Shown in pieces: positions 1 to 64,000 of a stretch of DNA of 64,000 nucleotides. Each line of letters begins with the position of its first letter. Positions within the stretch are counted from its first letter, which is position 1. Position numbers and translations under genes: made by a program. Origin of the DNA: Rubripirellula amarantea (GTDB lineage: Bacteria; Planctomycetota; Planctomycetia; Pirellulales; Pirellulaceae); NCBI RefSeq assembly GCF_007859865.1, contig NZ_SJPI01000001.1, positions 2,913,406 through 2,977,405 of the forward strand, read 5' to 3'. The notes beneath the pieces are model-generated. The model did not search any database. It had not been told where the DNA came from and was given only the letters and a program-made list of their open reading frames with translations.

Positions 1-3000
1 TGGCGCGAGCGAGAAACGATCGCCAAAACGATCGCGAAGCGTGAATCGGAGGTCACTCTGCCGGATGAAGCGCCAGGCCAGTTGGTGCAGATCGACGCGA
101 TGATGGAGGAGCGACGCCAAAAGATCGAAGAAATCAAAAACAAGCGTCGTGCCATTCGCGAGAAGGCTTCACAGCTACCAGTGTCCAAACGCATGGTTGA
201 TCTGGAAGGCCGCATCCAAGCCGCCAGCGAACAAGCGACGTGGGTGGAAGCTCTCGAAGAACAAATCTTAAGACTCGACGACCAGATCGAGAAAGCACGA
301 AAACAACTGGATTCGGATGCCGAGAGTCTCGGGATTGATGAAGATGATCGTGAGGCTTTAGCCCAAGGCGATGTTTCGCAGTTGCCCGACATGTCGCGCC
401 AAACGCTCAGCGCACTATCGGGTCCCGCTCGTCAAGTCAAAGAACAAACCTTCTTGCTTAAGCAGGCCCGGACCGAAGGTGCCGACCACAAGGCTCGCGC
501 CGACAAAATGGGTGAATCGCTGCGTTCGATATTGGACCGCGCTCACTCAAGCAATCTGCAGCAAGCGATTCGTGAGCAAACGCAGTTAATCGCGACGCTT
601 AAGCATCGCATTCAAGTTGGCGAGCACCTCGAAAAGATCAAGCGTCATTATCGCGAACTTGAAAAAGAGTCCGTCGAACTGACCACATCCGAAGCGTTGC
701 CCGTTGATCGATTGATCCTGCTTGCCGTGCCATTCATCGTCGGTGGGATGGGGCTGATCTATGGGTTCGCGCACGTCTTCAATGTCTATTGGCTCGTCAG
801 TGAACCGGATCCGACATGGGGCATGCTGTACTTGTTGTTTGGCATCATGAGCCTGTTGACGTACTACTTCGGTCGCGAAAATGGTCAGCGTAGTACTTCA
901 CTGGACCTGGAAGACTGCGAACGACAGATCGATACGTTGCGAAAGCAAATTCGAGAAATCGAAGCCGAACGATCCGATATCGACAACTCGTTGCCTACCA
1001 ATGGCGAATCACTCGAACTGCGACTGCGTGAATCGGAAGCGATGCTATCCGAGCTCGAATCTTCGCTTCCAACCTACCATAATCACGAAGCGGCTCTGCA
1101 AGCGTACAAGGCGACTCGCAAGCGAGCCGAAGAAGCCGCCCAAGGACTTCGCCACGCAAAACGAGATTGGTCGGCAACGCTTGAACGACTCGGACTGAGC
1201 GAATCGATGTCGCCCGCGAGCGTTCGCAAGCTTGGCGACGGATACCAAACTCTGCAAGCCAGCCGACGTCGACTCGACGAGTTGTTGGACGAGCGAGAGC
1301 AGCGTCGGCGAGAACGACAAACGATCGCAAAACGAATCGAAACGCTTTATTTGGAAGCTCTCGATGTCAACGAGGAAGCCGCATCTAGCTTGCGGGCGAA
1401 TGATGACGATGACTTCGACGATGCACACGAAGCTCGCGTTGAGAACCGTAACGAAAATCGACGCGACAACCGAAACGAAAAACGCGGTGACCGCCGTGAC
1501 GATCGCCAGCAAGACCGTCGCGATGATCGACGCGATGATCGACGCACTGAAAGTGTCAGTCCCTATTCACGTCATCGTGCCCTCACGGGACCTTTGGAAC
1601 AACTGCATCATCTTCACGAAGAACTGTCGCGCCAGCAGCACTGGATCAAAAAGCGTCGCGATCTCAAAGAACAAGACCTGCAGCTCAAACGCCAGCAATC
1701 CAACCACCACCGTCAACTGGAACGTTGTGAGCAGCAGCGTCGTGGCCTGTGGGCGAAGTGTGGCGTAGCAACACCCGAGCAGTTCTATGCGATGGTCGAC
1801 ACCAAAGCGACCTTGTCAGAACTCAACAAGCAACATGAAGAGCTCGAGAAGCAAATTCGATCGATCATCGGAACTCATGTTGATCCGGAAGATGTGGCTC
1901 GCGAGATCGAAGGTGCGACCGCAACTGATCTTGAACGACGTTGGGAATCTTTGACCACGCGAATCAGCGAAACCGAAGCTCGCATTGCCGAACTGCGTAC
2001 ACTCGCAGGCCAACTCAGCCAGGAAATGAAGCAACTGGGCGATGACAATCGTTTGACGGTGGCTCAGTTGGAACTCGGCTGCATCGAACGAAAGATCGAA
2101 TCAACAGCACGTCGTTGGCAAACGCTCGGAATGGCTAGTTGCTTGCTGGAAGATGTTTGCAAGACCTTCGAACGCGAGCGTCAGCCGGAAACTCTTCGGG
2201 AAGCATCGTCGTTCTTGGCTCAACTAACCGACGGCAAGTACAACCGCATTTGGACCCCGCTTGGCACCAACCAACTTAAGATTGACGAGCCGAGCGGCAA
2301 GTCTTTGGCACTGGAAGTTCTTAGCCGGGGAACTCGCGAAGCCGTGTTCATTGCGCTGCGACTTTCGTTGGCTGCTGCGTATGCTCGCCGCGGAGTGATG
2401 TTGCCGCTAGTTCTTGACGACGTGTTAGTGAACTTCGACCGTGATCGTGCGATCCATGCTGCTCGCACGCTAAAGACGTTTGCTGAACTGGGGCACCAGG
2501 TGATGATGTTCACCTGCCATGAACACATCGTCGATATTTTCCACGATATTGACGTTGAGGTTCGGCTGATGCCCGCCCAGGGCGAACCGGGGCGTGCAAC
2601 GGTCATGATCCCTGAGGAAACCCACGAATACGAAGAGTATGAAGAAGAGTACGACGATGAGGTCGAATACGAGGAAGAAGAAGTTCTAGAGCTCGAGCCG
2701 GAACCTGAACCGGAGCCCGAACCCGTGGTCGCTGAAAAGGCGCCCGAACCGGAAACCAAAATCGTCTACATCGAACGACCTGAGCCAAAGCCGGAACCTA
2801 AGCCACAGCCTAAGCCTGAGCCAAAAAAGAAACCACGGCCAAAGGTCGAGTATGTGGAATACGAAGAACCAAAACCGGTGTACGTTGAACCCGAACGCAT
2901 TCTTGAACCGGAGTACATCGAAGAGCGTGAACCAGCCATTGGTTGGGCGTGGTTCGAACGTGAGCCCGGAAGACGCTTCGAAGAAGCCGAAGAAGCTCTC

Positions 3001-3114
3001 GCTGCTATCACAAGCGATGAATGGATCGGCGATCACGGACCCGAAATTCCAGACGATGTGTGGAACGGCGAGCGTCGTGAACCGGTCGAGCGAAATCCGT
3101 CTTGGTGGTCGTAA
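1..3114 (+). CDS. YhaN/SbcC-like coiled-coil ATPase, 5' partial
   Basis: The frame is open from base 1, so the true start and the N-terminal Walker A loop lie upstream of the window. What remains is over 1000 residues of mostly charged coiled coil, interrupted by two hydrophobic segments (about bases 706-770 and 820-875) that could be a membrane hairpin. The C-terminal ATPase half is clear: a signature-like LSRGTREAVFIALR near 2320-2360, a Walker B LPLVLDDV near 2401-2424, and a following switch-type TCHEH near 2512-2526. This order matches the YhaN branch of the SMC/Rad50/SbcC ATPases, which are thought to act on DNA ends, often with an upstream YhaM/SbcD-type nuclease. Two low-complexity stretches are unusual: an Arg/Asp/Asn-rich run (about 1440-1550) and a long Glu/Pro then Lys/Pro tail (about 2610-2920). 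The ATPase class is well supported; the cellular role is not. Confidence 0.8.
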   Translation, partial: WRERETIAKTIAKRESEVTLPDEAPGQLVQIDAMMEERRQKIEEIKNKRRAIREKASQLPVSKRMVDLEGRIQAASEQATWVEALEEQILRLDDQIEKARKQLDSDAESLGIDEDDREALAQGDVSQLPDMSRQTLSALSGPARQVKEQTFLLKQARTEGADHKARADKMGESLRSILDRAHSSNLQQAIREQTQLIATLKHRIQVGEHLEKIKRHYRELEKESVELTTSEALPVDRLILLAVPFIVGGMGLIYGFAHVFNVYWLVSEPDPTWGMLYLLFGIMSLLTYYFGRENGQRSTSLDLEDCERQIDTLRKQIREIEAERSDIDNSLPTNGESLELRLRESEAMLSELESSLPTYHNHEAALQAYKATRKRAEEAAQGLRHAKRDWSATLERLGLSESMSPASVRKLGDGYQTLQASRRRLDELLDEREQRRRERQTIAKRIETLYLEALDVNEEAASSLRANDDDDFDDAHEARVENRNENRRDNRNEKRGDRRDDRQQDRRDDRRDDRRTESVSPYSRHRALTGPLEQLHHLHEELSRQQHWIKKRRDLKEQDLQLKRQQSNHHRQLERCEQQRRGLWAKCGVATPEQFYAMVDTKATLSELNKQHEELEKQIRSIIGTHVDPEDVAREIEGATATDLERRWESLTTRISETEARIAELRTLAGQLSQEMKQLGDDNRLTVAQLELGCIERKIESTARRWQTLGMASCLLEDVCKTFERERQPETLREASSFLAQLTDGKYNRIWTPLGTNQLKIDEPSGKSLALEVLSRGTREAVFIALRLSLAAAYARRGVMLPLVLDDVLVNFDRDRAIHAARTLKTFAELGHQVMMFTCHEHIVDIFHDIDVEVRLMPAQGEPGRATVMIPEETHEYEEYEEEYDDEVEYEEEEVLELEPEPEPEPEPVVAEKAPEPETKIVYIERPEPKPEPKPQPKPEPKKKPRPKVEYVEYEEPKPVYVEPERILEPEYIEEREPAIGWAWFEREPGRRFEEAEEALAAITSDEWIGDHGPEIPDDVWNGERREPVERNPSWWS

Positions 3115-3137
3115 CTTCGTAGTTTGGCGGCCACACT

Positions 3138-3209
3138 CTGAGTCGTAGTCTGAGTCGTAGTCTGAGTCGTAGACTGGGGCATAGTCTGGGGCATAGTCTG
3201 GGGCGTAGA
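3138..3209. repeat. Six-unit 12-bp tandem repeat
   Basis: Six contiguous 12-bp units follow the stop of the coiled-coil ATPase. Units 1-3 read CTGAGTCGTAGT/A and units 4-6 read CTGGGGCATAGT or a close variant. The pattern looks like two rounds of local duplication. There are no spacers, so it is not a CRISPR. It lies between convergent genes (ATPase stop at 3114, mqnD stop at 3230). No long inverted repeat is evident. Confidence 0.9.
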
Positions 3210-3229
3210 CGCTCTTGATATGGGCTTAA

Positions 3230-4066
3230 TTAGCCACCAAAAACCTCGATTTCAGAATGTTCTAGGCCGATCGACGTCGCCATCTTCGATAATGTCGATA
3301 ACGCCGCTCGACCGGTACTCCCAAGGTCAACGGTCCAATCGTTGACGTACAGGTCGACATGTTTCATCAAAACTTCGTCGGCAAATTCTTGAGCGTACTT
3401 GCGCATGGTCGGAAGAGCACGCTCAGGATCCGCGAGCGCGTAATCGAGTGAATCGCGAATGACGGCTTGGACGCTTGCGGTGGTGTCACGATCCAGTTGG
3501 CGACTTGCCAAGATGCCGCCTAGGGGAAGTGGCGAATGGGTTTCGTTTTCCCATCGCGTGCCAAGATCTTCGACCAAAGAAAGCCCCTGCTCTTGCCAGG
3601 TGAAACGGCCCTCGTGGATGCAAACTCCAAAATCAGCGGATGCGGATTTGAGCCGTGGCATGATTTGGGAAAAAACGTCCTGATCTAACCGTGTTGTGTT
3701 GGGATAGAACAAGCGGAACAGCAGCGTCGCAGTCGTCAGCTTGCCCGGGCAAAGCGTAAGCTGAGACTCGTTGCGGGGCACGGTGTCCTCGCGGGCCGCT
3801 AGCAATAAGGGGCCAACACCGAATCCAAGCGCCGAACCACTGGGCAACACAACAGTAGATTCGGTCAATAACAGCGCCGCGTGAAAGCTCGCCTTGGCTA
3901 CATCAAAATGGCCGTTCATCAACCCTCGGTTGAGTTCGTCGATGTCGAGCAATTGAATATCAAAGTCGAGGCCTCGCCAATCAACCAAGCGGTTAATCAA
4001 GCCAGCGAACGCAAAGGTATCGTTAGGGCAAGTCGAAATGGCGAGCTTTATTGGTTTACGTGTCAT
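3230..4066 (-). CDS. mqnD: 1,4-dihydroxy-6-naphthoate synthase (MqnD)
   Basis: This 278-residue protein belongs to the MqnA/MqnD family, which has a periplasmic-binding-protein-like fold. MqnD converts cyclic de-hypoxanthine futalosine to 1,4-dihydroxy-6-naphthoate in the futalosine route to menaquinone. The N-terminal ISTCPNDTFAFAGLI is the hallmark MqnD sequence, and FDVAKASFHAALLL and SALGFGVGPLL follow as in the family. The ATG at 4066 forms an ATGA overlap with the mqnB stop. A GTG five codons upstream (4081) is open but less likely. Adjacency to futalosine hydrolase strengthens the assignment. Confidence 0.9.
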   Translation of the reverse strand: MTRKPIKLAISTCPNDTFAFAGLINRLVDWRGLDFDIQLLDIDELNRGLMNGHFDVAKASFHAALLLTESTVVLPSGSALGFGVGPLLLAAREDTVPRNESQLTLCPGKLTTATLLFRLFYPNTTRLDQDVFSQIMPRLKSASADFGVCIHEGRFTWQEQGLSLVEDLGTRWENETHSPLPLGGILASRQLDRDTTASVQAVIRDSLDYALADPERALPTMRKYAQEFADEVLMKHVDLYVNDWTVDLGSTGRAALSTLSKMATSIGLEHSEIEVFGG

Positions 4067-4779
4067 ACCGTCGGCATCCACGCGTGATCGAGCACTTGTT
4101 TTGCCATCTCGGCAGTTGCCCGCAGCGCATCATCAATTCGCCAATTTGCTTTTTCTCGATCACCTACTTCGTTTGAAATACCACGAATGATCTGCAGCGG
4201 TACACCGGCGAGTGTGCAGGCCACCGCTACCGCAAAGCCTTCCATGTCCTCGGCAACCGCGCTGGGGTACCGTGCCGCCCGCGCATCCCGGTCTTGCGAA
4301 TTGGCTGAACCAGCGCAAACACTCAACAAAGTTCCGGCGCAGGGAACTCGTGGGTCGAAAGTGGCGACCAACGCGATCGCATCGCTGACCTCGGGCATGG
4401 CATCGCGTGCGGCGAATTGTTTCCAGCCAATGTCCTCGGCACTTTGGAATTGGTCGCTCTGCCCCACACCGATGCCGTCACAGATCACTCGGTCAAAGCG
4501 GCAGGCAGTACCGACCGGAAATCGTTGGACATCAAACGAACCCGCGATCCCCAGCAACAATACTCGCGATGGCCGGTAACGAGCGACAAGAGCTCCGGTG
4601 CGTGCAGCAGCAGCGATAGGACCAAACCCAATGCGCTGGAAAAAAATGCCTTCGCCAGCCTCACTCGAATCGGCCGCCGTATCCGACAATTGCCGACGTA
4701 GTGGTTCGAGTTCGAGCGAAGTGGGAACAAGAATAAGGTCTGACAAGTTTGCGTCCTGAAAAGACAGATTAAAACCCAC
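4063..4779 (-). CDS. mqnB: Futalosine hydrolase (MqnB)
   Basis: This 238-residue protein is of the MTA/SAH-nucleosidase (PNP_UDP) fold. Futalosine hydrolase releases hypoxanthine from futalosine to give dehypoxanthine futalosine. Visible landmarks are RIGFGPIAAAARTGAL, the VLLLGIAGSF core strand, and AVAEDMEGFAVAVAC, which carries the catalytic-region Glu/Met. RGISNEVGDRE near the C-terminus is typical of the futalosine branch rather than of MTA nucleosidase. The start is a GTG at 4779, overlapping the tsaD stop by 11 bases. Its 3' end overlaps mqnD by ATGA, so tsaD, mqnB and mqnD are probably co-transcribed and translationally coupled. Confidence 0.88.
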   Translation of the reverse strand: MGFNLSFQDANLSDLILVPTSLELEPLRRQLSDTAADSSEAGEGIFFQRIGFGPIAAAARTGALVARYRPSRVLLLGIAGSFDVQRFPVGTACRFDRVICDGIGVGQSDQFQSAEDIGWKQFAARDAMPEVSDAIALVATFDPRVPCAGTLLSVCAGSANSQDRDARAARYPSAVAEDMEGFAVAVACTLAGVPLQIIRGISNEVGDREKANWRIDDALRATAEMAKQVLDHAWMPTV

Positions 4780-5791
4780 GTTGCAAACCGGGAGTCACAT
4801 CGAGGTCGTAACTGGCAAACTCGCCGCGTTTGATTTTCTCAAGTGCGATCGCTCCCATCACCGCATTGTCGGTGCAAAGATTCATTGGGGCAATGGTCAG
4901 ATCAAAGCCGACTGAGTCCGCGGCCGATTGCAGCCCATCGCGAAGTTTTCGGTTGGCTGCCACACCACCACCGACAATCAATCGTTTGACGTCATACTTT
5001 TGAACTGCTTTGCGACTTTTGTTCACCAACACGTCCACCACCGCCGCTTCGAACGATGCACACACATCAGCCTTGGTTTGATCCGCCAATTTCAATTTTG
5101 AAAAATCGGTTTGTCCCGGACCGACAATTGCGTAACGAACGGCGGTCTTGAGTCCGCTGAAACTAAAATCAAAATTCGGTTTGTGGATCATCGAACGCGG
5201 AAAGTCATAAGCCTTTGGGTTTCCCGACGCCGCGAGGGCCGAAACGGCAGGGCCGCCGGGGAATCCAAGGCTTAGCATCGCCGCCACTTTGTCAAAGGCT
5301 TCACCGGCCGCATCGTCAATCGTGCCGCCAAGGTATTCCAAGTCCAGCGGCGATGTGCAGTGGTACAGGCTAGTATGGCCGCCGCTGACAACCAGTCCGA
5401 TGCACGGATACACAGGCACGTCGACGGCCAACTGACAGGCGTACAAATGAGCGTGCAGGTGATTGATGGCGACCAGCGGTTTGTTCCACGCAAGTGCTAA
5501 TGCTTTCGCCGCGACAACGCCCACCAACAATGAACCAGCTAAGCCCGGTCGATCGGCGACAGCGATCGCGGACAGGTCGCTCGGTTTGACACCCGCCTTC
5601 TTGATCGCAGTGTCGATCACGGGCAAGATCCGTTCAACGTGAGCTCGAGCGGCAATTTCAGGGACTACTCCACGGAACTTCTCGTGCAGCAACTCTTGCG
5701 TTGCAATGCATTCGCCAAGAACCGTGCCGTCATCGTTGATGACGGCGGCAGCAGTTTCGTCGCAGGTCGATTCGATAGTTAAGATCGGCAT
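4769..5791 (-). CDS. tsaD: tRNA N6-adenosine threonylcarbamoyltransferase (TsaD)
   Basis: TsaD (YgjD/Gcp, ASKHA fold) transfers threonylcarbamoyl from TC-AMP to A37 of ANN-decoding tRNAs, acting with TsaB and TsaE in the cytoplasm. The 340-residue length is usual. The N-terminal ILTIESTCDETAAAV is diagnostic, INHLHAHLYA holds the metal-binding histidines, and SGGHTSLY, GEAFDKVA and the late GGGVAANRKLR nucleotide-binding motif are all present. The start is ATG at 5791. It is the first gene of the overlapping run with mqnB and mqnD, 91 bases downstream of ugd. Pairing tRNA modification with menaquinone synthesis has no obvious functional logic. Confidence 0.95.
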   Translation of the reverse strand: MPILTIESTCDETAAAVINDDGTVLGECIATQELLHEKFRGVVPEIAARAHVERILPVIDTAIKKAGVKPSDLSAIAVADRPGLAGSLLVGVVAAKALALAWNKPLVAINHLHAHLYACQLAVDVPVYPCIGLVVSGGHTSLYHCTSPLDLEYLGGTIDDAAGEAFDKVAAMLSLGFPGGPAVSALAASGNPKAYDFPRSMIHKPNFDFSFSGLKTAVRYAIVGPGQTDFSKLKLADQTKADVCASFEAAVVDVLVNKSRKAVQKYDVKRLIVGGGVAANRKLRDGLQSAADSVGFDLTIAPMNLCTDNAVMGAIALEKIKRGEFASYDLDVTPGLQRGF

Positions 5792-5882
5792 GACGGTTGT
5801 TCTACCGTACGGTTGCGATCACTGGGAGGGTTGGCGGTCCAACAGAAAGCTCGCCACGCCAGCACCTCCTGCGGACATTTCG

Positions 5883-7271
5883 CTAGGACTTGCCGATCGC
5901 GTGAATCTCAAACCCGATTTTTTCGAGCTGGCAGCGATCGAGCAGGTTGCGACCATCGAAAACGAAGGCAGGTTGCTGCATGGAATCGTAAATCTGCGTG
6001 AAATCGAGTTCCTTAAACGCGTCCCATTCTGTCATCACTGCCACAGCGTGAGCACCTTTGGATGCTTCGTAGCAATCCTTCGCCACACTGACGTTTTCGG
6101 CGATCAAGCGTTTGTCTAAGTCGCTGATGTTGCCCTGCATGTCGGTGCAGGCCTCGGTAAGCGTCGCACGGATCTGGCCTTCGCTGACGCGAGGGTCATG
6201 GATCACCACCCGGGCGCGTTCGCGGATCAGATCGCGACAGATGTAAATCGCAGCCGATTCGCGTGTGTCGTTGGTGTCTTTCTTAAACGCGTAGCCCCAG
6301 ATCGCGATCTTCTTGTCGCTGACGGTATTGAACATCGTCTTGACAATGCGCTCGGTGAATCGCTGTTTTTGATAGTCGTTCATGCTGACGACTTGTTCCC
6401 AATACGCGGCCACTTCGCGAAGTCCAAAGTGTTCGCACAGGTAAACCAAGTTCAGAATGTCCTTCTGAAAACAACTGCCACCAAAGCCGACGGAGGCCTT
6501 CAAGAATTTGGGACCAATTCGCGAGTCGGTGCCGATAGCGCGAGCAACTTCGTCAACGTCGGCGCCGGTCGCTTCGCAAAGTGCCGAGATCGCGTTGATC
6601 GACGAGACTCGCTGTGCCAAGAATGCGTTGGCGGTCAGCTTAGAAAGTTCACTGCTCCAAAGGTTCGTCGTCAAAATACGATCACGGGGAATCCATTTTG
6701 CGTACACATCGCAAAGCTTGTCGATCGCTTCTTGCGATTCGCCACCGATCAAAACACGGTCTGGCTTTAGGAGATCCTCGACGGCGGTTCCTTCGGCTAG
6801 GAATTCCGGGTTGCTGAGCACATCAAAGGTGGCACCGTTACCTGAGCTGGAAAGGATTCGCTTGACTGCTTCGGCGGTGCGGACGGGCAACGTTGATTTC
6901 TCAACAACGATTTTGTGGCCACTTGAAACTCGAGCGATTTGACGAGCGCATTTTTCAATGAACTCTAAATTGGCGGCTCGGCCAGCACCCATTCCGAAAG
7001 TCTTGGTGGGTGTGTTGACCGAGATGAAAATCATGTCGGCGGCTGCGATCGCCTCGTCGACTTTTGTCGAGAACGTCAAGTTGCGACCTCGAGCCTCTTG
7101 GACGACCTCATCTAGACCCGGTTCGTAGACCGGAAGATCGTCCGAGTTCCAAGCGTCGATTCGGGTTTGATTGAGGTCAACGACCGTCACTTGAATGTCG
7201 GGACATTGTTTGGCGATCATCGCCATTGTGGGACCACCAACGTAACCGGCGCCGATACAGCAGATTTTCAT
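5883..7271 (-). CDS. UDP-glucose 6-dehydrogenase, animal-like long form
   Basis: This enzyme oxidises UDP-glucose to UDP-glucuronate with two NAD+, supplying precursors for acidic polysaccharides. The 462-residue protein starts with a Rossmann motif (IGAGYVGGP, about residues 6-14). It contains [11 protein letters not shown] (154-163), [15 protein letters not shown] with the catalytic lysine (about K211), and FGGSCFQKD with the catalytic cysteine at C267. The sequence, including [10 protein letters not shown] and KYxxW-type segments near AKWIP, resembles eukaryotic UGDH more than the short bacterial Ugd/TuaD type. The start is ATG at 7271 and no clear Shine-Dalgarno is seen. Confidence 0.92.
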
Positions 7272-7565
7272 AGCAACAAATTGGTTGCGAAATATCGCAA
7301 CCCAAACGGGGAATAAATGGCGTGAAGCCAGGACGCAAGCCAGACATGATAGTTCAGTCGCGGCCGGATGCAGGCTCGCTTTCTAAGATGAGATCCTAAA
7401 GCTGATCTTGCGACCCGGGGTTCCAAATTGCCTAATCGTCAAGAACGACCGAATTCACCTCGAGCGACTTCACGGGGCCAGATTCGACCGAAAAACCATA
7501 GGGGCGATTTTTTGTCGCTTCTGAAAACTTTTCGAGACTTCTGCGTTGTCGCAAGGGACAAAACC

Positions 7566-8126
7566 GTGAACTTCCGTGCTTTGAGTTTCCAAACCTCCGG
7601 CGATGTCCTCGCCAGCGTCCTGGTAGGAGTCATGGCAATCCCCTTGGCAAGCGGATGTGGCATGAACGCTGCGACCATTGACTCTATCCGTGAAGTGGTA
7701 GAGCAGTCGTCCACGGGTGATGTGTCGCAGTCAAGCAATGCGGATTCAGATTCGCCGCTCTCGGTAGCGTTAAGCAAGTTGAAAGGCGAAGCCGATGGGC
7801 GCGGTGCAAACTCGGGCGAAGATCCGGAATTCACTTCGACTTATAGCCCGCCGTTTCCCGATCGCGACAACCCGTTCTACTACCCCAGTCGCGGCGAGGA
7901 AGCTGAAGTCAACGATGCGACGGCTTCGGTTGCCGATATCGAAGTGCTTGGCTTTGCGAGTATTCACGAACCCACGGTTTTGCTTCGCACCAAGTCGGGT
8001 GTCAAATCCATGAAAGTCGGCGATCGCATCGATGGTGTGACCGTGGTTAGCATCAGAGAACCGGTGGTTGAGTTGAAGCTAGGAACGCTTGTTTGGACCG
8101 CGACGATGTTTGATCGCGGCCGATAG
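7566..8126 (+). CDS. Putative lipoprotein with GspC/PilP-like C-terminal domain
   Basis: I chose the GTG at 7566 because AAGGGA lies seven bases upstream (7553-7558) and because it gives a proper lipoprotein signal: hydrophobic core LASVLVGVMAIP then the lipobox LASGC. The frame is open further 5' to 7428, but that part is Arg/Pro-rich and unlike a signal peptide. After a Ser/Asp-rich linker, the last 60 or so residues (EVLGFASIHEPTVLLR, MKVGDRIDGVTVVSI, VELKLG) have the short beta pattern seen in GspC/PilP homology regions. That match is weak and inferred. The gene is convergent with the kinase gene, 25 bases apart. Confidence 0.6.
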   Translation: MNFRALSFQTSGDVLASVLVGVMAIPLASGCGMNAATIDSIREVVEQSSTGDVSQSSNADSDSPLSVALSKLKGEADGRGANSGEDPEFTSTYSPPFPDRDNPFYYPSRGEEAEVNDATASVADIEVLGFASIHEPTVLLRTKSGVKSMKVGDRIDGVTVVSIREPVVELKLGTLVWTATMFDRGR

Positions 8127-8151
8127 CGATCGCAATAGCCAGTTCGACTAA

Positions 8152-9489
8152 TTAAATCCGCCCTCGAACCAGGAAGCCAACAATGGCGCCCGCCAGCAGG
8201 CTTAGGGGGACGGCGATCGACAACGCGATTGCAATGGCGACGGTATGAGATGGTCGCGATGAAGTTTGCAATCCGATCCCTGATGGATAGCTCGACTCGC
8301 TCCACTCGTGCAGCGCCGCTTCTGTTTCTCCATTAACGGCGCCGCTTCCCGACGCGTCGATGATCTCGCGAGGCTCGCGAAGTTGGGAGGGTTCGTTTGG
8401 CGGTGGTGGTGGCGTCCATGATTGGCGTTGTTCAGACAAATCCGTTGCCGGTGCGATGGGAGCCATTCCCGCATTGGCCCAAGGTTCCAGGCGTTCCGCG
8501 ACTTCGGCCGCCGATGGGATGCGTCGAGCCGGATCTTTTTCCATCATGTCCGCGATTACATCGACAAAGTCCTCGGTCAAATCAGACGCCAAGTTGCGAG
8601 GGTGCCAGGGTGTTTCTTCGCAGTGCCGTCGACACTTCGATCGCGAATCGCCACCGGGGAACGGGACCTTGCCGGTAACGGTGTAGTACAGCGTGCATCC
8701 AAGCGAATAGATGTCGCTGGCTGGGCCGACGGAACGTGGATCACGAACCTGTTCAGGGGAAAGATAGTCAGCGGTGCCCACGATCTTGCCCGCCATGGGA
8801 TCGTCTTGCAGACCCATGCTCCAGGCAGCCAGTCCGATGTCCGAAAGCTTCGCATGACCATCGGGCGTAACAAGGATATTGCCCGGTTTGATGTCGCGGT
8901 GAATCAGCCCAAGGTCGTGCGCGTATTGAAGCCCCAAAGCTGATTGAGAAATCACCACGGCCGCCTCTTCCATGGTCAGCGGACCAAGCCCATCGCGAAG
9001 GCGGTTGCGAACCATTTGCCGCAGATCCGTTCCCGGAACGTACTCGGTCACTAAGTAGTGAATCTTGCCGTCCTGTCCGGCATCGAATGCGCGAACCACA
9101 TAGGGATTGTCGAGGCCAGCTTGGGTGCGAATTTCTCGCATGAAGCTGCCGCGAGATTCAGCAGTTGATTTTTCCAGCGGCAACACCTTGACCGCACATT
9201 CACGCCCCATCACTCGGTGCACAGCTTTGAACACTCGCCCCATACCGCCTTGGCCGATGAAGTCAGTGATAAGGTACGGCCCCAGCGACAGTTTCGTGCG
9301 TCCTTGACGCAGTTGTTCGGCTTGGTACTTGGTGATAATGCCGCTCATCACCAGCGTTTCTGCGACAACCGTGTCGTTATCCGTGCCGGCATGCTCGACT
9401 GCCCGAGCATACTTCCGCTCGCTCACCAAGCCACTTCGCACGGCGGCTTCGGCAAAGGTTAGCACGGTTGATGAAGAGGGTTGCGTCAT
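8152..9489 (-). CDS. Membrane-anchored serine/threonine protein kinase
   Basis: This is a Hanks-type (PknB-like) kinase of 445 residues. Residues 1-70 form a short N-terminal helical region. The kinase domain follows: glycine loop GQGGMG (79-84), ATP lysine in CAVKV (K101), helix-C glutamate near E119, catalytic loop HRDIKPGN (197-204) and SPEQ (244-247, in place of APE). The magnesium motif is DIG (217-219) instead of DFG, an uncommon variant. The C-terminus ends with a transmembrane helix (about 415-440), so the kinase probably faces the cytoplasm with no large external sensor. Its ATG overlaps the stop of the upstream 1015-residue gene by ATGA, suggesting the two proteins are made together. 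Confidence 0.9.
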   Translation of the reverse strand: MTQPSSSTVLTFAEAAVRSGLVSERKYARAVEHAGTDNDTVVAETLVMSGIITKYQAEQLRQGRTKLSLGPYLITDFIGQGGMGRVFKAVHRVMGRECAVKVLPLEKSTAESRGSFMREIRTQAGLDNPYVVRAFDAGQDGKIHYLVTEYVPGTDLRQMVRNRLRDGLGPLTMEEAAVVISQSALGLQYAHDLGLIHRDIKPGNILVTPDGHAKLSDIGLAAWSMGLQDDPMAGKIVGTADYLSPEQVRDPRSVGPASDIYSLGCTLYYTVTGKVPFPGGDSRSKCRRHCEETPWHPRNLASDLTEDFVDVIADMMEKDPARRIPSAAEVAERLEPWANAGMAPIAPATDLSEQRQSWTPPPPPNEPSQLREPREIIDASGSGAVNGETEAALHEWSESSYPSGIGLQTSSRPSHTVAIAIALSIAVPLSLLAGAIVGFLVRGRI

Positions 9490-12400
9490 GCGACGGAATT
9501 AGGATCAGTGGGTGAGGGAGACTCTGCGGACGAACCAGATCCCAATGTAGAGGCAAACAGAATGAGCACATCGGTGACTCCGTGGCTCTTCATGGGAACG
9601 TTGCACACCCCGCCTTCGCAAACCAGTGTTTCGTCCGCTAATGATTCCCGGTCGTTTCGCCATTGGTTCAGCATAGCAATCGCGGAATCGCGAAGAAGAA
9701 AACCGGTCTGGATGTCACGAAAGAATCGCAACTTTACTTGACATTGGCGTGCCACTGTTTGGATTAAGCGAACTTCAACGGCGAGTGATCCGTCGGGCTG
9801 GCTATAAGATTTCATTCCGCTGATACGAACGCTGCTCGGTGCAACGTGCGCGAACCAACCGGTCGATTCAACCGACGGTTTTAATTCGACCGAACGAATG
9901 ATGGGTGGCGCAATTCGTGACATCGCTTGTTCGACCGGATGAGGAACATCGAATCCGTAGGCAAGCGAACATTTCGACTGCGTTTCGCCTTGAACATGAA
10001 TCAGGGTGTCAAAGAAACGATCGCCCACGACACGGTGATAAGGATAGCCATCCGATGTGATCAACGTCTTTCGCTCGGCCTCGTCAATCACTAGGCCCAA
10101 CGGAGCAACAAGACGTCGACTGCTCACTCGATGGATTTTTTCGCGAATCAGGCATCTTGGGATAGCCGAATCGCCTGAGACCGCGGCGCGAGCGGCGATG
10201 TATCGTTTCCAAGGGTTTCCACCTAGTTCGATTTTGTTGTCCAGTTCAATCTCGGTTTCCAGCAATCGACTCCCGCGGCGAAGCGTGTACGTGACCACAA
10301 AGTTCGCCAACGTTTTTGATTCATGCTCAAGCACACCTTGAGCTCGTATCACACCACGTGAGGCGGATGATTCCAAGACTTCAAGTGATTGGCACCGCAT
10401 GGTTGAAGCATCGGAATCTTTGTTCGTTGCATCGTAGCCGCACGCCACCAAGCGAAGTGAAAACCGATTGCCACGGACTCCGCCGCTGTAGACTCCTGAC
10501 ACGCCACCGGTTTGGTCGCTGATCGCAACTTCCATGAACTCGTTATGCAGGCGGCCGCGTTCGCCAATGGTGGATGGCTTGCCCAGGAATTTATCGCGAG
10601 CCCACCGGAGAGGCGAAAAGCCGAGGTCGTCGCGTGATGCTGGTTCCGTCGATGATGCATTCGACGAGGAATGAGAAGTGACACTTGCCGTCGAACCTTC
10701 TGCGTTTGCAATCGCGAATCCAAAAGCAGGAACATCGATCGTTGCGTGGTAACGATTGCTTTGCTTGGAAATTCCATAGATGTGTTTGCCGTTGGCAATT
10801 TTCTGCGGCACGTCCATGTCAATACGCGTCGGAGTACTTTGGCAGTTCAGAACCAAACGCGAAGATGCGCTGTCGCTCGGAACGCCACCAATAATACCCA
10901 CCATCGATGAAATCGCATCGTCTAGCGTCGCGCCGGATGTCGAGTCGGAAACGCTCGGAAGCGAGTTGGCGAGCAGGCCGTTCATGGCAACGAACAGTTG
11001 GTCACGCTGACTGGTGACCGATTTGCAGAACGAATCTGCCAAAGAAGAAATCGGATTGACGCTTTGGCTCGTCACGCGAGCGACGAAGTCGTCGGCCGAA
11101 GCAGGACCGGTGACCGAAAGATCACCTTGATGGTAGGGACGTTCGCCAAGATGAAAGTACTCGTCAATCTTCCAAAACCGTCCCAGGGCGACGCACCATG
11201 ACGCGGCGCGACGCAAGTCACGGAAACTATCGCAAACACGGCCGGGCCAGTGAACGAGTAGCCCAGTTGAAACCTCACCATTGTCGATGGACTCGCCAAG
11301 TTTAGTACCGATGGTGAGGAATGACGAATCGCTTGCTGCGTCGATCGGCTTGGCGGTCAACGCTTCAATATCGCCGCCCGGAATAGGTAACGTCACTTTC
11401 GCTTCCTCGCCGAAGCCGGAGCCAGCCGCAAAGTTGATGGGGATAATTCCGCTGTACCCGAGCCTCGCGACTTCACCAAGCAGATCCGACGGCGTGTCAC
11501 CATCGAGCCTTGCGTAAACTCGCGGAGCAGCGCCGATGCAACGCACTGCTAGTTCGTGTGACTGCGTGAATGCTGCGGCGGCGTCGGCAAAACTAAGCGT
11601 ATCGAACTGAAGGTTCTTCTCGGGACCGCCAGCAGCCCAGCCCAGGTCCTGGTCACGCAAACGACTTTGCACGGCTGTTGTTGTTTCGTCGGCTTGGGAA
11701 GCGAAGTACTCGAGCGCGGATGTGTCCAGCAAAGCATTGATGGGTGTAGGCAAAACCGAGCTTTCATCGGCACTCTCGGACGCATGCAGCGGAGCGTTGG
11801 CTAGTTGCGCAATCGCACTCGCCGCCGTCGAGCCAGTCACCAGCATCAGGTCGACCAAGTGAGGGTCGGACGTGAAATAATGGTCGCGTTCTTCGGCCAA
11901 AGCGTCGAAGACCTCGTGTAACGCTTCAATCGCTTCCTGGGTTCGCTTCTCGACGAAGGCGGTAGCGGCAGCAACGAGGCGGCTTTCAAAATGGATTTGG
12001 TCGAGGTTGCTGGTGTACCGCAGGCGGCGAGTCATGATTTGAACTTGCAGCGACGTGTAAGCAGCAGCATAGAAGTCGTCGACGCCAATCGTGCGTTCAG
12101 TGTGAGGTTGGTCGCCGAAGGTTTGATCGCTAACGGGTTCAAGACCCAGAGCCGCCGCCATCTCGTCTCGGTTAGCTCCGCTGATCCACTTTGCACCGGC
12201 GGCTTTCGCTCGGTCGATGTAGCCCGGGGGCAATTTAGCTTCGGACGGCGAGGGAACCGCGATCACTCGACCGGCAAAGTCCGTAGCGTGGGTCGTGGAG
12301 TGATCGTCTAGTGAATCCACGTTCGGATTGGGCGCGGCGTCCAAATTGGGTTCGGGCGGCGCGTCAGCCCGGTACCACTGCGGAACCTGCCCGCTGCGTG

Positions 12401-12533
12401 CGATCAATTCCGGGTGCCAAAGCACGGTCCAAGCCGCCAAAAGGCTACAAGCGTCACGATCGCTAAGATCGGACGGGAAGTCTTCCAGCGTCGAGACAGG
12501 AATCAAGACGCAGCACTCTTGAGCAGTAGCCAT
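9486..12533 (-). CDS. Large glycosidase-like protein (possible GH38-type beta-domain)
   Basis: I place the start at the ATG at 12533 (MATAQECCVL); the frame continues to 12605, but the extra residues look non-coding. The protein has 1015 residues and no signal peptide. The first two thirds are hard to place but contain TIM-barrel-like stretches (RLGYSGIIPINFAAG). The last third resembles the C-terminal beta-sandwich of alpha-mannosidase-like glycosidases: LHNEFMEVAISDQTGG, LLETEIELDN and VGDRFFDTLIHV. No catalytic residues could be fixed by eye, so activity is uncertain. The closest alternative is a non-enzymatic paralogue. Its 3' end is translationally coupled to the kinase gene. Confidence 0.55.
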   Translation of the reverse strand: MATAQECCVLIPVSTLEDFPSDLSDRDACSLLAAWTVLWHPELIARSGQVPQWYRADAPPEPNLDAAPNPNVDSLDDHSTTHATDFAGRVIAVPSPSEAKLPPGYIDRAKAAGAKWISGANRDEMAAALGLEPVSDQTFGDQPHTERTIGVDDFYAAAYTSLQVQIMTRRLRYTSNLDQIHFESRLVAAATAFVEKRTQEAIEALHEVFDALAEERDHYFTSDPHLVDLMLVTGSTAASAIAQLANAPLHASESADESSVLPTPINALLDTSALEYFASQADETTTAVQSRLRDQDLGWAAGGPEKNLQFDTLSFADAAAAFTQSHELAVRCIGAAPRVYARLDGDTPSDLLGEVARLGYSGIIPINFAAGSGFGEEAKVTLPIPGGDIEALTAKPIDAASDSSFLTIGTKLGESIDNGEVSTGLLVHWPGRVCDSFRDLRRAASWCVALGRFWKIDEYFHLGERPYHQGDLSVTGPASADDFVARVTSQSVNPISSLADSFCKSVTSQRDQLFVAMNGLLANSLPSVSDSTSGATLDDAISSMVGIIGGVPSDSASSRLVLNCQSTPTRIDMDVPQKIANGKHIYGISKQSNRYHATIDVPAFGFAIANAEGSTASVTSHSSSNASSTEPASRDDLGFSPLRWARDKFLGKPSTIGERGRLHNEFMEVAISDQTGGVSGVYSGGVRGNRFSLRLVACGYDATNKDSDASTMRCQSLEVLESSASRGVIRAQGVLEHESKTLANFVVTYTLRRGSRLLETEIELDNKIELGGNPWKRYIAARAAVSGDSAIPRCLIREKIHRVSSRRLVAPLGLVIDEAERKTLITSDGYPYHRVVGDRFFDTLIHVQGETQSKCSLAYGFDVPHPVEQAMSRIAPPIIRSVELKPSVESTGWFAHVAPSSVRISGMKSYSQPDGSLAVEVRLIQTVARQCQVKLRFFRDIQTGFLLRDSAIAMLNQWRNDRESLADETLVCEGGVCNVPMKSHGVTDVLILFASTLGSGSSAESPSPTDPNSVA

Positions 12534-13239
12534 GGATCGGAAAAAAATTTGACGTGTGGGTTGCAAAACGAATAGACTGAGGGGGTGAGTGAACAAAGCA
12601 CTCACGTACTTATCCCCTTACTTTTCAACAACTTATCGGCCATCAGCGGCGTTACCACCCGGCAGTCACTCGAACTGCCTTCACGGCAAAATTTGGCAAA
12701 CCTTGGACCGACAAGGGCGGCACAATTAATCGTAATCAACACAGCTTTGATTCGGTTTACAAGCCCAACGAGGTTCAGTTCGCAAGGTTCCGTCGGGAAG
12801 GTTGGGTCCACGAGGTCGGCAAATTCCCATTCACGACAGGGATTCACAGTCAAATTCTGGGTGTGAATTCCAGTGTGGATCACAACGTCGATCCGGGTTT
12901 CGAGGCGTTCCCCAACACCACCAAAGGGTTCGTGGCTGATTCCAAAACCGATAACCGGCAATGAAACGCAGGCGAATTGGCATCCCGAGCCTAATAAAGG
13001 GCGCGAAATGACGTCATTCTCTGTAAACTAGTGCTTTAACAGACAAATAAGACCCCCTGGGGTCACTGGCCTACGTTGACGTTCGAGGTTCGAATGCGGC
13101 GTGGGGCGACTTAGCGTCGACCAGTGGGCCACTCATTTCGATGCAGGTCCGATCGACGGGACCCATCAAAGACAATGATTTCGACGACATGAATTCGACG
13201 ATGATTTCGGCAACTTTTTCAACTTTGAACTGATTCAAT
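12534..13239. other. 706-bp gap upstream of the pilM-like gene
   Basis: This gap separates the divergent glycosidase-like (minus) and pilM-like (plus) genes, so promoters for both should lie here. A minus-strand frame (12602-12961) starts with TTG and resembles no family, so I do not call it a gene. A short perfect stem (GACCCC, two-base loop, GGGGTC) lies at 13051-13064, about 175 bases before the pilM-like start. No Shine-Dalgarno is visible before the ATG at 13240. Confidence 0.5.
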
Positions 13240-15426
13240 ATGGCAAGCTCAAGCAATGGCGTTTGGGGAATTGAAGTCGGACAAACGGCTCTCAAAGCGC
13301 TCCACTGCACTCTTTCACATGGCGAAGTGATCGCGGACGCGTTCGACTTGATCGAATACCCCAAGATCCTCAGCCAACCCGAGTCGGATCCCGAGGAGCT
13401 GATTCACGACGCTCTCGTCCAGTTGCTCGAACGCAACGACGCATCCGGTTCGGACAAGGTCTGCATCAGTGTGCCGGGCCAAAGCGGTCTGGCGAAGTTC
13501 TTCAAGCCGCCGCCGGTCGAAGTCAAGAAAATCGCCGACATCGTTCGCTACGAAGCACGTCAACAAATCCCGTTTGACTTGGCCGACGTGGTTTGGGATT
13601 TCCAGATGATGCCGGGCAGCATGGTCGAAGAAGGCTATGCCCTGGAAAGCGAAGTTGGTTTGTTCGCCATGAAACGCGAAATGGCATACCGCCAACTCGC
13701 GCCATTCCAAAAAGTGGATTTGGAAGTTGACCAAGTGCAACTTGCTCCGCTGGCACTCTACAACATGGTCGCCTATGACCGGATGCACGAACGCGTCGAC
13801 AACGACGTGTTCGACGTCGATAACCCACCGCCGTCAACAGTCTTGTTGTCGATCGGCACTGACAGCAGTGACTTGATTATCACGAACGGTTTTCGAATCT
13901 GGCAACGTAGCATGCCGATTGGCGGCAATCACTTTACTCGTCAGTTGACCAAGGATCTGAAGTTGACCTTCGCTAAGGCGGAGCACCTCAAACGAAACGC
14001 ACGGGAAGCCGTTGATCCGAAGTTAATCTTCCAAACCATGCGCCCGGTCTTCAATGACTTGGTGACGGAGGTGCAGCGATCGATCGGTTTCTTCCGAAGC
14101 ATCGACAAGAAGGCCGAGATCGGCGAGATGTTGATCGCCGGCAATACCGTGAAAATGCCGGGCTTGGCAGCCTACCTGGGTAAGAACCTTGGGTTCGACG
14201 TCGACGTCATTGATCGTTTCAATCGCCTTGGCGGTGAAGACGTGATGGCGATTCCAACGTTCCGCGACAATGCACCGACGTTTGCTGTTTGCTATGGACT
14301 GTGTTTGCAGGGTCTGGGTGTGTCGCAGGTCCATGCCAGCTTGGTGCCCCGCGAAATTCTGACCCAGCGACTCATTCGCGCCAAAAAGCCCTGGACGATT
14401 GCTGCCTTAGCCGCGTTGTTGATGGGGATGACGGGGCACTACATGTTCACTCAAAAAAGTTGGGCGACGACCGAAGACGAATTGTGGAAACGGGCAACGA
14501 CTGCAGTATCAACCACTTCGTCCTATTCGAGCCAACAAATTTCCGAAGACAGCATGCTTGAAGCAAAGCTGAAGTACCTCAACCAAATGGGGAAAGAGGT
14601 CTCCGGAAACGCCGAACGGCGTTTGAAATGGCTCGAAATATTAAAGATCGTCAACGACGCGGTGCCTCGCTTGGATCCCAACGGTGGCAAGGACATCAAA
14701 AAGTATGAGGATCGCAAAGACATTCAAGTAGAACAGATCGAAACGAAGTACTTCGAAGATCTGAAGAAAGAATGGTTCACCGCGGAACTTGCTGATCGTT
14801 ATCGCAGCGAAGTTCGCGACTGGCGACAAGTGATTGGAAAGCCACTTACTGAAGAAGAGTTAGAGGCACTTGAAAAAGACAAGGGGCCGACGGGACCGGG
14901 CTGGGTCATTCAGTTGACATGCTACCACTACTACAACAGCGAAGAACGAGAACGACTTGGTACCGAAGAGAACAACCATGTTCGTCGCTACATGACCACC
15001 AACTTCATGGAGAAGTCGGTCGAAGTTCCGGTGGGCAAAGATGAAAAAGGCGCACCGATCTTCGAGAGTTTTACCATGAAAGAGATGGGGCTGTCCTATC
15101 CATTGCTGCTGAACGTCGAAGAAGCGAAATGGGAAACCATACCAAATCCTGACTACGAACCAGATGACACCGCAGCGATGATGGGCGGTCCAATGGGCGG
15201 TCCAATGGGAGGCCCCATGGGCGGCTTCGGAGGTCCTGCGGCGGGCAGAAACGACAAGCCCGATGAGGATGTTGAGCTGCCCACGATCCGAGTCAAGAAA
15301 CTGGACTTCATTTTCCAAGTGGCTTGGCAACCGAACGAATTGACAGACCGCCTCGAAGCAAAACGGCTCGCTGAAGAAGAAGCTGAAAAAGAAGCGAAGA
15401 ACGGAAACAAAGTTGCAGCCAATTAA
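13240..15426 (+). CDS. PilM-like actin-fold protein with membrane anchor and extension
   Basis: The N-terminal part (about residues 1-370) is a PilM/FtsA-type actin-fold domain: VWGIEVGQTALKAL near residues 8-21, KVCISVPGQSGLAKFF, VRYEARQQIPFDL and the LIAGNTVKMPGLAAYL phosphate-loop-like motif. PilM normally sits on the cytoplasmic face of type IV pilus or type II secretion machines and binds PilN. Here it continues into a transmembrane segment (about 384-405) and some 320 further residues that would be periplasmic, like a PilM-PilN fusion. GPMGG repeats occur at bases 15180-15235. At 728 residues it is about twice the usual PilM length. Two downstream genes in the same orientation make a probable operon. 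Confidence 0.75.
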   Translation: MASSSNGVWGIEVGQTALKALHCTLSHGEVIADAFDLIEYPKILSQPESDPEELIHDALVQLLERNDASGSDKVCISVPGQSGLAKFFKPPPVEVKKIADIVRYEARQQIPFDLADVVWDFQMMPGSMVEEGYALESEVGLFAMKREMAYRQLAPFQKVDLEVDQVQLAPLALYNMVAYDRMHERVDNDVFDVDNPPPSTVLLSIGTDSSDLIITNGFRIWQRSMPIGGNHFTRQLTKDLKLTFAKAEHLKRNAREAVDPKLIFQTMRPVFNDLVTEVQRSIGFFRSIDKKAEIGEMLIAGNTVKMPGLAAYLGKNLGFDVDVIDRFNRLGGEDVMAIPTFRDNAPTFAVCYGLCLQGLGVSQVHASLVPREILTQRLIRAKKPWTIAALAALLMGMTGHYMFTQKSWATTEDELWKRATTAVSTTSSYSSQQISEDSMLEAKLKYLNQMGKEVSGNAERRLKWLEILKIVNDAVPRLDPNGGKDIKKYEDRKDIQVEQIETKYFEDLKKEWFTAELADRYRSEVRDWRQVIGKPLTEEELEALEKDKGPTGPGWVIQLTCYHYYNSEERERLGTEENNHVRRYMTTNFMEKSVEVPVGKDEKGAPIFESFTMKEMGLSYPLLLNVEEAKWETIPNPDYEPDDTAAMMGGPMGGPMGGPMGGFGGPAAGRNDKPDEDVELPTIRVKKLDFIFQVAWQPNELTDRLEAKRLAEEEAEKEAKNGNKVAAN

Positions 15427-15521
15427 CGACTGTTAGTCTGCAATCCCATTGCATCGACGATCATCCTGATCGCCGAAACACATCACCTCAACTACACCAC
15501 CCCACTGCCGAGTCGATCGTC

Positions 15522-17402
15522 ATGGATCAAGTCAAAGAACAACTCGCTATCGTCTTGAAGTACGGATTCTGGATCGGCTGTTCCTTCGTCCTGCTGCTGT
15601 CGTCTTACTTCTGGTATTCCGCCACTTCGGCACTCGACCAAGAGCGTGTCTCGCAGACTAGAAAAATCGAAGGGGCAATCAGCGAAGTGGCGAGTGTGGA
15701 AGCCAAGCTGTCTACGCATCCCAATGCGGTTTCTCACGCGCAGATGCAGGATTTGATCACGAGACGGCAAGACGATGTGCTTGAGTCCTGGGACAACCTG
15801 TTTGAACGACAACAGGAAATTTTGACTTGGCCGACTGAAGAGTTAAAGGAAGACTTCACCAGCAAGTTCATGATCAATGGGAAGGCGAAAGTCCCGATTG
15901 AGGTCTATGTTGATTTCCCGACGCCCGCTAGCCAAGAAATTGTTGCAACGCTTCGAAGTCGATACGCTCGCTATATTGAAAACGTGTTGCCTGATATCGC
16001 CAAGATTGGTGGCACTGAATGGACGGCCAGCTTCAAAAGCGCCGCGGCAATGGGAATGGGTGGACCCCCCGGGATGCAATCGACTTTTAACCGCCCCACC
16101 GTTGACATCACCGGTGCAAAGGGCGGTCCGCTGGTGAAGTGGGACGAAAGTAGTCAGTCAGGTCTGCTGTCGGACTTATTCCCATGGCGGGCAACCGGGC
16201 TTCCGAGCACCTTGAACATCTACTACTCGCAAGAGAACCTTTGGATATGGCGGCAGATGATGGAGATCATCGCTACCGTCAACGGTGCGGCGCAACAGCC
16301 CTACCAAGCCAAGATTCACGAAATCAATCGACTAAGTATTGGTAGCTCGGTGCAATTCGTCGCTGGTTCTATTGCCTCGCCCGGTCAAGCCGGCATGGGA
16401 ATGGGAATGGGAGGCGAGATGGGACAAATGGCGGCCCAGCAAGCCGAGATGGCAGCGATGATGGGATCGATGGGCGGCGCGGGATACGGTGGTCCGGGAT
16501 CCTCGCGAACCAAGTCACAAGGGAACGATCCTGCCGATGATCGCTACGTTGACGAGTCTAAGAAGCCAATCAAAGGCAGCACACTTCGAAAAGCACTTAA
16601 GAGCAATCAACCTACCGATGTCGCTCTCGCGGTAGCCAAACGTATTCCCGTGATGATGTCGTTGAAGATGAATCAAAGATCCGTCCCCGAGCTTCTTGCC
16701 GCGTGCGGAAGCGCGAAGCTAATGATCGAAGTCGAACAGGTTCGCATTTTGCCCAAGTCAGGTGCGTCGGAAGCTTCCGGTGGCGGTATGGGATCGATGA
16801 TGGGTGGTGGTGGGCCGCCCATGGACGATGGCATGGGGATGGGAATGGGCATGGGACCGATGATGGGCGGCGGTACAGCAGCCTCAACGAAGCCAGCCGA
16901 TGAATTCCCGCTCGATATGACCGTAGAAATTTACGGACTGATTTACATTTACAACCCGATGAATCGCGAACAGTTGGGATTGGAAAAGATCACAGAGAAA
17001 ACGGTCGACAAGGTTGTTGCGACGATCAGCGGCGACGGCGAAGCCAAAGAAGAACGTGACGAGCCTGTCGCGGATCAAAACGATGTGTTGCCGACTCCTG
17101 ACGCTGCACCCGCAAATGGTGCAGCACCTGCTGACGGCGGTGCTCCTGTTGAAGGTGGTGCTCCTGGAGTTGGCCAACCCGAAATCGATCCGGGGACTGG
17201 ACCCGCAGCCGATCCTGCTGGCGAAGCGCCGGCGCAACCTGCCGTTGACAGTGCGCCGGTTACTGGTTCGCCGGCGAAGGATCCGCCCGACCGGGCGGTC
17301 TCATGGCTAAACAGCGATACGCGGTGGCGAAAGTATCAGGGCGATGCGAGTAGGCACTTCACGCCGTCACACTTTGCCGACCGCAAGTTACTGGTTTCGT
17401 AA
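15522..17402 (+). CDS. Single-pass membrane protein of the PilM-like module
   Basis: A 626-residue protein with a short cytoplasmic start and one transmembrane helix (about residues 11-32), followed by a coiled-coil-like segment and a large extracytoplasmic region. This topology is that of PilN/PilO-type pilus assembly proteins, but I do not recognise the sequence. Two Met/Gly-rich inserts (near 16390-16500 and 16785-16875) and an Ala/Pro/Gly-rich linker (near 17090-17270) break up the protein. The start ATG at 15522 lies 95 bases after the pilM-like stop. By context it is probably a partner of the PilM-like protein. Confidence 0.65.
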   Translation: MDQVKEQLAIVLKYGFWIGCSFVLLLSSYFWYSATSALDQERVSQTRKIEGAISEVASVEAKLSTHPNAVSHAQMQDLITRRQDDVLESWDNLFERQQEILTWPTEELKEDFTSKFMINGKAKVPIEVYVDFPTPASQEIVATLRSRYARYIENVLPDIAKIGGTEWTASFKSAAAMGMGGPPGMQSTFNRPTVDITGAKGGPLVKWDESSQSGLLSDLFPWRATGLPSTLNIYYSQENLWIWRQMMEIIATVNGAAQQPYQAKIHEINRLSIGSSVQFVAGSIASPGQAGMGMGMGGEMGQMAAQQAEMAAMMGSMGGAGYGGPGSSRTKSQGNDPADDRYVDESKKPIKGSTLRKALKSNQPTDVALAVAKRIPVMMSLKMNQRSVPELLAACGSAKLMIEVEQVRILPKSGASEASGGGMGSMMGGGGPPMDDGMGMGMGMGPMMGGGTAASTKPADEFPLDMTVEIYGLIYIYNPMNREQLGLEKITEKTVDKVVATISGDGEAKEERDEPVADQNDVLPTPDAAPANGAAPADGGAPVEGGAPGVGQPEIDPGTGPAADPAGEAPAQPAVDSAPVTGSPAKDPPDRAVSWLNSDTRWRKYQGDASRHFTPSHFADRKLLVS

Positions 17403-17537
17403 GACTCATAGGATTGCTAAACGTATTCGTTTGCGTAACGCGATCAACACTTTCACACTCAATTCAAAACACTGCAATTCGTACGCGGGTATCCGGAAAT
17501 CGGATTCCCATTCACGGGCAAGCTAGAGAGAAGCAAG

Positions 17538-19589
17538 ATGGACGCTGATAAAATCAAAAACTTTTTCATCAGTCATTTTGAAAAAATGATCTTCGCAGCG
17601 ATCGTGGCTGTATCCGGGTACTTGGTTTATCAGGGCGTCGGAAAAGAGAACTATCTCAACAAGCACCAGCCGGACGAGTTGATCGCCGATGCGAACCAAG
17701 TGAAGCTTCAGATTGACGAAGACCACAGCGAGCAAGTTATCGCCGAACGGAAATTCACAAACGATCGTGAGATTTTTGAGAAGACGGTTACCCTTTACGA
17801 ACGCGTTGATCCCACACACTATCCGATTAAGAATGCCTGGGCCGATCCGGGCGCCGAAGCGGTTATTCGACGTCAGGATCCATTGCTAAGTCCCGTTGGC
17901 GATATTCGCACGATGGGTGTGGTGTGTTCATTGTCGTTTGCAGGTGCGAAGGCTCCCGACGACTATCCTGCCGCAAAGCTTGAGCCAGCCGATGAGCTAG
18001 AGAAAGCCGAAAAGAAGAAACGCCCGAAAAGAGGCTCACGGAATCAACCATCAATGGAAGAGATGATGATGGGAGGAATGGGCGGACCATCGTCCGAAGA
18101 AATGATGATGATGATGGGTGGCGGTCCACCGCCGACTGCACCTAAAGGCAAACGAGGTAAGAATGACGATGGTCGTCCAACGGGGCCCGCTCGCAAGTTG
18201 AACAAGAAGTTTGACCGTGGGTTTGCGGCCGTGCCTGAAAGTTCAACGAACAATCCGCAACCTAAGTTGGGTTGGTTCATTGCCGGCACGGCATTGTTGC
18301 CTCACCGCGAGATCTACGAGGCTTACGAAATGGCATTTCAGGATGCCAGCGGCTACAACACCAGTCGTGATACGCCGATCTATTTTGATCTTCAAGTCCA
18401 GCGAGCTGATGTGAGCGAAAAGGCGGTTGCCGACTTAACCGACGATGACTGGAAACTGATTTGGGATCGCTTCAAGTACACGCTTTTGGCCAGCAAGCTA
18501 TGGAGTGGGTACGCGCCCGAGATCGTGGAAGAAGACTACCGCGACGAAAACATTACAATGTGGATTCCTCCGGTGCTTCTGGATGATTACAGCGATTTTG
18601 CTACCCATCCTGAGATTCCATTGCTTTCCAAGGCAGACCTTAAGATTCGAAAGCTCAAAGAACTTCAAGGTGATGACGACGACGAAGCCGTCAACCCGGA
18701 TGATTTTGACTTGGAAAATGCTGAGTTTGCGTTGACGGGACCCAAAACGGGAGCACGCAACTTTGGGGCTGGGCCCGGTGGTTCGGGAATGATGATGGGC
18801 GACCCTAGCATGATGATGGGCGGCGGAATGGCGATGTTCGGCCGGGGCAAAGTGGAAGATGATCCCGTCATCAACAAGTTGGTGCGATTTTATGACTTCG
18901 CTGTCAATCCACTGACTACGCAATCGGCAAAGCCCGGACGTACTTACGTCTATCGACTTCGATACGCCGTGGTCGATCCAAACTTCCCTAGCGATCCAAG
19001 TTTGCAGCCCAAGTCGAGCCAGCTCGCCGCCGAGGTGGCAGCACGAGTGATGGAGAAGATGAATGAGGCACGCAAAGCCGAAAAGCGAGATTTCAGCATG
19101 TGGAGTCCTTGGAGCGATCCGAGTGATCCAGTCAAGTTGCCTTCCCTGCAGGAAGCGTTTGCCGGAAGCGTTGACCCAGGTTCGATTAGCATCTGGGATG
19201 TCGATGGGCGTGAAGTCGAATACCGTCGAGACGCTCCCACGGCGGAGCTGGCTTTGACTCAGATGGACATGAATACCGGCGTGCGAGCCCAGATCCTTCT
19301 GAAGAAGGTCGAAGAGGGCAGCGTGCTTAGCCACAAGACTCCGGCCGCCCAAGCGGTCGATCCAATTTCGCTTGAGGTGAAGAAGCTTCCCGACTACGAA
19401 ATCCTCAGCGGGTCAACAGTGATTGACCTCGCCGGCGGTACCGCGCTGTCGATCGTCGAAGACGGGCTGACACAACCCAGTACGATGCTGATCTATGACG
19501 AAGTCACCGGAAAGCTAATCGTGTCTGATGATGTGACCGATCAGTTCGAATTCCGGATGAACAGCTACGCTGACGAACGAGGCGAGTAG
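17538..19589 (+). CDS. Membrane-anchored Met/Gly-rich protein of the PilM-like module
   Basis: A 683-residue protein with one N-terminal transmembrane helix (about residues 16-34) and a long extracytoplasmic part. Met/Gly/Ser-rich stretches (near 18055-18125 and 18790-18840) echo those of the two upstream genes. It is not a recognised family; WSPWSDPSDPVKLPS and TGVRAQILLKKVEEG near the C-terminus suggest a folded domain there. An AGAGAGAAG stretch lies just before the ATG, a plausible ribosome-binding site. It is the last gene of the module and is followed by a strong hairpin terminator. Confidence 0.65.
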   Translation: MDADKIKNFFISHFEKMIFAAIVAVSGYLVYQGVGKENYLNKHQPDELIADANQVKLQIDEDHSEQVIAERKFTNDREIFEKTVTLYERVDPTHYPIKNAWADPGAEAVIRRQDPLLSPVGDIRTMGVVCSLSFAGAKAPDDYPAAKLEPADELEKAEKKKRPKRGSRNQPSMEEMMMGGMGGPSSEEMMMMMGGGPPPTAPKGKRGKNDDGRPTGPARKLNKKFDRGFAAVPESSTNNPQPKLGWFIAGTALLPHREIYEAYEMAFQDASGYNTSRDTPIYFDLQVQRADVSEKAVADLTDDDWKLIWDRFKYTLLASKLWSGYAPEIVEEDYRDENITMWIPPVLLDDYSDFATHPEIPLLSKADLKIRKLKELQGDDDDEAVNPDDFDLENAEFALTGPKTGARNFGAGPGGSGMMMGDPSMMMGGGMAMFGRGKVEDDPVINKLVRFYDFAVNPLTTQSAKPGRTYVYRLRYAVVDPNFPSDPSLQPKSSQLAAEVAARVMEKMNEARKAEKRDFSMWSPWSDPSDPVKLPSLQEAFAGSVDPGSISIWDVDGREVEYRRDAPTAELALTQMDMNTGVRAQILLKKVEEGSVLSHKTPAAQAVDPISLEVKKLPDYEILSGSTVIDLAGGTALSIVEDGLTQPSTMLIYDEVTGKLIVSDDVTDQFEFRMNSYADERGE

Positions 19590-19764
19590 GCTCGGCAACA
19601 CTGTTGGGCTTGATGAGGCAATGAGCTGGGACTCTATCGATCGGTCATTCGCGACAGCGAATGTTAGAGCCCAGCGATCGCGTTGCGTGCCCTGTCCGTG
19701 CGTGAACCCAGTTCGTGAGTGAACCCAGTTCATTTGCATGAATCAGCAGACACCGATATCAACG

Positions 19765-19801
19765 AAAAAACCCCGCCTGGACAGTCCTAGGCGGGGTTTT
19801 T
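19765..19801. terminator. Bidirectional Rho-independent terminator
   Basis: A GC-rich inverted repeat (ACCCCGCCT paired with AGGCGGGGT) has a loop of about ten bases and is flanked by an A-run on the left and a T-run on the right. It can therefore terminate transcription from both strands. It sits between the convergent pilM-module gene (stop 19589) and the small minus-strand gene (stop 19825). Confidence 0.9.
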
Positions 19802-19824
19802 GAGTACGGTGAAACTGGCCGCTA

Positions 19825-20049
19825 TTACTCGCGAGGGCGAATTGCACCTGTCAAGCCGCTGTAGTCGACTCGGTCGGTCGTGTGCCATAGAGGCTGACCA
19901 AGCTCAACTCGCTTGCGAAGCACTTCGATCTTGTCCGGGCTGCCCGCAGGAGCGTCGGTAGGCTCGAAGTTGTCGTCCTGGTTCGGCACAAAGTCTTCAT
20001 CGTGACCATAACGAAGGATGGCTTCAAAGACGTTTTTGCACTGGCTCAT
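19825..20049 (-). CDS. Small conserved-looking protein, 74 residues
   Basis: I chose the internal ATG at 20049 (MSQCKNVFEAILRYG); the frame runs 15 codons further upstream without better evidence. The protein is soluble, acidic and rich in Asp/Pro (FVPNQDDNFEPTDAP), ending in GLTGAIRPRE. No known domain is recognised. Its own terminator and a long 5' region suggest an independently expressed gene. Function unknown. Confidence 0.65.
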   Translation of the reverse strand: MSQCKNVFEAILRYGHDEDFVPNQDDNFEPTDAPAGSPDKIEVLRKRVELGQPLWHTTDRVDYSGLTGAIRPRE

Positions 20050-20529
20050 ATAGTTTCGTTTCCAAAGATTCTTAACCACGACCCGCAGATCCAATCTGCC
20101 TTAATCAGTGGTACTTGTTTCCGATGCGACGTGTCCATTGTCGCGGTTTGTTATCACATGCTTGATTATTGACGTGTTTGGGCTTTCGTCAACAAAAATT
20201 TACGCTAGGGAACCTCGTTAGGTGTTCTTTACCGAAGCCAATGGGGAGCAGGTAAGGTGTTCCGAAAGCTCCGTGCAAAGCACTGGCATCAGCGATGAAT
20301 TTCGGCGAATGTTGCTAGCTATGTCGCAAGGGGGGAGAACCGCACCTTGATCGCTGTTCATGGTGTGATCATTCCCTTGTCAATGGGGGGCGGCGTCAAG
20401 GGCCGCCAGCGAAGTATTGCGAATTCATCGAAATCAAGCTGGGTGGTGCGGGTCCAGCACCAGGTTGGTAGATTGCAAAAAGAATTCGAAAATTTTTTTT
20501 GTAACTTCACAATCCTGCTGACACTTGAG
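20050..20529. other. 480-bp divergent intergenic region
   Basis: This region lies between the small minus-strand gene and yjbQ and should hold both promoters. A weak stem (GGCGGC at 20389-20394 with GCCGCC at 20402-20407) has no T-run. A run of eight or more T occurs near 20493-20500. The yjbQ frame stays open across much of this region, but the encoded residues look non-coding. Confidence 0.4.
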
Positions 20530-20964
20530 ATGCCTATGTGGATCCAACGGATCCTCCGTTTACCCCCAGTTCGCCGCGGTTTTCATTTGGTAACCGGCCA
20601 GATCGTCGAATCGGTGCCCGAGATCGCCCAAATTCAAACGGGATGGATGCAGGTGTTTATCCAACACACTTCGGCATCGCTGACCATCAACGAAAACGCG
20701 GACCCAGATGTTCGTCATGATTTCGAAACGGCCATGAATCATGCCGTCCCCGAAACATTACCCTACGTTCATACGATTGAAGGCCCAGACGACATGCCGG
20801 CTCACGTGAAGGCGTCGATGATGGGGGCATCGGTGATGGTACCGATCGGTGGCGGGCGTTTGCAGTTAGGAACTTGGCAAGGGATCTATCTGTGCGAGCA
20901 CCGCGATCAAGGCGGCAGTCGCAGCGTTGTGGTGACCATCCAGGGTGAACCCGCCGCCTCGTGA
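20530..20964 (+). CDS. YjbQ/UPF0047 family protein
   Basis: Starting at the ATG at 20530 gives 144 residues, the usual family length (about 140). The upstream open frame to 20347 is not counted. Typical YjbQ sequence is present: TGWMQVFIQHTSASLTINEN, ADPDVRHD, and LGTWQGIYLCEHRDQ with conserved His/Cys-region residues. The family is widespread, and some members have weak thiamin-phosphate synthase activity in vitro, but the physiological role is unsettled. It appears monocistronic. Confidence 0.88.
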   Translation: MPMWIQRILRLPPVRRGFHLVTGQIVESVPEIAQIQTGWMQVFIQHTSASLTINENADPDVRHDFETAMNHAVPETLPYVHTIEGPDDMPAHVKASMMGASVMVPIGGGRLQLGTWQGIYLCEHRDQGGSRSVVVTIQGEPAAS

Positions 20965-21147
20965 GATCGGTGGACACGAAAAACCTAGCTCGCGTCCAAC
21001 GATGGCCGACTGTCATCGATCTTGAGTCCCCGAATCGGCTATCTTGTGCGGCATGTGACCACGTCGTCCACCGCCAATCATCGCTGAAGCCTTCGCGATC
21101 GTCTTGGGAACTACTTTACCCCTCTGAACCTACGTGATCTTTCGCTC

Positions 21148-22512
21148 ATGTCAAAATTTCAAACGTCACCCTATCCCATCGAGACGCTTCCACCGGGGAT
21201 TCCTTACATCGTAGGAAACGAAGCGGCCGAGCGGTTTAGCTTCTACGGAATGAAAGCCATTTTGACGGTGTTCATGACTACGTACCTGTTGGGGGCCAAC
21301 GGTGAAGTCGATCCGATGAGCGACACCGACGCAAAGTTCTGGGTCCACACGTTCGTGATGGTGGCCTATTTCACTCCACTGCTTGGGGCTTTCGTCGCCG
21401 ATTGGTTGTTCGGCAAATACAACACGATCATGTACCTGTCGGTGCTCTATTGTTTTGGCCACTTGGCATTGGCTTTGGATGAGACTCGCTGGGGACTTGC
21501 GATCGGGCTAAGTTTGATCGCTTTGGGAACGGGAGCAATCAAGCCTTGTGTTTCGGCTCACGTCGGCGATCAATTCGGGAAAAAGAACTCTCATTTGTTG
21601 GCCAAGGTTTTTGGATGGTTCTATGTCGCAATCAATTTGGGGGCGTTTGCTTCAACGCTGTTAACGCCCTGGCTGTTGCAGAACTACGGATCCCAGGTGG
21701 CATTTGGTGTTCCCGGGGTATTGATGGCGGTGGCAACCTTTGTGTTCTGGCTCGGTAGAAACCGATTTGTGCATATTCCGCCTCGTGGTTCGGTAGTGTT
21801 TCGCGAAACGTTTACCGGTGATGGCTTGAAGGCGATTTTGAATTTGGCCCCTGTGTACGTTTTGGTCGCTATTTTCTGGAGCCTGTTTGATCAAACGGCC
21901 AGCGCGTGGGTTCTTCAAGCCGAGAACATGGATCGCACCTTTTTTGGAGTCAACGTTCTTTCAAGCCAAATTCAAGCCGCCAATCCATTCTTGATTTTGG
22001 TCCTCGTTCCCCTTTTCAGCTACGTGGTCTATCCCGCGATCAATAAGGTGTTCACGCTAACGCCGCTAAGAAAAATTGGGATCGGAATGTTCATCACGGT
22101 CGGCGCGTTTTCGATCAGCGCGCTGATTGAATCAAGCATTCAGTCCGGTGGACGTCCCAGCATCAGTTGGCAGATCTTGGCGTACATTATCCTTACGGCC
22201 GCTGAAGTGATGGTCTCCATCACTTGCTTAGAGTTCAGCTATACGCAAGCTCCCAATAGCATGAAAAGTATCGTGATGAGCTTCTATATGCTTTCGGTCT
22301 CGTTAGGCAACTTCATCACCGCTGGAGTGAATGCGGTCATCTCAAACGCGGACGGTACGTCTAAGCTTCCAGGTGCTACTTATTACTGGTTCTTCACGGG
22401 TTTGATGCTTGTTGCCGCAATCTTGTTCATCGTGGTAGCCAAGCTCTATAGCGGGCGCGAATATGTCCAGGAGTCACCGACCGCGGAAGAAACCGCTGAT
22501 GCGATTTCATGA
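21148..22512 (+). CDS. POT/PTR family proton-coupled peptide transporter
   Basis: A 454-residue MFS protein with about twelve hydrophobic segments. Near the N-terminus is [12 protein letters not shown], the first POT signature with the ExxERFxYY-like motif, and [24 protein letters not shown] is the second PTR2 signature. POT transporters import di- and tripeptides with protons across the inner membrane. The length fits bacterial members. Its stop overlaps the start of the downstream AAA gene by ATGA, so the two are probably one transcriptional and translational unit. Confidence 0.92.
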
Positions 22513-24137
22513 ATCAAGACGATGAAGCTCGGTTGATTGGAATGCTTCGGCGCGTGGTGCGCGACTGTGGCAAACTGTACGCGACTAGCGCTCGATTGAT
22601 GGTTCGGCGGTACCCGACGGAAATCGAAGGGCTGCCCGAGCGGTTTTCGGAGTTGATGGATGATCTGCATCGTGGACTGATCATCAAGGTTTACGTCACC
22701 ATCGTTCGGGCAGACGAACGTTGGACGGGTCCAGAGAAGCGAGTCGCCGCGGCGCTGATCGAACATTTGTGGCAACAATCGCTCAGCGGCAAAGAACTTC
22801 GTGAAGCTGCGACAGGTCTGTTTCAACAAGCAGATGCCTTGTCGTGGGATTCGTTGGTCGCACCGTTTGTGCGCTACAAGGCACTGGCCAACAGCAAGGC
22901 CCAGGTGGGAACCATCGTGATGCGATTGGCCAATCTTGTGGCCAAGTGCGATGGTCAAACAATGCCCGAAGAGCAAATTGCTTTGCATTCGCTTCAACAC
23001 GAAATTGATGCGGCATTGCATCCCGCTTCGCCTCAAGAGACGCTTGCGCCGCTATCGCGAGGCCGTCATGCTGTCGTGCAAGAAAAACAGCAATATGGTA
23101 ATCCCGACGACGGAGCATCGAACCCGCAGTTTTCACCTGGGGAACAACAGCGCCGCTTGCAATCGGCGATGAATGAACTTGATGGTCTCATCGGGCTCGC
23201 CGAGGTCAAGCAGCAAGTGAAAAGCTACGCCAATTTCTTGAGGCTGCAGAACCAGCGGCAATCCAAGGGACTGTCCACCATGCCCATTAGCATGCACATG
23301 GCTTTCGTTGGAAATCCCGGGACGGGGAAAACCACGGTGGCTCGAATCGTGGGGCAAATCTTAGGTTCGATGGGAATGCTCAGTCGTGGGCACGTGGTTG
23401 AAACGGATCGCACTGGTTTGGTAGCTGAATACGCAGGGCAAACCGGTAAACGTACCAACGATCTTTGCGATTCGGCGCTGGGTGGTGTGCTTTTCATTGA
23501 CGAAGCCTACAGCCTTATTGATACATCGGGCGACGACTCGTATGGGCGAGAGGCGATACAAGCTTTGCTCAAGCGAATGGAAGACAATCGTGATTCGCTT
23601 GCGGTCATCCTGGCGGGCTACGGCAATGAAATGAAGTCGATGATGCAGTCCAACCCGGGGCTCTCTTCGCGAATCAATACCCAGATCGACTTCGCCGATT
23701 ACTCGCCGGCTGACTTGGGACGGATTTTTGAAACGATGTGTGTGCAAAATCAATACGAATTGCCAGCCCAAGCTCGGCATCGTTTATTGATTGGCTTTGA
23801 CCATCTCTTTGGTAGTCGAGATCGGCATTTCGGCAACGGGCGGTTGGTCCGCAACTCATTCGAAGATACGGTTCGCCGATTGGCGGATCGAATTGCCAGT
23901 GTGGCGGAATTGAGCGAAGAATTATTAACGCGTTTGACGGTCGACGACATCAGTATTCCTGGGCTCAGTCACGAGCAGATTGAACGTCTTAGAAACCGCC
24001 CTCACAAACTTCGAATGGATTGCCTGGGGTGCCAAAGGCGGATTTTGGTGCAACCATCGGCGCTAGGAAAACGAGTCAAATGTGGTAAGTGCGGACACAA
24101 GCAAGTTGCCGATTGGGCCGATGTCTACCACGGATAG
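22509..24137 (+). CDS. CbbX/SpoVK-like AAA+ ATPase with C-terminal zinc ribbon
   Basis: This 542-residue protein has three parts. Residues 1-165 are helical and contain a stretch ([17 protein letters not shown]) reminiscent of TerB-like helical bundles. The AAA+ domain begins with [16 protein letters not shown] and has Walker [10 protein letters not shown] (268-276) and Walker B GVLFIDEA (about 326-333), closest to CbbX/SpoVK/EccA remodelling ATPases. The last 40 residues carry a CxxC...CxxC zinc ribbon (CLGC and CGKC, about 506-535). The substrate is unknown. Coupling to the peptide transporter gene by an ATGA overlap is the main contextual clue. Confidence 0.82.
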
Positions 24138-24220
24138 ATAACCGACCTGACATGTGTTGAAACGGTCAATCGTTTAGACTGCCGCCTTTGGATGCCATCC
24201 TTTCCGTCAAGTCAATCTTC

Positions 24221-25918
24221 ATGGCAGACTTTCAACTTCACATTTCCGGGACCCTCGGATTGCTGCTGGGCGTATGCTTGGCGGCCGGGGTGTTTGCCGA
24301 TCTGCTTCACCTTCCCAAAGTGACGGCCTACCTACTGGTCGGCTTGTTGGTGGGCCCGAGTTTGTTGGATTTGGTACCGATCGACCACGTGCACATCTTC
24401 GAGCCGATCTTGAAGCTTGCGATGGCGTTGGTGCTATTCAACTTAGGGTGCGAATTCACATTTGCAAAGTTTCGCAGGATCGCCCGGCGTTGTTTAATAC
24501 TTTCCGCCGCCGAAATCTTCGCAACCTTCTCGCTTGTCACGCTTGGGTTATTGGTCTTTGGAGCTCCCGCGAGCATGGCGATCTTGTTGGGTTGCCTTGC
24601 CGTCGCGACGGCTCCGGCCACAACAATCTTGGTGCTCAAAGAATTTCGCAGCGAAGGCCCGATCACCGAGAAGACTGGCTTCCTGGTGGCAATGAACAAT
24701 CTTGCTTGCATCTTGCTCTTTGAGTTCGGATTCTTGTTTATCCAGATGAAGCAAGGCGGTGCCGCGTCCTCGTTTCTTTCCCAAGCTGGCATTGTCGTCA
24801 CCGACATCGTCGGGTCCATGGTTTTGGGCGTCGTTGGCGGTCTGGTCATCAGCTACGGTTGCGGGTTTTTGAACTCCAAGCGCTGGCTTGTGTTGTTGGT
24901 TGCTACCGTCACATTCTTGTTGGGAATCGATGAGTCCCTGCATGTCCCCTACATGTTGACCTTCTTTGTGATGGGGGTGACTGTTGCCAACACGTCGGAT
25001 TACAAAGCCAAGATTGTTGACGAGCTTGATCACTTGTCAGGGCTACTCGCCGTTCTATTCTTTGCGGCTCACGGCACTGAACTGGATGCGAAAGCGTTCG
25101 TTGCCGCCGGCGCTCTTGGGGTGGTGTATATCGTCTCTCGGATATTGGGAAAGTGGCTCGGCATTTACGTTGCCGCCAAGTTGACCAACCAGTCCAACGA
25201 AGTGCGGGTTTGGCTCGGTGGGTGTCTGTTCGCCCAGGCCGGCGCCGCTATCGCTCTTTCGACGATTGCAGTCGAGCGAAACCCGGAATTGGGATTGCCA
25301 ATACAGGCGATCATTCTTGGTTCGGTGGTGCTATTCGAGATCATCGGCCCGCTGTTCATAAGAAAGTCTCTCATTGAAACTGGCGAGGTTCCCTTAGCCC
25401 AGGCGATTCACCATACCAGCCGCACGCCCGTACAACAGTTCCAAGCCGTGGTGGATCGTTTTCGAGCCGCGGTACGCAATGCCGAACATACCGTGGATGC
25501 AGAAACGGTGACGACCAGCCGCGTTAAGGTCAGCGATTTGATTCGCAAGACAAAAGGCATACCGCAATCCGCCAATTTTGATGATGTGATCGACCATATC
25601 GAACATTCACACGACAATACCTATCCGGTCGTCGACGACCGGATGGGAGTGGTGGGAGTTATTCGCTATCCCTTGCTCAGCGATGTAATGTTTGACCACA
25701 GCGCGTCGCAACTTGTTCGCGCCGAGGATTTGGTGAGTGAATCCAATGCAATTCTCCATCCCGACGATCCGGCTGCTCGGGCGTTTGAACTGTTCCAAAA
25801 CGAAACGGACGATTGCATTCCAGTGGTCACTCGCGTTGAGCCAATGGAATTGCTAGGAGTCGTTCGACGTAGTGACGTCATGCACGCGTTGATCACTCAG
25901 CGACGAAAGCGGAAATGA
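24221..25918 (+). CDS. CPA2-family monovalent cation/proton antiporter with CBS pair
   Basis: The ATG at 24221 (MADFQL) is preferred over a TTG eleven codons upstream. The first 390 residues have about twelve hydrophobic segments of the Na+/H+ exchanger fold seen in KefB/KefC (VTAYLLVGLLVGPSLLDLV, MALVLFNLGCEFTF, LFAQAGAAIALSTIAVE). The cytosolic tail lacks an obvious RCK/TrkA-N Rossmann domain and instead carries a CBS pair (about residues 435-562, with YPVVDDRMGVVGVI and CIPVVTRVE). The likely role is cation or pH homeostasis, perhaps gated by nucleotides at the CBS pair. Confidence 0.87.
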   Translation: MADFQLHISGTLGLLLGVCLAAGVFADLLHLPKVTAYLLVGLLVGPSLLDLVPIDHVHIFEPILKLAMALVLFNLGCEFTFAKFRRIARRCLILSAAEIFATFSLVTLGLLVFGAPASMAILLGCLAVATAPATTILVLKEFRSEGPITEKTGFLVAMNNLACILLFEFGFLFIQMKQGGAASSFLSQAGIVVTDIVGSMVLGVVGGLVISYGCGFLNSKRWLVLLVATVTFLLGIDESLHVPYMLTFFVMGVTVANTSDYKAKIVDELDHLSGLLAVLFFAAHGTELDAKAFVAAGALGVVYIVSRILGKWLGIYVAAKLTNQSNEVRVWLGGCLFAQAGAAIALSTIAVERNPELGLPIQAIILGSVVLFEIIGPLFIRKSLIETGEVPLAQAIHHTSRTPVQQFQAVVDRFRAAVRNAEHTVDAETVTTSRVKVSDLIRKTKGIPQSANFDDVIDHIEHSHDNTYPVVDDRMGVVGVIRYPLLSDVMFDHSASQLVRAEDLVSESNAILHPDDPAARAFELFQNETDDCIPVVTRVEPMELLGVVRRSDVMHALITQRRKRK

Positions 25919-25934
25919 GCACGTTGCTCGCCTC

Positions 25935-26834
25935 ATGAATTGGTTGTTGCTTTCCGTTGTGTCGGCATTCTTGTTGGGTCTGTACGACGCGGCAAAGAAG
26001 ACGTCCGTGCGCGGTAATGCGGTTCCCCCGGTGTTGTTCTGGGCGGTGACTTGCGGAGCTTCGATATGGATTCCATTGCTGATCGCGGGCCGAATCTTTC
26101 CCAGTGAATTTGCCGCCTGGAACCTGTATGTGACCCCAATCAGTGGTTCGATGCACTTGGCGATTTTGCTGAAGTCGACAATCGTTAGCATCTCGTGGAC
26201 TTTGGCGTACTTCGCGCTTAAGCGTTTGCCTTTGTCGATTGCTAGTCCACTGCGAGCCATTGGACCGGTGTGGACAATCTTGATCGCTACGCTTTGGTTG
26301 GGCGAACGGCCGACCTACCTTCAGTGGATCGGCATTGCGATCGTGGTTGTCTCGTTTTTCGCCCTTTCATCGGTGGGTAAGAAAGAAGGCATTTACTTTC
26401 GCCGAAACCCAGCGGTCGGGTGGATGATCCTAGCGACCATAGTGGGAGCATGCAGTGGCCTCTATGACAAGATTCTACTACAGCGGTTTCATTTGGATGC
26501 GGCGACAGTCCAGGCGTGGTTTTCAATCTACTTAGTTGTCGTCTTGTTACCGTTGGTGGTGTATTGGCGCGTCTACGATTCCGTCAAGACTCCGTTTCAA
26601 TGGCGACGATCAATTCCGTTTATCGCAATTCTTTTGTTAGCGGCGGACTTCGCCTATTTCACCGCACTGTCCGATCCCGATGCGTTGGTGTCGGTTGTAT
26701 CTCCGGTTCGTCGCTCTGCCACCGTCGTTTCATTTGCTCTTGGGGTGATCTATTTCGGTGAGAAAAATGTCGGAGCGAAGGCGGTCTGCATCGCGATTTT
26801 GCTGCTCGGAGTATTCACGCTGTCATTCGGCTAA
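25935..26834 (+). CDS. EamA/DMT-superfamily transporter
   Basis: A 299-residue integral membrane protein with about ten hydrophobic segments in two similar halves, as in EamA drug/metabolite transporters. The first half ends with SIASPLRAIGPVWTILIATLWLGE and the second with SVVSPVRRSATVVSFALGVIYFGE, the paired P-x-R/W-x-x-GE pattern of the family. The substrate cannot be read from sequence. It begins 16 bases after the antiporter stop, so the two are probably co-transcribed. Confidence 0.85.
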   Translation: MNWLLLSVVSAFLLGLYDAAKKTSVRGNAVPPVLFWAVTCGASIWIPLLIAGRIFPSEFAAWNLYVTPISGSMHLAILLKSTIVSISWTLAYFALKRLPLSIASPLRAIGPVWTILIATLWLGERPTYLQWIGIAIVVVSFFALSSVGKKEGIYFRRNPAVGWMILATIVGACSGLYDKILLQRFHLDAATVQAWFSIYLVVVLLPLVVYWRVYDSVKTPFQWRRSIPFIAILLLAADFAYFTALSDPDALVSVVSPVRRSATVVSFALGVIYFGEKNVGAKAVCIAILLLGVFTLSFG

Positions 26835-26955
26835 GGAGGCGTGCCGATTGCCTTGAGTGATCAGCCCGAATTGGTCTCAGTGTGTTGGGAGAGATATTCG
26901 ATGTGGCAAGGAAGCCATACGATTGGGCGATGGGACGATAAGAATTCTTGCCGTT

Positions 26956-29900
26956 CTATTTCGGACTTCGGCGGTGGACGCCCAGCCCAATTTCATGAAG
27001 GTAGGCGGACCACTGCGGATTAGAATCGCATCTCTGGACGACACGTGAAAGGTTCTTTCGCCAAGTCGCAAAGGCCGGTGGTCGACCGTCGTCATAGCAT
27101 GACGCGAGTTTCTCACCAAGTTCAGTGGGAAGGCTAGAATCCACCAGTAGACATAGGTCCTGGTAGATTTTTTCTCGGTCGTTGGATTGGTAGCCTTCAT
27201 TCCCTTCGGACACCATGTACCAATAACTCAGGAAGTCACTGCGTTGCCGTCTCGGCAACGCCACCGCAATTTCCTGAACGGCGTCTGGCGTCGAAAGGCA
27301 GGGCGAAGTTTCCGATCGATCCTTCTTGGTAGCGACCAGTCTTCCCGAGTCGTCGAGCACGCGGTCGCCAATCCAGATCCATTGGCGATCAAAGAGAACG
27401 TGACAGAACTTTTCTTTCATCGAAGGATGGTCATGAATGATCTCGATCAACGTTTCGCAATCAATGTCGATCATATGTTCGACCAAAATATCGACGATCT
27501 TGCTCACTGTTTCCGGTGAACTTTCTTTAACGCCTTTTTGTTCGCCATTGAAGAGTTGAAGGTTTCTTCGTACTGCTTGAGCGAAATGAACACGTGCAAC
27601 GTCAAAGGGGAAAGTCTGCATCAAAAGCGAGGCAAGACTAAGGTGTGCGGCCGATGAAATCCGTTCGGGATGTGTGAGGTCATTCCACATCGCAACGACG
27701 TTTGATTGAACTGCGTCGCAGATCACGTTGCGACGCTGCCGTTGATCCAGTGAAAGCAAATGTCGATTTAGCGACTCTACTTCCACTTGGCTAGGGTTCT
27801 GAAGAACTCGGCAAATCTCTTGGCCAAGCAGAGATCGCAGTATCGGGTGTTGGTTCGTTGAGGCGTCCTGGATTGCGGATATTGCTGCAAGGACCGGAGT
27901 GGTGCTTTGAAGTCGCGGCGATCGTTGCAGAGTGCTCACGATAAGATCGGTGAATGCAGAACCGATGTCCCAACGAACAATCAGGTTCAATGCCTGCTCG
28001 ATCGTTGCGGTTCGATCAAATGAGGCGAAGTCACTTGCTCGACTAGTGATAATCGATAGATTGCCCGCTTCCATCAAGCGTTTAAGGCAGAGTCGCTTCG
28101 TCGCCTCCGAAGTCTTGGCATCGCATGCAATATCGATCAACACATGCGAAAAATCATGCACTTGGTGTTCCCGAAGTCTTGCGAGCGAATCGTTAAGCTC
28201 TTTGGTGCGGTCGCACTGAGCCAAGATATCCGCGGCAAGTTGGCGATCGATCAATTGGCCTGTCAGCGGTTCGATCGACTTTGGCTGATAAGAGTTGCTT
28301 CGATCTTCTCTGGTTAGCCGAATCACTTGGACACCCGGGCGAGATGAACGCCAAGTCTGGTTGGCCGTGGGGTTGCGTAGACGATCGAGGGCCATCCGCA
28401 GTTGGCGTTTGGTTTCCGGTGAACATGGTCGATCGAGCGATCGCTGGACTTTATGTATCAGCGACATCAAAAGCGGATCGTCGGCTCGATTGCTATTTTG
28501 CGACGCAAGAAAAAGTTTGGCGAGTCGCAGCAGGAGCGTTTTGGATTGGTCTGTTCGATGCAACCATCGTTTGGCATGTTCGTGCCAATGTAGGGAAGAG
28601 CATCGTTCAAGACGTACCGCATGGATCAGGAACGGGAATCGTTCTTTGGATTGCATTGCGGCATCGAACTGATCTTCGACCTTTTGGTTATTGGCAGTCG
28701 CATGAGTGATGTTGGCTGTCTCATGATTGTTCATGTTCAGCCAATGATAGGCAGCGAAATAGTCTCGGATCGCAGTAAACGCAAATGCATAAGAATCAAT
28801 CGTCGAGTTCGCCACACGAACAAGTCGACTCTGTAACAGGGGCCAATGGTGACACCCCGAATCTTGAGCAATCCGTTCGAGTTCTTCGGAGAAGAACGTG
28901 CATCTTGGGCACTGAGGGTTAAACACCATTCGGTTGGCGAGACTTGCAAACGCATCCAAGTGATTGAGACTTAGCTGGCTATTGGATGAGTCCGCGTTGT
29001 GGAGATTTTGACGAGACCATCGTACGAGTTGTTCGATAAGCCGAGTTTGGTGAAACGCTAAGTCACTGGTCTTGCAATTTGCAAACGCGGAAGTTGTCTG
29101 ATGCAACCAGAAGGGCGATTGAGTAAACTCGCGATAATGAGAGTGGATTTCCACCGCTGTTTCCGTTGCAGTTTCTTCTGTGGCCCCGTAACGATTCATG
29201 AGGGTGGAGGTAGCTACGTTGAATGCAACGTCGGACGACAATTCCTTGAGCCAGCAAAGAGTCGTTTTTTTCTGCTGGGCAAACGCTTGCGGCATTCCGC
29301 TAGCCTGCGTGGTTATCAGTGTGGTCACGTGTTCGGATTCGAATGCAATTCGTTCGCGAACTAGATCTCTTTGATCAAGGGGAACCTCGTTCCAGTTATC
29401 GAGCAGCAAGAGAAAGTTCTCGTTTGATTGGCACAGCGATCGAATTCCAACGCTTGCTTCGCGGAGTTGTTGGCTTGGACAATTCAGCGAGATGCAGAAG
29501 TATTCCATCAAGGATATGGATGGTCGTTCGCGGATGGCTGCGGCGAAGGCGACAAGGTCGACCACAATCGGATAGTCATAGTGCTCGAGGTTTCCACTTG
29601 CGCCTTGAAAGGCTAGCCATTGGACGAGAGTAGATTTCCCACTCTTCGCTTCGCCAATCACGAGTAGTTCGTGAAGAGTATCGGAAAGCAAGTCGATCAA
29701 TGGAAAGCCGATGCTACTACGGTTTGCAGCTTGAACCGACGGCATGTTGATCGCTGCTTCGCGATGGATGAAAACTTTATCGATGGGTTCGCCGCAATGA
29801 CCGGGAACGGAGGACGCAAGATGTGTCCAGCGACGGTGGCTTTGAAGTTGATCCAGCCACTGTCTTAGTAAGACGTCTGCGATCATAGGTTGGCCGGCTA

Positions 29901-30372
29901 CCGAATCCAGTTGCGCGGACACATCGAGGCACCATGATCCGTATGCCATGTGGGGCATTGCGTCGGTCCGAGACGCCCCTGCATGCGTCAGGCTTTTCGT
30001 GTGAGAGTTACGCCGCAGAGTTGACCGAGTAAAATCGCGAATAAGCGACGGACTTGGGTCGGCGTTCCAGATTCCGGAACGTTCCCAGTCAGTGATGATT
30101 GTCGGCAGCGATTCTGTATACGCAGTGGGAAGGATTCCTAGCGATCGAGCCAACGCTGCAATCCGATTCAGCAGTCGGCTAGCGGCGATGGAGCCGTTTG
30201 GATCTTGATCTGGGGACTCTTCGCGAAAGTCGGATCGCGGAGCAGCCTCTTGATGAAGCTCGTGCTGGCCTGACTCGTGATGTAGCTTCAAGAGCTGCTG
30301 GAGAACAAACTGTAAGTAACACTCGGACAGCATCTTCCTCATCCCTGATCTATCAAGTCCTTCGATTGACAT
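26956..30372 (-). CDS. STAND/NACHT-type NTPase of 1138 residues
   Basis: The ATG at 30372 is chosen because GAGG lies about eight bases upstream; a GTG at 30384 is the alternative. Residues 1-220 form an N-terminal domain I cannot place. The NTPase core follows: Walker A GEAKSGKST (240-248), Walker B LLLLDNWNEV (D at about 325), a sensor-like TLITTQAS, and then an arginine- and tryptophan-rich region (LVRWSRQNL). From about residue 480 to the end the sequence is largely helical and Leu-rich, as in HEAT/TPR-like repeat sensors. This effector-NTPase-repeat layout is that of STAND proteins, many of which are antiphage sensors (Avs type) or regulators. The defence role here is inferred from architecture only. 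It is divergent from the HTH-GNAT gene. Confidence 0.72.
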   Translation of the reverse strand: MSIEGLDRSGMRKMLSECYLQFVLQQLLKLHHESGQHELHQEAAPRSDFREESPDQDPNGSIAASRLLNRIAALARSLGILPTAYTESLPTIITDWERSGIWNADPSPSLIRDFTRSTLRRNSHTKSLTHAGASRTDAMPHMAYGSWCLDVSAQLDSVAGQPMIADVLLRQWLDQLQSHRRWTHLASSVPGHCGEPIDKVFIHREAAINMPSVQAANRSSIGFPLIDLLSDTLHELLVIGEAKSGKSTLVQWLAFQGASGNLEHYDYPIVVDLVAFAAAIRERPSISLMEYFCISLNCPSQQLREASVGIRSLCQSNENFLLLLDNWNEVPLDQRDLVRERIAFESEHVTTLITTQASGMPQAFAQQKKTTLCWLKELSSDVAFNVATSTLMNRYGATEETATETAVEIHSHYREFTQSPFWLHQTTSAFANCKTSDLAFHQTRLIEQLVRWSRQNLHNADSSNSQLSLNHLDAFASLANRMVFNPQCPRCTFFSEELERIAQDSGCHHWPLLQSRLVRVANSTIDSYAFAFTAIRDYFAAYHWLNMNNHETANITHATANNQKVEDQFDAAMQSKERFPFLIHAVRLERCSSLHWHEHAKRWLHRTDQSKTLLLRLAKLFLASQNSNRADDPLLMSLIHKVQRSLDRPCSPETKRQLRMALDRLRNPTANQTWRSSRPGVQVIRLTREDRSNSYQPKSIEPLTGQLIDRQLAADILAQCDRTKELNDSLARLREHQVHDFSHVLIDIACDAKTSEATKRLCLKRLMEAGNLSIITSRASDFASFDRTATIEQALNLIVRWDIGSAFTDLIVSTLQRSPRLQSTTPVLAAISAIQDASTNQHPILRSLLGQEICRVLQNPSQVEVESLNRHLLSLDQRQRRNVICDAVQSNVVAMWNDLTHPERISSAAHLSLASLLMQTFPFDVARVHFAQAVRRNLQLFNGEQKGVKESSPETVSKIVDILVEHMIDIDCETLIEIIHDHPSMKEKFCHVLFDRQWIWIGDRVLDDSGRLVATKKDRSETSPCLSTPDAVQEIAVALPRRQRSDFLSYWYMVSEGNEGYQSNDREKIYQDLCLLVDSSLPTELGEKLASCYDDGRPPAFATWRKNLSRVVQRCDSNPQWSAYLHEIGLGVHRRSPK

Positions 30373-30820
30373 AGGAAGCCTCACGCCTACTTGTTTCGCG
30401 GGGGCGCCTCACGCTTGCTATCGTGGACTTGGTTGGACGGAACACTCAATAGGATCACATCGATCTCTCACACGAAGGGGGGTTAGCCATCCGCCTGACA
30501 GGCGACTAGGTTGTGGAAGCAGGCTTCGATAATCGTGAGTTATCGATTTGGTCGAACACTTTTGCAGAGAATTTGCTATCGTTTTATCCTGCTACCCTTT
30601 CGGGGGTGCAGCGACTTTGATTGATCAAAAAGAGATGCGGCCAACGCGTCGAGACAGTGCCCCGATGACCAAGAATTGCAACAATTCACGACTCCCAGGT
30701 CTCGGCTCAAACGCGCTGGCCGCTCGATGGAATGTTACGACGTTGCAGTGAACGATGTGCGCAAGAGATGCGCAAAGCGAAAACATTGTCTGCAAGTGAG
30801 TCAATTAGTTCGGATTGATA
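30373..30820. other. 448-bp divergent region between STAND NTPase and HTH-GNAT genes
   Basis: This is the likely shared promoter and operator region. A perfect short palindrome CGCCTG-A-CAGGCG is at 30492-30504. A 67-codon plus-strand frame (30548-30751) has no recognisable product and is not called. Two similar GATGxGCxAAG-like words near 30755-30775 are only suggestive. No convincing -35/-10 pair was identified. Confidence 0.5.
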
Positions 30821-31906
30821 ATGCCACGCGGAAGTACTCATATTCGCCAAGCTCGGAATCGGCTTGGACTATCGCAACTGCAGGCGGCCGTTCGCGCTGA
30901 CGTGAGTGTGCGAACGCTTCAGTTTGCCGAATCGGGTAAAGAAGAAGTCACGATCCGCACGATGACCCGAATAGCGGAAGCGCTGGGACTCTCGTTAGAA
31001 GAGGCCATGCGAGACGATAACGCTTTGGAGAATGACCAGTTCAAACTGCTGCCCTGGTCGATTTCGCGTTTCATCACAGCCCGAACACAACCAACGCTAG
31101 ACTCTTATTGCCTTGATGAGGACCGTGCTCGGACAGTCATCTTGAAGATGCGAGAGTCTTGGAAAGTACATCTGGAAAACACAGGATCATCCGGCACGGA
31201 CAATCACTTCGGCGTAGCTGACCGCACGTTGGACGCCCAACTTGACGAATACCTCGAGCGTTATCTGTCGTTGTGGCGACGTTGTCCCGAATGCATTCAA
31301 GTAGCAACCGGTGCAGGCATGCAATATGGGGCAAGTGTTGTGCTTCCCGTGACGGATTCGGCTTACGAACGACTGGAACGTGGCGAAATCACATTCATGC
31401 AGATCGGGCCCGAAGATCTTGTTGAAGATAGTCAAAACATCGTGATTGATTCGGTGGTGGAGTTCGCTGGTACCGGAAATCCATCATGGCATAAATTTAC
31501 GTCGAGCCTGAGCTACTTGGTGTTCTGCCAAATTGCAATGCTCTCACAAGCGCCGACTGGTGATAATTTTCGCATGCTATCGTTTTCAGCGAGCCCCTTA
31601 AATTTGCAACGGTTACAGGCCACGGGCTTTCGGGAAACCGGAGTCACGATGCCAAAGTTTGATTATTCCATTTGCGTTTTCTCGACTCGTGAGCCTTCCG
31701 GCTACGATGAACATTACGTTCTTGCGTCAACAACAGCGCACTTCTCGCATTTGGTACAAGGCTTGTGCAACGCGACCGCTCGCATTCGCGATCGACGTGT
31801 CATGATTAAGCACACGCTGGGACTGTTAAACAAATTCTTGAAGCGGCCCAGACTTCGCAGTCTTATCGCTCGAGAAGTTGATCAGCAACAAACTTTCGCT
31901 GGTTGA
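30821..31906 (+). CDS. XRE-type HTH protein fused to a GNAT-like domain
   Basis: The ATG at 30821 is preferred to a TTG two codons upstream. Residues 8-62 are a classic XRE/Cro helix-turn-helix (ARNRLGLSQLQAAVRADVSV, then TMTRIAEALGLSLEEAM). The remaining 300 residues include a mixed alpha/beta stretch (YGASVVLPVTDSAYERLERG, IVIDSVVEFAG, NLQRLQATGFRETG) resembling the GNAT fold of autoinducer-synthase or N-acyl-amino-acid synthase relatives. The GNAT reading is an inference from strand pattern, not a clear motif. The likely role is transcriptional control by a small acyl or CoA ligand. Its 3' end overlaps the convergent adenylating-enzyme gene by 81 bases. Confidence 0.65.
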   Translation: MPRGSTHIRQARNRLGLSQLQAAVRADVSVRTLQFAESGKEEVTIRTMTRIAEALGLSLEEAMRDDNALENDQFKLLPWSISRFITARTQPTLDSYCLDEDRARTVILKMRESWKVHLENTGSSGTDNHFGVADRTLDAQLDEYLERYLSLWRRCPECIQVATGAGMQYGASVVLPVTDSAYERLERGEITFMQIGPEDLVEDSQNIVIDSVVEFAGTGNPSWHKFTSSLSYLVFCQIAMLSQAPTGDNFRMLSFSASPLNLQRLQATGFRETGVTMPKFDYSICVFSTREPSGYDEHYVLASTTAHFSHLVQGLCNATARIRDRRVMIKHTLGLLNKFLKRPRLRSLIAREVDQQQTFAG

Positions 31907-32827
31907 TTCAAAACTCTGCCATGTAGGTTTGCTTTGCAGTGACCCGCCGTGACGTTCCCAAAATTGGTGGAAGCTCAATAACGTCTTCTGACCGTTCAGC
32001 TGATGACCCTCTCGCAGCTGGAACGTAAAGCGATCCGATTCGTATCGCAGATAACCGGTCCGGGATACCCACTGTTCCGCTCGCCAGGATTCGATCTCGC
32101 GACGTACCTGACTAGCGAGTCGATAGGCAGAGCTACGAATTAGCCAGTGGTCCCCGATTGCTTGAGCATAGTCGCCGGTGCAAATGGATCGGCCTTCGCG
32201 GGATAGAACCAAGCTCCCTTGCTTGTCATCCACGGAGGCAAGCACATCACTGGCGACGAGCCGGTAAAGTGGCTCACCGAGTTCGTCTCGATGAGTTGCA
32301 GCAAAGCAAGTGTGCCCCACTTCCGCGACGCCATAACAATGCAAGACGTCAAGTTGGCATCCACGATCGGCCAACTGCTGCGTCATGTACGTTTCAAGGG
32401 AAGCGGGGAAGTAGTACCCGCCGGCTGCCCAAAGCATACGTTTGGGTAGGCCGTACGGGGTGTTCAACATTTTGATTAGCAAGTCGGCACCCGCTAGCGG
32501 TTGCGCGGCAAATACAACGCTGCGTTCTTGTTGAGTGGCAAGACGCAGCGAGCGAATCAACGTGGGAGCGTGTAAATACGTGTCGACAAACGGCACCGAA
32601 GTTTGGATTCCCAACGCGGCCGGATAAGCACTAATGATCATCGCGCGATCATTCAGGACCTGTCCGAGCGATGGGAATGCTTGGACCAGTTCGCCAATTC
32701 GACCATGATCCCCGTGTCCGATGACACGATACCCGCCGGGTTCTAACGAGGTAGAACCCGCAGCATAGGAGAGTTGGCATGGACCCTGAGGGAAAACAGA
32801 ATCTTCGGGCGTTTGCGTAGCGATCAT
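31826..32827 (-). CDS. Compact adenylate-forming (ANL/PaaK/LuxE-like) enzyme
   Basis: The ATG at 32827 overlaps the methyltransferase stop by ATGA; the frame extends upstream but that part lies inside the neighbour gene. The 333-residue protein shows ANL motifs in order: a P-loop-like YAAGSTSLEPGG (21-32), HCYGVAEVGH (163-172, like the A5 YGxTE) and ICTGDYA (215-221, like A7 TGD). It most resembles the PaaK/LuxE branch, which activates carboxylic acids as adenylates. It is short for the superfamily (usually above 400), lacking much of the N-terminal subdomain. It probably activates an acid used by the acyltransferase or methyltransferase upstream. Confidence 0.6.
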   Translation of the reverse strand: MIATQTPEDSVFPQGPCQLSYAAGSTSLEPGGYRVIGHGDHGRIGELVQAFPSLGQVLNDRAMIISAYPAALGIQTSVPFVDTYLHAPTLIRSLRLATQQERSVVFAAQPLAGADLLIKMLNTPYGLPKRMLWAAGGYYFPASLETYMTQQLADRGCQLDVLHCYGVAEVGHTCFAATHRDELGEPLYRLVASDVLASVDDKQGSLVLSREGRSICTGDYAQAIGDHWLIRSSAYRLASQVRREIESWRAEQWVSRTGYLRYESDRFTFQLREGHQLNGQKTLLSFHQFWERHGGSLQSKPTWQSFESTSESLLLINFSSDKTAKSGPLQEFV

Positions 32828-33543
32828 CGACGGGTCCCGTAAAGTACTTCGAACGGAGGTTCTGCGACTAAGTTTTCCATTCGGCGTTCGCGAACCAAGG
32901 TTCCCTTGACGTCCCAGCACGACAATTCAAACCACTCGCTTAGAAACTTCATCAGGAAAAACGGCTGCCAGATGCGTGTCCGGATCCACGAGTCATCGTA
33001 AGAAAACACGCCTTCGGTCGATTCAGGACGCTCATGCGTCCACGCTTGGTTCCACTGAAAGTCCGTACGAGCAATCTCTTGCGTTCGCCGCGACGTGAAC
33101 GCATCACCCGGCACAACACATGCAAAGGCACCGCCACGTTTGAGCAAGCTCGACATTTTCATCGCGGTCGTTTCCAATTCATCGAGCGTCAAGACGTGAT
33201 TCAAGAACCACGCTGAACTGATCAAGTCGAAAGATCCTTCATTGGCTTGGAAGTCGTCAAAGCTGGCGCAAGTGAAGGAGGTTCCTTCGCGGTGACTTTG
33301 CGAATGAGCGATTTGAATCAAGTCTTCGGAACTGTCAACGCCCACAATGTTGTAAGCGAAGGGCTCTAGAACTCGCGTTGATTCGCCATGACCACATGCG
33401 ATGTCCAAAGCACGTTCGCATGGTTGCGGCAAGAGTTGTTCGAGAGCCAAGTGGTGACATCGATGAACGCTGTCGTAGTACTCTCGCACCTGATTGGCTT
33501 GTGATTTGTAACGGTCGTAGTTTTGCCAACGATAGGTCGTCAT
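32824..33543 (-). CDS. Class I SAM-dependent methyltransferase
   Basis: The ATG at 33543 (MTTYRWQNYD) lies two bases after the acyltransferase stop; the 26 extra upstream codons overlap that gene and are discounted. Motif I is RALDIACGHGEST (44-56), VGVDSSEDLI follows as the ribose-binding acidic strand, and FDLISSAWFLNHV matches motif IV of UbiE/COQ5-like enzymes. The protein has 239 residues. The substrate is not evident; genes on both sides suggest a small acyl-containing molecule rather than DNA or rRNA. Confidence 0.8.
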   Translation of the reverse strand: MTTYRWQNYDRYKSQANQVREYYDSVHRCHHLALEQLLPQPCERALDIACGHGESTRVLEPFAYNIVGVDSSEDLIQIAHSQSHREGTSFTCASFDDFQANEGSFDLISSAWFLNHVLTLDELETTAMKMSSLLKRGGAFACVVPGDAFTSRRTQEIARTDFQWNQAWTHERPESTEGVFSYDDSWIRTRIWQPFFLMKFLSEWFELSCWDVKGTLVRERRMENLVAEPPFEVLYGTRR

Positions 33544-33545
33544 GG

Positions 33546-34307
33546 TTAAGCACCTTGGAAGTGACGGGATGGAAAGGGATGAGAATGGATACCGACATTC
33601 GCAATCGGAGGACTTTGGCAATCGTCGTCTGCGGATTGATGAATGTCATGGCAACGTGCAATGTCCGCCGCCGTGATCGGTTGTTCGACCTTCTCGAATA
33701 GATCTGAAAAGAACGATCTTGAATTTGGGTCTGCACGCATCAGCAAGCAGATACTTGCGGTGCCTAGCAAAGGATGAACGAACTCGGAATCCTGAATGAC
33801 TTCGAATCCAATTCGTTTGTAGAACGGAACAAGCTTCTGGTCGGCGTTTATCAAAACTAAGCGAGAGCCTTGGACGATCTGGTCTCGCCACGCGTGTCGC
33901 AACATCATTCTTAAAGTGCGGAACGACGATTTTCCCGTTCCTGAAATTCGGAACTTACACGTCGTAAACACTTCCTGGTGGAACGATTTCAGGATGCAGG
34001 ATGGGTAGATGGACTGGCAATCGAGAATGCCGTCCACCAAACGAGTGACGGTGAGCGTGCCAACGGCAAGTTCGCCGTCAAGCAAGCCGTAGTGATAGCT
34101 GTAAGCGTCAAAAGGAAATTGAACGGGCCCCGAATTGCCGCGGCCACGAACGTCGACCAAATGCTCATACAGCGAATTTTGGTCTCCAAAGTCACGCACG
34201 ACCTTCAGTCCCGTTTCCCAGTCCTTGGCGAGAACTTGGTAACCGCGACTTTCTTCGGCTACCAATGGCACCCTGCGCGGCTTTAAAATCAAAGTTGAAT
34301 TGACCAT
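33546..34307 (-). CDS. FeeM-like N-acyl amino acid synthase / GNAT acyltransferase
   Basis: A 253-residue protein with a GNAT core: YHYGLLDGELAVGTLTVTRL (71-90), then CKFRISGTGKSSFRTLRMML where an acyl-CoA/ACP-binding turn is expected (117-136), and ADQKLVPFYKRIGFEVI (155-171), the strand-helix signature shared with FeeM-type N-acyl amino acid synthases and LuxI-like autoinducer synthases. FeeM enzymes move a fatty acyl chain from acyl-ACP to an amino acid. It is the first gene of a three-gene operon followed by methyltransferase and adenylating enzyme. The substrate is unproven. Confidence 0.65.
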   Translation of the reverse strand: MVNSTLILKPRRVPLVAEESRGYQVLAKDWETGLKVVRDFGDQNSLYEHLVDVRGRGNSGPVQFPFDAYSYHYGLLDGELAVGTLTVTRLVDGILDCQSIYPSCILKSFHQEVFTTCKFRISGTGKSSFRTLRMMLRHAWRDQIVQGSRLVLINADQKLVPFYKRIGFEVIQDSEFVHPLLGTASICLLMRADPNSRSFFSDLFEKVEQPITAADIARCHDIHQSADDDCQSPPIANVGIHSHPFPSRHFQGA

Positions 34308-34962
34308 GACGCTGTAAGACGACTTAAGTTGTGGGACGGCTCGGATGAAGTCGAGGGTCGCTCACTGGTTCATTCAATCACTCGATAAGCCGGCGATGAT
34401 GTTCGAAAGCGATTCCTCTGCCCTTAGGTCGCGAGACAACAAGAGACAGTCACGAGACGCGTGACGGGACAGGCCGCGAGACATCATCCGGTGGACGTTG
34501 CTTAGATCCGAACCGCTGAAGTCAAGCGTCTTGCGAAGAGAACACCATTCCACGTCGCTCACAGAATTCCCGAGAAAAACTACGAATTCAATTGCGATGT
34601 CCCGCCGATGTCTCAGCACGGTGCCCAAGACACACGCACCTGAAGCGATGCCGTAGCAACGTCTTCGCGATGGCGTTGCAATTCGTGCCGGGCTGAGCCG
34701 ATTTTGCGACAAGGTTTCGACGCGTGGGCTGTTAAAGATTCATGCCGAAACGCATGCGAGAATCCATGTCGATAAGCATGGAAAGCAGAGAGTGCTGATG
34801 ACGCCACCCCTTCATTCCATTGTCGGGAAAGATCGGAAAGGAAGGGCGATCGTTGAACGGTTCAACCGTGATGAACACCCATGTCCCTAGTTTCGTTTGG
34901 GAATGACGTTATCAGGCGAACGCACCGATGGCATGACGTGTGCGACGTCAAACTATCGAAGT
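34308..34962. other. 655-bp gap upstream of the acyltransferase operon
   Basis: This separates the acyltransferase start from the tex stop and should carry the operon promoter. A minus-strand frame (34374-34712, 112 codons, TTG start) is open but resembles nothing I know. It could be a small gene 66 bases before the acyltransferase, at low probability. No terminator hairpin with a T-run was noticed. Confidence 0.4.
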
Positions 34963-37104
34963 CTAAAACTTTCGAGTTGCGGCGATTCGTTTTCGTGGCA
35001 AGTCAATTTCCAGTATCTTCACCTTAACAATGTCGCCGACTGACACGACATCATTCGGATCGCTCACGTATTGATTGGCAAGTTGCGAGATATGGATCAG
35101 AGCGTCCTGGTGCACGCCGATATCGATGAATGCACCGAAGTGAGTGACATTGGTGATAACGCCTTCAAGCATCATGCTTGGCTTGAGGTCCTCCATCGAA
35201 TTGACGGTATCGTCAAACTTGGCCACTCGGAACTCGCTGCGAGGATCGCGACCAGGCTTGCCCAACTCCGATATGATGTCGGATATGGTTGGTACACCGA
35301 ACCTATCGTCCACAAACTCTTCAGGCTTCAGCTTGCTGCTTAATGTTGCGTTGCCAACTAGAGATGACAGATCCGCTCCGAGTTTCTGAGCCATTTTCTT
35401 GACCACGCCGTAGCTTTCCGGGTGCACTGCCGAATTGTCTAAAGCAACGCGTCCGTTGCGAATTCGCAAGAAGCCAGCGGCTTGCTCGAATGCTTTCTTG
35501 CCTAACTTGGGAACCTTGGTCAATTCGTTCCGATCCGAAAAACGACCGTTGGCGTCGCGGTAGTCAACAATGTTCTCGGCAAGTTTGGGGCCGATTCCCG
35601 CGACTCGAGCCAGCAGCGGAGCGCTGGCGGTATTCAGGTCCACACCGACACGGTTCACGCAGGATTCCACCGTGCGATCGAGGCACTTGCGCAACTGAGT
35701 TTGATTCACGTCGTGTTGATACTGTCCTACGCCGATCGATTTAGGGTCCGTTTTTACAAACTCGGCCAATGGATCCTGCAAACGTCTTGCGATACTGATC
35801 GCCCCTCGGACGGTAATGTCCAGATCAGGAAACTCCTTGCCTGCCAATTCACTTGCCGAGTAGATTGAAGCTCCCGATTCACTGACCATTACTTTCGTTA
35901 CTGAAAGTTTGTTATCGCGAATCAAATCACCAACGAAAGAATCCGTTTCTCGCGACGCCGTGCCGTTTCCGATTGCGATGAGTTCGACCTGGTGTTTTTG
36001 AATTAGCGCCAACAGCGTCTTCGATGCTGCCACCGAATCGTTCTTTGGTGGCGTAGGGTAGATCGTCGTGTTTGTGATGAACTTTCCTGTCGCGTCCACG
36101 ACTGCGACTTTGCAACCTGTTCGAAATCCGGGGTCAATGCCAATGGTCACTCGCGGACCTGCAGGCGGCGACATCAGCAATTCATGAAGGTTCTTTCCAA
36201 ACACTTCGATCGCCTCTTCGTCGGCTTTTTCCTTCAAGATTTGCAGCACCGTAGATTGAGTTGCCGGGACCAGTAGTCGTTCGTAGCAATCTTCGGCTGC
36301 GGCCGCGAGTTCACGATGGAATTCGAACTGCCGGTTGGTAAGCACTCGCGATTTCACTTGAGTGATGGCGTAGGCGTCGTCCATCGCCAGTTCAACCTTC
36401 AGGACACCTTCCGATTCGCCCCGCATCATCGCCAGCAAGCGGTGCGAGGGAATCTTCTTGATCGGTTCTTGGAAATCGATATAGGATTCAAACTTGCTGG
36501 CTTCCTCTTTTTTACCTCGCTTGACCTTCGATGCGACTTTGCCACTTTCGAAAGCCAAGTCAGCAACCATCGTGCGTGTTGTTGGATCCTCGGACCACTG
36601 CTCGGCGAGAATATCTAGTGCACCTTGCAAAGCAGCATCAACGTCGGGGACGCCGAGCTTGCTGTTGACGAACTGGTTCAGCAGTTCGGTTCTGGGGCCA
36701 CTGAGCTTTTCTTGCCGCAGCAGCACATCGGCGAGTGGCTGCAATCCTTTTTCGCGAGCGATGCTCGCACGCGTTCGTCGCTTCGGTTTGAACGGCAAGT
36801 AGATGGCTTCAAGTGTGCGCAGGTCGGTGCAGCTTTCAATTTGCCGGCGCAGTTCATCACTAAGTAAGCCTTGTTCATCGATGCTCTTAAGAACCGTCTG
36901 TTTGCGTGAAGCAAGCGTTTCGGCTTTCTCGAGTGCATCCTCGATCGCACGCAGGGCAATCTCATCGAGTCCGCCGGTGACTTCTTTGCGGTACCGAGCA
37001 ATGAAAGGAATCGTGTTGCCGTCTTCGAGCAATTCGATTGCTGATTGCACTTGGCGAATCGGCAAACCAAGTTCATTGGCGATGTTTTCGATGTGAGCTT
37101 CCAT
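34963..37104 (-). CDS. tex: Tex-family S1 RNA-binding protein
   Basis: A 713-residue Tex protein, a cytoplasmic nucleic-acid-binding factor related to eukaryotic Spt6 and implicated in transcription. The full order is present: N-terminal helical Tex domain (TIPFIARYRKEVTGGLDE), YqgF/RNase H-like domain (VTIGIDPGFRTGCKVAVVD), helix-hairpin-helix segments (TASAPLLARVAGIGPKLAENI, and PKLGKKAFEQAAGFLRI), and a C-terminal S1 domain (LEGVITNVTHFGAFIDIGVH). Length matches the family. The start is ATG at 37104. Confidence 0.96.
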   Translation of the reverse strand: MEAHIENIANELGLPIRQVQSAIELLEDGNTIPFIARYRKEVTGGLDEIALRAIEDALEKAETLASRKQTVLKSIDEQGLLSDELRRQIESCTDLRTLEAIYLPFKPKRRTRASIAREKGLQPLADVLLRQEKLSGPRTELLNQFVNSKLGVPDVDAALQGALDILAEQWSEDPTTRTMVADLAFESGKVASKVKRGKKEEASKFESYIDFQEPIKKIPSHRLLAMMRGESEGVLKVELAMDDAYAITQVKSRVLTNRQFEFHRELAAAAEDCYERLLVPATQSTVLQILKEKADEEAIEVFGKNLHELLMSPPAGPRVTIGIDPGFRTGCKVAVVDATGKFITNTTIYPTPPKNDSVAASKTLLALIQKHQVELIAIGNGTASRETDSFVGDLIRDNKLSVTKVMVSESGASIYSASELAGKEFPDLDITVRGAISIARRLQDPLAEFVKTDPKSIGVGQYQHDVNQTQLRKCLDRTVESCVNRVGVDLNTASAPLLARVAGIGPKLAENIVDYRDANGRFSDRNELTKVPKLGKKAFEQAAGFLRIRNGRVALDNSAVHPESYGVVKKMAQKLGADLSSLVGNATLSSKLKPEEFVDDRFGVPTISDIISELGKPGRDPRSEFRVAKFDDTVNSMEDLKPSMMLEGVITNVTHFGAFIDIGVHQDALIHISQLANQYVSDPNDVVSVGDIVKVKILEIDLPRKRIAATRKF

Positions 37105-37133
37105 TCTGCGTAGTGCTGCCTTGCGTTCTTGGT

Positions 37134-37628
37134 TTACTTAACGGCCTGTTGAAAAAAGTGACGCACCGCGCGTCCACTGATGGTTGTTTTTTCGATTAGT
37201 TCGTTTGCGATCAACTTCACGGCGTAGCGATGGCCTTCGTCTGCGAGTTGATGTTCTGCCTTGTCGAGAAGGCGTCGAAACATTCGCTCGTGTTGGCTTT
37301 CGCTGCCGGCACGTTGGCAAAGTAATCGTTGAACGAGCCTAAGGTCTTCCGATGCTCCCTGGGCACAATACTCACCCGTAACGTGCGATTCGGCCACCAT
37401 GCCGGCGAGCAGAATGAGCACTTCTTCTTCCATTGCGTTCTTAGTGGCTTTGCTACGTCCGTCGCCGAGTTTGCATAAGCCCGCATGTTGAGTTCCGAAT
37501 TGTGACTTTCCTGGTTTGATCGTAACCTTGTGAATGTTACGGCCCAACGAAATCGCCATCACCGCATGTCCCGCTTCATGATGAGCGGTTGCGATCAGTT
37601 TCGGTGAAGGGGAGGCGTCGTCATTCAT
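37134..37628 (-). CDS. Stand-alone M41 (FtsH-type) metallopeptidase domain
   Basis: Starting at the ATG at 37628 gives 164 residues; the upstream open frame to 37781 overlaps the next gene. The zinc motif HHEAGHAV contains HEAGH at 17-21, and GASEDLRLVQ (D95) matches the GASNDL third-ligand region of FtsH. There is no AAA domain and no membrane segment, so it is only the protease half of FtsH. It may depend on a separate ATPase or act as a substrate-specific protease. It lies 29 bases upstream of tex and 55 bases downstream of the SHOCT gene. Confidence 0.8.
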   Translation of the reverse strand: MNDDASPSPKLIATAHHEAGHAVMAISLGRNIHKVTIKPGKSQFGTQHAGLCKLGDGRSKATKNAMEEEVLILLAGMVAESHVTGEYCAQGASEDLRLVQRLLCQRAGSESQHERMFRRLLDKAEHQLADEGHRYAVKLIANELIEKTTISGRAVRHFFQQAVK

Positions 37629-37683
37629 GAAGGCAAGAGTATAGGCCGTTGCCTTCGTGGGACCAACGGGAACATCGATCAGA

Positions 37684-38547
37684 CTAGATCCGCGAAAGCA
37701 GTTCCGCGCGCTTTTGGTCAAACTCTTCCTGAGTGATGTAGCTCTTGTCTCGCAATTCGCCCAGCCGATTGATCTGGTCAAAAATATCGCTCGAATTCGA
37801 AGTTGCTTGACCGTTAGACGATGCGGGTTGGGAAGTCGGCAAAGGTTCCGGCGCTGCGACCGGTTGAGGTGCAGGTGTAGGTGCGATGTTTTCTACCGGC
37901 GCGGTGTTGGCAACGCCATTGCGGCTGACAACGGGAAGTGTTGAAAGAGAAACGGTGCCAAATTGACTGGTGAACGTGATGGAACCATCGCCGGATTGCT
38001 GCTGGCTGAATCCACCGATGTTGTGTTGTTGTGTGTCGTAGACCCAAATATCACTACCGGTGGCCACGGCAAGTCGACGTGCGTTCGCAAAGTAGGCGTA
38101 CTTCACGTGGTTCTGCGAACCACTGGCCGAAGGCTGTCCGAGTTCAGTGGGCCACCAATTTTGGTTTGGATCGGGAACGAATAGGCTGTTTTGCGAAAAG
38201 CCACCACCGGCGGTCTGTGTTTGATGATCCGAACCGCCACTCTGGCTTTGTGATTGGAACGACCCGGTGAACATTCCAGTTTGGTTCTGAGAGATCGCGG
38301 TCGCGCAGTCTTCACAAAGCGAGGATACGCGATACTTCAAATTCGTGTTGAACATATCACCCAGCATCATCATGCCGCCTCGCATCCATTGTCCCGATCC
38401 ACCGAACTCGGGGTGGCTGAACTGAGCCATGCTGCCGTTTCCGTTGAGGACTGCAATCAACATGTGGGTCACTGCATCGACTGAAAAGCCATGACGTTGC
38501 GAAAGATCCTGAGCAATTTGTTGGCCGGATGATGAAAGGGTTGACAT
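37684..38547 (-). CDS. SHOCT-domain protein
   Basis: A 287-residue protein whose last 35 residues form a SHOCT helix pair (INRLGELRDKSYITQEEFDQ, ending KRAELLSRI), a short oligomerisation motif. The N-terminal half (MSTLSSSGQQIAQDLSQRHG, then a Gly/Met-rich patch) and the Ser/Gln/Gly-rich middle are not recognised. A Pro/Ala-rich linker precedes the SHOCT part. No signal peptide or membrane helix is visible. Function unknown. Confidence 0.75.
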   Translation of the reverse strand: MSTLSSSGQQIAQDLSQRHGFSVDAVTHMLIAVLNGNGSMAQFSHPEFGGSGQWMRGGMMMLGDMFNTNLKYRVSSLCEDCATAISQNQTGMFTGSFQSQSQSGGSDHQTQTAGGGFSQNSLFVPDPNQNWWPTELGQPSASGSQNHVKYAYFANARRLAVATGSDIWVYDTQQHNIGGFSQQQSGDGSITFTSQFGTVSLSTLPVVSRNGVANTAPVENIAPTPAPQPVAAPEPLPTSQPASSNGQATSNSSDIFDQINRLGELRDKSYITQEEFDQKRAELLSRI

Positions 38548-38930
38548 GATGAGCTCGATAAACAGGGGTAGATTGCCAAAAGGAAAGAGGCCGCCACCTC
38601 AGATTCAGTCCACTCTAGTCACGACAGGTGCCGTTGGCTGACGGAATGACTGACCACTCAGTGTCTAACAAAACTCATGTTAACGGTAGGCATTGAAATG
38701 CAATTTTGATGAACGTGCATCGCGAAGAGCTCTAGAGGCCGCAATGGATGCAATTTTCCCTAGAAGGCACCCTGGAGAGCGGCGAATCGCCGGGGACTGG
38801 GCGTGTCCGACCACCGCTAGCCCCTAAAGCAACAAGTGCGTCCCAGGGAAGCCCGACGGAAAAAGGCAATCGAAAATAGCTAGGCCAGAAAAGCCATGCC
38901 ACCAAAGCCATTTGAAAATCACAGCCCGGG
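38548..38930. other. 383-bp intergenic region
   Basis: This lies between the SHOCT gene start and the stop of the MscK-like gene and should hold the SHOCT promoter. A minus-strand frame (38732-38971) runs into the neighbouring gene and has no family resemblance. I see no clear repeat, hairpin or RNA gene. Confidence 0.4.
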
Positions 38931-41900
38931 TTATGCCGGGCGTTTACGGCTTCGTTTGCGAGACATGCCAAAATCGTCGTCGCTGGTCGAATCCAACGGA
39001 TCTGATATTAGCGGTTGTGATGGTTGATTCGCGGCAAGCCAGTTTTTCTCTTTCAGGAACTTGGTTACCGTGCTCAACAGAGCGTCTCGGAATCGGTATT
39101 CGTCAGATCCTTCTTCGATCCACGCCCGAACTTCGATCCGCTGAGAGCGTTTGCCGACGCAAACCAAAGTGGCCTGAGGGGCGGGCGAGAGTAGGATATC
39201 GCGCTGCTCGAGCACCAACTCGGTCAGGGTTCGGCAGACGTCGGCAGGGCGTTCGTCGCGAGTCACCGCGACTTCGATGGGAATTACCTTGAGACGCCCG
39301 GCTCCCAACCAATGCACCACGTCTTCACTGACAAAGTTTTTGTTCGGAACAATGACTTCACGACCGTCATCGTCAGTCAGAACGGTGGTGCGCAGTTTTT
39401 GAAATGAGACTCGGCCAGTGACGTTACCGACCGAAACCAAATCGCCAAGTCGAGCGGGCTTTTCAAAAAGTACGATCAATCCACCGAACAAGTTTCTAAC
39501 CATGTCTTGCAGACCGAACCCTAAACCAATCGTGAGGCCGACCGCGAGCCACTGAATCGCCTGCCAACGGATTCCGATCCATTTGCAAGCGATGAAGCAT
39601 CCAATGCCAAACAAGAGGCACCGGCCCAAGACGAGTGAGAAATGTTCCATGCCTTCATCAAACGAAACCCGTTGAAGAACTAACGCGTCAAATAGAGCAG
39701 GCAAGAGTTTGGCGAGTTGAAAGGCAACAAACAGAGTGGCAGCGGCCATCACCAAATGCAACGCCGTAACGGGAGTCGTTTCGGTGACTTCGCTAGTCAT
39801 GGTTTGTCCTATCGCATCCACGGTCGTTTGAGTGACCGTATCTTTGATATTCCAAACGACAGGGTTGCCCATGCGAATGTTGGGGAACACATCAATCCAC
39901 AACCATCCAAAACAAACGATCGCAACGAGTACGAGCGCGCATTGACAAAGAAAAGCCAAGTGGTGCTTGAGTTCTAGGAAATGTTCGCCCAACACACCGA
40001 CTTCGGCTTGAACTTCGATCTCTCCGTACTCGTCAAATTTGCGAGGTGGCGGAGTCACGCCGGTCAGCATTTGCCAACCATGAGCGGAAACTATCTTCAC
40101 GCTAGCCCAAAGAGTGATTCCTATGAATACCGCGATGAGAGTGAAGAGCGCGCGTTTGGTGAGTTCATTGGCGGTGAATCCGTAGCCCAACGCAGACAAA
40201 GCGAACAGTGCGATAGGAAACGCGATTGCAGCGACGTAAATCACATAACGCACGCGATGGATCACCTTGCCGCCGAACTTGGCGATGAAGGGTTCCAATG
40301 ATCCACCATTGGGTTTGAAAAGCCGATGCGAGGTCCACGCGATTACCAACATCGCGGTCATGAAGCCAAATCGCGAAACGTTTCCTCGCCACATGCCGTG
40401 GTCGACCGAACCCATCACCGTGATCGTATACGAACCGATGACAAGGCAGATTCCCACCAGGGTTAGATACCGCATCATGGTTTGTCGTCGAGGAAGGTCA
40501 ATCTCCACGTGCTTGTCCACGTAGCCAAAGTTGCGCAGCAATTGTCGGGGAAGCTCAAATGCTAGAGCCACTAGCGATCCCGCGTAGAATCCGCCCGACG
40601 CGTAGAGTGTCGATTCGGAAACAATTCCATTGCCAAGCCATCGTGCGACTGCCCAAAGGACGCCTGGGATGGCCGATGCCGTGACGATAGTTAGAACGCT
40701 GGAAGCGACTTTTCGAACCGCTGGTTTCGAATCTTTCATTCGCTTTCGATTGCCGATTCCTATCAACCAGGATTTGGCGAACCAGCGAACGATCAACAAA
40801 AACACAATTGTGGCGAGCAAACCGATTGCGCCCACCGAGTCGGTGCGGAACTTCTGGTCGAGCGTCGGCCCAAAATCGGCACTTCGTCTCGAATCAAACA
40901 AGGCGCTGATGCCGCCGCCAAGATTCTTAAAGTCACTTACGCTGACTGGGTCTCCGCTGCGAATCCATATCACATGTTGGTCAATCAACGTGCGATAGTC
41001 GCTGGTCAATTCCACCGACGCCGTACTGATCGAATCCAGTTCGCCGATCTTTGCTTGGTAGTCTTCGTAGCCTTGCTGCAATGCGTGTAGCCACTGGCTT
41101 CGTTGCATCAACAGGCCTTCGATTTGAGCGGCAAGCGAAGAGCGTTCGATGGTGGCCGAGTTGTACCCTGCGTCGGTCATCAGAGTGGCGGTCTGCGCGG
41201 CGGGATCACTTCCGTCATAGTCCACCATTTCTAGTTCAAGTTGCCGTTGCCTTGAACGTTTCAGTTCATCGCTTGCAAAAAGGGTTTGCGAATCGTCGAC
41301 TTGCCATTGATCAAGTTGTTCTCGCTTATGACGCAGCAAAGTTCCGATCGTTGGCGTTAATCCGTAATGCGTCAGCTTCGCGTTGACGGTTTCAAAGTCG
41401 TTGCGGGTTGACTCTAGCTTTTCGTTAGCATCAAAAACTCGCTGCGACACCGACATGTTTGTCTGAGCGAGATCGGCCCACTGATCGGCAAAGTTTGCGT
41501 TCTCCGTCGCCAGCGTTTGTGCAATAGGTGCTGATGTTGCGGCGATTCTTCGAAACTGCTCAGCGGTTTGCCGAGCGGAATGAATCGTGGCAACACGGTA
41601 CGGTGAAACGGGAAGTTCGTCGAATCGGTTATCGCCCAATCGGTTTTGCTCAGTCGTTTCGTTGATCGGGAAACGAGGCCGCGAGTTGTATGTTCGTGTC
41701 GCTGCTAATTGCAGGGGCGGTTCACGTTTGATCTCCCGATCGCTGCTGTCATCTCGATAAGATTCGCGGCTTGCCACGGCAGGCTCGCGGCGGGTAACCG
41801 TGGGTTCGTGCATCACCGTAGTTGGTTCGATCACCCGGGAACTGATGATTCGAGCTCCCGGCGGCAGTCCTTGAGAGGATCCCTGCGGCAACGACTGGGA

Positions 41901-42170
41901 TGAACTGATGACCTGTGACGATCCGATCGGGTAGCTCGACGGATACGAGTTGCTGACTGGGTATGACTGGGGATAGGAACCGGGGTAGACGATGTTCTGG
42001 GCTAGCGCAGGGCGGCAAAATCCCACCGACATGACAGCCATCACCAAGGCGAGTTGCGCAAGCTGGATGCGAACTTGAACATGGCGACGATGGTTGGGGA
42101 TTATCAATGGGCTCATCTTCGACCGCAGCTTGATGGTGTGACGCTGTAGTTTTGGGGACGCCTCCGACAT
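38931..42170 (-). CDS. MscK/MscS-family mechanosensitive channel, large form
   Basis: A 1079-residue protein with an N-terminal signal-like segment (LALVMAVMSVGFCRPALAQ), a long periplasmic coiled-coil region, about eleven hydrophobic helices and a C-terminal MscS core. The pore-helix region GLTIGLGFGLQDMVRNLFGG is diagnostic, followed by RLGDLVSVGNVTGRVSFQKL and the beta domain REVIVPNKNFVSEDVV. The size and layout match MscK-type channels, which release ions and solutes upon osmotic downshock. ATG at 42170 or at 42116 could be the start. Confidence 0.92.
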   Translation of the reverse strand: MSEASPKLQRHTIKLRSKMSPLIIPNHRRHVQVRIQLAQLALVMAVMSVGFCRPALAQNIVYPGSYPQSYPVSNSYPSSYPIGSSQVISSSQSLPQGSSQGLPPGARIISSRVIEPTTVMHEPTVTRREPAVASRESYRDDSSDREIKREPPLQLAATRTYNSRPRFPINETTEQNRLGDNRFDELPVSPYRVATIHSARQTAEQFRRIAATSAPIAQTLATENANFADQWADLAQTNMSVSQRVFDANEKLESTRNDFETVNAKLTHYGLTPTIGTLLRHKREQLDQWQVDDSQTLFASDELKRSRQRQLELEMVDYDGSDPAAQTATLMTDAGYNSATIERSSLAAQIEGLLMQRSQWLHALQQGYEDYQAKIGELDSISTASVELTSDYRTLIDQHVIWIRSGDPVSVSDFKNLGGGISALFDSRRSADFGPTLDQKFRTDSVGAIGLLATIVFLLIVRWFAKSWLIGIGNRKRMKDSKPAVRKVASSVLTIVTASAIPGVLWAVARWLGNGIVSESTLYASGGFYAGSLVALAFELPRQLLRNFGYVDKHVEIDLPRRQTMMRYLTLVGICLVIGSYTITVMGSVDHGMWRGNVSRFGFMTAMLVIAWTSHRLFKPNGGSLEPFIAKFGGKVIHRVRYVIYVAAIAFPIALFALSALGYGFTANELTKRALFTLIAVFIGITLWASVKIVSAHGWQMLTGVTPPPRKFDEYGEIEVQAEVGVLGEHFLELKHHLAFLCQCALVLVAIVCFGWLWIDVFPNIRMGNPVVWNIKDTVTQTTVDAIGQTMTSEVTETTPVTALHLVMAAATLFVAFQLAKLLPALFDALVLQRVSFDEGMEHFSLVLGRCLLFGIGCFIACKWIGIRWQAIQWLAVGLTIGLGFGLQDMVRNLFGGLIVLFEKPARLGDLVSVGNVTGRVSFQKLRTTVLTDDDGREVIVPNKNFVSEDVVHWLGAGRLKVIPIEVAVTRDERPADVCRTLTELVLEQRDILLSPAPQATLVCVGKRSQRIEVRAWIEEGSDEYRFRDALLSTVTKFLKEKNWLAANQPSQPLISDPLDSTSDDDFGMSRKRSRKRPA

Positions 42171-42404
42171 GCCGTGGCGCAGTCTGGCGAACTGTGAAAT
42201 ACGGCAATTTCCCGTTTGGCTCTACATCAGTTCAGTTTCACGCCGAAAATTATTGCCACGCTTGGCTAGCTCGTCGTGATGAAGCCAACAAAACACGGCA
42301 AAACCGCTTCGAGGACCTCATCGGACCTCATCGGAACGCGGCAGAGGGCGGTTTATCGGCGTCGCTGGCTTCGAGCCGCGCCCGTCTTCGGCTAGACTGT
42401 CGCG

Positions 42405-43493
42405 ATGAACGCTGACTCTGATCATTTGCACCTTGCCCCCCCTCAAATTCTGCCGCCGTTGCCGAGCGAGCAGTTGGCAATGCAGCGAATGAGTGAATTA
42501 GTCGCTCAGCGGATCGGTAGCGTCTTGGTCATGTCGCCCGGTCGAGGTCAGGCAGCTTGGCAAGCCCCAACGCTTTGGCCCGATGCGAGTGTCGTGAGTT
42601 GGTTTGTTGACTCTCATCGTGCTGCCCAGGCCGAGTTGGCTGCGACCCAAGCGGGGCATCAACCGAGCATCGTCTGCGCCGCCGATTTGCCGACCCAGAC
42701 TTTTGACATGGCAGTTTTGCCGGTGCTCAAAACTGGTGAAGCAGAGATGAACCGTGATCTATTGCAACAAGCGGTTCAGCGATTGCGAATCGGCGGAACC
42801 TTGATTTCGGCCGTCAACGCCGCAAACGATCATTGGTTGCAAGCTCAGATGCAAGCGTTGTTTCCGAAAGTGAAGTGTCTGCGCACCGAAGCGGGATGCA
42901 TCTACGAAGGCACTAAGAAAGCGGAATTGAAGAAAGTCCGTCGTTTCGATTCCGCGATCGAGTTCCGTGTGGACGACCAGTTGATGACAACGTTTTCTCG
43001 ACCCTCAGTGTTCTCGCACCGAAGCATTGACACAGCAGCACGAATCATGATTCGTGAAGTTTCAATCAGTGACCACGATAATGTACTTGAACTTGGCTGT
43101 GGAAACGGCGCGGTAGCGTTGGCGGCTGCTTCGCGATCTCGTCACGGAAGGATCTATGCGGTTGACTGCAACACTCGAGCAGTTGAATGTACCCGTCGCG
43201 GCGCCGAGTTTAATCAGCTTGATAACGTTACGGCGATTCTGAATCATGACGGCGAACTTGATGGCCAAGTCCAGTCGTGCGACTTGGCGCTTTTAAACCC
43301 GCCCTATTATGGCGAGTTTTCAATTGCCAAGCACTTTGTGAATACCGCAATTCGCTATGTTCGCGACGGAGGTCGGATTTGGATCGTCACTAAGCAGGCT
43401 GATAATTACCACCACCAAGAATGGAGTGGTGCCATCTTCGATGGGGCGACCAAGGTGCAAGGCTATGACTTGATCTGCTATCGGAAGATGTAG
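42405..43493 (+). CDS. RsmC/RlmG-like 16S/23S rRNA guanine-N2 methyltransferase
   Basis: A 362-residue two-domain protein. The N-terminal domain is degenerate and SAM-fold-like (RIGSVLVMSPGRGQAAW). The C-terminal catalytic domain has LELGCGNG (228-235), YAVDCNTRAVECTRRG and the NPPY motif (298-301) used by N-methyltransferases, then FSIAKHFVNTAIRYVRDGGR. This tandem layout is that of RsmC and RlmG, which methylate guanine N2 in rRNA. RsmC and RlmG cannot be told apart by eye. Confidence 0.85.
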   Translation: MNADSDHLHLAPPQILPPLPSEQLAMQRMSELVAQRIGSVLVMSPGRGQAAWQAPTLWPDASVVSWFVDSHRAAQAELAATQAGHQPSIVCAADLPTQTFDMAVLPVLKTGEAEMNRDLLQQAVQRLRIGGTLISAVNAANDHWLQAQMQALFPKVKCLRTEAGCIYEGTKKAELKKVRRFDSAIEFRVDDQLMTTFSRPSVFSHRSIDTAARIMIREVSISDHDNVLELGCGNGAVALAAASRSRHGRIYAVDCNTRAVECTRRGAEFNQLDNVTAILNHDGELDGQVQSCDLALLNPPYYGEFSIAKHFVNTAIRYVRDGGRIWIVTKQADNYHHQEWSGAIFDGATKVQGYDLICYRKM

Positions 43494-43553
43494 GTCGCAC
43501 TTGCGTGCAGTGCATGATTGTCACGTGAGCAAAGCTTCTGAAGATGCAAAGTA

Positions 43554-44510
43554 TCAGTTGAGATCTTGATTGGAAAACGGTATGGAGTCTGTTCTCGAGA
43601 ACACCATCTCGCGTCCATGGTTAGGATGCAGCAAGGTCAGTCTCGCCGCGTGCAGGCACATCGGCGGGTCGCTTACTCGCAGCGTTTGATGAACGCCTAG
43701 TTGACCGTGCTGCAAATACAATGGGTCGCCGACGATGGCGAATCCGAGTGACCACAAGTGGACTCGGATTTGATTCGTGCGGCCCGTCACGGGAATCGCT
43801 TCGACAAGGGTAGTGCCGTCGTTGAAACGCTGAAGCACCTTGAAAAGAGTCTTCGCCGGTTGGCCGTCTGGATGAGTGATGCGCGAACCACGCGTATTGC
43901 GGTGTCCAGCAAGTTGAGCGGACGGTCCGATCGGGAGTTCACAAGTTTGATGTTCCCACGGAACATGTCCATGCACTCGAGCGACGTAATCCTTCTTAAC
44001 GGTTCGTTGTTCAAACTGTTTTTGCACCAAGCTTGCCGATTGCTGATTTCGACACACAACCACGACTCCCGTCGTGTTGGCGTCGAGTCGGTGTGCCATC
44101 CGTAACGAATCACCGGGGTAAGCTGACTGCAAGAAGTTTAAGAGTGTGTTTCGATGAAAACGGCCGCTTGAGTGGACTGGCAAAGGTGCGGGTTTGTCGA
44201 CAACGATGATGGCGTCGTCTTCATGAATGATTTCTACCTTGGCAGCGACCTCTGGTTCGACAACATCGTGCATGGTGTGGACGAACGTCTCGCCAGCGTG
44301 GACTGTTTGATCGAAGGTGGCGGCTTGTGCACCGAGCTTGATGTCTCCGGCGTCGATCCATGACTTCCACCTTTCCGCAGAAATAGGCGGATGAAGGTTT
44401 TGTAGAAAGTCGAGCATCGCCATTCCATGATGAGCCTGACGAACTCGCATCACGCGTTCATTTTCGTAGGGCGCACTGCCGGGAAGAGGATCCATGACGA
44501 TGGTTTTCAT
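43554..44510 (-). CDS. RluA-family pseudouridine synthase
   Basis: The ATG at 44510 gives 318 residues, the family length. The 36 codons upstream are rich in Ser/Arg and unlikely coding. The catalytic motif is HRLDANTTG (140-148), with D143 the expected catalytic aspartate; IIVVDKPAPLPVHSSG and VPVTGRTNQIRVHL-like sequence are also present. An S4-like N-terminal segment (LDFLQNLHPPISAERWKSWI) may bind RNA. The target (23S rRNA or tRNA position) cannot be assigned. Confidence 0.92.
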   Translation of the reverse strand: MKTIVMDPLPGSAPYENERVMRVRQAHHGMAMLDFLQNLHPPISAERWKSWIDAGDIKLGAQAATFDQTVHAGETFVHTMHDVVEPEVAAKVEIIHEDDAIIVVDKPAPLPVHSSGRFHRNTLLNFLQSAYPGDSLRMAHRLDANTTGVVVVCRNQQSASLVQKQFEQRTVKKDYVARVHGHVPWEHQTCELPIGPSAQLAGHRNTRGSRITHPDGQPAKTLFKVLQRFNDGTTLVEAIPVTGRTNQIRVHLWSLGFAIVGDPLYLQHGQLGVHQTLRVSDPPMCLHAARLTLLHPNHGREMVFSRTDSIPFSNQDLN

Positions 44511-44620
44511 CGCCCTATGAAAACCGCCACCACGGACCCCGTCAATTCGGCGAGACGAAGTTTCGTTTCGTGAGATCGTGCGATTGAGTTGTCGGCAACT
44601 CAATGAACTCGACCGCAAAG

Positions 44621-46921
44621 TTACGGATTGCTCGTCACTGTCACGTTGTCGATGTAGATTTCTGCGTTGGTTGCGTTTCCAAACAAGCCAGGACTTCCCT
44701 GCACGTTAGGAGCTTCGTCGGTCGCGGTGACGGTCCATTCGGAAGGTTCGGGATCTTCTCGCGGCCAGACTTTACCTTTGAGCACCGCGGTCCCATCTTC
44801 AACGGACGCTTGAAGTTTCAAGCGATACCAGACTCCCGCCTGCCAGGAAACAGTCGTGCTTTGAGCCATTCGTAGCTGAGCCGCCCAGGTACGAATTTGC
44901 AGTTGTTGTGACTCGCCCATCAAATCAAGTGTGTAACGTTGAGCGATGATTCCCATGTCGGGTAGCTTCGCGGTTCCGTCTTGAGCTTTCACGTCGGCGG
45001 TGACGGTGTAGTCATGCAGGTCCGTCGGGCCAAACCACGTTTGGCTGCGAGTGCCCTTCGGGATGGTGCTGATCTTGACGATCAGCGGTTCGCCTTCGAC
45101 CTTCCGGGCTTCGTGACGATAGCGAGCACCGATCCAGGTGATCGGAACGGTGTTGTCGTCGAATTTAAAGGTCCATGGCAGCGACGGAATAACACGGACT
45201 CGCGCGATGCCGGTGAGGCCACCAGCCTTGACCAAGATCGTCGCTGATCGGTGAGCGTTTCCGTCGTTGGCGGTCTCGGTGTTATTTTCGGAATCGGGAA
45301 CCATGTACGTTCCGCTGGCGTCTATCTGGCCAGCACCGATGACTTCAAAGGACAAGTCGCTGGTAGAACTAGCAACACGCCGACCGAGTGAATTAAATGC
45401 GTTGACGGTGAAACGAAGTGTTTCGCCTGGTTGGACGATGGCTTCGGCTGGGATCAATTGCAATTGCGCCGCCAACGAGTCGCTGATTTGACCGGTCTGT
45501 GACGGGCTATGGGCATTTTCGGACAACTGCGGTCGAGACGAACTAGCCTGCGCTTTGCTCTTGTCGGACAAGCAGTAAAGACCGCCGGTCGTTGGCAAAT
45601 AAATTCGACCATGGGACGCGATCATCGACCCGCCGACATCGTGACCTTTGGGCAAACGCACTTTGAAAACTGACTTCACGCCCGACTCCGTAGGACGCAG
45701 AATATGAACGATGCCGCTGGCGGTGGCCGCGTAGATCTTTCCGTCGGCGTACAACAAGCTTCCACGCATCGCCGTACCAAGCTTCATCGGTTTGCCAATT
45801 TCCTCACCTGTTTCCGTATCGAGCACATGCAAGCGAGACGAATCTTCGACCACGTAGAGTCGCCCATCGATCAACAAGGGTGAACTCTTGCCGACGGTAA
45901 GTTCCTCGGTGCGCCAACGTTCGGCCGATGCCGAATCAAGGCTAGCGACGGGACCCTCGATGCTAACCACGGCACCCATCGCGGTTCCTTCGGGATTTTC
46001 TTCACCATGTGCGGCGTAGATATTGCCTTGGTTATCAATCACTGGGGAAGTATTGATTCCGCGCCGAGACAGCGGTTCTCGCCAAAGAATTCTGCCGGTT
46101 CGCGGTTGGATGCCGTACAAATCACCGTCACCTGAACCAGCGACCATTACATCTTGGCCGCCGATCTGGGTGATGATGGGTGTGCTGTACGTCGTGTCCT
46201 CGGGCAAGGGACGAGTTGCGGTTAGCCAAACGAGTTCACCTTCATTTTTTTCGAAGGCAAGAAAGCGATGGGCTGGGCGTGCGTTTTCATCCCAGCCTGT
46301 CGTCACGCCGCTGATGATGACTAGGTCTTCGTAGACAACCGGTGTGTTGGTTCGACCGCCATACGTGCTGAGCATGCCAAATTCTTCGCTCAGCGATCGC
46401 GACCAAATCGTTTTACCAGTGGCGCCGTCAATGCACTGAAACAGACAGCACGCACCGAACGCATAGACTCGATCCGTTTCCGGATCACCACAAACGTTGG
46501 ACCACCCCACTCGTTCGGCAGGCAGGTCGGAAAGGAATACGTTGTAAACGTTTTCCCACAGCACTTCCCCTGAGGCGGCGTCCAGTGCGATCACTTTCTC
46601 GGCGTCTCGTTTGGTGTCGGGTTTGTCACGCACGATGGTGAATAGTCGACCGTTCATCACAATCGGAGTACTGATGCCCGAGGCGGCTTCGCTCTTCCAG
46701 ACCACATTGCTATCTGGTTCGTCACCTACGTCGGCGGGATCAAACCGTTCGATAAGTCCCGATTCGTTCGAGACTCCGTTTTGATGCGGGCCTCGCCAAC
46801 TAGGCCAATCCAAAGGATCGGGCTGAGCTGCAAGAGCCGAAGGATGAAAGACGCTTGAGAGGCAAACGGTGGATAGAAGAAGCAAACCACCAAACACAAA
46901 CGGTCGGATCACGGAGAGCAT
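44621..46921 (-). CDS. Secreted PQQ-repeat (BamB-like) beta-propeller protein
   Basis: A 766-residue protein with a signal peptide (hydrophobic core FVFGGLLLLSTVCL, cleavage near SALAAQP). It begins DWPSWRGPHQNGVS, a start common to planctomycete PQQ-repeat proteins, and then has PQQ/quinoprotein-like blades (VIALDAASGEVLWENV, CIDGATGKTIWSRSL, GIQPRTGRILWREPL). The C-terminal 250 residues form a separate beta-rich part (RVRVIPSLPWTFKFDD), perhaps a carbohydrate-binding or laminin-G-like domain. Enzyme activity is not implied. It is likely periplasmic or surface located. Confidence 0.88.
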   Translation of the reverse strand: MLSVIRPFVFGGLLLLSTVCLSSVFHPSALAAQPDPLDWPSWRGPHQNGVSNESGLIERFDPADVGDEPDSNVVWKSEAASGISTPIVMNGRLFTIVRDKPDTKRDAEKVIALDAASGEVLWENVYNVFLSDLPAERVGWSNVCGDPETDRVYAFGACCLFQCIDGATGKTIWSRSLSEEFGMLSTYGGRTNTPVVYEDLVIISGVTTGWDENARPAHRFLAFEKNEGELVWLTATRPLPEDTTYSTPIITQIGGQDVMVAGSGDGDLYGIQPRTGRILWREPLSRRGINTSPVIDNQGNIYAAHGEENPEGTAMGAVVSIEGPVASLDSASAERWRTEELTVGKSSPLLIDGRLYVVEDSSRLHVLDTETGEEIGKPMKLGTAMRGSLLYADGKIYAATASGIVHILRPTESGVKSVFKVRLPKGHDVGGSMIASHGRIYLPTTGGLYCLSDKSKAQASSSRPQLSENAHSPSQTGQISDSLAAQLQLIPAEAIVQPGETLRFTVNAFNSLGRRVASSTSDLSFEVIGAGQIDASGTYMVPDSENNTETANDGNAHRSATILVKAGGLTGIARVRVIPSLPWTFKFDDNTVPITWIGARYRHEARKVEGEPLIVKISTIPKGTRSQTWFGPTDLHDYTVTADVKAQDGTAKLPDMGIIAQRYTLDLMGESQQLQIRTWAAQLRMAQSTTVSWQAGVWYRLKLQASVEDGTAVLKGKVWPREDPEPSEWTVTATDEAPNVQGSPGLFGNATNAEIYIDNVTVTSNP

Positions 46922-47369
46922 TCGAAAAAGAAGGTGAGCACCGGCTCGATCGCTCGCAACATCCGAGACGAATCCACGAGCTAATGTCTGAGTCGGCGCG
47001 TCAAACCTGAATTAGGTTCTAACGCGACCGTCCACTCAGCGGAATTCTAGCTCCCCGTCAAATATTCCGCTACTTAGTTCGTCGCCAAAATTTGGGCCTT
47101 ATCGCGAGAGCGTCCAGGTATGGCTAGTTCGAGGCAATTCAGCCAGGCACGTAGAAGTCCCAGCACGTAGAAGTCCCAGCAAGGTGAAGACCCAGGATGG
47201 TGAAGTCCCAGCAAGGTGAAGACGCTTGGAGGCGAAGTCGTTAAAGGTTTGAGCATGGGGGTGCGGTCGCTGGGGCCGTCGTTGGCAATTCCTGAATTGG
47301 GCGTGATTATCAGGTTAGACTAGTGACCTTGGCGGACGCTTTCGGCTTCCCCGTTCCAGAGGACCTCTC
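46922..47369. other. 448-bp divergent intergenic region
   Basis: It lies between the PQQ-repeat gene (minus) and the polysaccharide-export gene (plus) and so should hold both promoters. The main feature is the 16-bp tandem repeat at 47143-47239, listed separately. AGAGG just before 47370 is a plausible ribosome-binding site for the export gene. A 60-codon frame at 47074-47256 merely translates the repeat. Confidence 0.5.
47143..47239. repeat. Degenerate 16-bp tandem repeat, six units
   Basis: Six adjacent units of 16 bases (the first has 17) share the frame CCAGCA-GTGAAGAC/T. Units 2-5 are the clearest: CCAGCACGTAGAAGTC, CCAGCAAGGTGAAGAC, CCAGGATGGTGAAGTC, and CCAGCAAGGTGAAGAC again. The last unit is diverged. 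The array has no spacers. It is similar in style, though not in sequence, to the 12-bp array at 3138-3209. Confidence 0.88.
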
Positions 47370-48311
47370 ATGTTTCGAATCTGCTCGCTTTGGATTGGTT
47401 TTCTAAGCGTATTCCTAGTCCATCAATCGTGTGGTGCTCAGGGCGACTCAATGCGCTATCAAGCCTATCGACCAGCGTTTTCGCCTTCGAAAACAATCGA
47501 ACCGACGCGTCCAGAGATCTCCACTGGCTCGCGAACGCAATTCGAAAAGGTGGCGTATCGACTCGGGCCAGGGGACGTGGTGGGAATGGTTGTTCAAGGA
47601 GTGATCGGAGACTTTTCTGCGTCGAACGTTCGAATGCCTGACGGTGATGACCCCGCTCAGTTACCCGCGTTCGGTCATCCATTGGTCGTCCTGAAAGACG
47701 GCACACTCCCCTTACCGTTGATCACGCCGGTACGCGTCGATGGGTTAACGGTGACCCAGGCTCGCGACGAAGTTGCCCGCCGATACATCGAAGCCAAGAT
47801 CTTGAAACTGCCGAATCAAGTTTGGGTGTCGTTGATGCGTAAACGAACTGTCACGGTCAACGTGCTGCATCGGACTTCGGGCCCCAACCTTCAACGCGTC
47901 TCCAAAGTAAGGTTGCCGGGCGATCAAGCCAGCACGGTAGCGGCTGTGGCCGAATCGGGAACCTTTGACCCGGACGCGATAGCGAGGTTGATACCCCGTC
48001 GGAATCACTCCGGTTTGTCGGGGAGTTTGCGAGACGGCGATACGATCTCGCTCGATTCGCCTGCGGTCGGTTATTTCTACAGCGGTGGACTGTTGCCCGG
48101 GAACCAGCATCGCTTGCGATCGAACCAACCCATCAACGCGTTGCAAGCGATTTCGATAGCGGGTGGTTTTAAGGGATCGCGTTTGGGAATCGTGCCACGG
48201 CACGTTGTCATTATCCGAAATGGTTCATCGGTTCGCATTCCTTACTCGCAAGTATTACAGAACCCTGGGGCCTGGACGATTCGACCTGGCGATCACGTTT
48301 GGGTTCAGTAG
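47370..48311 (+). CDS. Polysaccharide export (Wza/SLBB-type) protein
   Basis: A 313-residue secreted protein with an N-terminal hydrophobic signal (SLWIGFLSVFLVHQS) ending in CGAQG. The Poly_export domain begins VAYRLGPGDVVGMVV and includes VLKDGTLPLPLITPVRVDGLTV, followed by a soluble ligand-binding beta-grasp (SLBB-like) region ending INALQAISIAGGFKGSRLG. These proteins form the outer-membrane or periplasmic part of capsule and exopolysaccharide exporters. No Wzc/Wzx neighbour is seen here, so it may act with a distant locus. It is convergent with the DUF1552 gene, 17 bases apart. Confidence 0.87.
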   Translation: MFRICSLWIGFLSVFLVHQSCGAQGDSMRYQAYRPAFSPSKTIEPTRPEISTGSRTQFEKVAYRLGPGDVVGMVVQGVIGDFSASNVRMPDGDDPAQLPAFGHPLVVLKDGTLPLPLITPVRVDGLTVTQARDEVARRYIEAKILKLPNQVWVSLMRKRTVTVNVLHRTSGPNLQRVSKVRLPGDQASTVAAVAESGTFDPDAIARLIPRRNHSGLSGSLRDGDTISLDSPAVGYFYSGGLLPGNQHRLRSNQPINALQAISIAGGFKGSRLGIVPRHVVIIRNGSSVRIPYSQVLQNPGAWTIRPGDHVWVQ

Positions 48312-48328
48312 CGCCGAGTCCCTTGCCA

Positions 48329-49753
48329 CTAGCTCAAGTCGAGTTTGCCGGTGCTTGTGCCGAAAACATCTTGATGCACACCCATTCGCTCCATCATCGA
48401 CAAGTACAGATTGCAAAGCGGAGTTTTCTCCGGTGCGGTGAGTCGTCGTCCTGTTCGAACACTGCCACCGCCGCGTCCAGCAAGCAACAGCGGCAGGTTT
48501 TCTGTTTCGTGCCTATTGCCGTCGCGCAGTGAAGATCCAAACATCACCAACGAGTTGTCCAATAGCGTGGAATCCCCTTCGGAAAGCGATTTCATCTTCT
48601 CAAGCAAGTAAGCCACCTGTTCAACGTGCCACGTGCCGATTTGCTCATACACCGCGATCTTCTTCGGATCGTTTTCGTGGTGCGAAATCCCGTGGAAGGA
48701 TGTCTTTACTCCGTTGAGGAACGAGAACGTTCGTCCGGTTTGAGCGTTACCAAACATGAAGGTCGAAACGCGTGTCGTGTCGGTCCAGAATGCCATCACC
48801 ATAATGTCCAGCATCAAACGCACGTGTTCGATGTGATCGTTGGGAATTCCGGGGCCGGGCCGTGGGATCTCTAGTTTCCCTTCATTGATCCAGCGACGCT
48901 GGGGTTTCATCGACACTTCGATCCGACGCTCGATGCTGCGTACGGATTCTAAGTACTCGTCCAGCTTTGCGCGATCGGTGGTGCCTAGCTTGCGTTGCAA
49001 GTTCTTAGCGTCTTCGCGGACAAGGTCCAACACGCTCGTGTCGTCGCCTTGCAATGACTTCGCGACCTCGCGAGTGGTGGGATCGAGTCCTGATAACACG
49101 GGGCCGACGTTGGTACCTCGAAACAAGCGGTCAAAGGCTAGCTGAGGAATGATCTCTTTCGGAACCGGTGTGCGTGGGTCTCGCCAAGCGATGTGGGATC
49201 CGTAGATGCGAGTGAAACCTCCTCCGATGTTGTCGACTCCGGTGTAGGCTGCATCAACGCCCAATTCAAAACTTGGCAGCGGAGTCTTGGACCCGATCTT
49301 TGCAGCGAGAAGTTGGTCCGCCGACGTGTTGCCCGTGTTCATGTCGCGGCCGGACGTTTGCAATACGTGACCCCCGGAAAGGAAGGCCGGGACTTTAGGC
49401 CAATGACCGTTCTTGTTGTTCAGGCCAGGGTGGTGAAGGTTCTCCAACAAGATCATGTCGTCTTTCACTTTGGCGAGTGAACGCAACATGGGGGAAAGGT
49501 CGTACTGGTCGGTGGGTTTCTTTGTTTCTGGGTCGACCTTGACCGCAGGAGTCCAATTGGGCGCATTCACACCATTGGGCATGAACAAGAACGCTGTCCG
49601 CACGGGAGGCCGATCCAGTGGTTTGCCATCGGCGTCAACCGAATCGGATTCCGGTTCCATGGCCTCAAGCCGGGGAAGCGACATCGATGCGGCGGCGCCG
49701 GAAACACCCACACCGCGGAGCAGTGATCGACGAGAGATTTTTTGAAAGGCCAT
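48329..49753 (-). CDS. DUF1552 secreted protein (copy 1)
   Basis: I use the ATG at 49753; the frame also opens at a GTG one codon earlier. The N-terminus has a twin-arginine-like SRRSLLRG followed by a hydrophobic stretch (VGVSGAAASMSL), so it is probably exported by Tat. The body matches DUF1552: LFMPNGVNAPNWTP, LDEYLESVRSIERRI, TRVSTFMFGNAQ and SLVMFGSSLRDGNRHETENL. DUF1552 proteins are found next to DUF1592 cytochromes in planctomycetes, and their function is unknown. The start lies four bases after the PSD1 stop, so the two are one unit. Confidence 0.92.
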   Translation of the reverse strand: MAFQKISRRSLLRGVGVSGAAASMSLPRLEAMEPESDSVDADGKPLDRPPVRTAFLFMPNGVNAPNWTPAVKVDPETKKPTDQYDLSPMLRSLAKVKDDMILLENLHHPGLNNKNGHWPKVPAFLSGGHVLQTSGRDMNTGNTSADQLLAAKIGSKTPLPSFELGVDAAYTGVDNIGGGFTRIYGSHIAWRDPRTPVPKEIIPQLAFDRLFRGTNVGPVLSGLDPTTREVAKSLQGDDTSVLDLVREDAKNLQRKLGTTDRAKLDEYLESVRSIERRIEVSMKPQRRWINEGKLEIPRPGPGIPNDHIEHVRLMLDIMVMAFWTDTTRVSTFMFGNAQTGRTFSFLNGVKTSFHGISHHENDPKKIAVYEQIGTWHVEQVAYLLEKMKSLSEGDSTLLDNSLVMFGSSLRDGNRHETENLPLLLAGRGGGSVRTGRRLTAPEKTPLCNLYLSMMERMGVHQDVFGTSTGKLDLS

Positions 49754-49757
49754 CACG

Positions 49758-52133
49758 TTACTCGGTGGGAAGATAGATAGGCATGGTTTGACGATATTGA
49801 AACGGAACGCTTGTGACGATTCCCATCACCAACGCTTCGATACGGTTTTCATTTTGAGCAAGTTGGTCAGTCAATGCACTGATTGTGCAGGAGTCGGCGT
49901 CCTCGAGCGATCGGCCCAACGCGAAGCCGAGCATGCGGGTGCAAATCGTGCGAAGGAATTCATCTTGACGATGCGACAATACCTCCCGCAATTCCATGGG
50001 GCCGTTGAACACTTCTCCCGAAGGCAGTTTTCCTATCGCGTCAATGTCAAACTTTCCCTCTTTGTCTCGCCATCGTCCTAGGACATCAAAGTTTTCCATC
50101 GCAAAGCCAATCGGGTCAATCAAATCGTGGCAAGCTGCGCAGGCGGGATTGGCACGGTGAGCTTCCAGCCGTTGACGAACGGATTGTTTGTCGCGTTCTT
50201 TGTCACCCCCTGGCAATGCCCCCGCATCAGGCGGCGGTGACGGAAGATGAACGCCAAAGATTGTCTCTAGTACCCATCCACCTCGCAAAACGGGGCTCGT
50301 TCGACGTGCATAGCTCGTCAACATATGCACCGCACCCAAGCCAAGCACACCTGGCCGAACACTGTCTAATTTCGAATCGTCAATCGAAACTCGAGCGAAA
50401 CCGTCGTCCTCGCTTGGTACGTCATTGAGCTTGTAATGCTGAGCCAATCGGTGGTTCACAACGACATAGTCGCTGGAAATGAGTTCAGTGACGGGGCGAT
50501 TCTCGCGAAGCAAGACGTGCATCAACTCACCGACTTGATCTCGCAAGTCCGTTACCAGTTCGGTCGTGTAGTCTGGTTTGAAAAAATCGGTGTCGGGGAT
50601 GTGCGATTTACCCACGACGTTGGTGCCAAGCCATTGTCCAGCGAACGCACTGGCCATGCGTTTGCTGCGCGGGTCGGCCAACATTCGCTGGACTTGTTCC
50701 TGCAGAACGTTCTGTTCGTGTAGCTTGTCTTGCTCAGCCAAATCAATCAGCGTCGCATCGGGAACCGAGTGCCATAGAAACATCGAAAGGCGGGATGCAA
50801 GTTCAAGATCGCTGATTCGATGCAAACCAGGTTCTTCGTTGGTCGGCTCGGTTAAGAAAAGGAAATGAGGTGAGACAAGAATCGCCTTGAGTGGCAATTT
50901 GACGGAATCTAGAAACGGTTCGTCCCGTTCGATAGCTCGATCGAACAACGCCAAGTACTGCTCAAGTTCTTCAACCTTCAGTGTGCGGCGGAAAGCGAGG
51001 CGGCCAAAGTGTCGAATGATCTCACGGGCGGCTTCGCGCTCTTGGGTGCCGATCAGATCACCGGCGGGGGCCAGCAATCGTTCGGTCGCTTTCTGCCGAT
51101 TGGCCAGGTCATCAGCGTCCCGCTTTCGGCGACGTGGCTCGTTCAAGTGGACCCAGTGGAGTTGGGCTTTCGGAGCGTCGTCGGATGAACTCGCTTTGAC
51201 ATCGTTGTCATTGCCATTCGGGTTGCTGTCGCGAACAATAATTCGAATTTGGTGAACGCCGCGAGTCAAACGCAACGGAGTCCAAAAACTATCGTTCTTC
51301 TGGTCTGGCTTTAGCTTCTCGGTAAATACTTCAACGCCATCGATCTCTGCATGCAACACTAGTGATGATTCAAGATCGCAGTTTGCCTTGAGCGAAAACT
51401 CGTAGTCTCCACCGCGGTAAAGGGTGACTGTTCGCTCGGCCGAGTGGCCATCTGATAATCGAAGTGAATAGTCAATCTTGTCAGAACCTCTAACCAGCAA
51501 AGCGTGATCGTTGTCCGATTGTCCCCTGGCAAGTGAATAGGTTTGATCGAACGGAGGCGTAACGATGACGCGGTTTAGAATCTCGCCCGCCACTTCGAGA
51601 TACCGTTCCATCAACAGAGGAGGCAAGAACAGCGTTTCGCCGTTGTTGTCGAATCCTTCACCGCCACTGCCGTCGGCCGGAAACGATTCGGTGAAGTCAA
51701 AATCTAAACCCGTAATGTCGATAATCGCGTGGGTGTACTGATCGCGATTGAGCCGTCGTGGGACCGGGCTGCCCGCGAACTCACCATCGATGCAAGCGGT
51801 TGTTCGCAAGTGAGATTCGATCCACTGGAATAACTCAAGTCGCTGAGCTTCGCTTGGTTGGGGCGAGTCGGCCGGTGGCATGGTGCGGTTGTGTAGTTGT
51901 TCGGCAACGCTTGACCAAAGGCCACGATTGCGAGCAACCTCGTCACTGGATTGATCTCTCAGGAACCCCACCGCATCGTCTTCGTCATCCGGTGAATGAC
52001 AATCGCCGCAGAATTCCATCAACTGTGGATGCACGACATCGCGATAGGCATTTTCGTCTGCGCGGGTGACCGATGTCAGCAACGAGATTGCTCCAACAAT
52101 GAGCATTCGCGATAGGTCAAACAAGCGAATCAT
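49758..52133 (-). CDS. PSD1/DUF1592-type cytochrome c protein (copy 1)
   Basis: The ATG at 52133 begins a signal peptide; the upstream 11 codons are discounted. The mature protein has a c-type haem motif CGDCH (C42, C45, H46) and then the usual planctomycete DUF1587-DUF1595-DUF1592-DUF1588-DUF1585 order: RRLNRDQYTHAIIDITGLD near residue 126, FAGQWLGTNV, RRTSPVLRGGWVLETIFG with a second CAACH motif, and FLRTICTRMLGFALGRSLED at the end. At about 791 residues the length is usual. It is likely a periplasmic redox protein of unknown reaction, followed by a DUF1552 gene. Confidence 0.92.
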   Translation of the reverse strand: MIRLFDLSRMLIVGAISLLTSVTRADENAYRDVVHPQLMEFCGDCHSPDDEDDAVGFLRDQSSDEVARNRGLWSSVAEQLHNRTMPPADSPQPSEAQRLELFQWIESHLRTTACIDGEFAGSPVPRRLNRDQYTHAIIDITGLDFDFTESFPADGSGGEGFDNNGETLFLPPLLMERYLEVAGEILNRVIVTPPFDQTYSLARGQSDNDHALLVRGSDKIDYSLRLSDGHSAERTVTLYRGGDYEFSLKANCDLESSLVLHAEIDGVEVFTEKLKPDQKNDSFWTPLRLTRGVHQIRIIVRDSNPNGNDNDVKASSSDDAPKAQLHWVHLNEPRRRKRDADDLANRQKATERLLAPAGDLIGTQEREAAREIIRHFGRLAFRRTLKVEELEQYLALFDRAIERDEPFLDSVKLPLKAILVSPHFLFLTEPTNEEPGLHRISDLELASRLSMFLWHSVPDATLIDLAEQDKLHEQNVLQEQVQRMLADPRSKRMASAFAGQWLGTNVVGKSHIPDTDFFKPDYTTELVTDLRDQVGELMHVLLRENRPVTELISSDYVVVNHRLAQHYKLNDVPSEDDGFARVSIDDSKLDSVRPGVLGLGAVHMLTSYARRTSPVLRGGWVLETIFGVHLPSPPPDAGALPGGDKERDKQSVRQRLEAHRANPACAACHDLIDPIGFAMENFDVLGRWRDKEGKFDIDAIGKLPSGEVFNGPMELREVLSHRQDEFLRTICTRMLGFALGRSLEDADSCTISALTDQLAQNENRIEALVMGIVTSVPFQYRQTMPIYLPTE

Positions 52134-52350
52134 AAAATTGCGTGCCGGAGGGATAGTGCGCGGCAAGCTGAGTCAGAGCACAGCAAAGGTGGGAATGCGC
52201 CGCGAGGGAGGGTGCCGCTATTATTGACGCAAATCGCAAGGATGCCAATCCGCAAATCGTACCTTCACGACTCGCTTCTCACTTAATAGCCGTTTTGCAT
52301 TGGACTAAAGTTCTATCAAAACCGGTAAGTCGGGCCCCCGGTTAAGTGGG

Positions 52351-54180
52351 TCAGAGCCTTTGAACGTACAGGTAGTACGCACCGCAAATCTCCGCACCGG
52401 ATGAATCCAGAAACGAGGTGCGAATTTCAATCTGCCCCGCCGGCAATGCGGTTTGAATTTGAAACGATTGCTGATCTGATTCCGGTGTTAATTCAAAGGT
52501 TTGTCCACCAACCTGTAGGGTTGCTCGCTGGACGGGAAGTGAGCGGCCCTCCGCGTACGTGCCGTCCGTCACTTTGGTCTCGGGGATCGACGCTTGCAAT
52601 TCTAGATTGGACTCACGAGGCCAGCGTCGAAGCTCCAAGGAAAACACGCCGGCATTGGCAACACTTAAGTGCCACGTGCCGTTTTTCCGTTCCGCTCGAC
52701 GCACCTGAGTTTGTTGATCCACGAATACATCGAGCCATTCGCAAGCGGTAAGCAAAGTTGGGTTTTCGGCTTTACTTCCGATGATGACTCGTTGAGGTGT
52801 CATAACGTCGTCTTTGACGCCGTCCCACCAACGATCTAAATGCGATCGCATTCGTTTCACCACTTCAGGATGCTGATCAGCAACATCGTGATCTTGATGA
52901 GGGTCGTAGTCGATGTTGTACAGTTTTCGATTTTCAAGAAAACGCCACTTCTTCCAAAGCACACCCGCACCGTCTCGAGCTGGGATCGCTGGATTTCCGG
53001 ATGTGTATTCGGCTTTCATGCCCGGCATGCGGCTGTAGTTGATCACGAGCATCCGATCGGGCAACGTTTCTTGTTCACCTCTTAGAATCGGAGCCAAACT
53101 GATGCCATCGAGGTCCGCAGGAAGGTTCGTTATGTCAGCCAAGTCCGCCAGAGTTGGCAGCAAGTCTTGCACATGAGTTAAGGCATCAATATCACGCGGT
53201 TGATTGATCGGTCCACCCGGCCAGCGAATGAAGCATGGCACGCGGTGCCCCCCTTCCCATAGTTGCGTCTTTTTGCCACGCATGCCAGCGTTGTAATAGT
53301 CTGGACCCATCGTGCTTCCGTTGTCAGTTAAGAACACGACGATCGTATCGTCGAACAGATCGCGATGACGTAGGAAGTGATCGAGTTCGCCAACGTTCTC
53401 GCCGATGTTTGATCCCATCGCTAAGAAGCTCACCAAGCTCTCTTTCTGTTTTGCATTGAGATGGCGGACAACTTCGGGGTGGCTCTTCAGTGATTGGCGT
53501 ATCGAATCGCGGTACTTCTCGGGGACGAACCAGGGCCAATGGGCCGCGTTGAGTGCGATGTATGCGAAGAAGGGGCGATCATCGGGTTTTGCAATCCATT
53601 CTTTGGCTTGCGAAAAGAAAACGTCCGTGCAGTAACCTGGGAACCTTTCGCGTTTTCCATTGTGTGAGTAGGTATCGTCGAAATAATCGTTGTCCCAGTA
53701 ATCGGGAACACTGTTGATGTGCGACGAAGGAAACCACAGCGTTTCTTCAAATCCACGATCTTGCGGACGATAAGGGTAGTTGTCGCCCAGATGCCATTTG
53801 CCAAAGATCCCAGTGCGATAACCTGCGTCCTGAAACACATTCGCGATTGTTGGCAAATCAGACCGTAACAGTGTCCGTCCACTGCTAACGTTGCTGGCGT
53901 TATTACGAAACGCATCGAGGCCGGTCAACAATTGACCTCGTGTTGGAGTGCACATGGGCGCGACGTGAAAGTCCGTTAGTCGAATGCTCTGGGACGCGAG
54001 GCGGTCGATGTTCTGCGTTGCAGTGATCGGATTACCGTGACACGAAAACTCACCGTATCCCTGATCGTCGGTCATCACGACTATCACGTTGGGCTGCGAT
54101 GCACTTGATGCAGTGCCGAACCAAAACAAGGTCAGGCACGCAAAAAAGACAAGGCAACGTGATCTGCCGCGGTATTGCAT
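52351..54180 (-). CDS. Secreted sulfatase
   Basis: A 609-residue arylsulfatase-family protein with a signal peptide (FFACLTLFWFGTASSAS). Metal ligands appear at VVMTDDQGYGEFSCHG (D38, D39), and the sulfatase signature CTPTRGQLLTG has the cysteine (C77) that is converted to formylglycine. Later motifs FGKWHLGD and DNGSTMGPDYY fit the fold. A C-terminal beta-rich part follows. The substrate is probably a sulfated polysaccharide or glycoside, as for most planctomycete sulfatases. Its ATG overlaps the TGA of the upstream DUF1552 gene (TGATG). Confidence 0.93.
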   Translation of the reverse strand: MQYRGRSRCLVFFACLTLFWFGTASSASQPNVIVVMTDDQGYGEFSCHGNPITATQNIDRLASQSIRLTDFHVAPMCTPTRGQLLTGLDAFRNNASNVSSGRTLLRSDLPTIANVFQDAGYRTGIFGKWHLGDNYPYRPQDRGFEETLWFPSSHINSVPDYWDNDYFDDTYSHNGKRERFPGYCTDVFFSQAKEWIAKPDDRPFFAYIALNAAHWPWFVPEKYRDSIRQSLKSHPEVVRHLNAKQKESLVSFLAMGSNIGENVGELDHFLRHRDLFDDTIVVFLTDNGSTMGPDYYNAGMRGKKTQLWEGGHRVPCFIRWPGGPINQPRDIDALTHVQDLLPTLADLADITNLPADLDGISLAPILRGEQETLPDRMLVINYSRMPGMKAEYTSGNPAIPARDGAGVLWKKWRFLENRKLYNIDYDPHQDHDVADQHPEVVKRMRSHLDRWWDGVKDDVMTPQRVIIGSKAENPTLLTACEWLDVFVDQQTQVRRAERKNGTWHLSVANAGVFSLELRRWPRESNLELQASIPETKVTDGTYAEGRSLPVQRATLQVGGQTFELTPESDQQSFQIQTALPAGQIEIRTSFLDSSGAEICGAYYLYVQRL

Positions 54181-55502
54181 CAGGTATCTAGCCCTTTTAC
54201 GCCGGCGGCAGTGCTTGTTCCAAACGTGTCCAATTCCAATCCCATCCGTTGAGCGAACGAGACGAACAAATTGGCAAGCGGCGTATTATTTGCCGAATCA
54301 TGAGCAACGTATTGCCCATGTCGATAGCCGCCGCCCGCAACGACAATCGGAAGGTTGTGCCAATCGTGAGCACTGGCGTTGCCCAAGTTCGACGCGAACA
54401 ATACTGCGGTTTCATCAAGGAGGCTTTGACCGGATTCGTCGATCGCGCGTAGCTTGCTAAGGAATTCGTTGAAGACAGTGAACTCCGCTTCTTCGATTAA
54501 TCGCAACTCTTCTATCTTGGTCGGGTCTTTTCCGTGATGAGAAAGTCCGTGCCAATCGCTGGAAACGCCTTCAATTTTAGGAACGGAATTTAGTCCACCC
54601 AATTCGAAAGTGATCGTTCGAGTGGAATCGGTTTGCAAAGCAAGAACGATAATGTCATAGAGCATTCGTTGACGTTCGATTGCTTCATCCTTGTCACGAA
54701 TGTCGACGGGGGATTCCACATTGACTTTCGGTTTGGGGCGCTTCACCCATCCCTCACTTTGCTGCAAGCGGGTTTCCAGATCGCGAATCGACGAAAGGTA
54801 CTCGTCTAGTTTACGACGATCTTGACGGCTTACTTTCGTTTCAAGTTCTCGTGCGCGAGAACCCACAGTATCTAAGATGCTGCGTCCTCGTTTGATCGCT
54901 GCGATCTCATCAGCCATCTGCGATGAACTGCCTTCAAAGAACAATGCCTTGAATAGTTTTTCAGGTGAACTTTCGCTTGGGACGCTGACGCCGCTAGCGG
55001 TCCACGAAAGAGAGCTCCCACCACGGGTGGAAAGCGCCAAATAGGGAAACCGAGTTTGAATGCCGATGTGCTGGGCGATCAGTTGATCGAGAGAAATGGT
55101 ATTTCGAAAACCAGCTAATCCAGGTCGCATCGCTGATGTCAGGATCGTTAGCGAAGAAGCGTGGCCGTTGTTGCCTTGTTGCTCGGGATGCGAAAGTCCG
55201 CCCAACAAAGTTATCTTGTCGAGGTTATCTTGGACCGCCGCCAAGTATGGCGTTGACGGCTTTAGTTGGCCGGGCGATTGCGGAAACAGGTGAGGAGCGT
55301 GGAAGCCAAGTCCGGCATTCATGACCACGAAGCGTTTGGGGGCTTCTTCATTCGATGCACCCAATGCACGTTGCCCGACGGTCGGTCCCATGGCTTCCAG
55401 CATCGGCAATGCAATCGCCGCTGCACCCATCCCACGTAAGAGTTGACGTCGGTGAATACGCGCCGAATCGTTGATGGCGAGGCTTCTTTGGAAATGATTC
55501 AT
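54180..55502 (-). CDS. DUF1552 secreted protein (copy 2)
   Basis: The ATG at 55502 (MNHFQRSL) gives 440 residues; the upstream extension to 55556 overlaps the PSD1 gene and is less likely. It has HRRQLLRGMGAAAIALPMLEAMG at the N-terminus, a Tat-like signal. DUF1552 markers include HLFPQSPGQLKPSTPYL, LDEYLSSIRDLETRLQ, TRTITFELGG and TAVLFASNLGNASAHDWHNL. It resembles copy 1 in layout. The gene follows PSD1 copy 2 by 19 bases and is coupled to the sulfatase by TGATG. Confidence 0.92.
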   Translation of the reverse strand: MNHFQRSLAINDSARIHRRQLLRGMGAAAIALPMLEAMGPTVGQRALGASNEEAPKRFVVMNAGLGFHAPHLFPQSPGQLKPSTPYLAAVQDNLDKITLLGGLSHPEQQGNNGHASSLTILTSAMRPGLAGFRNTISLDQLIAQHIGIQTRFPYLALSTRGGSSLSWTASGVSVPSESSPEKLFKALFFEGSSSQMADEIAAIKRGRSILDTVGSRARELETKVSRQDRRKLDEYLSSIRDLETRLQQSEGWVKRPKPKVNVESPVDIRDKDEAIERQRMLYDIIVLALQTDSTRTITFELGGLNSVPKIEGVSSDWHGLSHHGKDPTKIEELRLIEEAEFTVFNEFLSKLRAIDESGQSLLDETAVLFASNLGNASAHDWHNLPIVVAGGGYRHGQYVAHDSANNTPLANLFVSFAQRMGLELDTFGTSTAAGVKGLDT

Positions 55503-55521
55503 TGTGTGATGTCGATTTGGT

Positions 55522-57948
55522 TTACTTTTTTCGGAACACATTGCTAGTGACGACATGCTCGATCAAATCTCCCACCCGATAGCCTTTAGATTTTGATTGA
55601 GCAACAATTTTGGATATTTCAGGTCGATCCGAAAAACCCATGTCCCGACCGGTTGCGAAGGTCAGCAATTTAGTCACGAAGGATGTGGCAATCGTATCCG
55701 AGTCAGCAGCAAGATGTGCACGAAATTCGCGGTAATCATCGAACGATCGTCCATCAGGTAACTCGCCGCTGGCGTCGACTGCAGGGCCGAGCTTGTACCT
55801 GACTTTGCGGCCACTGATTTCAAGCTGAACCTTTTCCCCTTCACCGAGACTGCGGAATCTTTCCCGATAGCCACCGATCGGATCAAAGCATTCCAACGCG
55901 AATCCTGGCGGGTCAATCATCGTGTGGCAACTTCGGCAACTGTCTAAGTCGCGATGCTTGTCCAAGAGTTCTCGCAGCGTTGTCGCGCCTCGAATGTCTG
56001 GCTCGATGCCGGGGATTCCGGGCGGGGGCGGTTGAGGTGGCTTGCCTAGAATTCGTTCCATCACCCACACGCCGCGAACGACCGGGGATGTGTTGGTACC
56101 GTTGGCCGAAACTTTCAACACGCTCGCCTGACTGAGCAAACCCCCGCGGATACTATCTTTGGGCAACGTCACTGCGCGAATTTCGGGACCGTGTACGTTT
56201 TCGATTTCGTAGTGCCGCGCGAGTCGTTCGTTAAGCATCGCAAAGTCCGATTGGACAAGGTTCCCAATCGGCAGGTTGTCCCGGATCAACTTGCTGACAA
56301 AGGCTCGCGTTTCGTCGATCATCGACTGATGCAAAAACTGATCGTATTCAGGAAACAATTGTTGATCGGGGCTGGTGAAATCCATGTCACGCAAGTTGAG
56401 CCATGCATCACAAAAATCGTTCACGAACCGGTCGTTATGCTCACCGTCAATCAAGCGCCGAACTTGATTGATCAACGCAGAAGGATTGGTCTTCAACTCA
56501 CCTTTGTCTGCCGATCGCCTCAATTCCCCATCAGGTGCGGAACGTGTAAGAAAGTAGGCCAAGCGATTTGCGATGGCATGGTCGTCCAGCCAACCATCTG
56601 GTTCGTTGAAGTACAGGAAATCTGGTGAACAGAAAACCGCAGCGACCGCGGTTCGCAAGGCATTTTCTAGCGATGCCCCTTGATCAAGTTGCTTCTGGAA
56701 CAAATCTACATAACGTTCAACATCGCTTGCCAGAACCGGACGGCGAAACGCCAGGTTGGCGAGACGAAAGAGGGTTTTCCGCGCCGATGCGTTTGGGTCG
56801 TCGGATTGCAGTTCAAAAGCCTGTTCTCGTTGCCACTTTTTTGTCTTGATTGGCGAGCGAACAAATTGGTCAAGTAAAAGTTGGTGACCACGGCCGGGAA
56901 ATTCTTCGAGGATCGGGCCGATCAATTCCACTTTGCGAATCGCGGCACCAGGACCCCGGTATCCTTCGATTCCATCTTTTCGCAAGTTGTAGCTTCCTGT
57001 GTCGATGCCCCAAGGATCGATCTCGATCATGTAACGATCTTCGATGTCCGCTTGCAGTTCAACGGTAGTGGGTTCTCCCGGAGCCAGTTCGGTGAAGCCG
57101 TAGGTCAACTTTTCTGAACCTCGTCGGAAACTGGTTCCACCAACGCGAATCGTGATCGGCTTATCGCTTTGGTACGCGTATCCCGTTACGCGAATAGTGT
57201 ATCGCCCCGGTGGTTTGACTTCTGTGCCCCGCAACATCCCCGTCGGGTAACCCATTCTTGCAAAAAATACGACGGAATCATCGGGCAACTTCTTCCATAG
57301 GTTCCCGATGAACCGTTTTCCCTCCATTGTGTCAGCATAGGATGCGGCAACGGTTTGCATCGGAGGACGTTCGGCAGTTTTTTCAATGGCGGCGTTCATT
57401 ACCTCGTCCGCTGCTTCGAGGTATTGCTGCAAGTGGACCATCGAAATTCCGAGAGCGTCGCCCACGTTATCGAACTCATGCGATCGGCCATCTTCTGGCA
57501 AGCGATCCACTAAGTTCAGCTTCGTACCAAAGATATCGTTCATCGTATTTTGATATTCGCGCCGATTGAGGCGACGGTAGACCGTGCCTTTGTTTGCGGC
57601 GTGAGCCTTAGACAGGGATGCGCTCAGCGTGTCATCGAACAATTGACGATCCGCAGGGGAAACCGTGGCCACGTCCTCCGGTGGCATCTCCTGATCGTGA
57701 ACACGATCAAAGACTCGTTCCCACTTCGCAAAAGTTGCGGCCTTATTCAAGTCGTTCTGCAGCGATTCTAAATCGAAGCCGCCTTCACTCTGCCCGTTGG
57801 CGTGACAGTCACCGCAGTGCTGATTCAGGAACGGATCGAGAGTCGAGCGGTTCAGATCACCATTCGCCCCGCATAAGCTGGGGCCGATCAGGAACAAGAC
57901 AAGCGACGGCAGCAGAATCGCGAATGGGGAATGAAAAGGTGTACTCAT
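55522..57948 (-). CDS. PSD1/DUF1592-type cytochrome c protein (copy 2)
   Basis: An 808-residue secreted protein: signal peptide (ILLPSLVLFLIGPSLCG), haem motif CGDCH (C45, C48, H49), RRLNRREYQNTMNDIFGTKL (DUF1587), RRPVLASDVERYVDLFQ (DUF1595), DFCDAWLNLRDMDF (DUF1592), TSPVVRGVWVMERILGKPP with CRSCH (DUF1588), and FVTKLLTFATGRDMGFSD (DUF1585). It heads the probable operon with DUF1552 copy 2 and the sulfatase. The two PSD1 copies differ considerably and are not a recent duplication. Confidence 0.93.
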   Translation of the reverse strand: MSTPFHSPFAILLPSLVLFLIGPSLCGANGDLNRSTLDPFLNQHCGDCHANGQSEGGFDLESLQNDLNKAATFAKWERVFDRVHDQEMPPEDVATVSPADRQLFDDTLSASLSKAHAANKGTVYRRLNRREYQNTMNDIFGTKLNLVDRLPEDGRSHEFDNVGDALGISMVHLQQYLEAADEVMNAAIEKTAERPPMQTVAASYADTMEGKRFIGNLWKKLPDDSVVFFARMGYPTGMLRGTEVKPPGRYTIRVTGYAYQSDKPITIRVGGTSFRRGSEKLTYGFTELAPGEPTTVELQADIEDRYMIEIDPWGIDTGSYNLRKDGIEGYRGPGAAIRKVELIGPILEEFPGRGHQLLLDQFVRSPIKTKKWQREQAFELQSDDPNASARKTLFRLANLAFRRPVLASDVERYVDLFQKQLDQGASLENALRTAVAAVFCSPDFLYFNEPDGWLDDHAIANRLAYFLTRSAPDGELRRSADKGELKTNPSALINQVRRLIDGEHNDRFVNDFCDAWLNLRDMDFTSPDQQLFPEYDQFLHQSMIDETRAFVSKLIRDNLPIGNLVQSDFAMLNERLARHYEIENVHGPEIRAVTLPKDSIRGGLLSQASVLKVSANGTNTSPVVRGVWVMERILGKPPQPPPPGIPGIEPDIRGATTLRELLDKHRDLDSCRSCHTMIDPPGFALECFDPIGGYRERFRSLGEGEKVQLEISGRKVRYKLGPAVDASGELPDGRSFDDYREFRAHLAADSDTIATSFVTKLLTFATGRDMGFSDRPEISKIVAQSKSKGYRVGDLIEHVVTSNVFRKK

Positions 57949-58151
57949 GCAGGTGACTTTAGGATTCAGTGGCAGCGCACCGGTTTCGTTGGTTGTTCTT
58001 CAGTCGCGCTGGTTGGGCCGGCGCATCGGACTTCAGAGTATAGAAGGAAACCGCAGGGACTCGACGCTTCGGAAGCGGAGTTTAGACGGCGACGCTAGAA
58101 GTTGCTCGACACAGCGAAGGTTAGAGGTGATGCAAAGCAGTCAATTTCTAA

Positions 58152-60215
58152 CTAGGTCCCCGCGTAGACTGGATGGCTGCCGCAGCCGCTGTTGCTGATA
58201 AAGATGCCCAGGTCGTTCAGCAATGAGCCCGTGGCCGTGCCAATATTAACCAGGGAAAGAGCGTAGCGAGAAAGATCAGACGCCAATTGAGTTTCCGCTC
58301 GAAGCAGTTCCTCTTGCGCGTCGAGTAGGAATTCGATTTGAATCTTGTCGGCTTCGTATTGCGCTTGGGATGCAGCCAGCCGGTCACGAGCAGCATCGAC
58401 TTGAGCCAACGTGGCCTCGAGAGCAGCGAAGCTTGAAGCAACTTCTGCGTGTGCATCGGCGACTTCGTGTCGTACTGATCTTTGTTGTTCGGCAAGCACG
58501 GTTTGCTCGCGATTGAGTTGCAACAATGCATTGCGAACAGCCGCTTTCGCTTGGCGTCGTCCTGCCGCTACACCCATTTCGACGCCGAATTCCCATTCTT
58601 GGTGGTCGAGAGACGTTAGGTCGTTATACGCACTGGAAAATCGCGAGCCTTCGCCGGTTAGATCGTCACCAAAGCCTCGCATGCGATAGCGACCGATCAA
58701 GTCTAGTTGTGGTAGCAGGAAGTTTTTGGCGGCCAACATCTTCAACTCTTGCTGACGCACTCGCAACGATTGGCGCGTTAGTTCCGTTCGTTGATCCATG
58801 GCTCGTCCGACTAAGCCGTCGAAGTCAAACGCGAATCTCGCTGTCGAGGCATCGTCCACGGGACGCAGCAGTTGTCCGTCCACGATAGCGATGCCCATTA
58901 ACATTCGCAGCCTTCGTTCGACCACATACAAGCCACCTTGGCCGGATTCTCCACCGAGGGCTGTTTGTCGTTGCCGAAGGAAACTGTAGTAGCGTGCACG
59001 AGCCTGCGCTTCCTTGTTGGCTTCGCCGCCTAGGACGCTGGCGTTTCGCCGAGCCAAGACGGCTTGCCATGTTCTGTAGGCAAGGTCTTCCGCCTCGCGA
59101 ACACTTTGGTAAACGGCGTATTGTTGTTGAAGTTGCCAGTACGTCGCGTACAGGTCTCGCACGAAATCGCGGACTTCAATTTCAAAGTCGGCTTCGGTCA
59201 CTTTGACGTTCAGCCGAGCAATGACGATACCGTTTGAAAAGTTAAACCCTGGTTGAGCGTTGGGGCCAGCAATCAAGTTGAAGTTTCGGCCGGCACCTTG
59301 CAAGAGTGGTTGCCGCACGCCGGCTTCCCACTGAGTTTCCCAATAGTTTTGAAACAGGTTGCCGGTTCGGTTGTTATTGTCGTAAAGGTGATTGGCACCC
59401 AGTTGAATCGTGGCACCTGAAAGCGTTCGCTTTTGTAGTCCTGCGTTGACGGTGGCTAAGTCCTGGGTCAGTTCTTGAGCGTTTCCGCCCACGATGGTGT
59501 TGTTGAAAACGCGATCGTTGTTTTGGGCATTAGCGGTCAGGCTTAGGCGAGAATCGAATTCCGATAGCGCGGCTTGAGGCCCAAAGAAAGGATCCGTTGC
59601 GGCGATCTGCGGATCGTACGTCGTCGTCACTGCCTCGGGGTTGGCAAGGACCTGAACCCCAAGCGGTCGAAGGACCGGACTGTTAGCCAGAGCGACGGCT
59701 AACATTTCGGCTTCGGTGAGGTCGCGAAAGTTTTCGGGGGTTTGCGCCGAGTTGAAAGGGCGATGGTAGTCCGAAGTTTGCGCTGGTAACTGGCTTTCGA
59801 TGCCGAGCTCTCGCTGATGACTTTGTTCGATTGCCGCTTCAACTTCGGCGATCAACCCTTCGCTTACGTCTGCCGGTTTGGTGGCTTGCGCAGTGTAAGG
59901 ATCTAGGTCATCGCTCGCCAATAATGCGGAAACGACTTGAAAGGGCGAGCGCGTGATGCTGGGCCGGTAGTCGGCGTTCGAAGTGCTCGATCGCCCGTTG
60001 CGATCTGCCATCGCGGGTGTGGTCGTTGTAGACGCGACGGTATCGGGACGTTGCGGTTGCTTTCCGGACGCACAACCAAGCAGGCACGTCGATGTTAGCA
60101 GCGACGACACCGAAAAGGCGAAGCCTAAGGACTGCAAGATCAGCGCACGGCGATTCGTTCTACCCACTTGGGTAGGCAGGCGCGCAGTCCGTTCTTGCGG
60201 TGTGAAGCGTGTCAC
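58152..60215 (-). CDS. TolC-like outer-membrane efflux lipoprotein
   Basis: A 687-residue protein with a GTG start at 60215 and a lipoprotein signal ending TCLLGCASG. The C-terminal two thirds form the coiled-coil TolC/OEP domain: MLAVALANSPVLRPLG, VKVTEADFEIEVRDFVRDLY, RAMDQRTELTRQSLRVRQQE and LERDRLAASQAQYEADKIQ-like segments. TolC trimers form outer-membrane exit ducts. It is divergent from an FtsX-type ABC permease, with which it may work. Confidence 0.85.
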   Translation of the reverse strand: MTRFTPQERTARLPTQVGRTNRRALILQSLGFAFSVSSLLTSTCLLGCASGKQPQRPDTVASTTTTPAMADRNGRSSTSNADYRPSITRSPFQVVSALLASDDLDPYTAQATKPADVSEGLIAEVEAAIEQSHQRELGIESQLPAQTSDYHRPFNSAQTPENFRDLTEAEMLAVALANSPVLRPLGVQVLANPEAVTTTYDPQIAATDPFFGPQAALSEFDSRLSLTANAQNNDRVFNNTIVGGNAQELTQDLATVNAGLQKRTLSGATIQLGANHLYDNNNRTGNLFQNYWETQWEAGVRQPLLQGAGRNFNLIAGPNAQPGFNFSNGIVIARLNVKVTEADFEIEVRDFVRDLYATYWQLQQQYAVYQSVREAEDLAYRTWQAVLARRNASVLGGEANKEAQARARYYSFLRQRQTALGGESGQGGLYVVERRLRMLMGIAIVDGQLLRPVDDASTARFAFDFDGLVGRAMDQRTELTRQSLRVRQQELKMLAAKNFLLPQLDLIGRYRMRGFGDDLTGEGSRFSSAYNDLTSLDHQEWEFGVEMGVAAGRRQAKAAVRNALLQLNREQTVLAEQQRSVRHEVADAHAEVASSFAALEATLAQVDAARDRLAASQAQYEADKIQIEFLLDAQEELLRAETQLASDLSRYALSLVNIGTATGSLLNDLGIFISNSGCGSHPVYAGT

Positions 60216-60454
60216 GTGAGGGTTCGTCCTTGAACCGTAGAAACATCATCGCCGGTTTGTACCGGTTCGTTCTGTTGACGTATCGGAAGTTGAAGGCCGT
60301 GGCAGGTAGTCCCGTCGTTTTTGCCGGACCAGACGCCAGAAGCGAGGCGATGCCCATGATCGGTGCGGTTGGCATATCCGCTAGCCACGTGAGAACTTGG
60401 TCCGGTTGTACGGTTTGCTCGCCCGCATGAAACTAAAGGCTGACGCAAATCCCC

Positions 60455-63400
60455 ATGTTCCGTTTTCTTTTTCACCCAGCTTCGTCCGTGAATTCATCTC
60501 CTTCGCAAACGTCAGCCGGTTTTTCACTTCGGCGAATGGTCGGTCGATCGCTGCGTCATGATTGGCGAATTTCCCTTGCGGTAGCCTTGGGAGTGGCAAC
60601 TGCCACTGCGGTGATCACGGGGGCATTGTTGGTTGGCGATTCGATGCGGGGGAGCCTGCGTTCGTTGACCATAGAACGGCTTGGCAGCACCGAGTCGATC
60701 GTAGCGCCCGGCGGATTCTTCGTTTCCGATGGTGTCGCGCCGTCGGAATGGGATCCGGTAGCGTTGATCTTCTTTCCCAGTGGAATTGCGGAAGCAAAGT
60801 CCGAATCCGGGCGTGTACGTCGCGCCGGATCGGTTCAAATCATCGGCTGCGATGCCAATTTTTGGGACTTGGATGTTTTAGAGACTAAGCCTGCGTCCCT
60901 GCCCGGTGAAAACAGTGTGGTCTTAAACCAATCAGCCGCATCCGAATTGGGCGTAGTCAAAGGTGACGAGATCACAGTGCGTTTGCCCACCGAGCAAGCA
61001 GTGCCCGCGGATAGCCCCCTTGGCCGGCGAGATCTCAGCAGCGAGGGTTTGCCACGGATGGTTGTGGCCGACATCATCGACGACCAAGGACTCGGGCGTT
61101 TTTCAATCACCGCGTCTCAGGCATCGCCGCAAAACATTTACCTCAGTCGAGCTTTGGTAGGTGAAGTCCTTGACCGCGATGGACAAGCCAACATGTTGTT
61201 GTTTGATCGCAAAGTCAACATGGATGCGATGCAAGTGGACTTGGAAGACCTTGGATTGTCGCTGCGGAAAATTCACCGCACTTTCGAATCCGAGGATGGT
61301 CAAGAACAAACGGTGTTTCAATACGACTCGCTGACCAGCGATCAACTGTTGCTTCCCGAGCCCGTCGTTCGCGTGATTAAGAATGAGTTTTCCAGTGACC
61401 AAATTCTTGAAGTCACCACGTATCTTGCCAACGCGATTGAGAAACGCGGTGCCGAACAAGAGATCGTCGCATCGGTTCCTTACAGCACCATTACGGGAAT
61501 CGATCCGAGTGAATGGCTTCCCCTAAATTACGAGCTCCCCGAAGACACCGCGGAAGGGGTGGTGCCTTTGGTTATCAATGATTGGACAGCCAAGCAGCTC
61601 GACGTGAAAGTTGGTGACCCGTTGCGAGTCGCTTACTTTGAACCAGAAGTTGAAAACGGCAAAGAGATCGAGCGTAGTTTTGAAGCCGTCGTTACTCAAG
61701 TGGTCCCGATCACCGAGCCGGCCAAGCCGTACCGACGAAATCGTGATGCGGTGTTTGATCAAATGCCAACGCTCTACAACGATTCGGATTTAACGCCCCT
61801 TGTGCCAGGTGTCACCGACCAAGAATCGATTAGCGATTGGGACTTACCCTTTCAACTCGAGCGGACCATCTCCAAGGCAGACGATGCCTATTGGAACAAT
61901 CATCGGCTGACACCCAAAGCCTTCATGCCACTAGCCGACGCGAAGCGTTTCTTTGGTAGCCGTTTTGGTGAAACAACTGGCATCCGTTTCGAAGAGCTAA
62001 CGGAAACCGAAAGTGAAGGCTTGCGGGAGAAACTTTCCCATCTGCTCAGGCCGCATTGGGGAGAACTTGGTTGGACAGTTCGACCGATTCGTGAACAGCA
62101 GTTAAAAGCGTCCAAGGGAACCACGCCCTTTGACGGTCTGTTCTTAGCGCTCAGTTTCTTTGTGATTGTTTCTGCAATCCTGTTGATCGCAATGCTATTT
62201 CGACTCGGGTTGATTCAACGCACTCGGCAAATCGGCACCCTAATGGCCACGGGATGGACCGGCGGTCGTGTGCGTCGGTGGTTGCTGGGGGAAAGTGCCG
62301 TCGTTGCAACCGTTGGAGCCATTTTAGGCGTGGTCGGCGGCATTCTTTATGCCATGGGTGTGCTGGCAGCACTGCGTTCCTACTGGGTCGGTGCCGTGAC
62401 GGTTCCGTTCTTGAAATTTCATTGGACGCCCATCAGTTTGATCGGAGGCGGTTTGGCGGGGTGGTCGGTGGCCATGCTAACGATCGTTTGGACGACGCGG
62501 TCTCTGCTTCGATGCCAGCCTCAAACCTTGTTGCGCGGTGAAGATGTGGATACTGCATTGCCGAGCACAACGATCGTATCGGGGAAATCGCGGCCAGAAA
62601 AAACAACGCGTCGGTTTCCCCTACTTGCCGGGATCATCTTAATTCTTGCGGTGATTGCAGCGGTCGCGGGAGCGATGGTGGGTGGCCAAGCAGCGGCGGG
62701 CGGATTTGTGGTATCGGGAATGATGCTGTTGGTCGCTGGTATGTTGTTGATCTACGCCAAGTTGAAGCATCCTCGGCGTCTTCATCATCCTCGGCGTCTT
62801 CATCATCAAGGAAGTCACTCGGCATCATCGAACGTCGATCGTGCATCTCGCTTTACTTTGGGTCAAATGGCCTCGCGGAACGCGTCGCGACGTCCGCTCC
62901 GCAGCGCGATGACGATCGGGCTGATGGCGTCTGCGTCGTTCTTGATCATCGCCATCAATGCGTTTCAGTTAAGGCCGGATGATCGCGGTATCGGTGGTTA
63001 CGAGTTGATCGCCCAGTCGGCTCACCCCGTTTATCGCGACATTGACGATGCCAGCGTTCGGTCGGAAATGATGGGCCCCGACGCCAAGGACCTCGATGGC
63101 GTTTCCATCGTCTCAATGCGTTTGCGGCTAGAACAAGATGCAAGTTGCAACAACCTGTATCAAGCCACCAAGCCAACCGTGTTGGGGATTCCCCGTTCGT
63201 TGTCGGCTCAGCTTGAAAGTCGCGATCCGGACAAGAGATTTCAATGGGCTTCGACGGCTGCGTTGGCACAAGATCAATCGCCCTGGGATTTGCTTAGCGT
63301 CGCTGCCGAGGGAACAGAACAAGACCCGATTCCTGTGGTCATCGACCAAAATACGGCAATGTGGAGTTTACAGATGCTCGGCGGTGTCGGTGAAGTAAAG

Positions 63401-64000
63401 GCGTTTGAGTACGAAGACAACAAGCCTGTCTATTTCCGCGTTGTTGGTCTGTTAGCGAACTCGGTGCTGCAGGGCAAGTTGATGATAGGGGAAGCGAACT
63501 TTGAAACATCGTTCCCTGACATCAGCGGCTACCGATACTTTTTGGTTGGCGGCGGTCGTGCATCCGATGGCGATGAAAAAATGAACGCGATTGTCGAATC
63601 GTTGGAAAGCCGTTTCAGCGATGTGGGGATGGACGTTTCTTCCTCACGCGATGTGCTAGCAGGTATGTTGGCGGTGCAGAACACTTATCTGCGAACCTTT
63701 CAAAGCTTGGGTGCGTTAGGACTGCTGTTGGGAACTATTGGTTTGGCGGTCACTCAAATGCGAAGTGTGCTTGAACGGCGTAAGGAGTTGGCCGTGATGC
63801 GGGCCAACGGATTCACTCAGCAGCGACTCGGAACGGTGTTGATGACCGAAACCGCTTCGCTCTTAATTACTGGAATCGGATTGGGAGTGGTGTGCGCGGT
63901 ATTGGCCGTTTTACCTCACGCTTGGTTGGCCGGGATTCGTCCGCCGTTAATCGAGCCGGTGGTAATGGTGGTCTTGATCATGGCATTTGGAATGTTGGCC
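60455..64000 (+). CDS. FtsX/MacB-type ABC transporter permease, 3' partial
   Basis: From the ATG at 60455 the frame stays open for 1182 codons to the end of the window, so the C-terminus is missing. Order: a short N-terminal tail, a transmembrane helix (ISLAVALGVATATAVITGAL), a MacB-type periplasmic core domain, and FtsX membrane domains with FFVIVSAILLIAMLFRLGL, IGTLMATGWTGGRVRRWLLGESA and, near the end, LAVMRANGFTQQRLGTVLMTET. The double FtsX layout resembles LolC/LolE or YbbP-like permeases. The ATPase partner is not in the window. An 18-bp exact duplication (62771-62806) encodes HPRRLHHPRRLHH in a cytoplasmic loop. Confidence 0.87.
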   Translation, partial: MFRFLFHPASSVNSSPSQTSAGFSLRRMVGRSLRHDWRISLAVALGVATATAVITGALLVGDSMRGSLRSLTIERLGSTESIVAPGGFFVSDGVAPSEWDPVALIFFPSGIAEAKSESGRVRRAGSVQIIGCDANFWDLDVLETKPASLPGENSVVLNQSAASELGVVKGDEITVRLPTEQAVPADSPLGRRDLSSEGLPRMVVADIIDDQGLGRFSITASQASPQNIYLSRALVGEVLDRDGQANMLLFDRKVNMDAMQVDLEDLGLSLRKIHRTFESEDGQEQTVFQYDSLTSDQLLLPEPVVRVIKNEFSSDQILEVTTYLANAIEKRGAEQEIVASVPYSTITGIDPSEWLPLNYELPEDTAEGVVPLVINDWTAKQLDVKVGDPLRVAYFEPEVENGKEIERSFEAVVTQVVPITEPAKPYRRNRDAVFDQMPTLYNDSDLTPLVPGVTDQESISDWDLPFQLERTISKADDAYWNNHRLTPKAFMPLADAKRFFGSRFGETTGIRFEELTETESEGLREKLSHLLRPHWGELGWTVRPIREQQLKASKGTTPFDGLFLALSFFVIVSAILLIAMLFRLGLIQRTRQIGTLMATGWTGGRVRRWLLGESAVVATVGAILGVVGGILYAMGVLAALRSYWVGAVTVPFLKFHWTPISLIGGGLAGWSVAMLTIVWTTRSLLRCQPQTLLRGEDVDTALPSTTIVSGKSRPEKTTRRFPLLAGIILILAVIAAVAGAMVGGQAAAGGFVVSGMMLLVAGMLLIYAKLKHPRRLHHPRRLHHQGSHSASSNVDRASRFTLGQMASRNASRRPLRSAMTIGLMASASFLIIAINAFQLRPDDRGIGGYELIAQSAHPVYRDIDDASVRSEMMGPDAKDLDGVSIVSMRLRLEQDASCNNLYQATKPTVLGIPRSLSAQLESRDPDKRFQWASTAALAQDQSPWDLLSVAAEGTEQDPIPVVIDQNTAMWSLQMLGGVGEVKAFEYEDNKPVYFRVVGLLANSVLQGKLMIGEANFETSFPDISGYRYFLVGGGRASDGDEKMNAIVESLESRFSDVGMDVSSSRDVLAGMLAVQNTYLRTFQSLGALGLLLGTIGLAVTQMRSVLERRKELAVMRANGFTQQRLGTVLMTETASLLITGIGLGVVCAVLAVLPHAWLAGIRPPLIEPVVMVVLIMAFGMLA
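62771..62806. repeat. 18-bp exact tandem duplication inside the ABC permease gene
   Basis: Two head-to-tail copies of CCTCGGCGTCTTCATCAT. The duplication keeps the reading frame and adds six residues (PRRLHH) to a basic loop between membrane segments. Confidence 0.92.

Follow-up and report, generated by a model that had tools for sequence, protein, structure and literature searches.

Genes and predicted products of the cassette

The window (the whole analysed stretch of 64,000 nucleotides from Rubripirellula amarantea) contains a cassette of five protein-coding genes, a structured RNA and associated short sequence elements, arranged as follows:

26956..30384, minus strand: NACHT-type STAND ATPase, accessory (Pfam NACHT, E=1.4e-9; likely ATG start near 30372)
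30620..30724, minus (putative strand): structured RNA of ~100 nt, divergent from the HTH gene (covariance model)
30732..30737, minus strand: promoter-like hexamer of the TANNNT type (TAACAT), presumed to serve the RNA and placed 21 nt from the proximal repeat
30759..30775, no strand assigned: tandem direct repeat GCGCAA-N5-GCGCAA with an 11-bp period, upstream of the HTH gene
30821..31906, plus strand: protein with an HTH (XRE-like) N-terminal domain and a GNAT-fold-like C-terminal half (HTH_3, E=8.9e-13)
31826..31906, no strand assigned: 3' ends of the convergent HTH and ANL-like genes, overlapping by 81 bp
31826..32827, minus strand: compact adenylate-forming-like (ANL-like) protein of 333 aa, core (profile comparison, motifs)
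32824..33543, minus strand: SAM-dependent methyltransferase, accessory (Methyltransf_11, E=1.6e-15; 10/17 loci)
33546..34307, minus strand: FeeM-like N-acyltransferase, core, first gene of the operon (Pfam FeeM, PF21926, 28.3 bits, cut-off 27)

Four of the open reading frames (30821-31906 on the plus strand; 31826-32827, 32824-33543 and 33546-34307 on the minus strand) lie exactly where an earlier note on this DNA had placed them. The details of their packing given there are also present: a two-base gap between the end of the FeeM-like gene and the start of the methyltransferase gene, an ATGA overlap of the methyltransferase and adenylate-forming-like genes, and a convergent HTH gene. The operon is real, and its arrangement goes beyond chance, because it is seen again in 16 further genomes. 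The inventory in the earlier note holds for the core genes but missed the NACHT gene and the structured RNA. Its picture of an operon facing its own regulator is correct in that the HTH gene is convergent, but the genes meet tail to tail, which is uninformative on promoter control. At the other loci the HTH and ANL-like genes overlap at their 3' ends by 44-55 bp in 14 of 15 cases and by 299 bp in L108.

The assignment of the first operon gene to the FeeM-type acyltransferases is supported by its profile match (28.3 bits against a cut-off of 27), and N-acylation activity is predicted for its product. Thirteen of 17 homologues match Pfam FeeM at E<=0.1 (best E=3.7e-10; the cut-off was not applied one by one). 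The genome also has a canonical FeeM gene, which scores 140.8 bits versus 28.3 for the cassette protein; the latter is thus a distant relative. Elsewhere in the genus, a FeeM-like gene accompanied by a methyltransferase and a fatty acid desaturase occurs in 5 of 22 genomes; one of these five loci, run through Pfam, reached 24.7 bits for FeeM, under the cut-off. The match to Methyltransf_11 (E=1.6e-15) likewise agrees with the SAM methyltransferase proposed earlier. In locus L110 this protein is fused to the ANL-like protein, and the fusion ties both predicted enzymes to one pathway.

The third operon protein, previously described as adenylate-forming, is supported as a relative of such enzymes, and carboxylate adenylation is predicted for it. 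Compared with the AMP-binding proteins of the same genome (a reference set of ten proteins, four of them short fragments), its profile scored 38.8, versus at most 21.8 in 60 column shuffles and 17.1 for the reversed profile. The motifs S[YF][AS]AGSxS, GVAExxHT and KPxW are present in 17/17 members. An A3-like phosphate loop and an A5-like YGxxE are recognisable, with YGVAE falling on the A5 position in the alignment; the A7 aspartate (TGD) is not conserved (TGD in 4/17 members, TED, TGE or TKE in 8 and none in 5, the patterns being counted irrespective of alignment column). The protein begins at the A3-like loop and, at about 330 aa, is without most of the N-terminal subdomain. A Pfam scan of the window protein gave no family up to E=1; Pfam AMP-binding was matched by 2/17 members (best E=0.11), and a PDB profile search found no ANL relative. 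The structure model is of low confidence (mean pLDDT 46), and a fold search with it returned 0 of 839 matches at E<=0.001; this search and the Pfam matches nevertheless speak weakly for the ANL kinship. An Argonaute-like fold, seen in most of the next-best matches, was rejected, with only about 104-120 columns aligned, a high rmsd and a poor model.

Distribution and conservation

Single-sequence searches gave the impression of a singleton locus: cassette protein P0001 had no match but itself in 22 genus and 392 phylum genomes, the same was true of P0003 among 343 genomes, and plasmids, viral contigs and one genome scan yielded no cassette homologues. This impression was overturned by profile searches, in which a profile of three rows, built on the C-terminal half of the HTH protein, led to R. 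maiorica and a two-row ANL-like profile to the remaining loci. By the profile of the adenylate-forming-like gene, the cassette is present in 17 of 241 Pirellulaceae genomes and, within its own genus, in one of 22. When an even sample of the phylum was searched with a 17-row profile, its other 262 genomes yielded no members. Outside the Pirellulaceae, the HTH-GNAT relatives L073-L075 have no FeeM- or ANL-like neighbour recognised by eye. Ten regions around tex, a neighbour gene identified by eye, were checked for an empty site; none carries the cassette, and none offers a clean empty site (L067 is only 5.6 kb).

The core of the 17 loci consists of the FeeM-like acyltransferase, the compact adenylate-forming-like protein and the convergent HTH-GNAT protein. 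The first two occur together in 17/17 loci, as a closely packed operon in which the methyltransferase gene often lies in the middle, and the third in 16/17 (in L110 the contig ends at that side), being convergent with the operon in all 16 loci where that side is available. The accessory genes, encoding the methyltransferase and the NACHT ATPase, are each found in 10/17 loci, the window included, and five loci with neither of them still have the RNA and the core. The earlier note had named a lack of conservation in relatives as a point that would speak against it; the neighbourhood is conserved, at 17 loci. Of the four-gene set that it treated as a unit, the core recurs, but the methyltransferase is optional, because it is absent from 7/17 loci.

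In a mirror-tree comparison, the three core families show correlated distances (r=0.96-0.97; none of 2000 permutations reached such values), which may reflect only the species tree. Between the window and R. maiorica SM1, dN is 0.92 for the NACHT, 0.49 for the HTH and 0.26 for the methyltransferase gene. Because dS is saturated (2.7 or more) for these three genes and not computable for the other two, purifying selection on the cassette genes is indicated rather than measured by this comparison.

The HTH-GNAT protein, the repeats and the RNA

An HTH_3 domain was found in 16/16 homologues of the HTH protein. The C-terminal half looks GNAT-like in fold, as had been suspected: the best of 645 matches in a fold search has E=4.2e-4 and is the sole one at E<=0.001, while 44 of the best 50 of these 645 carry a title or enzyme name that marks them as acetyltransferases or GNAT/HAT-like, the other six (1wwz twice, 7byy twice, 6dym and 7uci) being presumably GNAT-like as well. 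The underlying model is of low confidence (mean pLDDT 49; residues 171-210 and 271-290 at 70-89), and on this model a non-GNAT fold of the 30821-31906 protein, which the earlier note had named as evidence against itself, is not borne out. With hhalign, the C-terminal half gave a probability of 0.4% versus the GNATs of its own genome, and no profile similarity to FeeM either. The motif [QR]xxGx[GA], which we take to be the acyl-CoA pyrophosphate loop of GNATs, was found in the expected region of 0/16 members. The absence of this motif in 16/16 suggests a role as sensor. The protein is probably both an autoregulator and a sensor. Neither the HTH protein nor any homologue showed a LuxR-type receptor or autoinducer-binding domain in Pfam at the thresholds used.

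The tandem GCGCAA repeat is the probable binding site of the HTH protein. The exact pair is present in 12/16 loci; one-base variants occur in L105, L106 and L109, and L111 has a 12-bp period. The background of TGCGCA is 0.06 per 300 bp. The 21-nt offset between hexamer and repeat is identical in 15/15 loci with the tandem repeat, L111 falling outside the tandem pattern. These conserved repeats sit between the HTH gene and the RNA, i.e. away from the biosynthetic operon. An operator common to the HTH gene and the operon was also sought; no clear one emerged, the best stretch shared by the regions upstream of the FeeM-like and HTH genes exceeding the best of 8 shuffles in only 3/16 loci (L109, L112, L116). 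Single TGCGCA sites lie upstream of the FeeM-like gene in 5/17 loci, four of which are close relatives.

The covariance model, built from 14 sequences including that of the window, finds the RNA in 14/17 cassette loci versus 0/20 other loci; the window RNA (40.7 bits, E=6.7e-9) is the weakest of the 14 matches. The element has a long P1/P2 stem, GGGGCA at 30658-30663 and, after the stem, a T-run at about 30627-30631. The stem arms are maintained by compensation, and GGGGCA is invariant in 14/14 sequences, having also served as the anchor for collecting them. Divergent forms were sought in L109 and L111, both of which keep the core, but none was found (best 11.1 bits, E=0.2). Rfam 15 had no match up to E=1 for window positions 30300-34400, and at the gathering threshold only two tRNAs in six of the 16 other loci; judged by these searches, the predicted RNA is an element without a known family. 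Comparison of its GGGGCA region with the start regions of the cassette genes revealed no consistent target: 3 of 58 pairing tests gave p<=0.05 (NACHT in L103, HTH in L104 and L106), about the chance level.

Proposed function and comparison with known systems

The best reading of the cassette is that of an N-acyl metabolite module, plausibly a signal module. We give a probability of about 0.5 to the view that it is co-inherited in Pirellulaceae and both makes and responds to an N-acylated small molecule in the following way. The ANL-like protein would activate a carboxylic acid, and the FeeM-like enzyme would couple an amine or amino acid with an acyl group; where a methyltransferase is encoded, it would methylate the product. 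In the HTH protein, the degenerate GNAT half might bind this product or an acyl intermediate, while the HTH domain would bind the tandem repeats and control both the HTH gene itself and the divergent RNA. The output may be carried by the RNA, together with NACHT where present. We infer from this arrangement that the product could be made and sensed as a signal. Product sensing and the action of the RNA are the weakest steps of the proposed mechanism. Tentative, and rather unlikely as a whole, is a more specific version in which the pseudo-GNAT-HTH protein reads what its own N-acyl pathway produces and drives the divergent new structured RNA; this RNA would act in trans or be acted on by the adenylate-forming protein, the acyltransferase and the methyltransferase of the cassette, and NACHT would be an optional output arm.

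It is possible, if also rather unlikely, that the locus is a secondary-metabolite cluster of the stieleriacine kind, producing an antimicrobial or surface-active N-acyl compound, with the HTH protein as an ordinary, non-sensing pathway regulator. The patchy distribution (17/241) and the optional methyltransferase fit such a cluster, as do the FeeM-type synthases with a methyltransferase of Stieleria, so far as the accounts used here describe them (PMC12479983, PMC7293339). The partners named in these accounts, however, are ThiF-like and nitroreductase proteins, not ANL-like or HTH-GNAT ones. Moreover, the conserved repeats lie on the HTH/RNA side and not visibly at the biosynthetic operon, and a conserved structured RNA would be unexpected in a plain metabolite cluster.

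The RNA element might be no more than a terminator of transcription, or a hairpin in the DNA that separates divergent units. Both of its strands fold well, and four or more Ts follow the long stem in 9/14 sequences (counted on the alignment), but the remaining five have fewer than four in a row, and a terminator needs neither the invariant GGGGCA nor the internal P2 stem nor a promoter-like hexamer at a fixed distance; we consider this explanation unlikely.

A defence-like cassette, in which NACHT would do the sensing or killing while a trigger is supplied or restrained by the enzymes and the RNA, appears quite unlikely. The NACHT homologue of R. maiorica SM1 has the same place and orientation and is 28.6% identical over 1097 aligned residues, making NACHT the least similar of the five proteins in this comparison (28.6% against 44-68%); in L109 the gene lies on the other side of the cassette. 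Its presence in 10/17 loci, window flanks without any protein common to the flanks of other cassette loci, the occurrence in one of 22 genus genomes and a tRNA adjoining the cassette in L083 all accord with a defence role. Against it, no NACHT gene is present in the fetched stretch of 7/17 loci (in L110 the contig ends first), and L112-L116, all five among these loci, share one chromosomal setting. PADLOC has no model for the NACHT, FeeM-like or ANL-like proteins, and its only results for the remaining two were mad2, for the methyltransferase part, and models that match the HTH part.

Very improbable is a role of the RNA as substrate or carrier, with the ANL-like, GNAT-like and methyltransferase proteins acting on it or on a tRNA that it mimics instead of a free amino acid: the RNA does accompany the core in 14/17 loci, five of them without methyltransferase and NACHT, and its GGGGCA (also the collecting anchor) is invariant in 14/14, but L109 and L111 hold the core without a detectable RNA, and the FeeM family is known for acting on free amino acids.

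The N-acyl metabolite module thus preferred would represent an undescribed gene cassette of a small planctomycete group, which probably builds a fatty-acid-linked small molecule. It is a compact and testable candidate for a planctomycete pair of signal synthase and receptor, comprising one operon, one regulator, one repeat-bearing promoter-like site and an RNA that matches no known family. Its ANL-like proteins constitute an orphan family with traits of adenylate-forming enzymes, and its HTH-fused GNAT-like fold without the cofactor loop offers a plausible route from an enzyme fold to a sensor.

Among known systems, the FeeM synthases (PF21926) resemble the first operon gene, which scores over the cut-off, but the distant score, the partners and the regulator set the cassette apart. 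To the ANL enzymes the cassette protein corresponds in motifs and in a profile score above all 60 shuffles; it differs in its length of about 330 aa, in being without most of the N-terminal subdomain and in matching no Pfam family at the cut-off. LuxI/LuxR quorum sensing with downstream small RNAs provides an analogy only of how the parts may work (N-acyl synthase, dedicated HTH regulator, small RNA). Here, by contrast, an XRE-like regulator carries a GNAT-like half and is encoded convergently with the synthase, and there is no LuxR-type or autoinducer-synthase Pfam match.

The stieleriacine clusters of Stieleria, in the portions of the reports consulted, likewise have a methyltransferase close to an N-acyl amino acid synthase of a planctomycete (PMC7293339, PMC12479983). 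Their neighbours are ThiF-like, nitroreductase, desaturase and PEP-CTERM genes, and an ANL-like protein, an HTH-GNAT protein and a structured RNA are not among the features described there; a Pfam scan of the cassette's five proteins and three neighbours found no ThiF-like or nitroreductase gene. Planctomycete N-acyl tyrosines are reported, in the part of that work considered, to affect biofilms (PMC7293339), and the literature searched describes no pair of signal synthase and receptor for planctomycetes. According to the sections of the report used here, OlsH, a GH3-like N-acyl ornithine synthase of planctomycetes (PMC12493201), resembles the cassette in ATP-dependent formation of an N-acyl amino acid, which on the cassette side is predicted; in OlsH a single GH3-like enzyme performs the whole amide-forming step, whereas the cassette has a separate FeeM-like transferase.

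Recurrence and composition of the cassette

The locus appeared unique in single-sequence searches, which returned no second copy. A profile of the C-terminal half of the HTH protein recovered a counterpart in Rhodopirellula maiorica SM1 (L083; best segment 53% identity), which has the same five genes in the same order and orientation.

Features of the window, with protein identity to the R. maiorica counterpart in brackets
26956-30384, minus strand: NACHT protein (28.6%)
30620-30724, probably minus strand: structured RNA
30759-30775: tandem repeat
30821-31906, plus strand: HTH-GNAT protein (46.8%)
31826-32827, minus strand: ANL-like (adenylate-forming-like) protein (49.2%)
32824-33543, minus strand: methyltransferase (67.8%)
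33546-34307, minus strand: FeeM-like acyltransferase (43.8%)

The four open reading frames from HTH-GNAT to FeeM-like have the coordinates assigned to them in the earlier note, with the two-base gap it described between the FeeM-like and methyltransferase genes, the ATGA overlap between the latter and the ANL-like gene, and the HTH gene converging on the operon. The 3' ends of the HTH gene and of the ANL-like gene, the last of the operon, overlap by 81 bp in the window, by 44-55 bp in 14 of the 15 other loci and by 299 bp in L108.

A two-sequence ANL-like profile matched 17 of 241 Pirellulaceae genomes: our own and 16 from three other genera, R. maiorica among them. The main caution attached to the earlier note, that the neighbourhood might not be conserved, is resolved in the note's favour. 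No other genome of the genus was matched, the cassette was absent from the 10 congeneric tex regions examined, and in an even sample of the phylum (263 genomes) a 17-row profile matched our own genome alone. The 17 loci compared are the window, L083 and L102-L116 (L101, a duplicate of L083, was left out). All contain both the FeeM-like and ANL-like genes, and 16 the HTH-GNAT gene, the contig of L110 stopping at the ANL-like gene. The methyltransferase is present in 10 loci (absent from L103, L107 and L112-L116); in one of the ten, L110, it forms a fusion with the ANL-like protein. NACHT also occurs in 10, on the opposite side of the cassette in L109; none was found in L110 (contig end), L111 or L112-L116.

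Flanking proteins are common only within three groups (L083/L102/L103, L104-L106 and L112-L116), and the window's flanks have none in common with any other cassette locus; the cassette therefore occupies several genomic settings. Distances in the three core families correlate (r=0.96-0.97), as the species tree alone could yield. A tRNA gene (L083 11581-11653) adjoins the FeeM-like end of the R. maiorica cassette; tRNA genes are a common insertion site of islands.

The encoded proteins

The proposed FeeM/autoinducer-synthase-like acyltransferase is supported by Pfam FeeM (28.3 bits; cut-off, 27), which reaches 13 of 17 homologues at E<=0.1 (best E=3.7e-10). The family profile gave 84% probability against canonical FeeM genes of the genus, 81% against another FeeM-like set and 20% against GNATs of our own genome. 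Pfam also names a methyltransferase family for the suggested SAM methyltransferase. Elsewhere, our own genome carries a canonical FeeM gene (C1:3064306-3064779; L082 8097-8894; 140.8 bits) beside a 1425-aa ORF. Five of the 22 genomes of the genus (L076-L080, from G004-G008) possess a separate operon encoding a FeeM-like GNAT (211 aa), a methyltransferase (~277 aa) and a fatty acid desaturase; its FeeM-like gene is below the Pfam cut-off in L077, the one scanned.

The proposed kinship with adenylate-forming enzymes is supported by profile comparison. Against a set of ten AMP-binding proteins from our genome, which included four short fragments, the ANL-like profile scored 38.8, above 60 column shuffles (maximum 21.8), the reversed profile (17.1) and unrelated sets (<=20.1). 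More direct evidence is scant: no Pfam family matches the window protein up to E=1, AMP-binding reaches two of 17 members (best E=0.11), and a PDB profile search found no relative. Foldseek on a poor model placed an adenylation domain first (E=1.9e-3), followed mostly by Argonautes. The motifs S[YF][AS]AGSxS, GVAExxHT and KPxW are conserved in all 17 proteins; the TGD motif is not. Since the protein starts at the A3-like loop, it represents a compact or reduced form, in which the invariant KPxW lysine would be the counterpart of the A10 lysine.

Pfam names HTH_3 in the window's HTH-GNAT protein, and the domain was found in 16/16 homologues. The GNAT-like character suggested for the C-terminal half is supported by a low-confidence predicted fold but not by profile comparison with GNATs, which gave no match. 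In the model, built from three sequences, strands and helices succeed one another in a GNAT-like order. Of the 50 fold matches listed (one at E<=0.001), the title or enzyme name marks 44 as acetyltransferases or as GNAT/HAT-like, and we class the other six with them. As the acyl-CoA loop motif is missing from all 16 proteins, this half more likely binds than catalyses. Distant HTH-GNAT relatives (L073 7532-8626; L074 7319-8578) lie within apparent conjugative elements, each divergent from its neighbours, which by eye are coupling-protein-, relaxase- and ParB-like.

Repeats, promoter-like site and structured RNA

Tandem GCGCAA-N5-GCGCAA repeats precede the HTH gene in 16 loci (exact in 12, slightly altered in four); the background frequency of TGCGCA is 0.06 per 300 bp. 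On the other strand, wherever the tandem pattern was matched (15 loci; not L111), TANNNT follows TTGCGC by exactly 21 nt. The repeat site lies between the HTH-GNAT start and the promoter-like hexamer of the RNA.

Past TANNNT is a structured element that contains GGGGCA and ends, in 9/14 sequences, in at least four Ts. RNAalifold (plain MAFFT alignment) gave nine pairs, six changed on both sides and some broken in up to four sequences. When arms were exchanged between sequences, own arms paired at a mean of -33.5 kcal/mol (n=14) versus -15.5 for 150 between-group swaps; each own pair was better than all swaps of its 5' arm, and one swap tied with the weakest own pair. A covariance model recovered the 14 sequences from which it was built at E<=7e-9, nothing below E=0.08 in the rest of 640 kb, including 20 loci without the cassette, and, with filters off, no RNA in L109 or L111. 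Rfam gave no match. The reverse strand is more stable in 12/14 short and 11/14 longer segments (z-scores for the latter, -2.2 to -5.4 reverse, -0.6 to -5.2 forward); from the T-runs and promoter-like spacing we favour an RNA on that strand. No consistent pairing target was found inside the cassette. Response-regulator-like receiver proteins (by eye) are encoded near the cassettes of L109 (15163-15720) and L111 (3906-4424).

Proposed function and known relatives

Most economically, the cassette is read as a module making an N-acyl compound and controlled through its own HTH-GNAT protein, which would act at the conserved repeats between its gene and the RNA hexamer. The position of the proximal repeat near -35 would fit either activation of the RNA or two-sided repression. 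No shared operator is evident at the biosynthetic operon, so that feedback on synthesis may go through the RNA, or not exist. Single TGCGCA sites occur 5' of the FeeM-like gene in 5/17 loci; in four of five close relatives (L112, L114, L115 and L116) they lie at -50 to -133, as if the regulator reached the operon too. The signal system proposed in the earlier note stays a hypothesis, but one that can be tested more sharply now that a conserved repeat, a promoter-like site and an RNA are recognised.

Searches of open-licence papers brought up no description of this cassette. N-acyl alanine methyl esters are reported in a roseobacter, and excerpts of that report state that earlier studies identified no synthase candidates (PMC11580390). 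The stieleriacine clusters, from the same bacterial family as the cassette, as far as the excerpted accounts describe them (PMC12479983, PMC7293339), have both an N-acyl synthase and a methyltransferase, but differ from it in their other partner genes.
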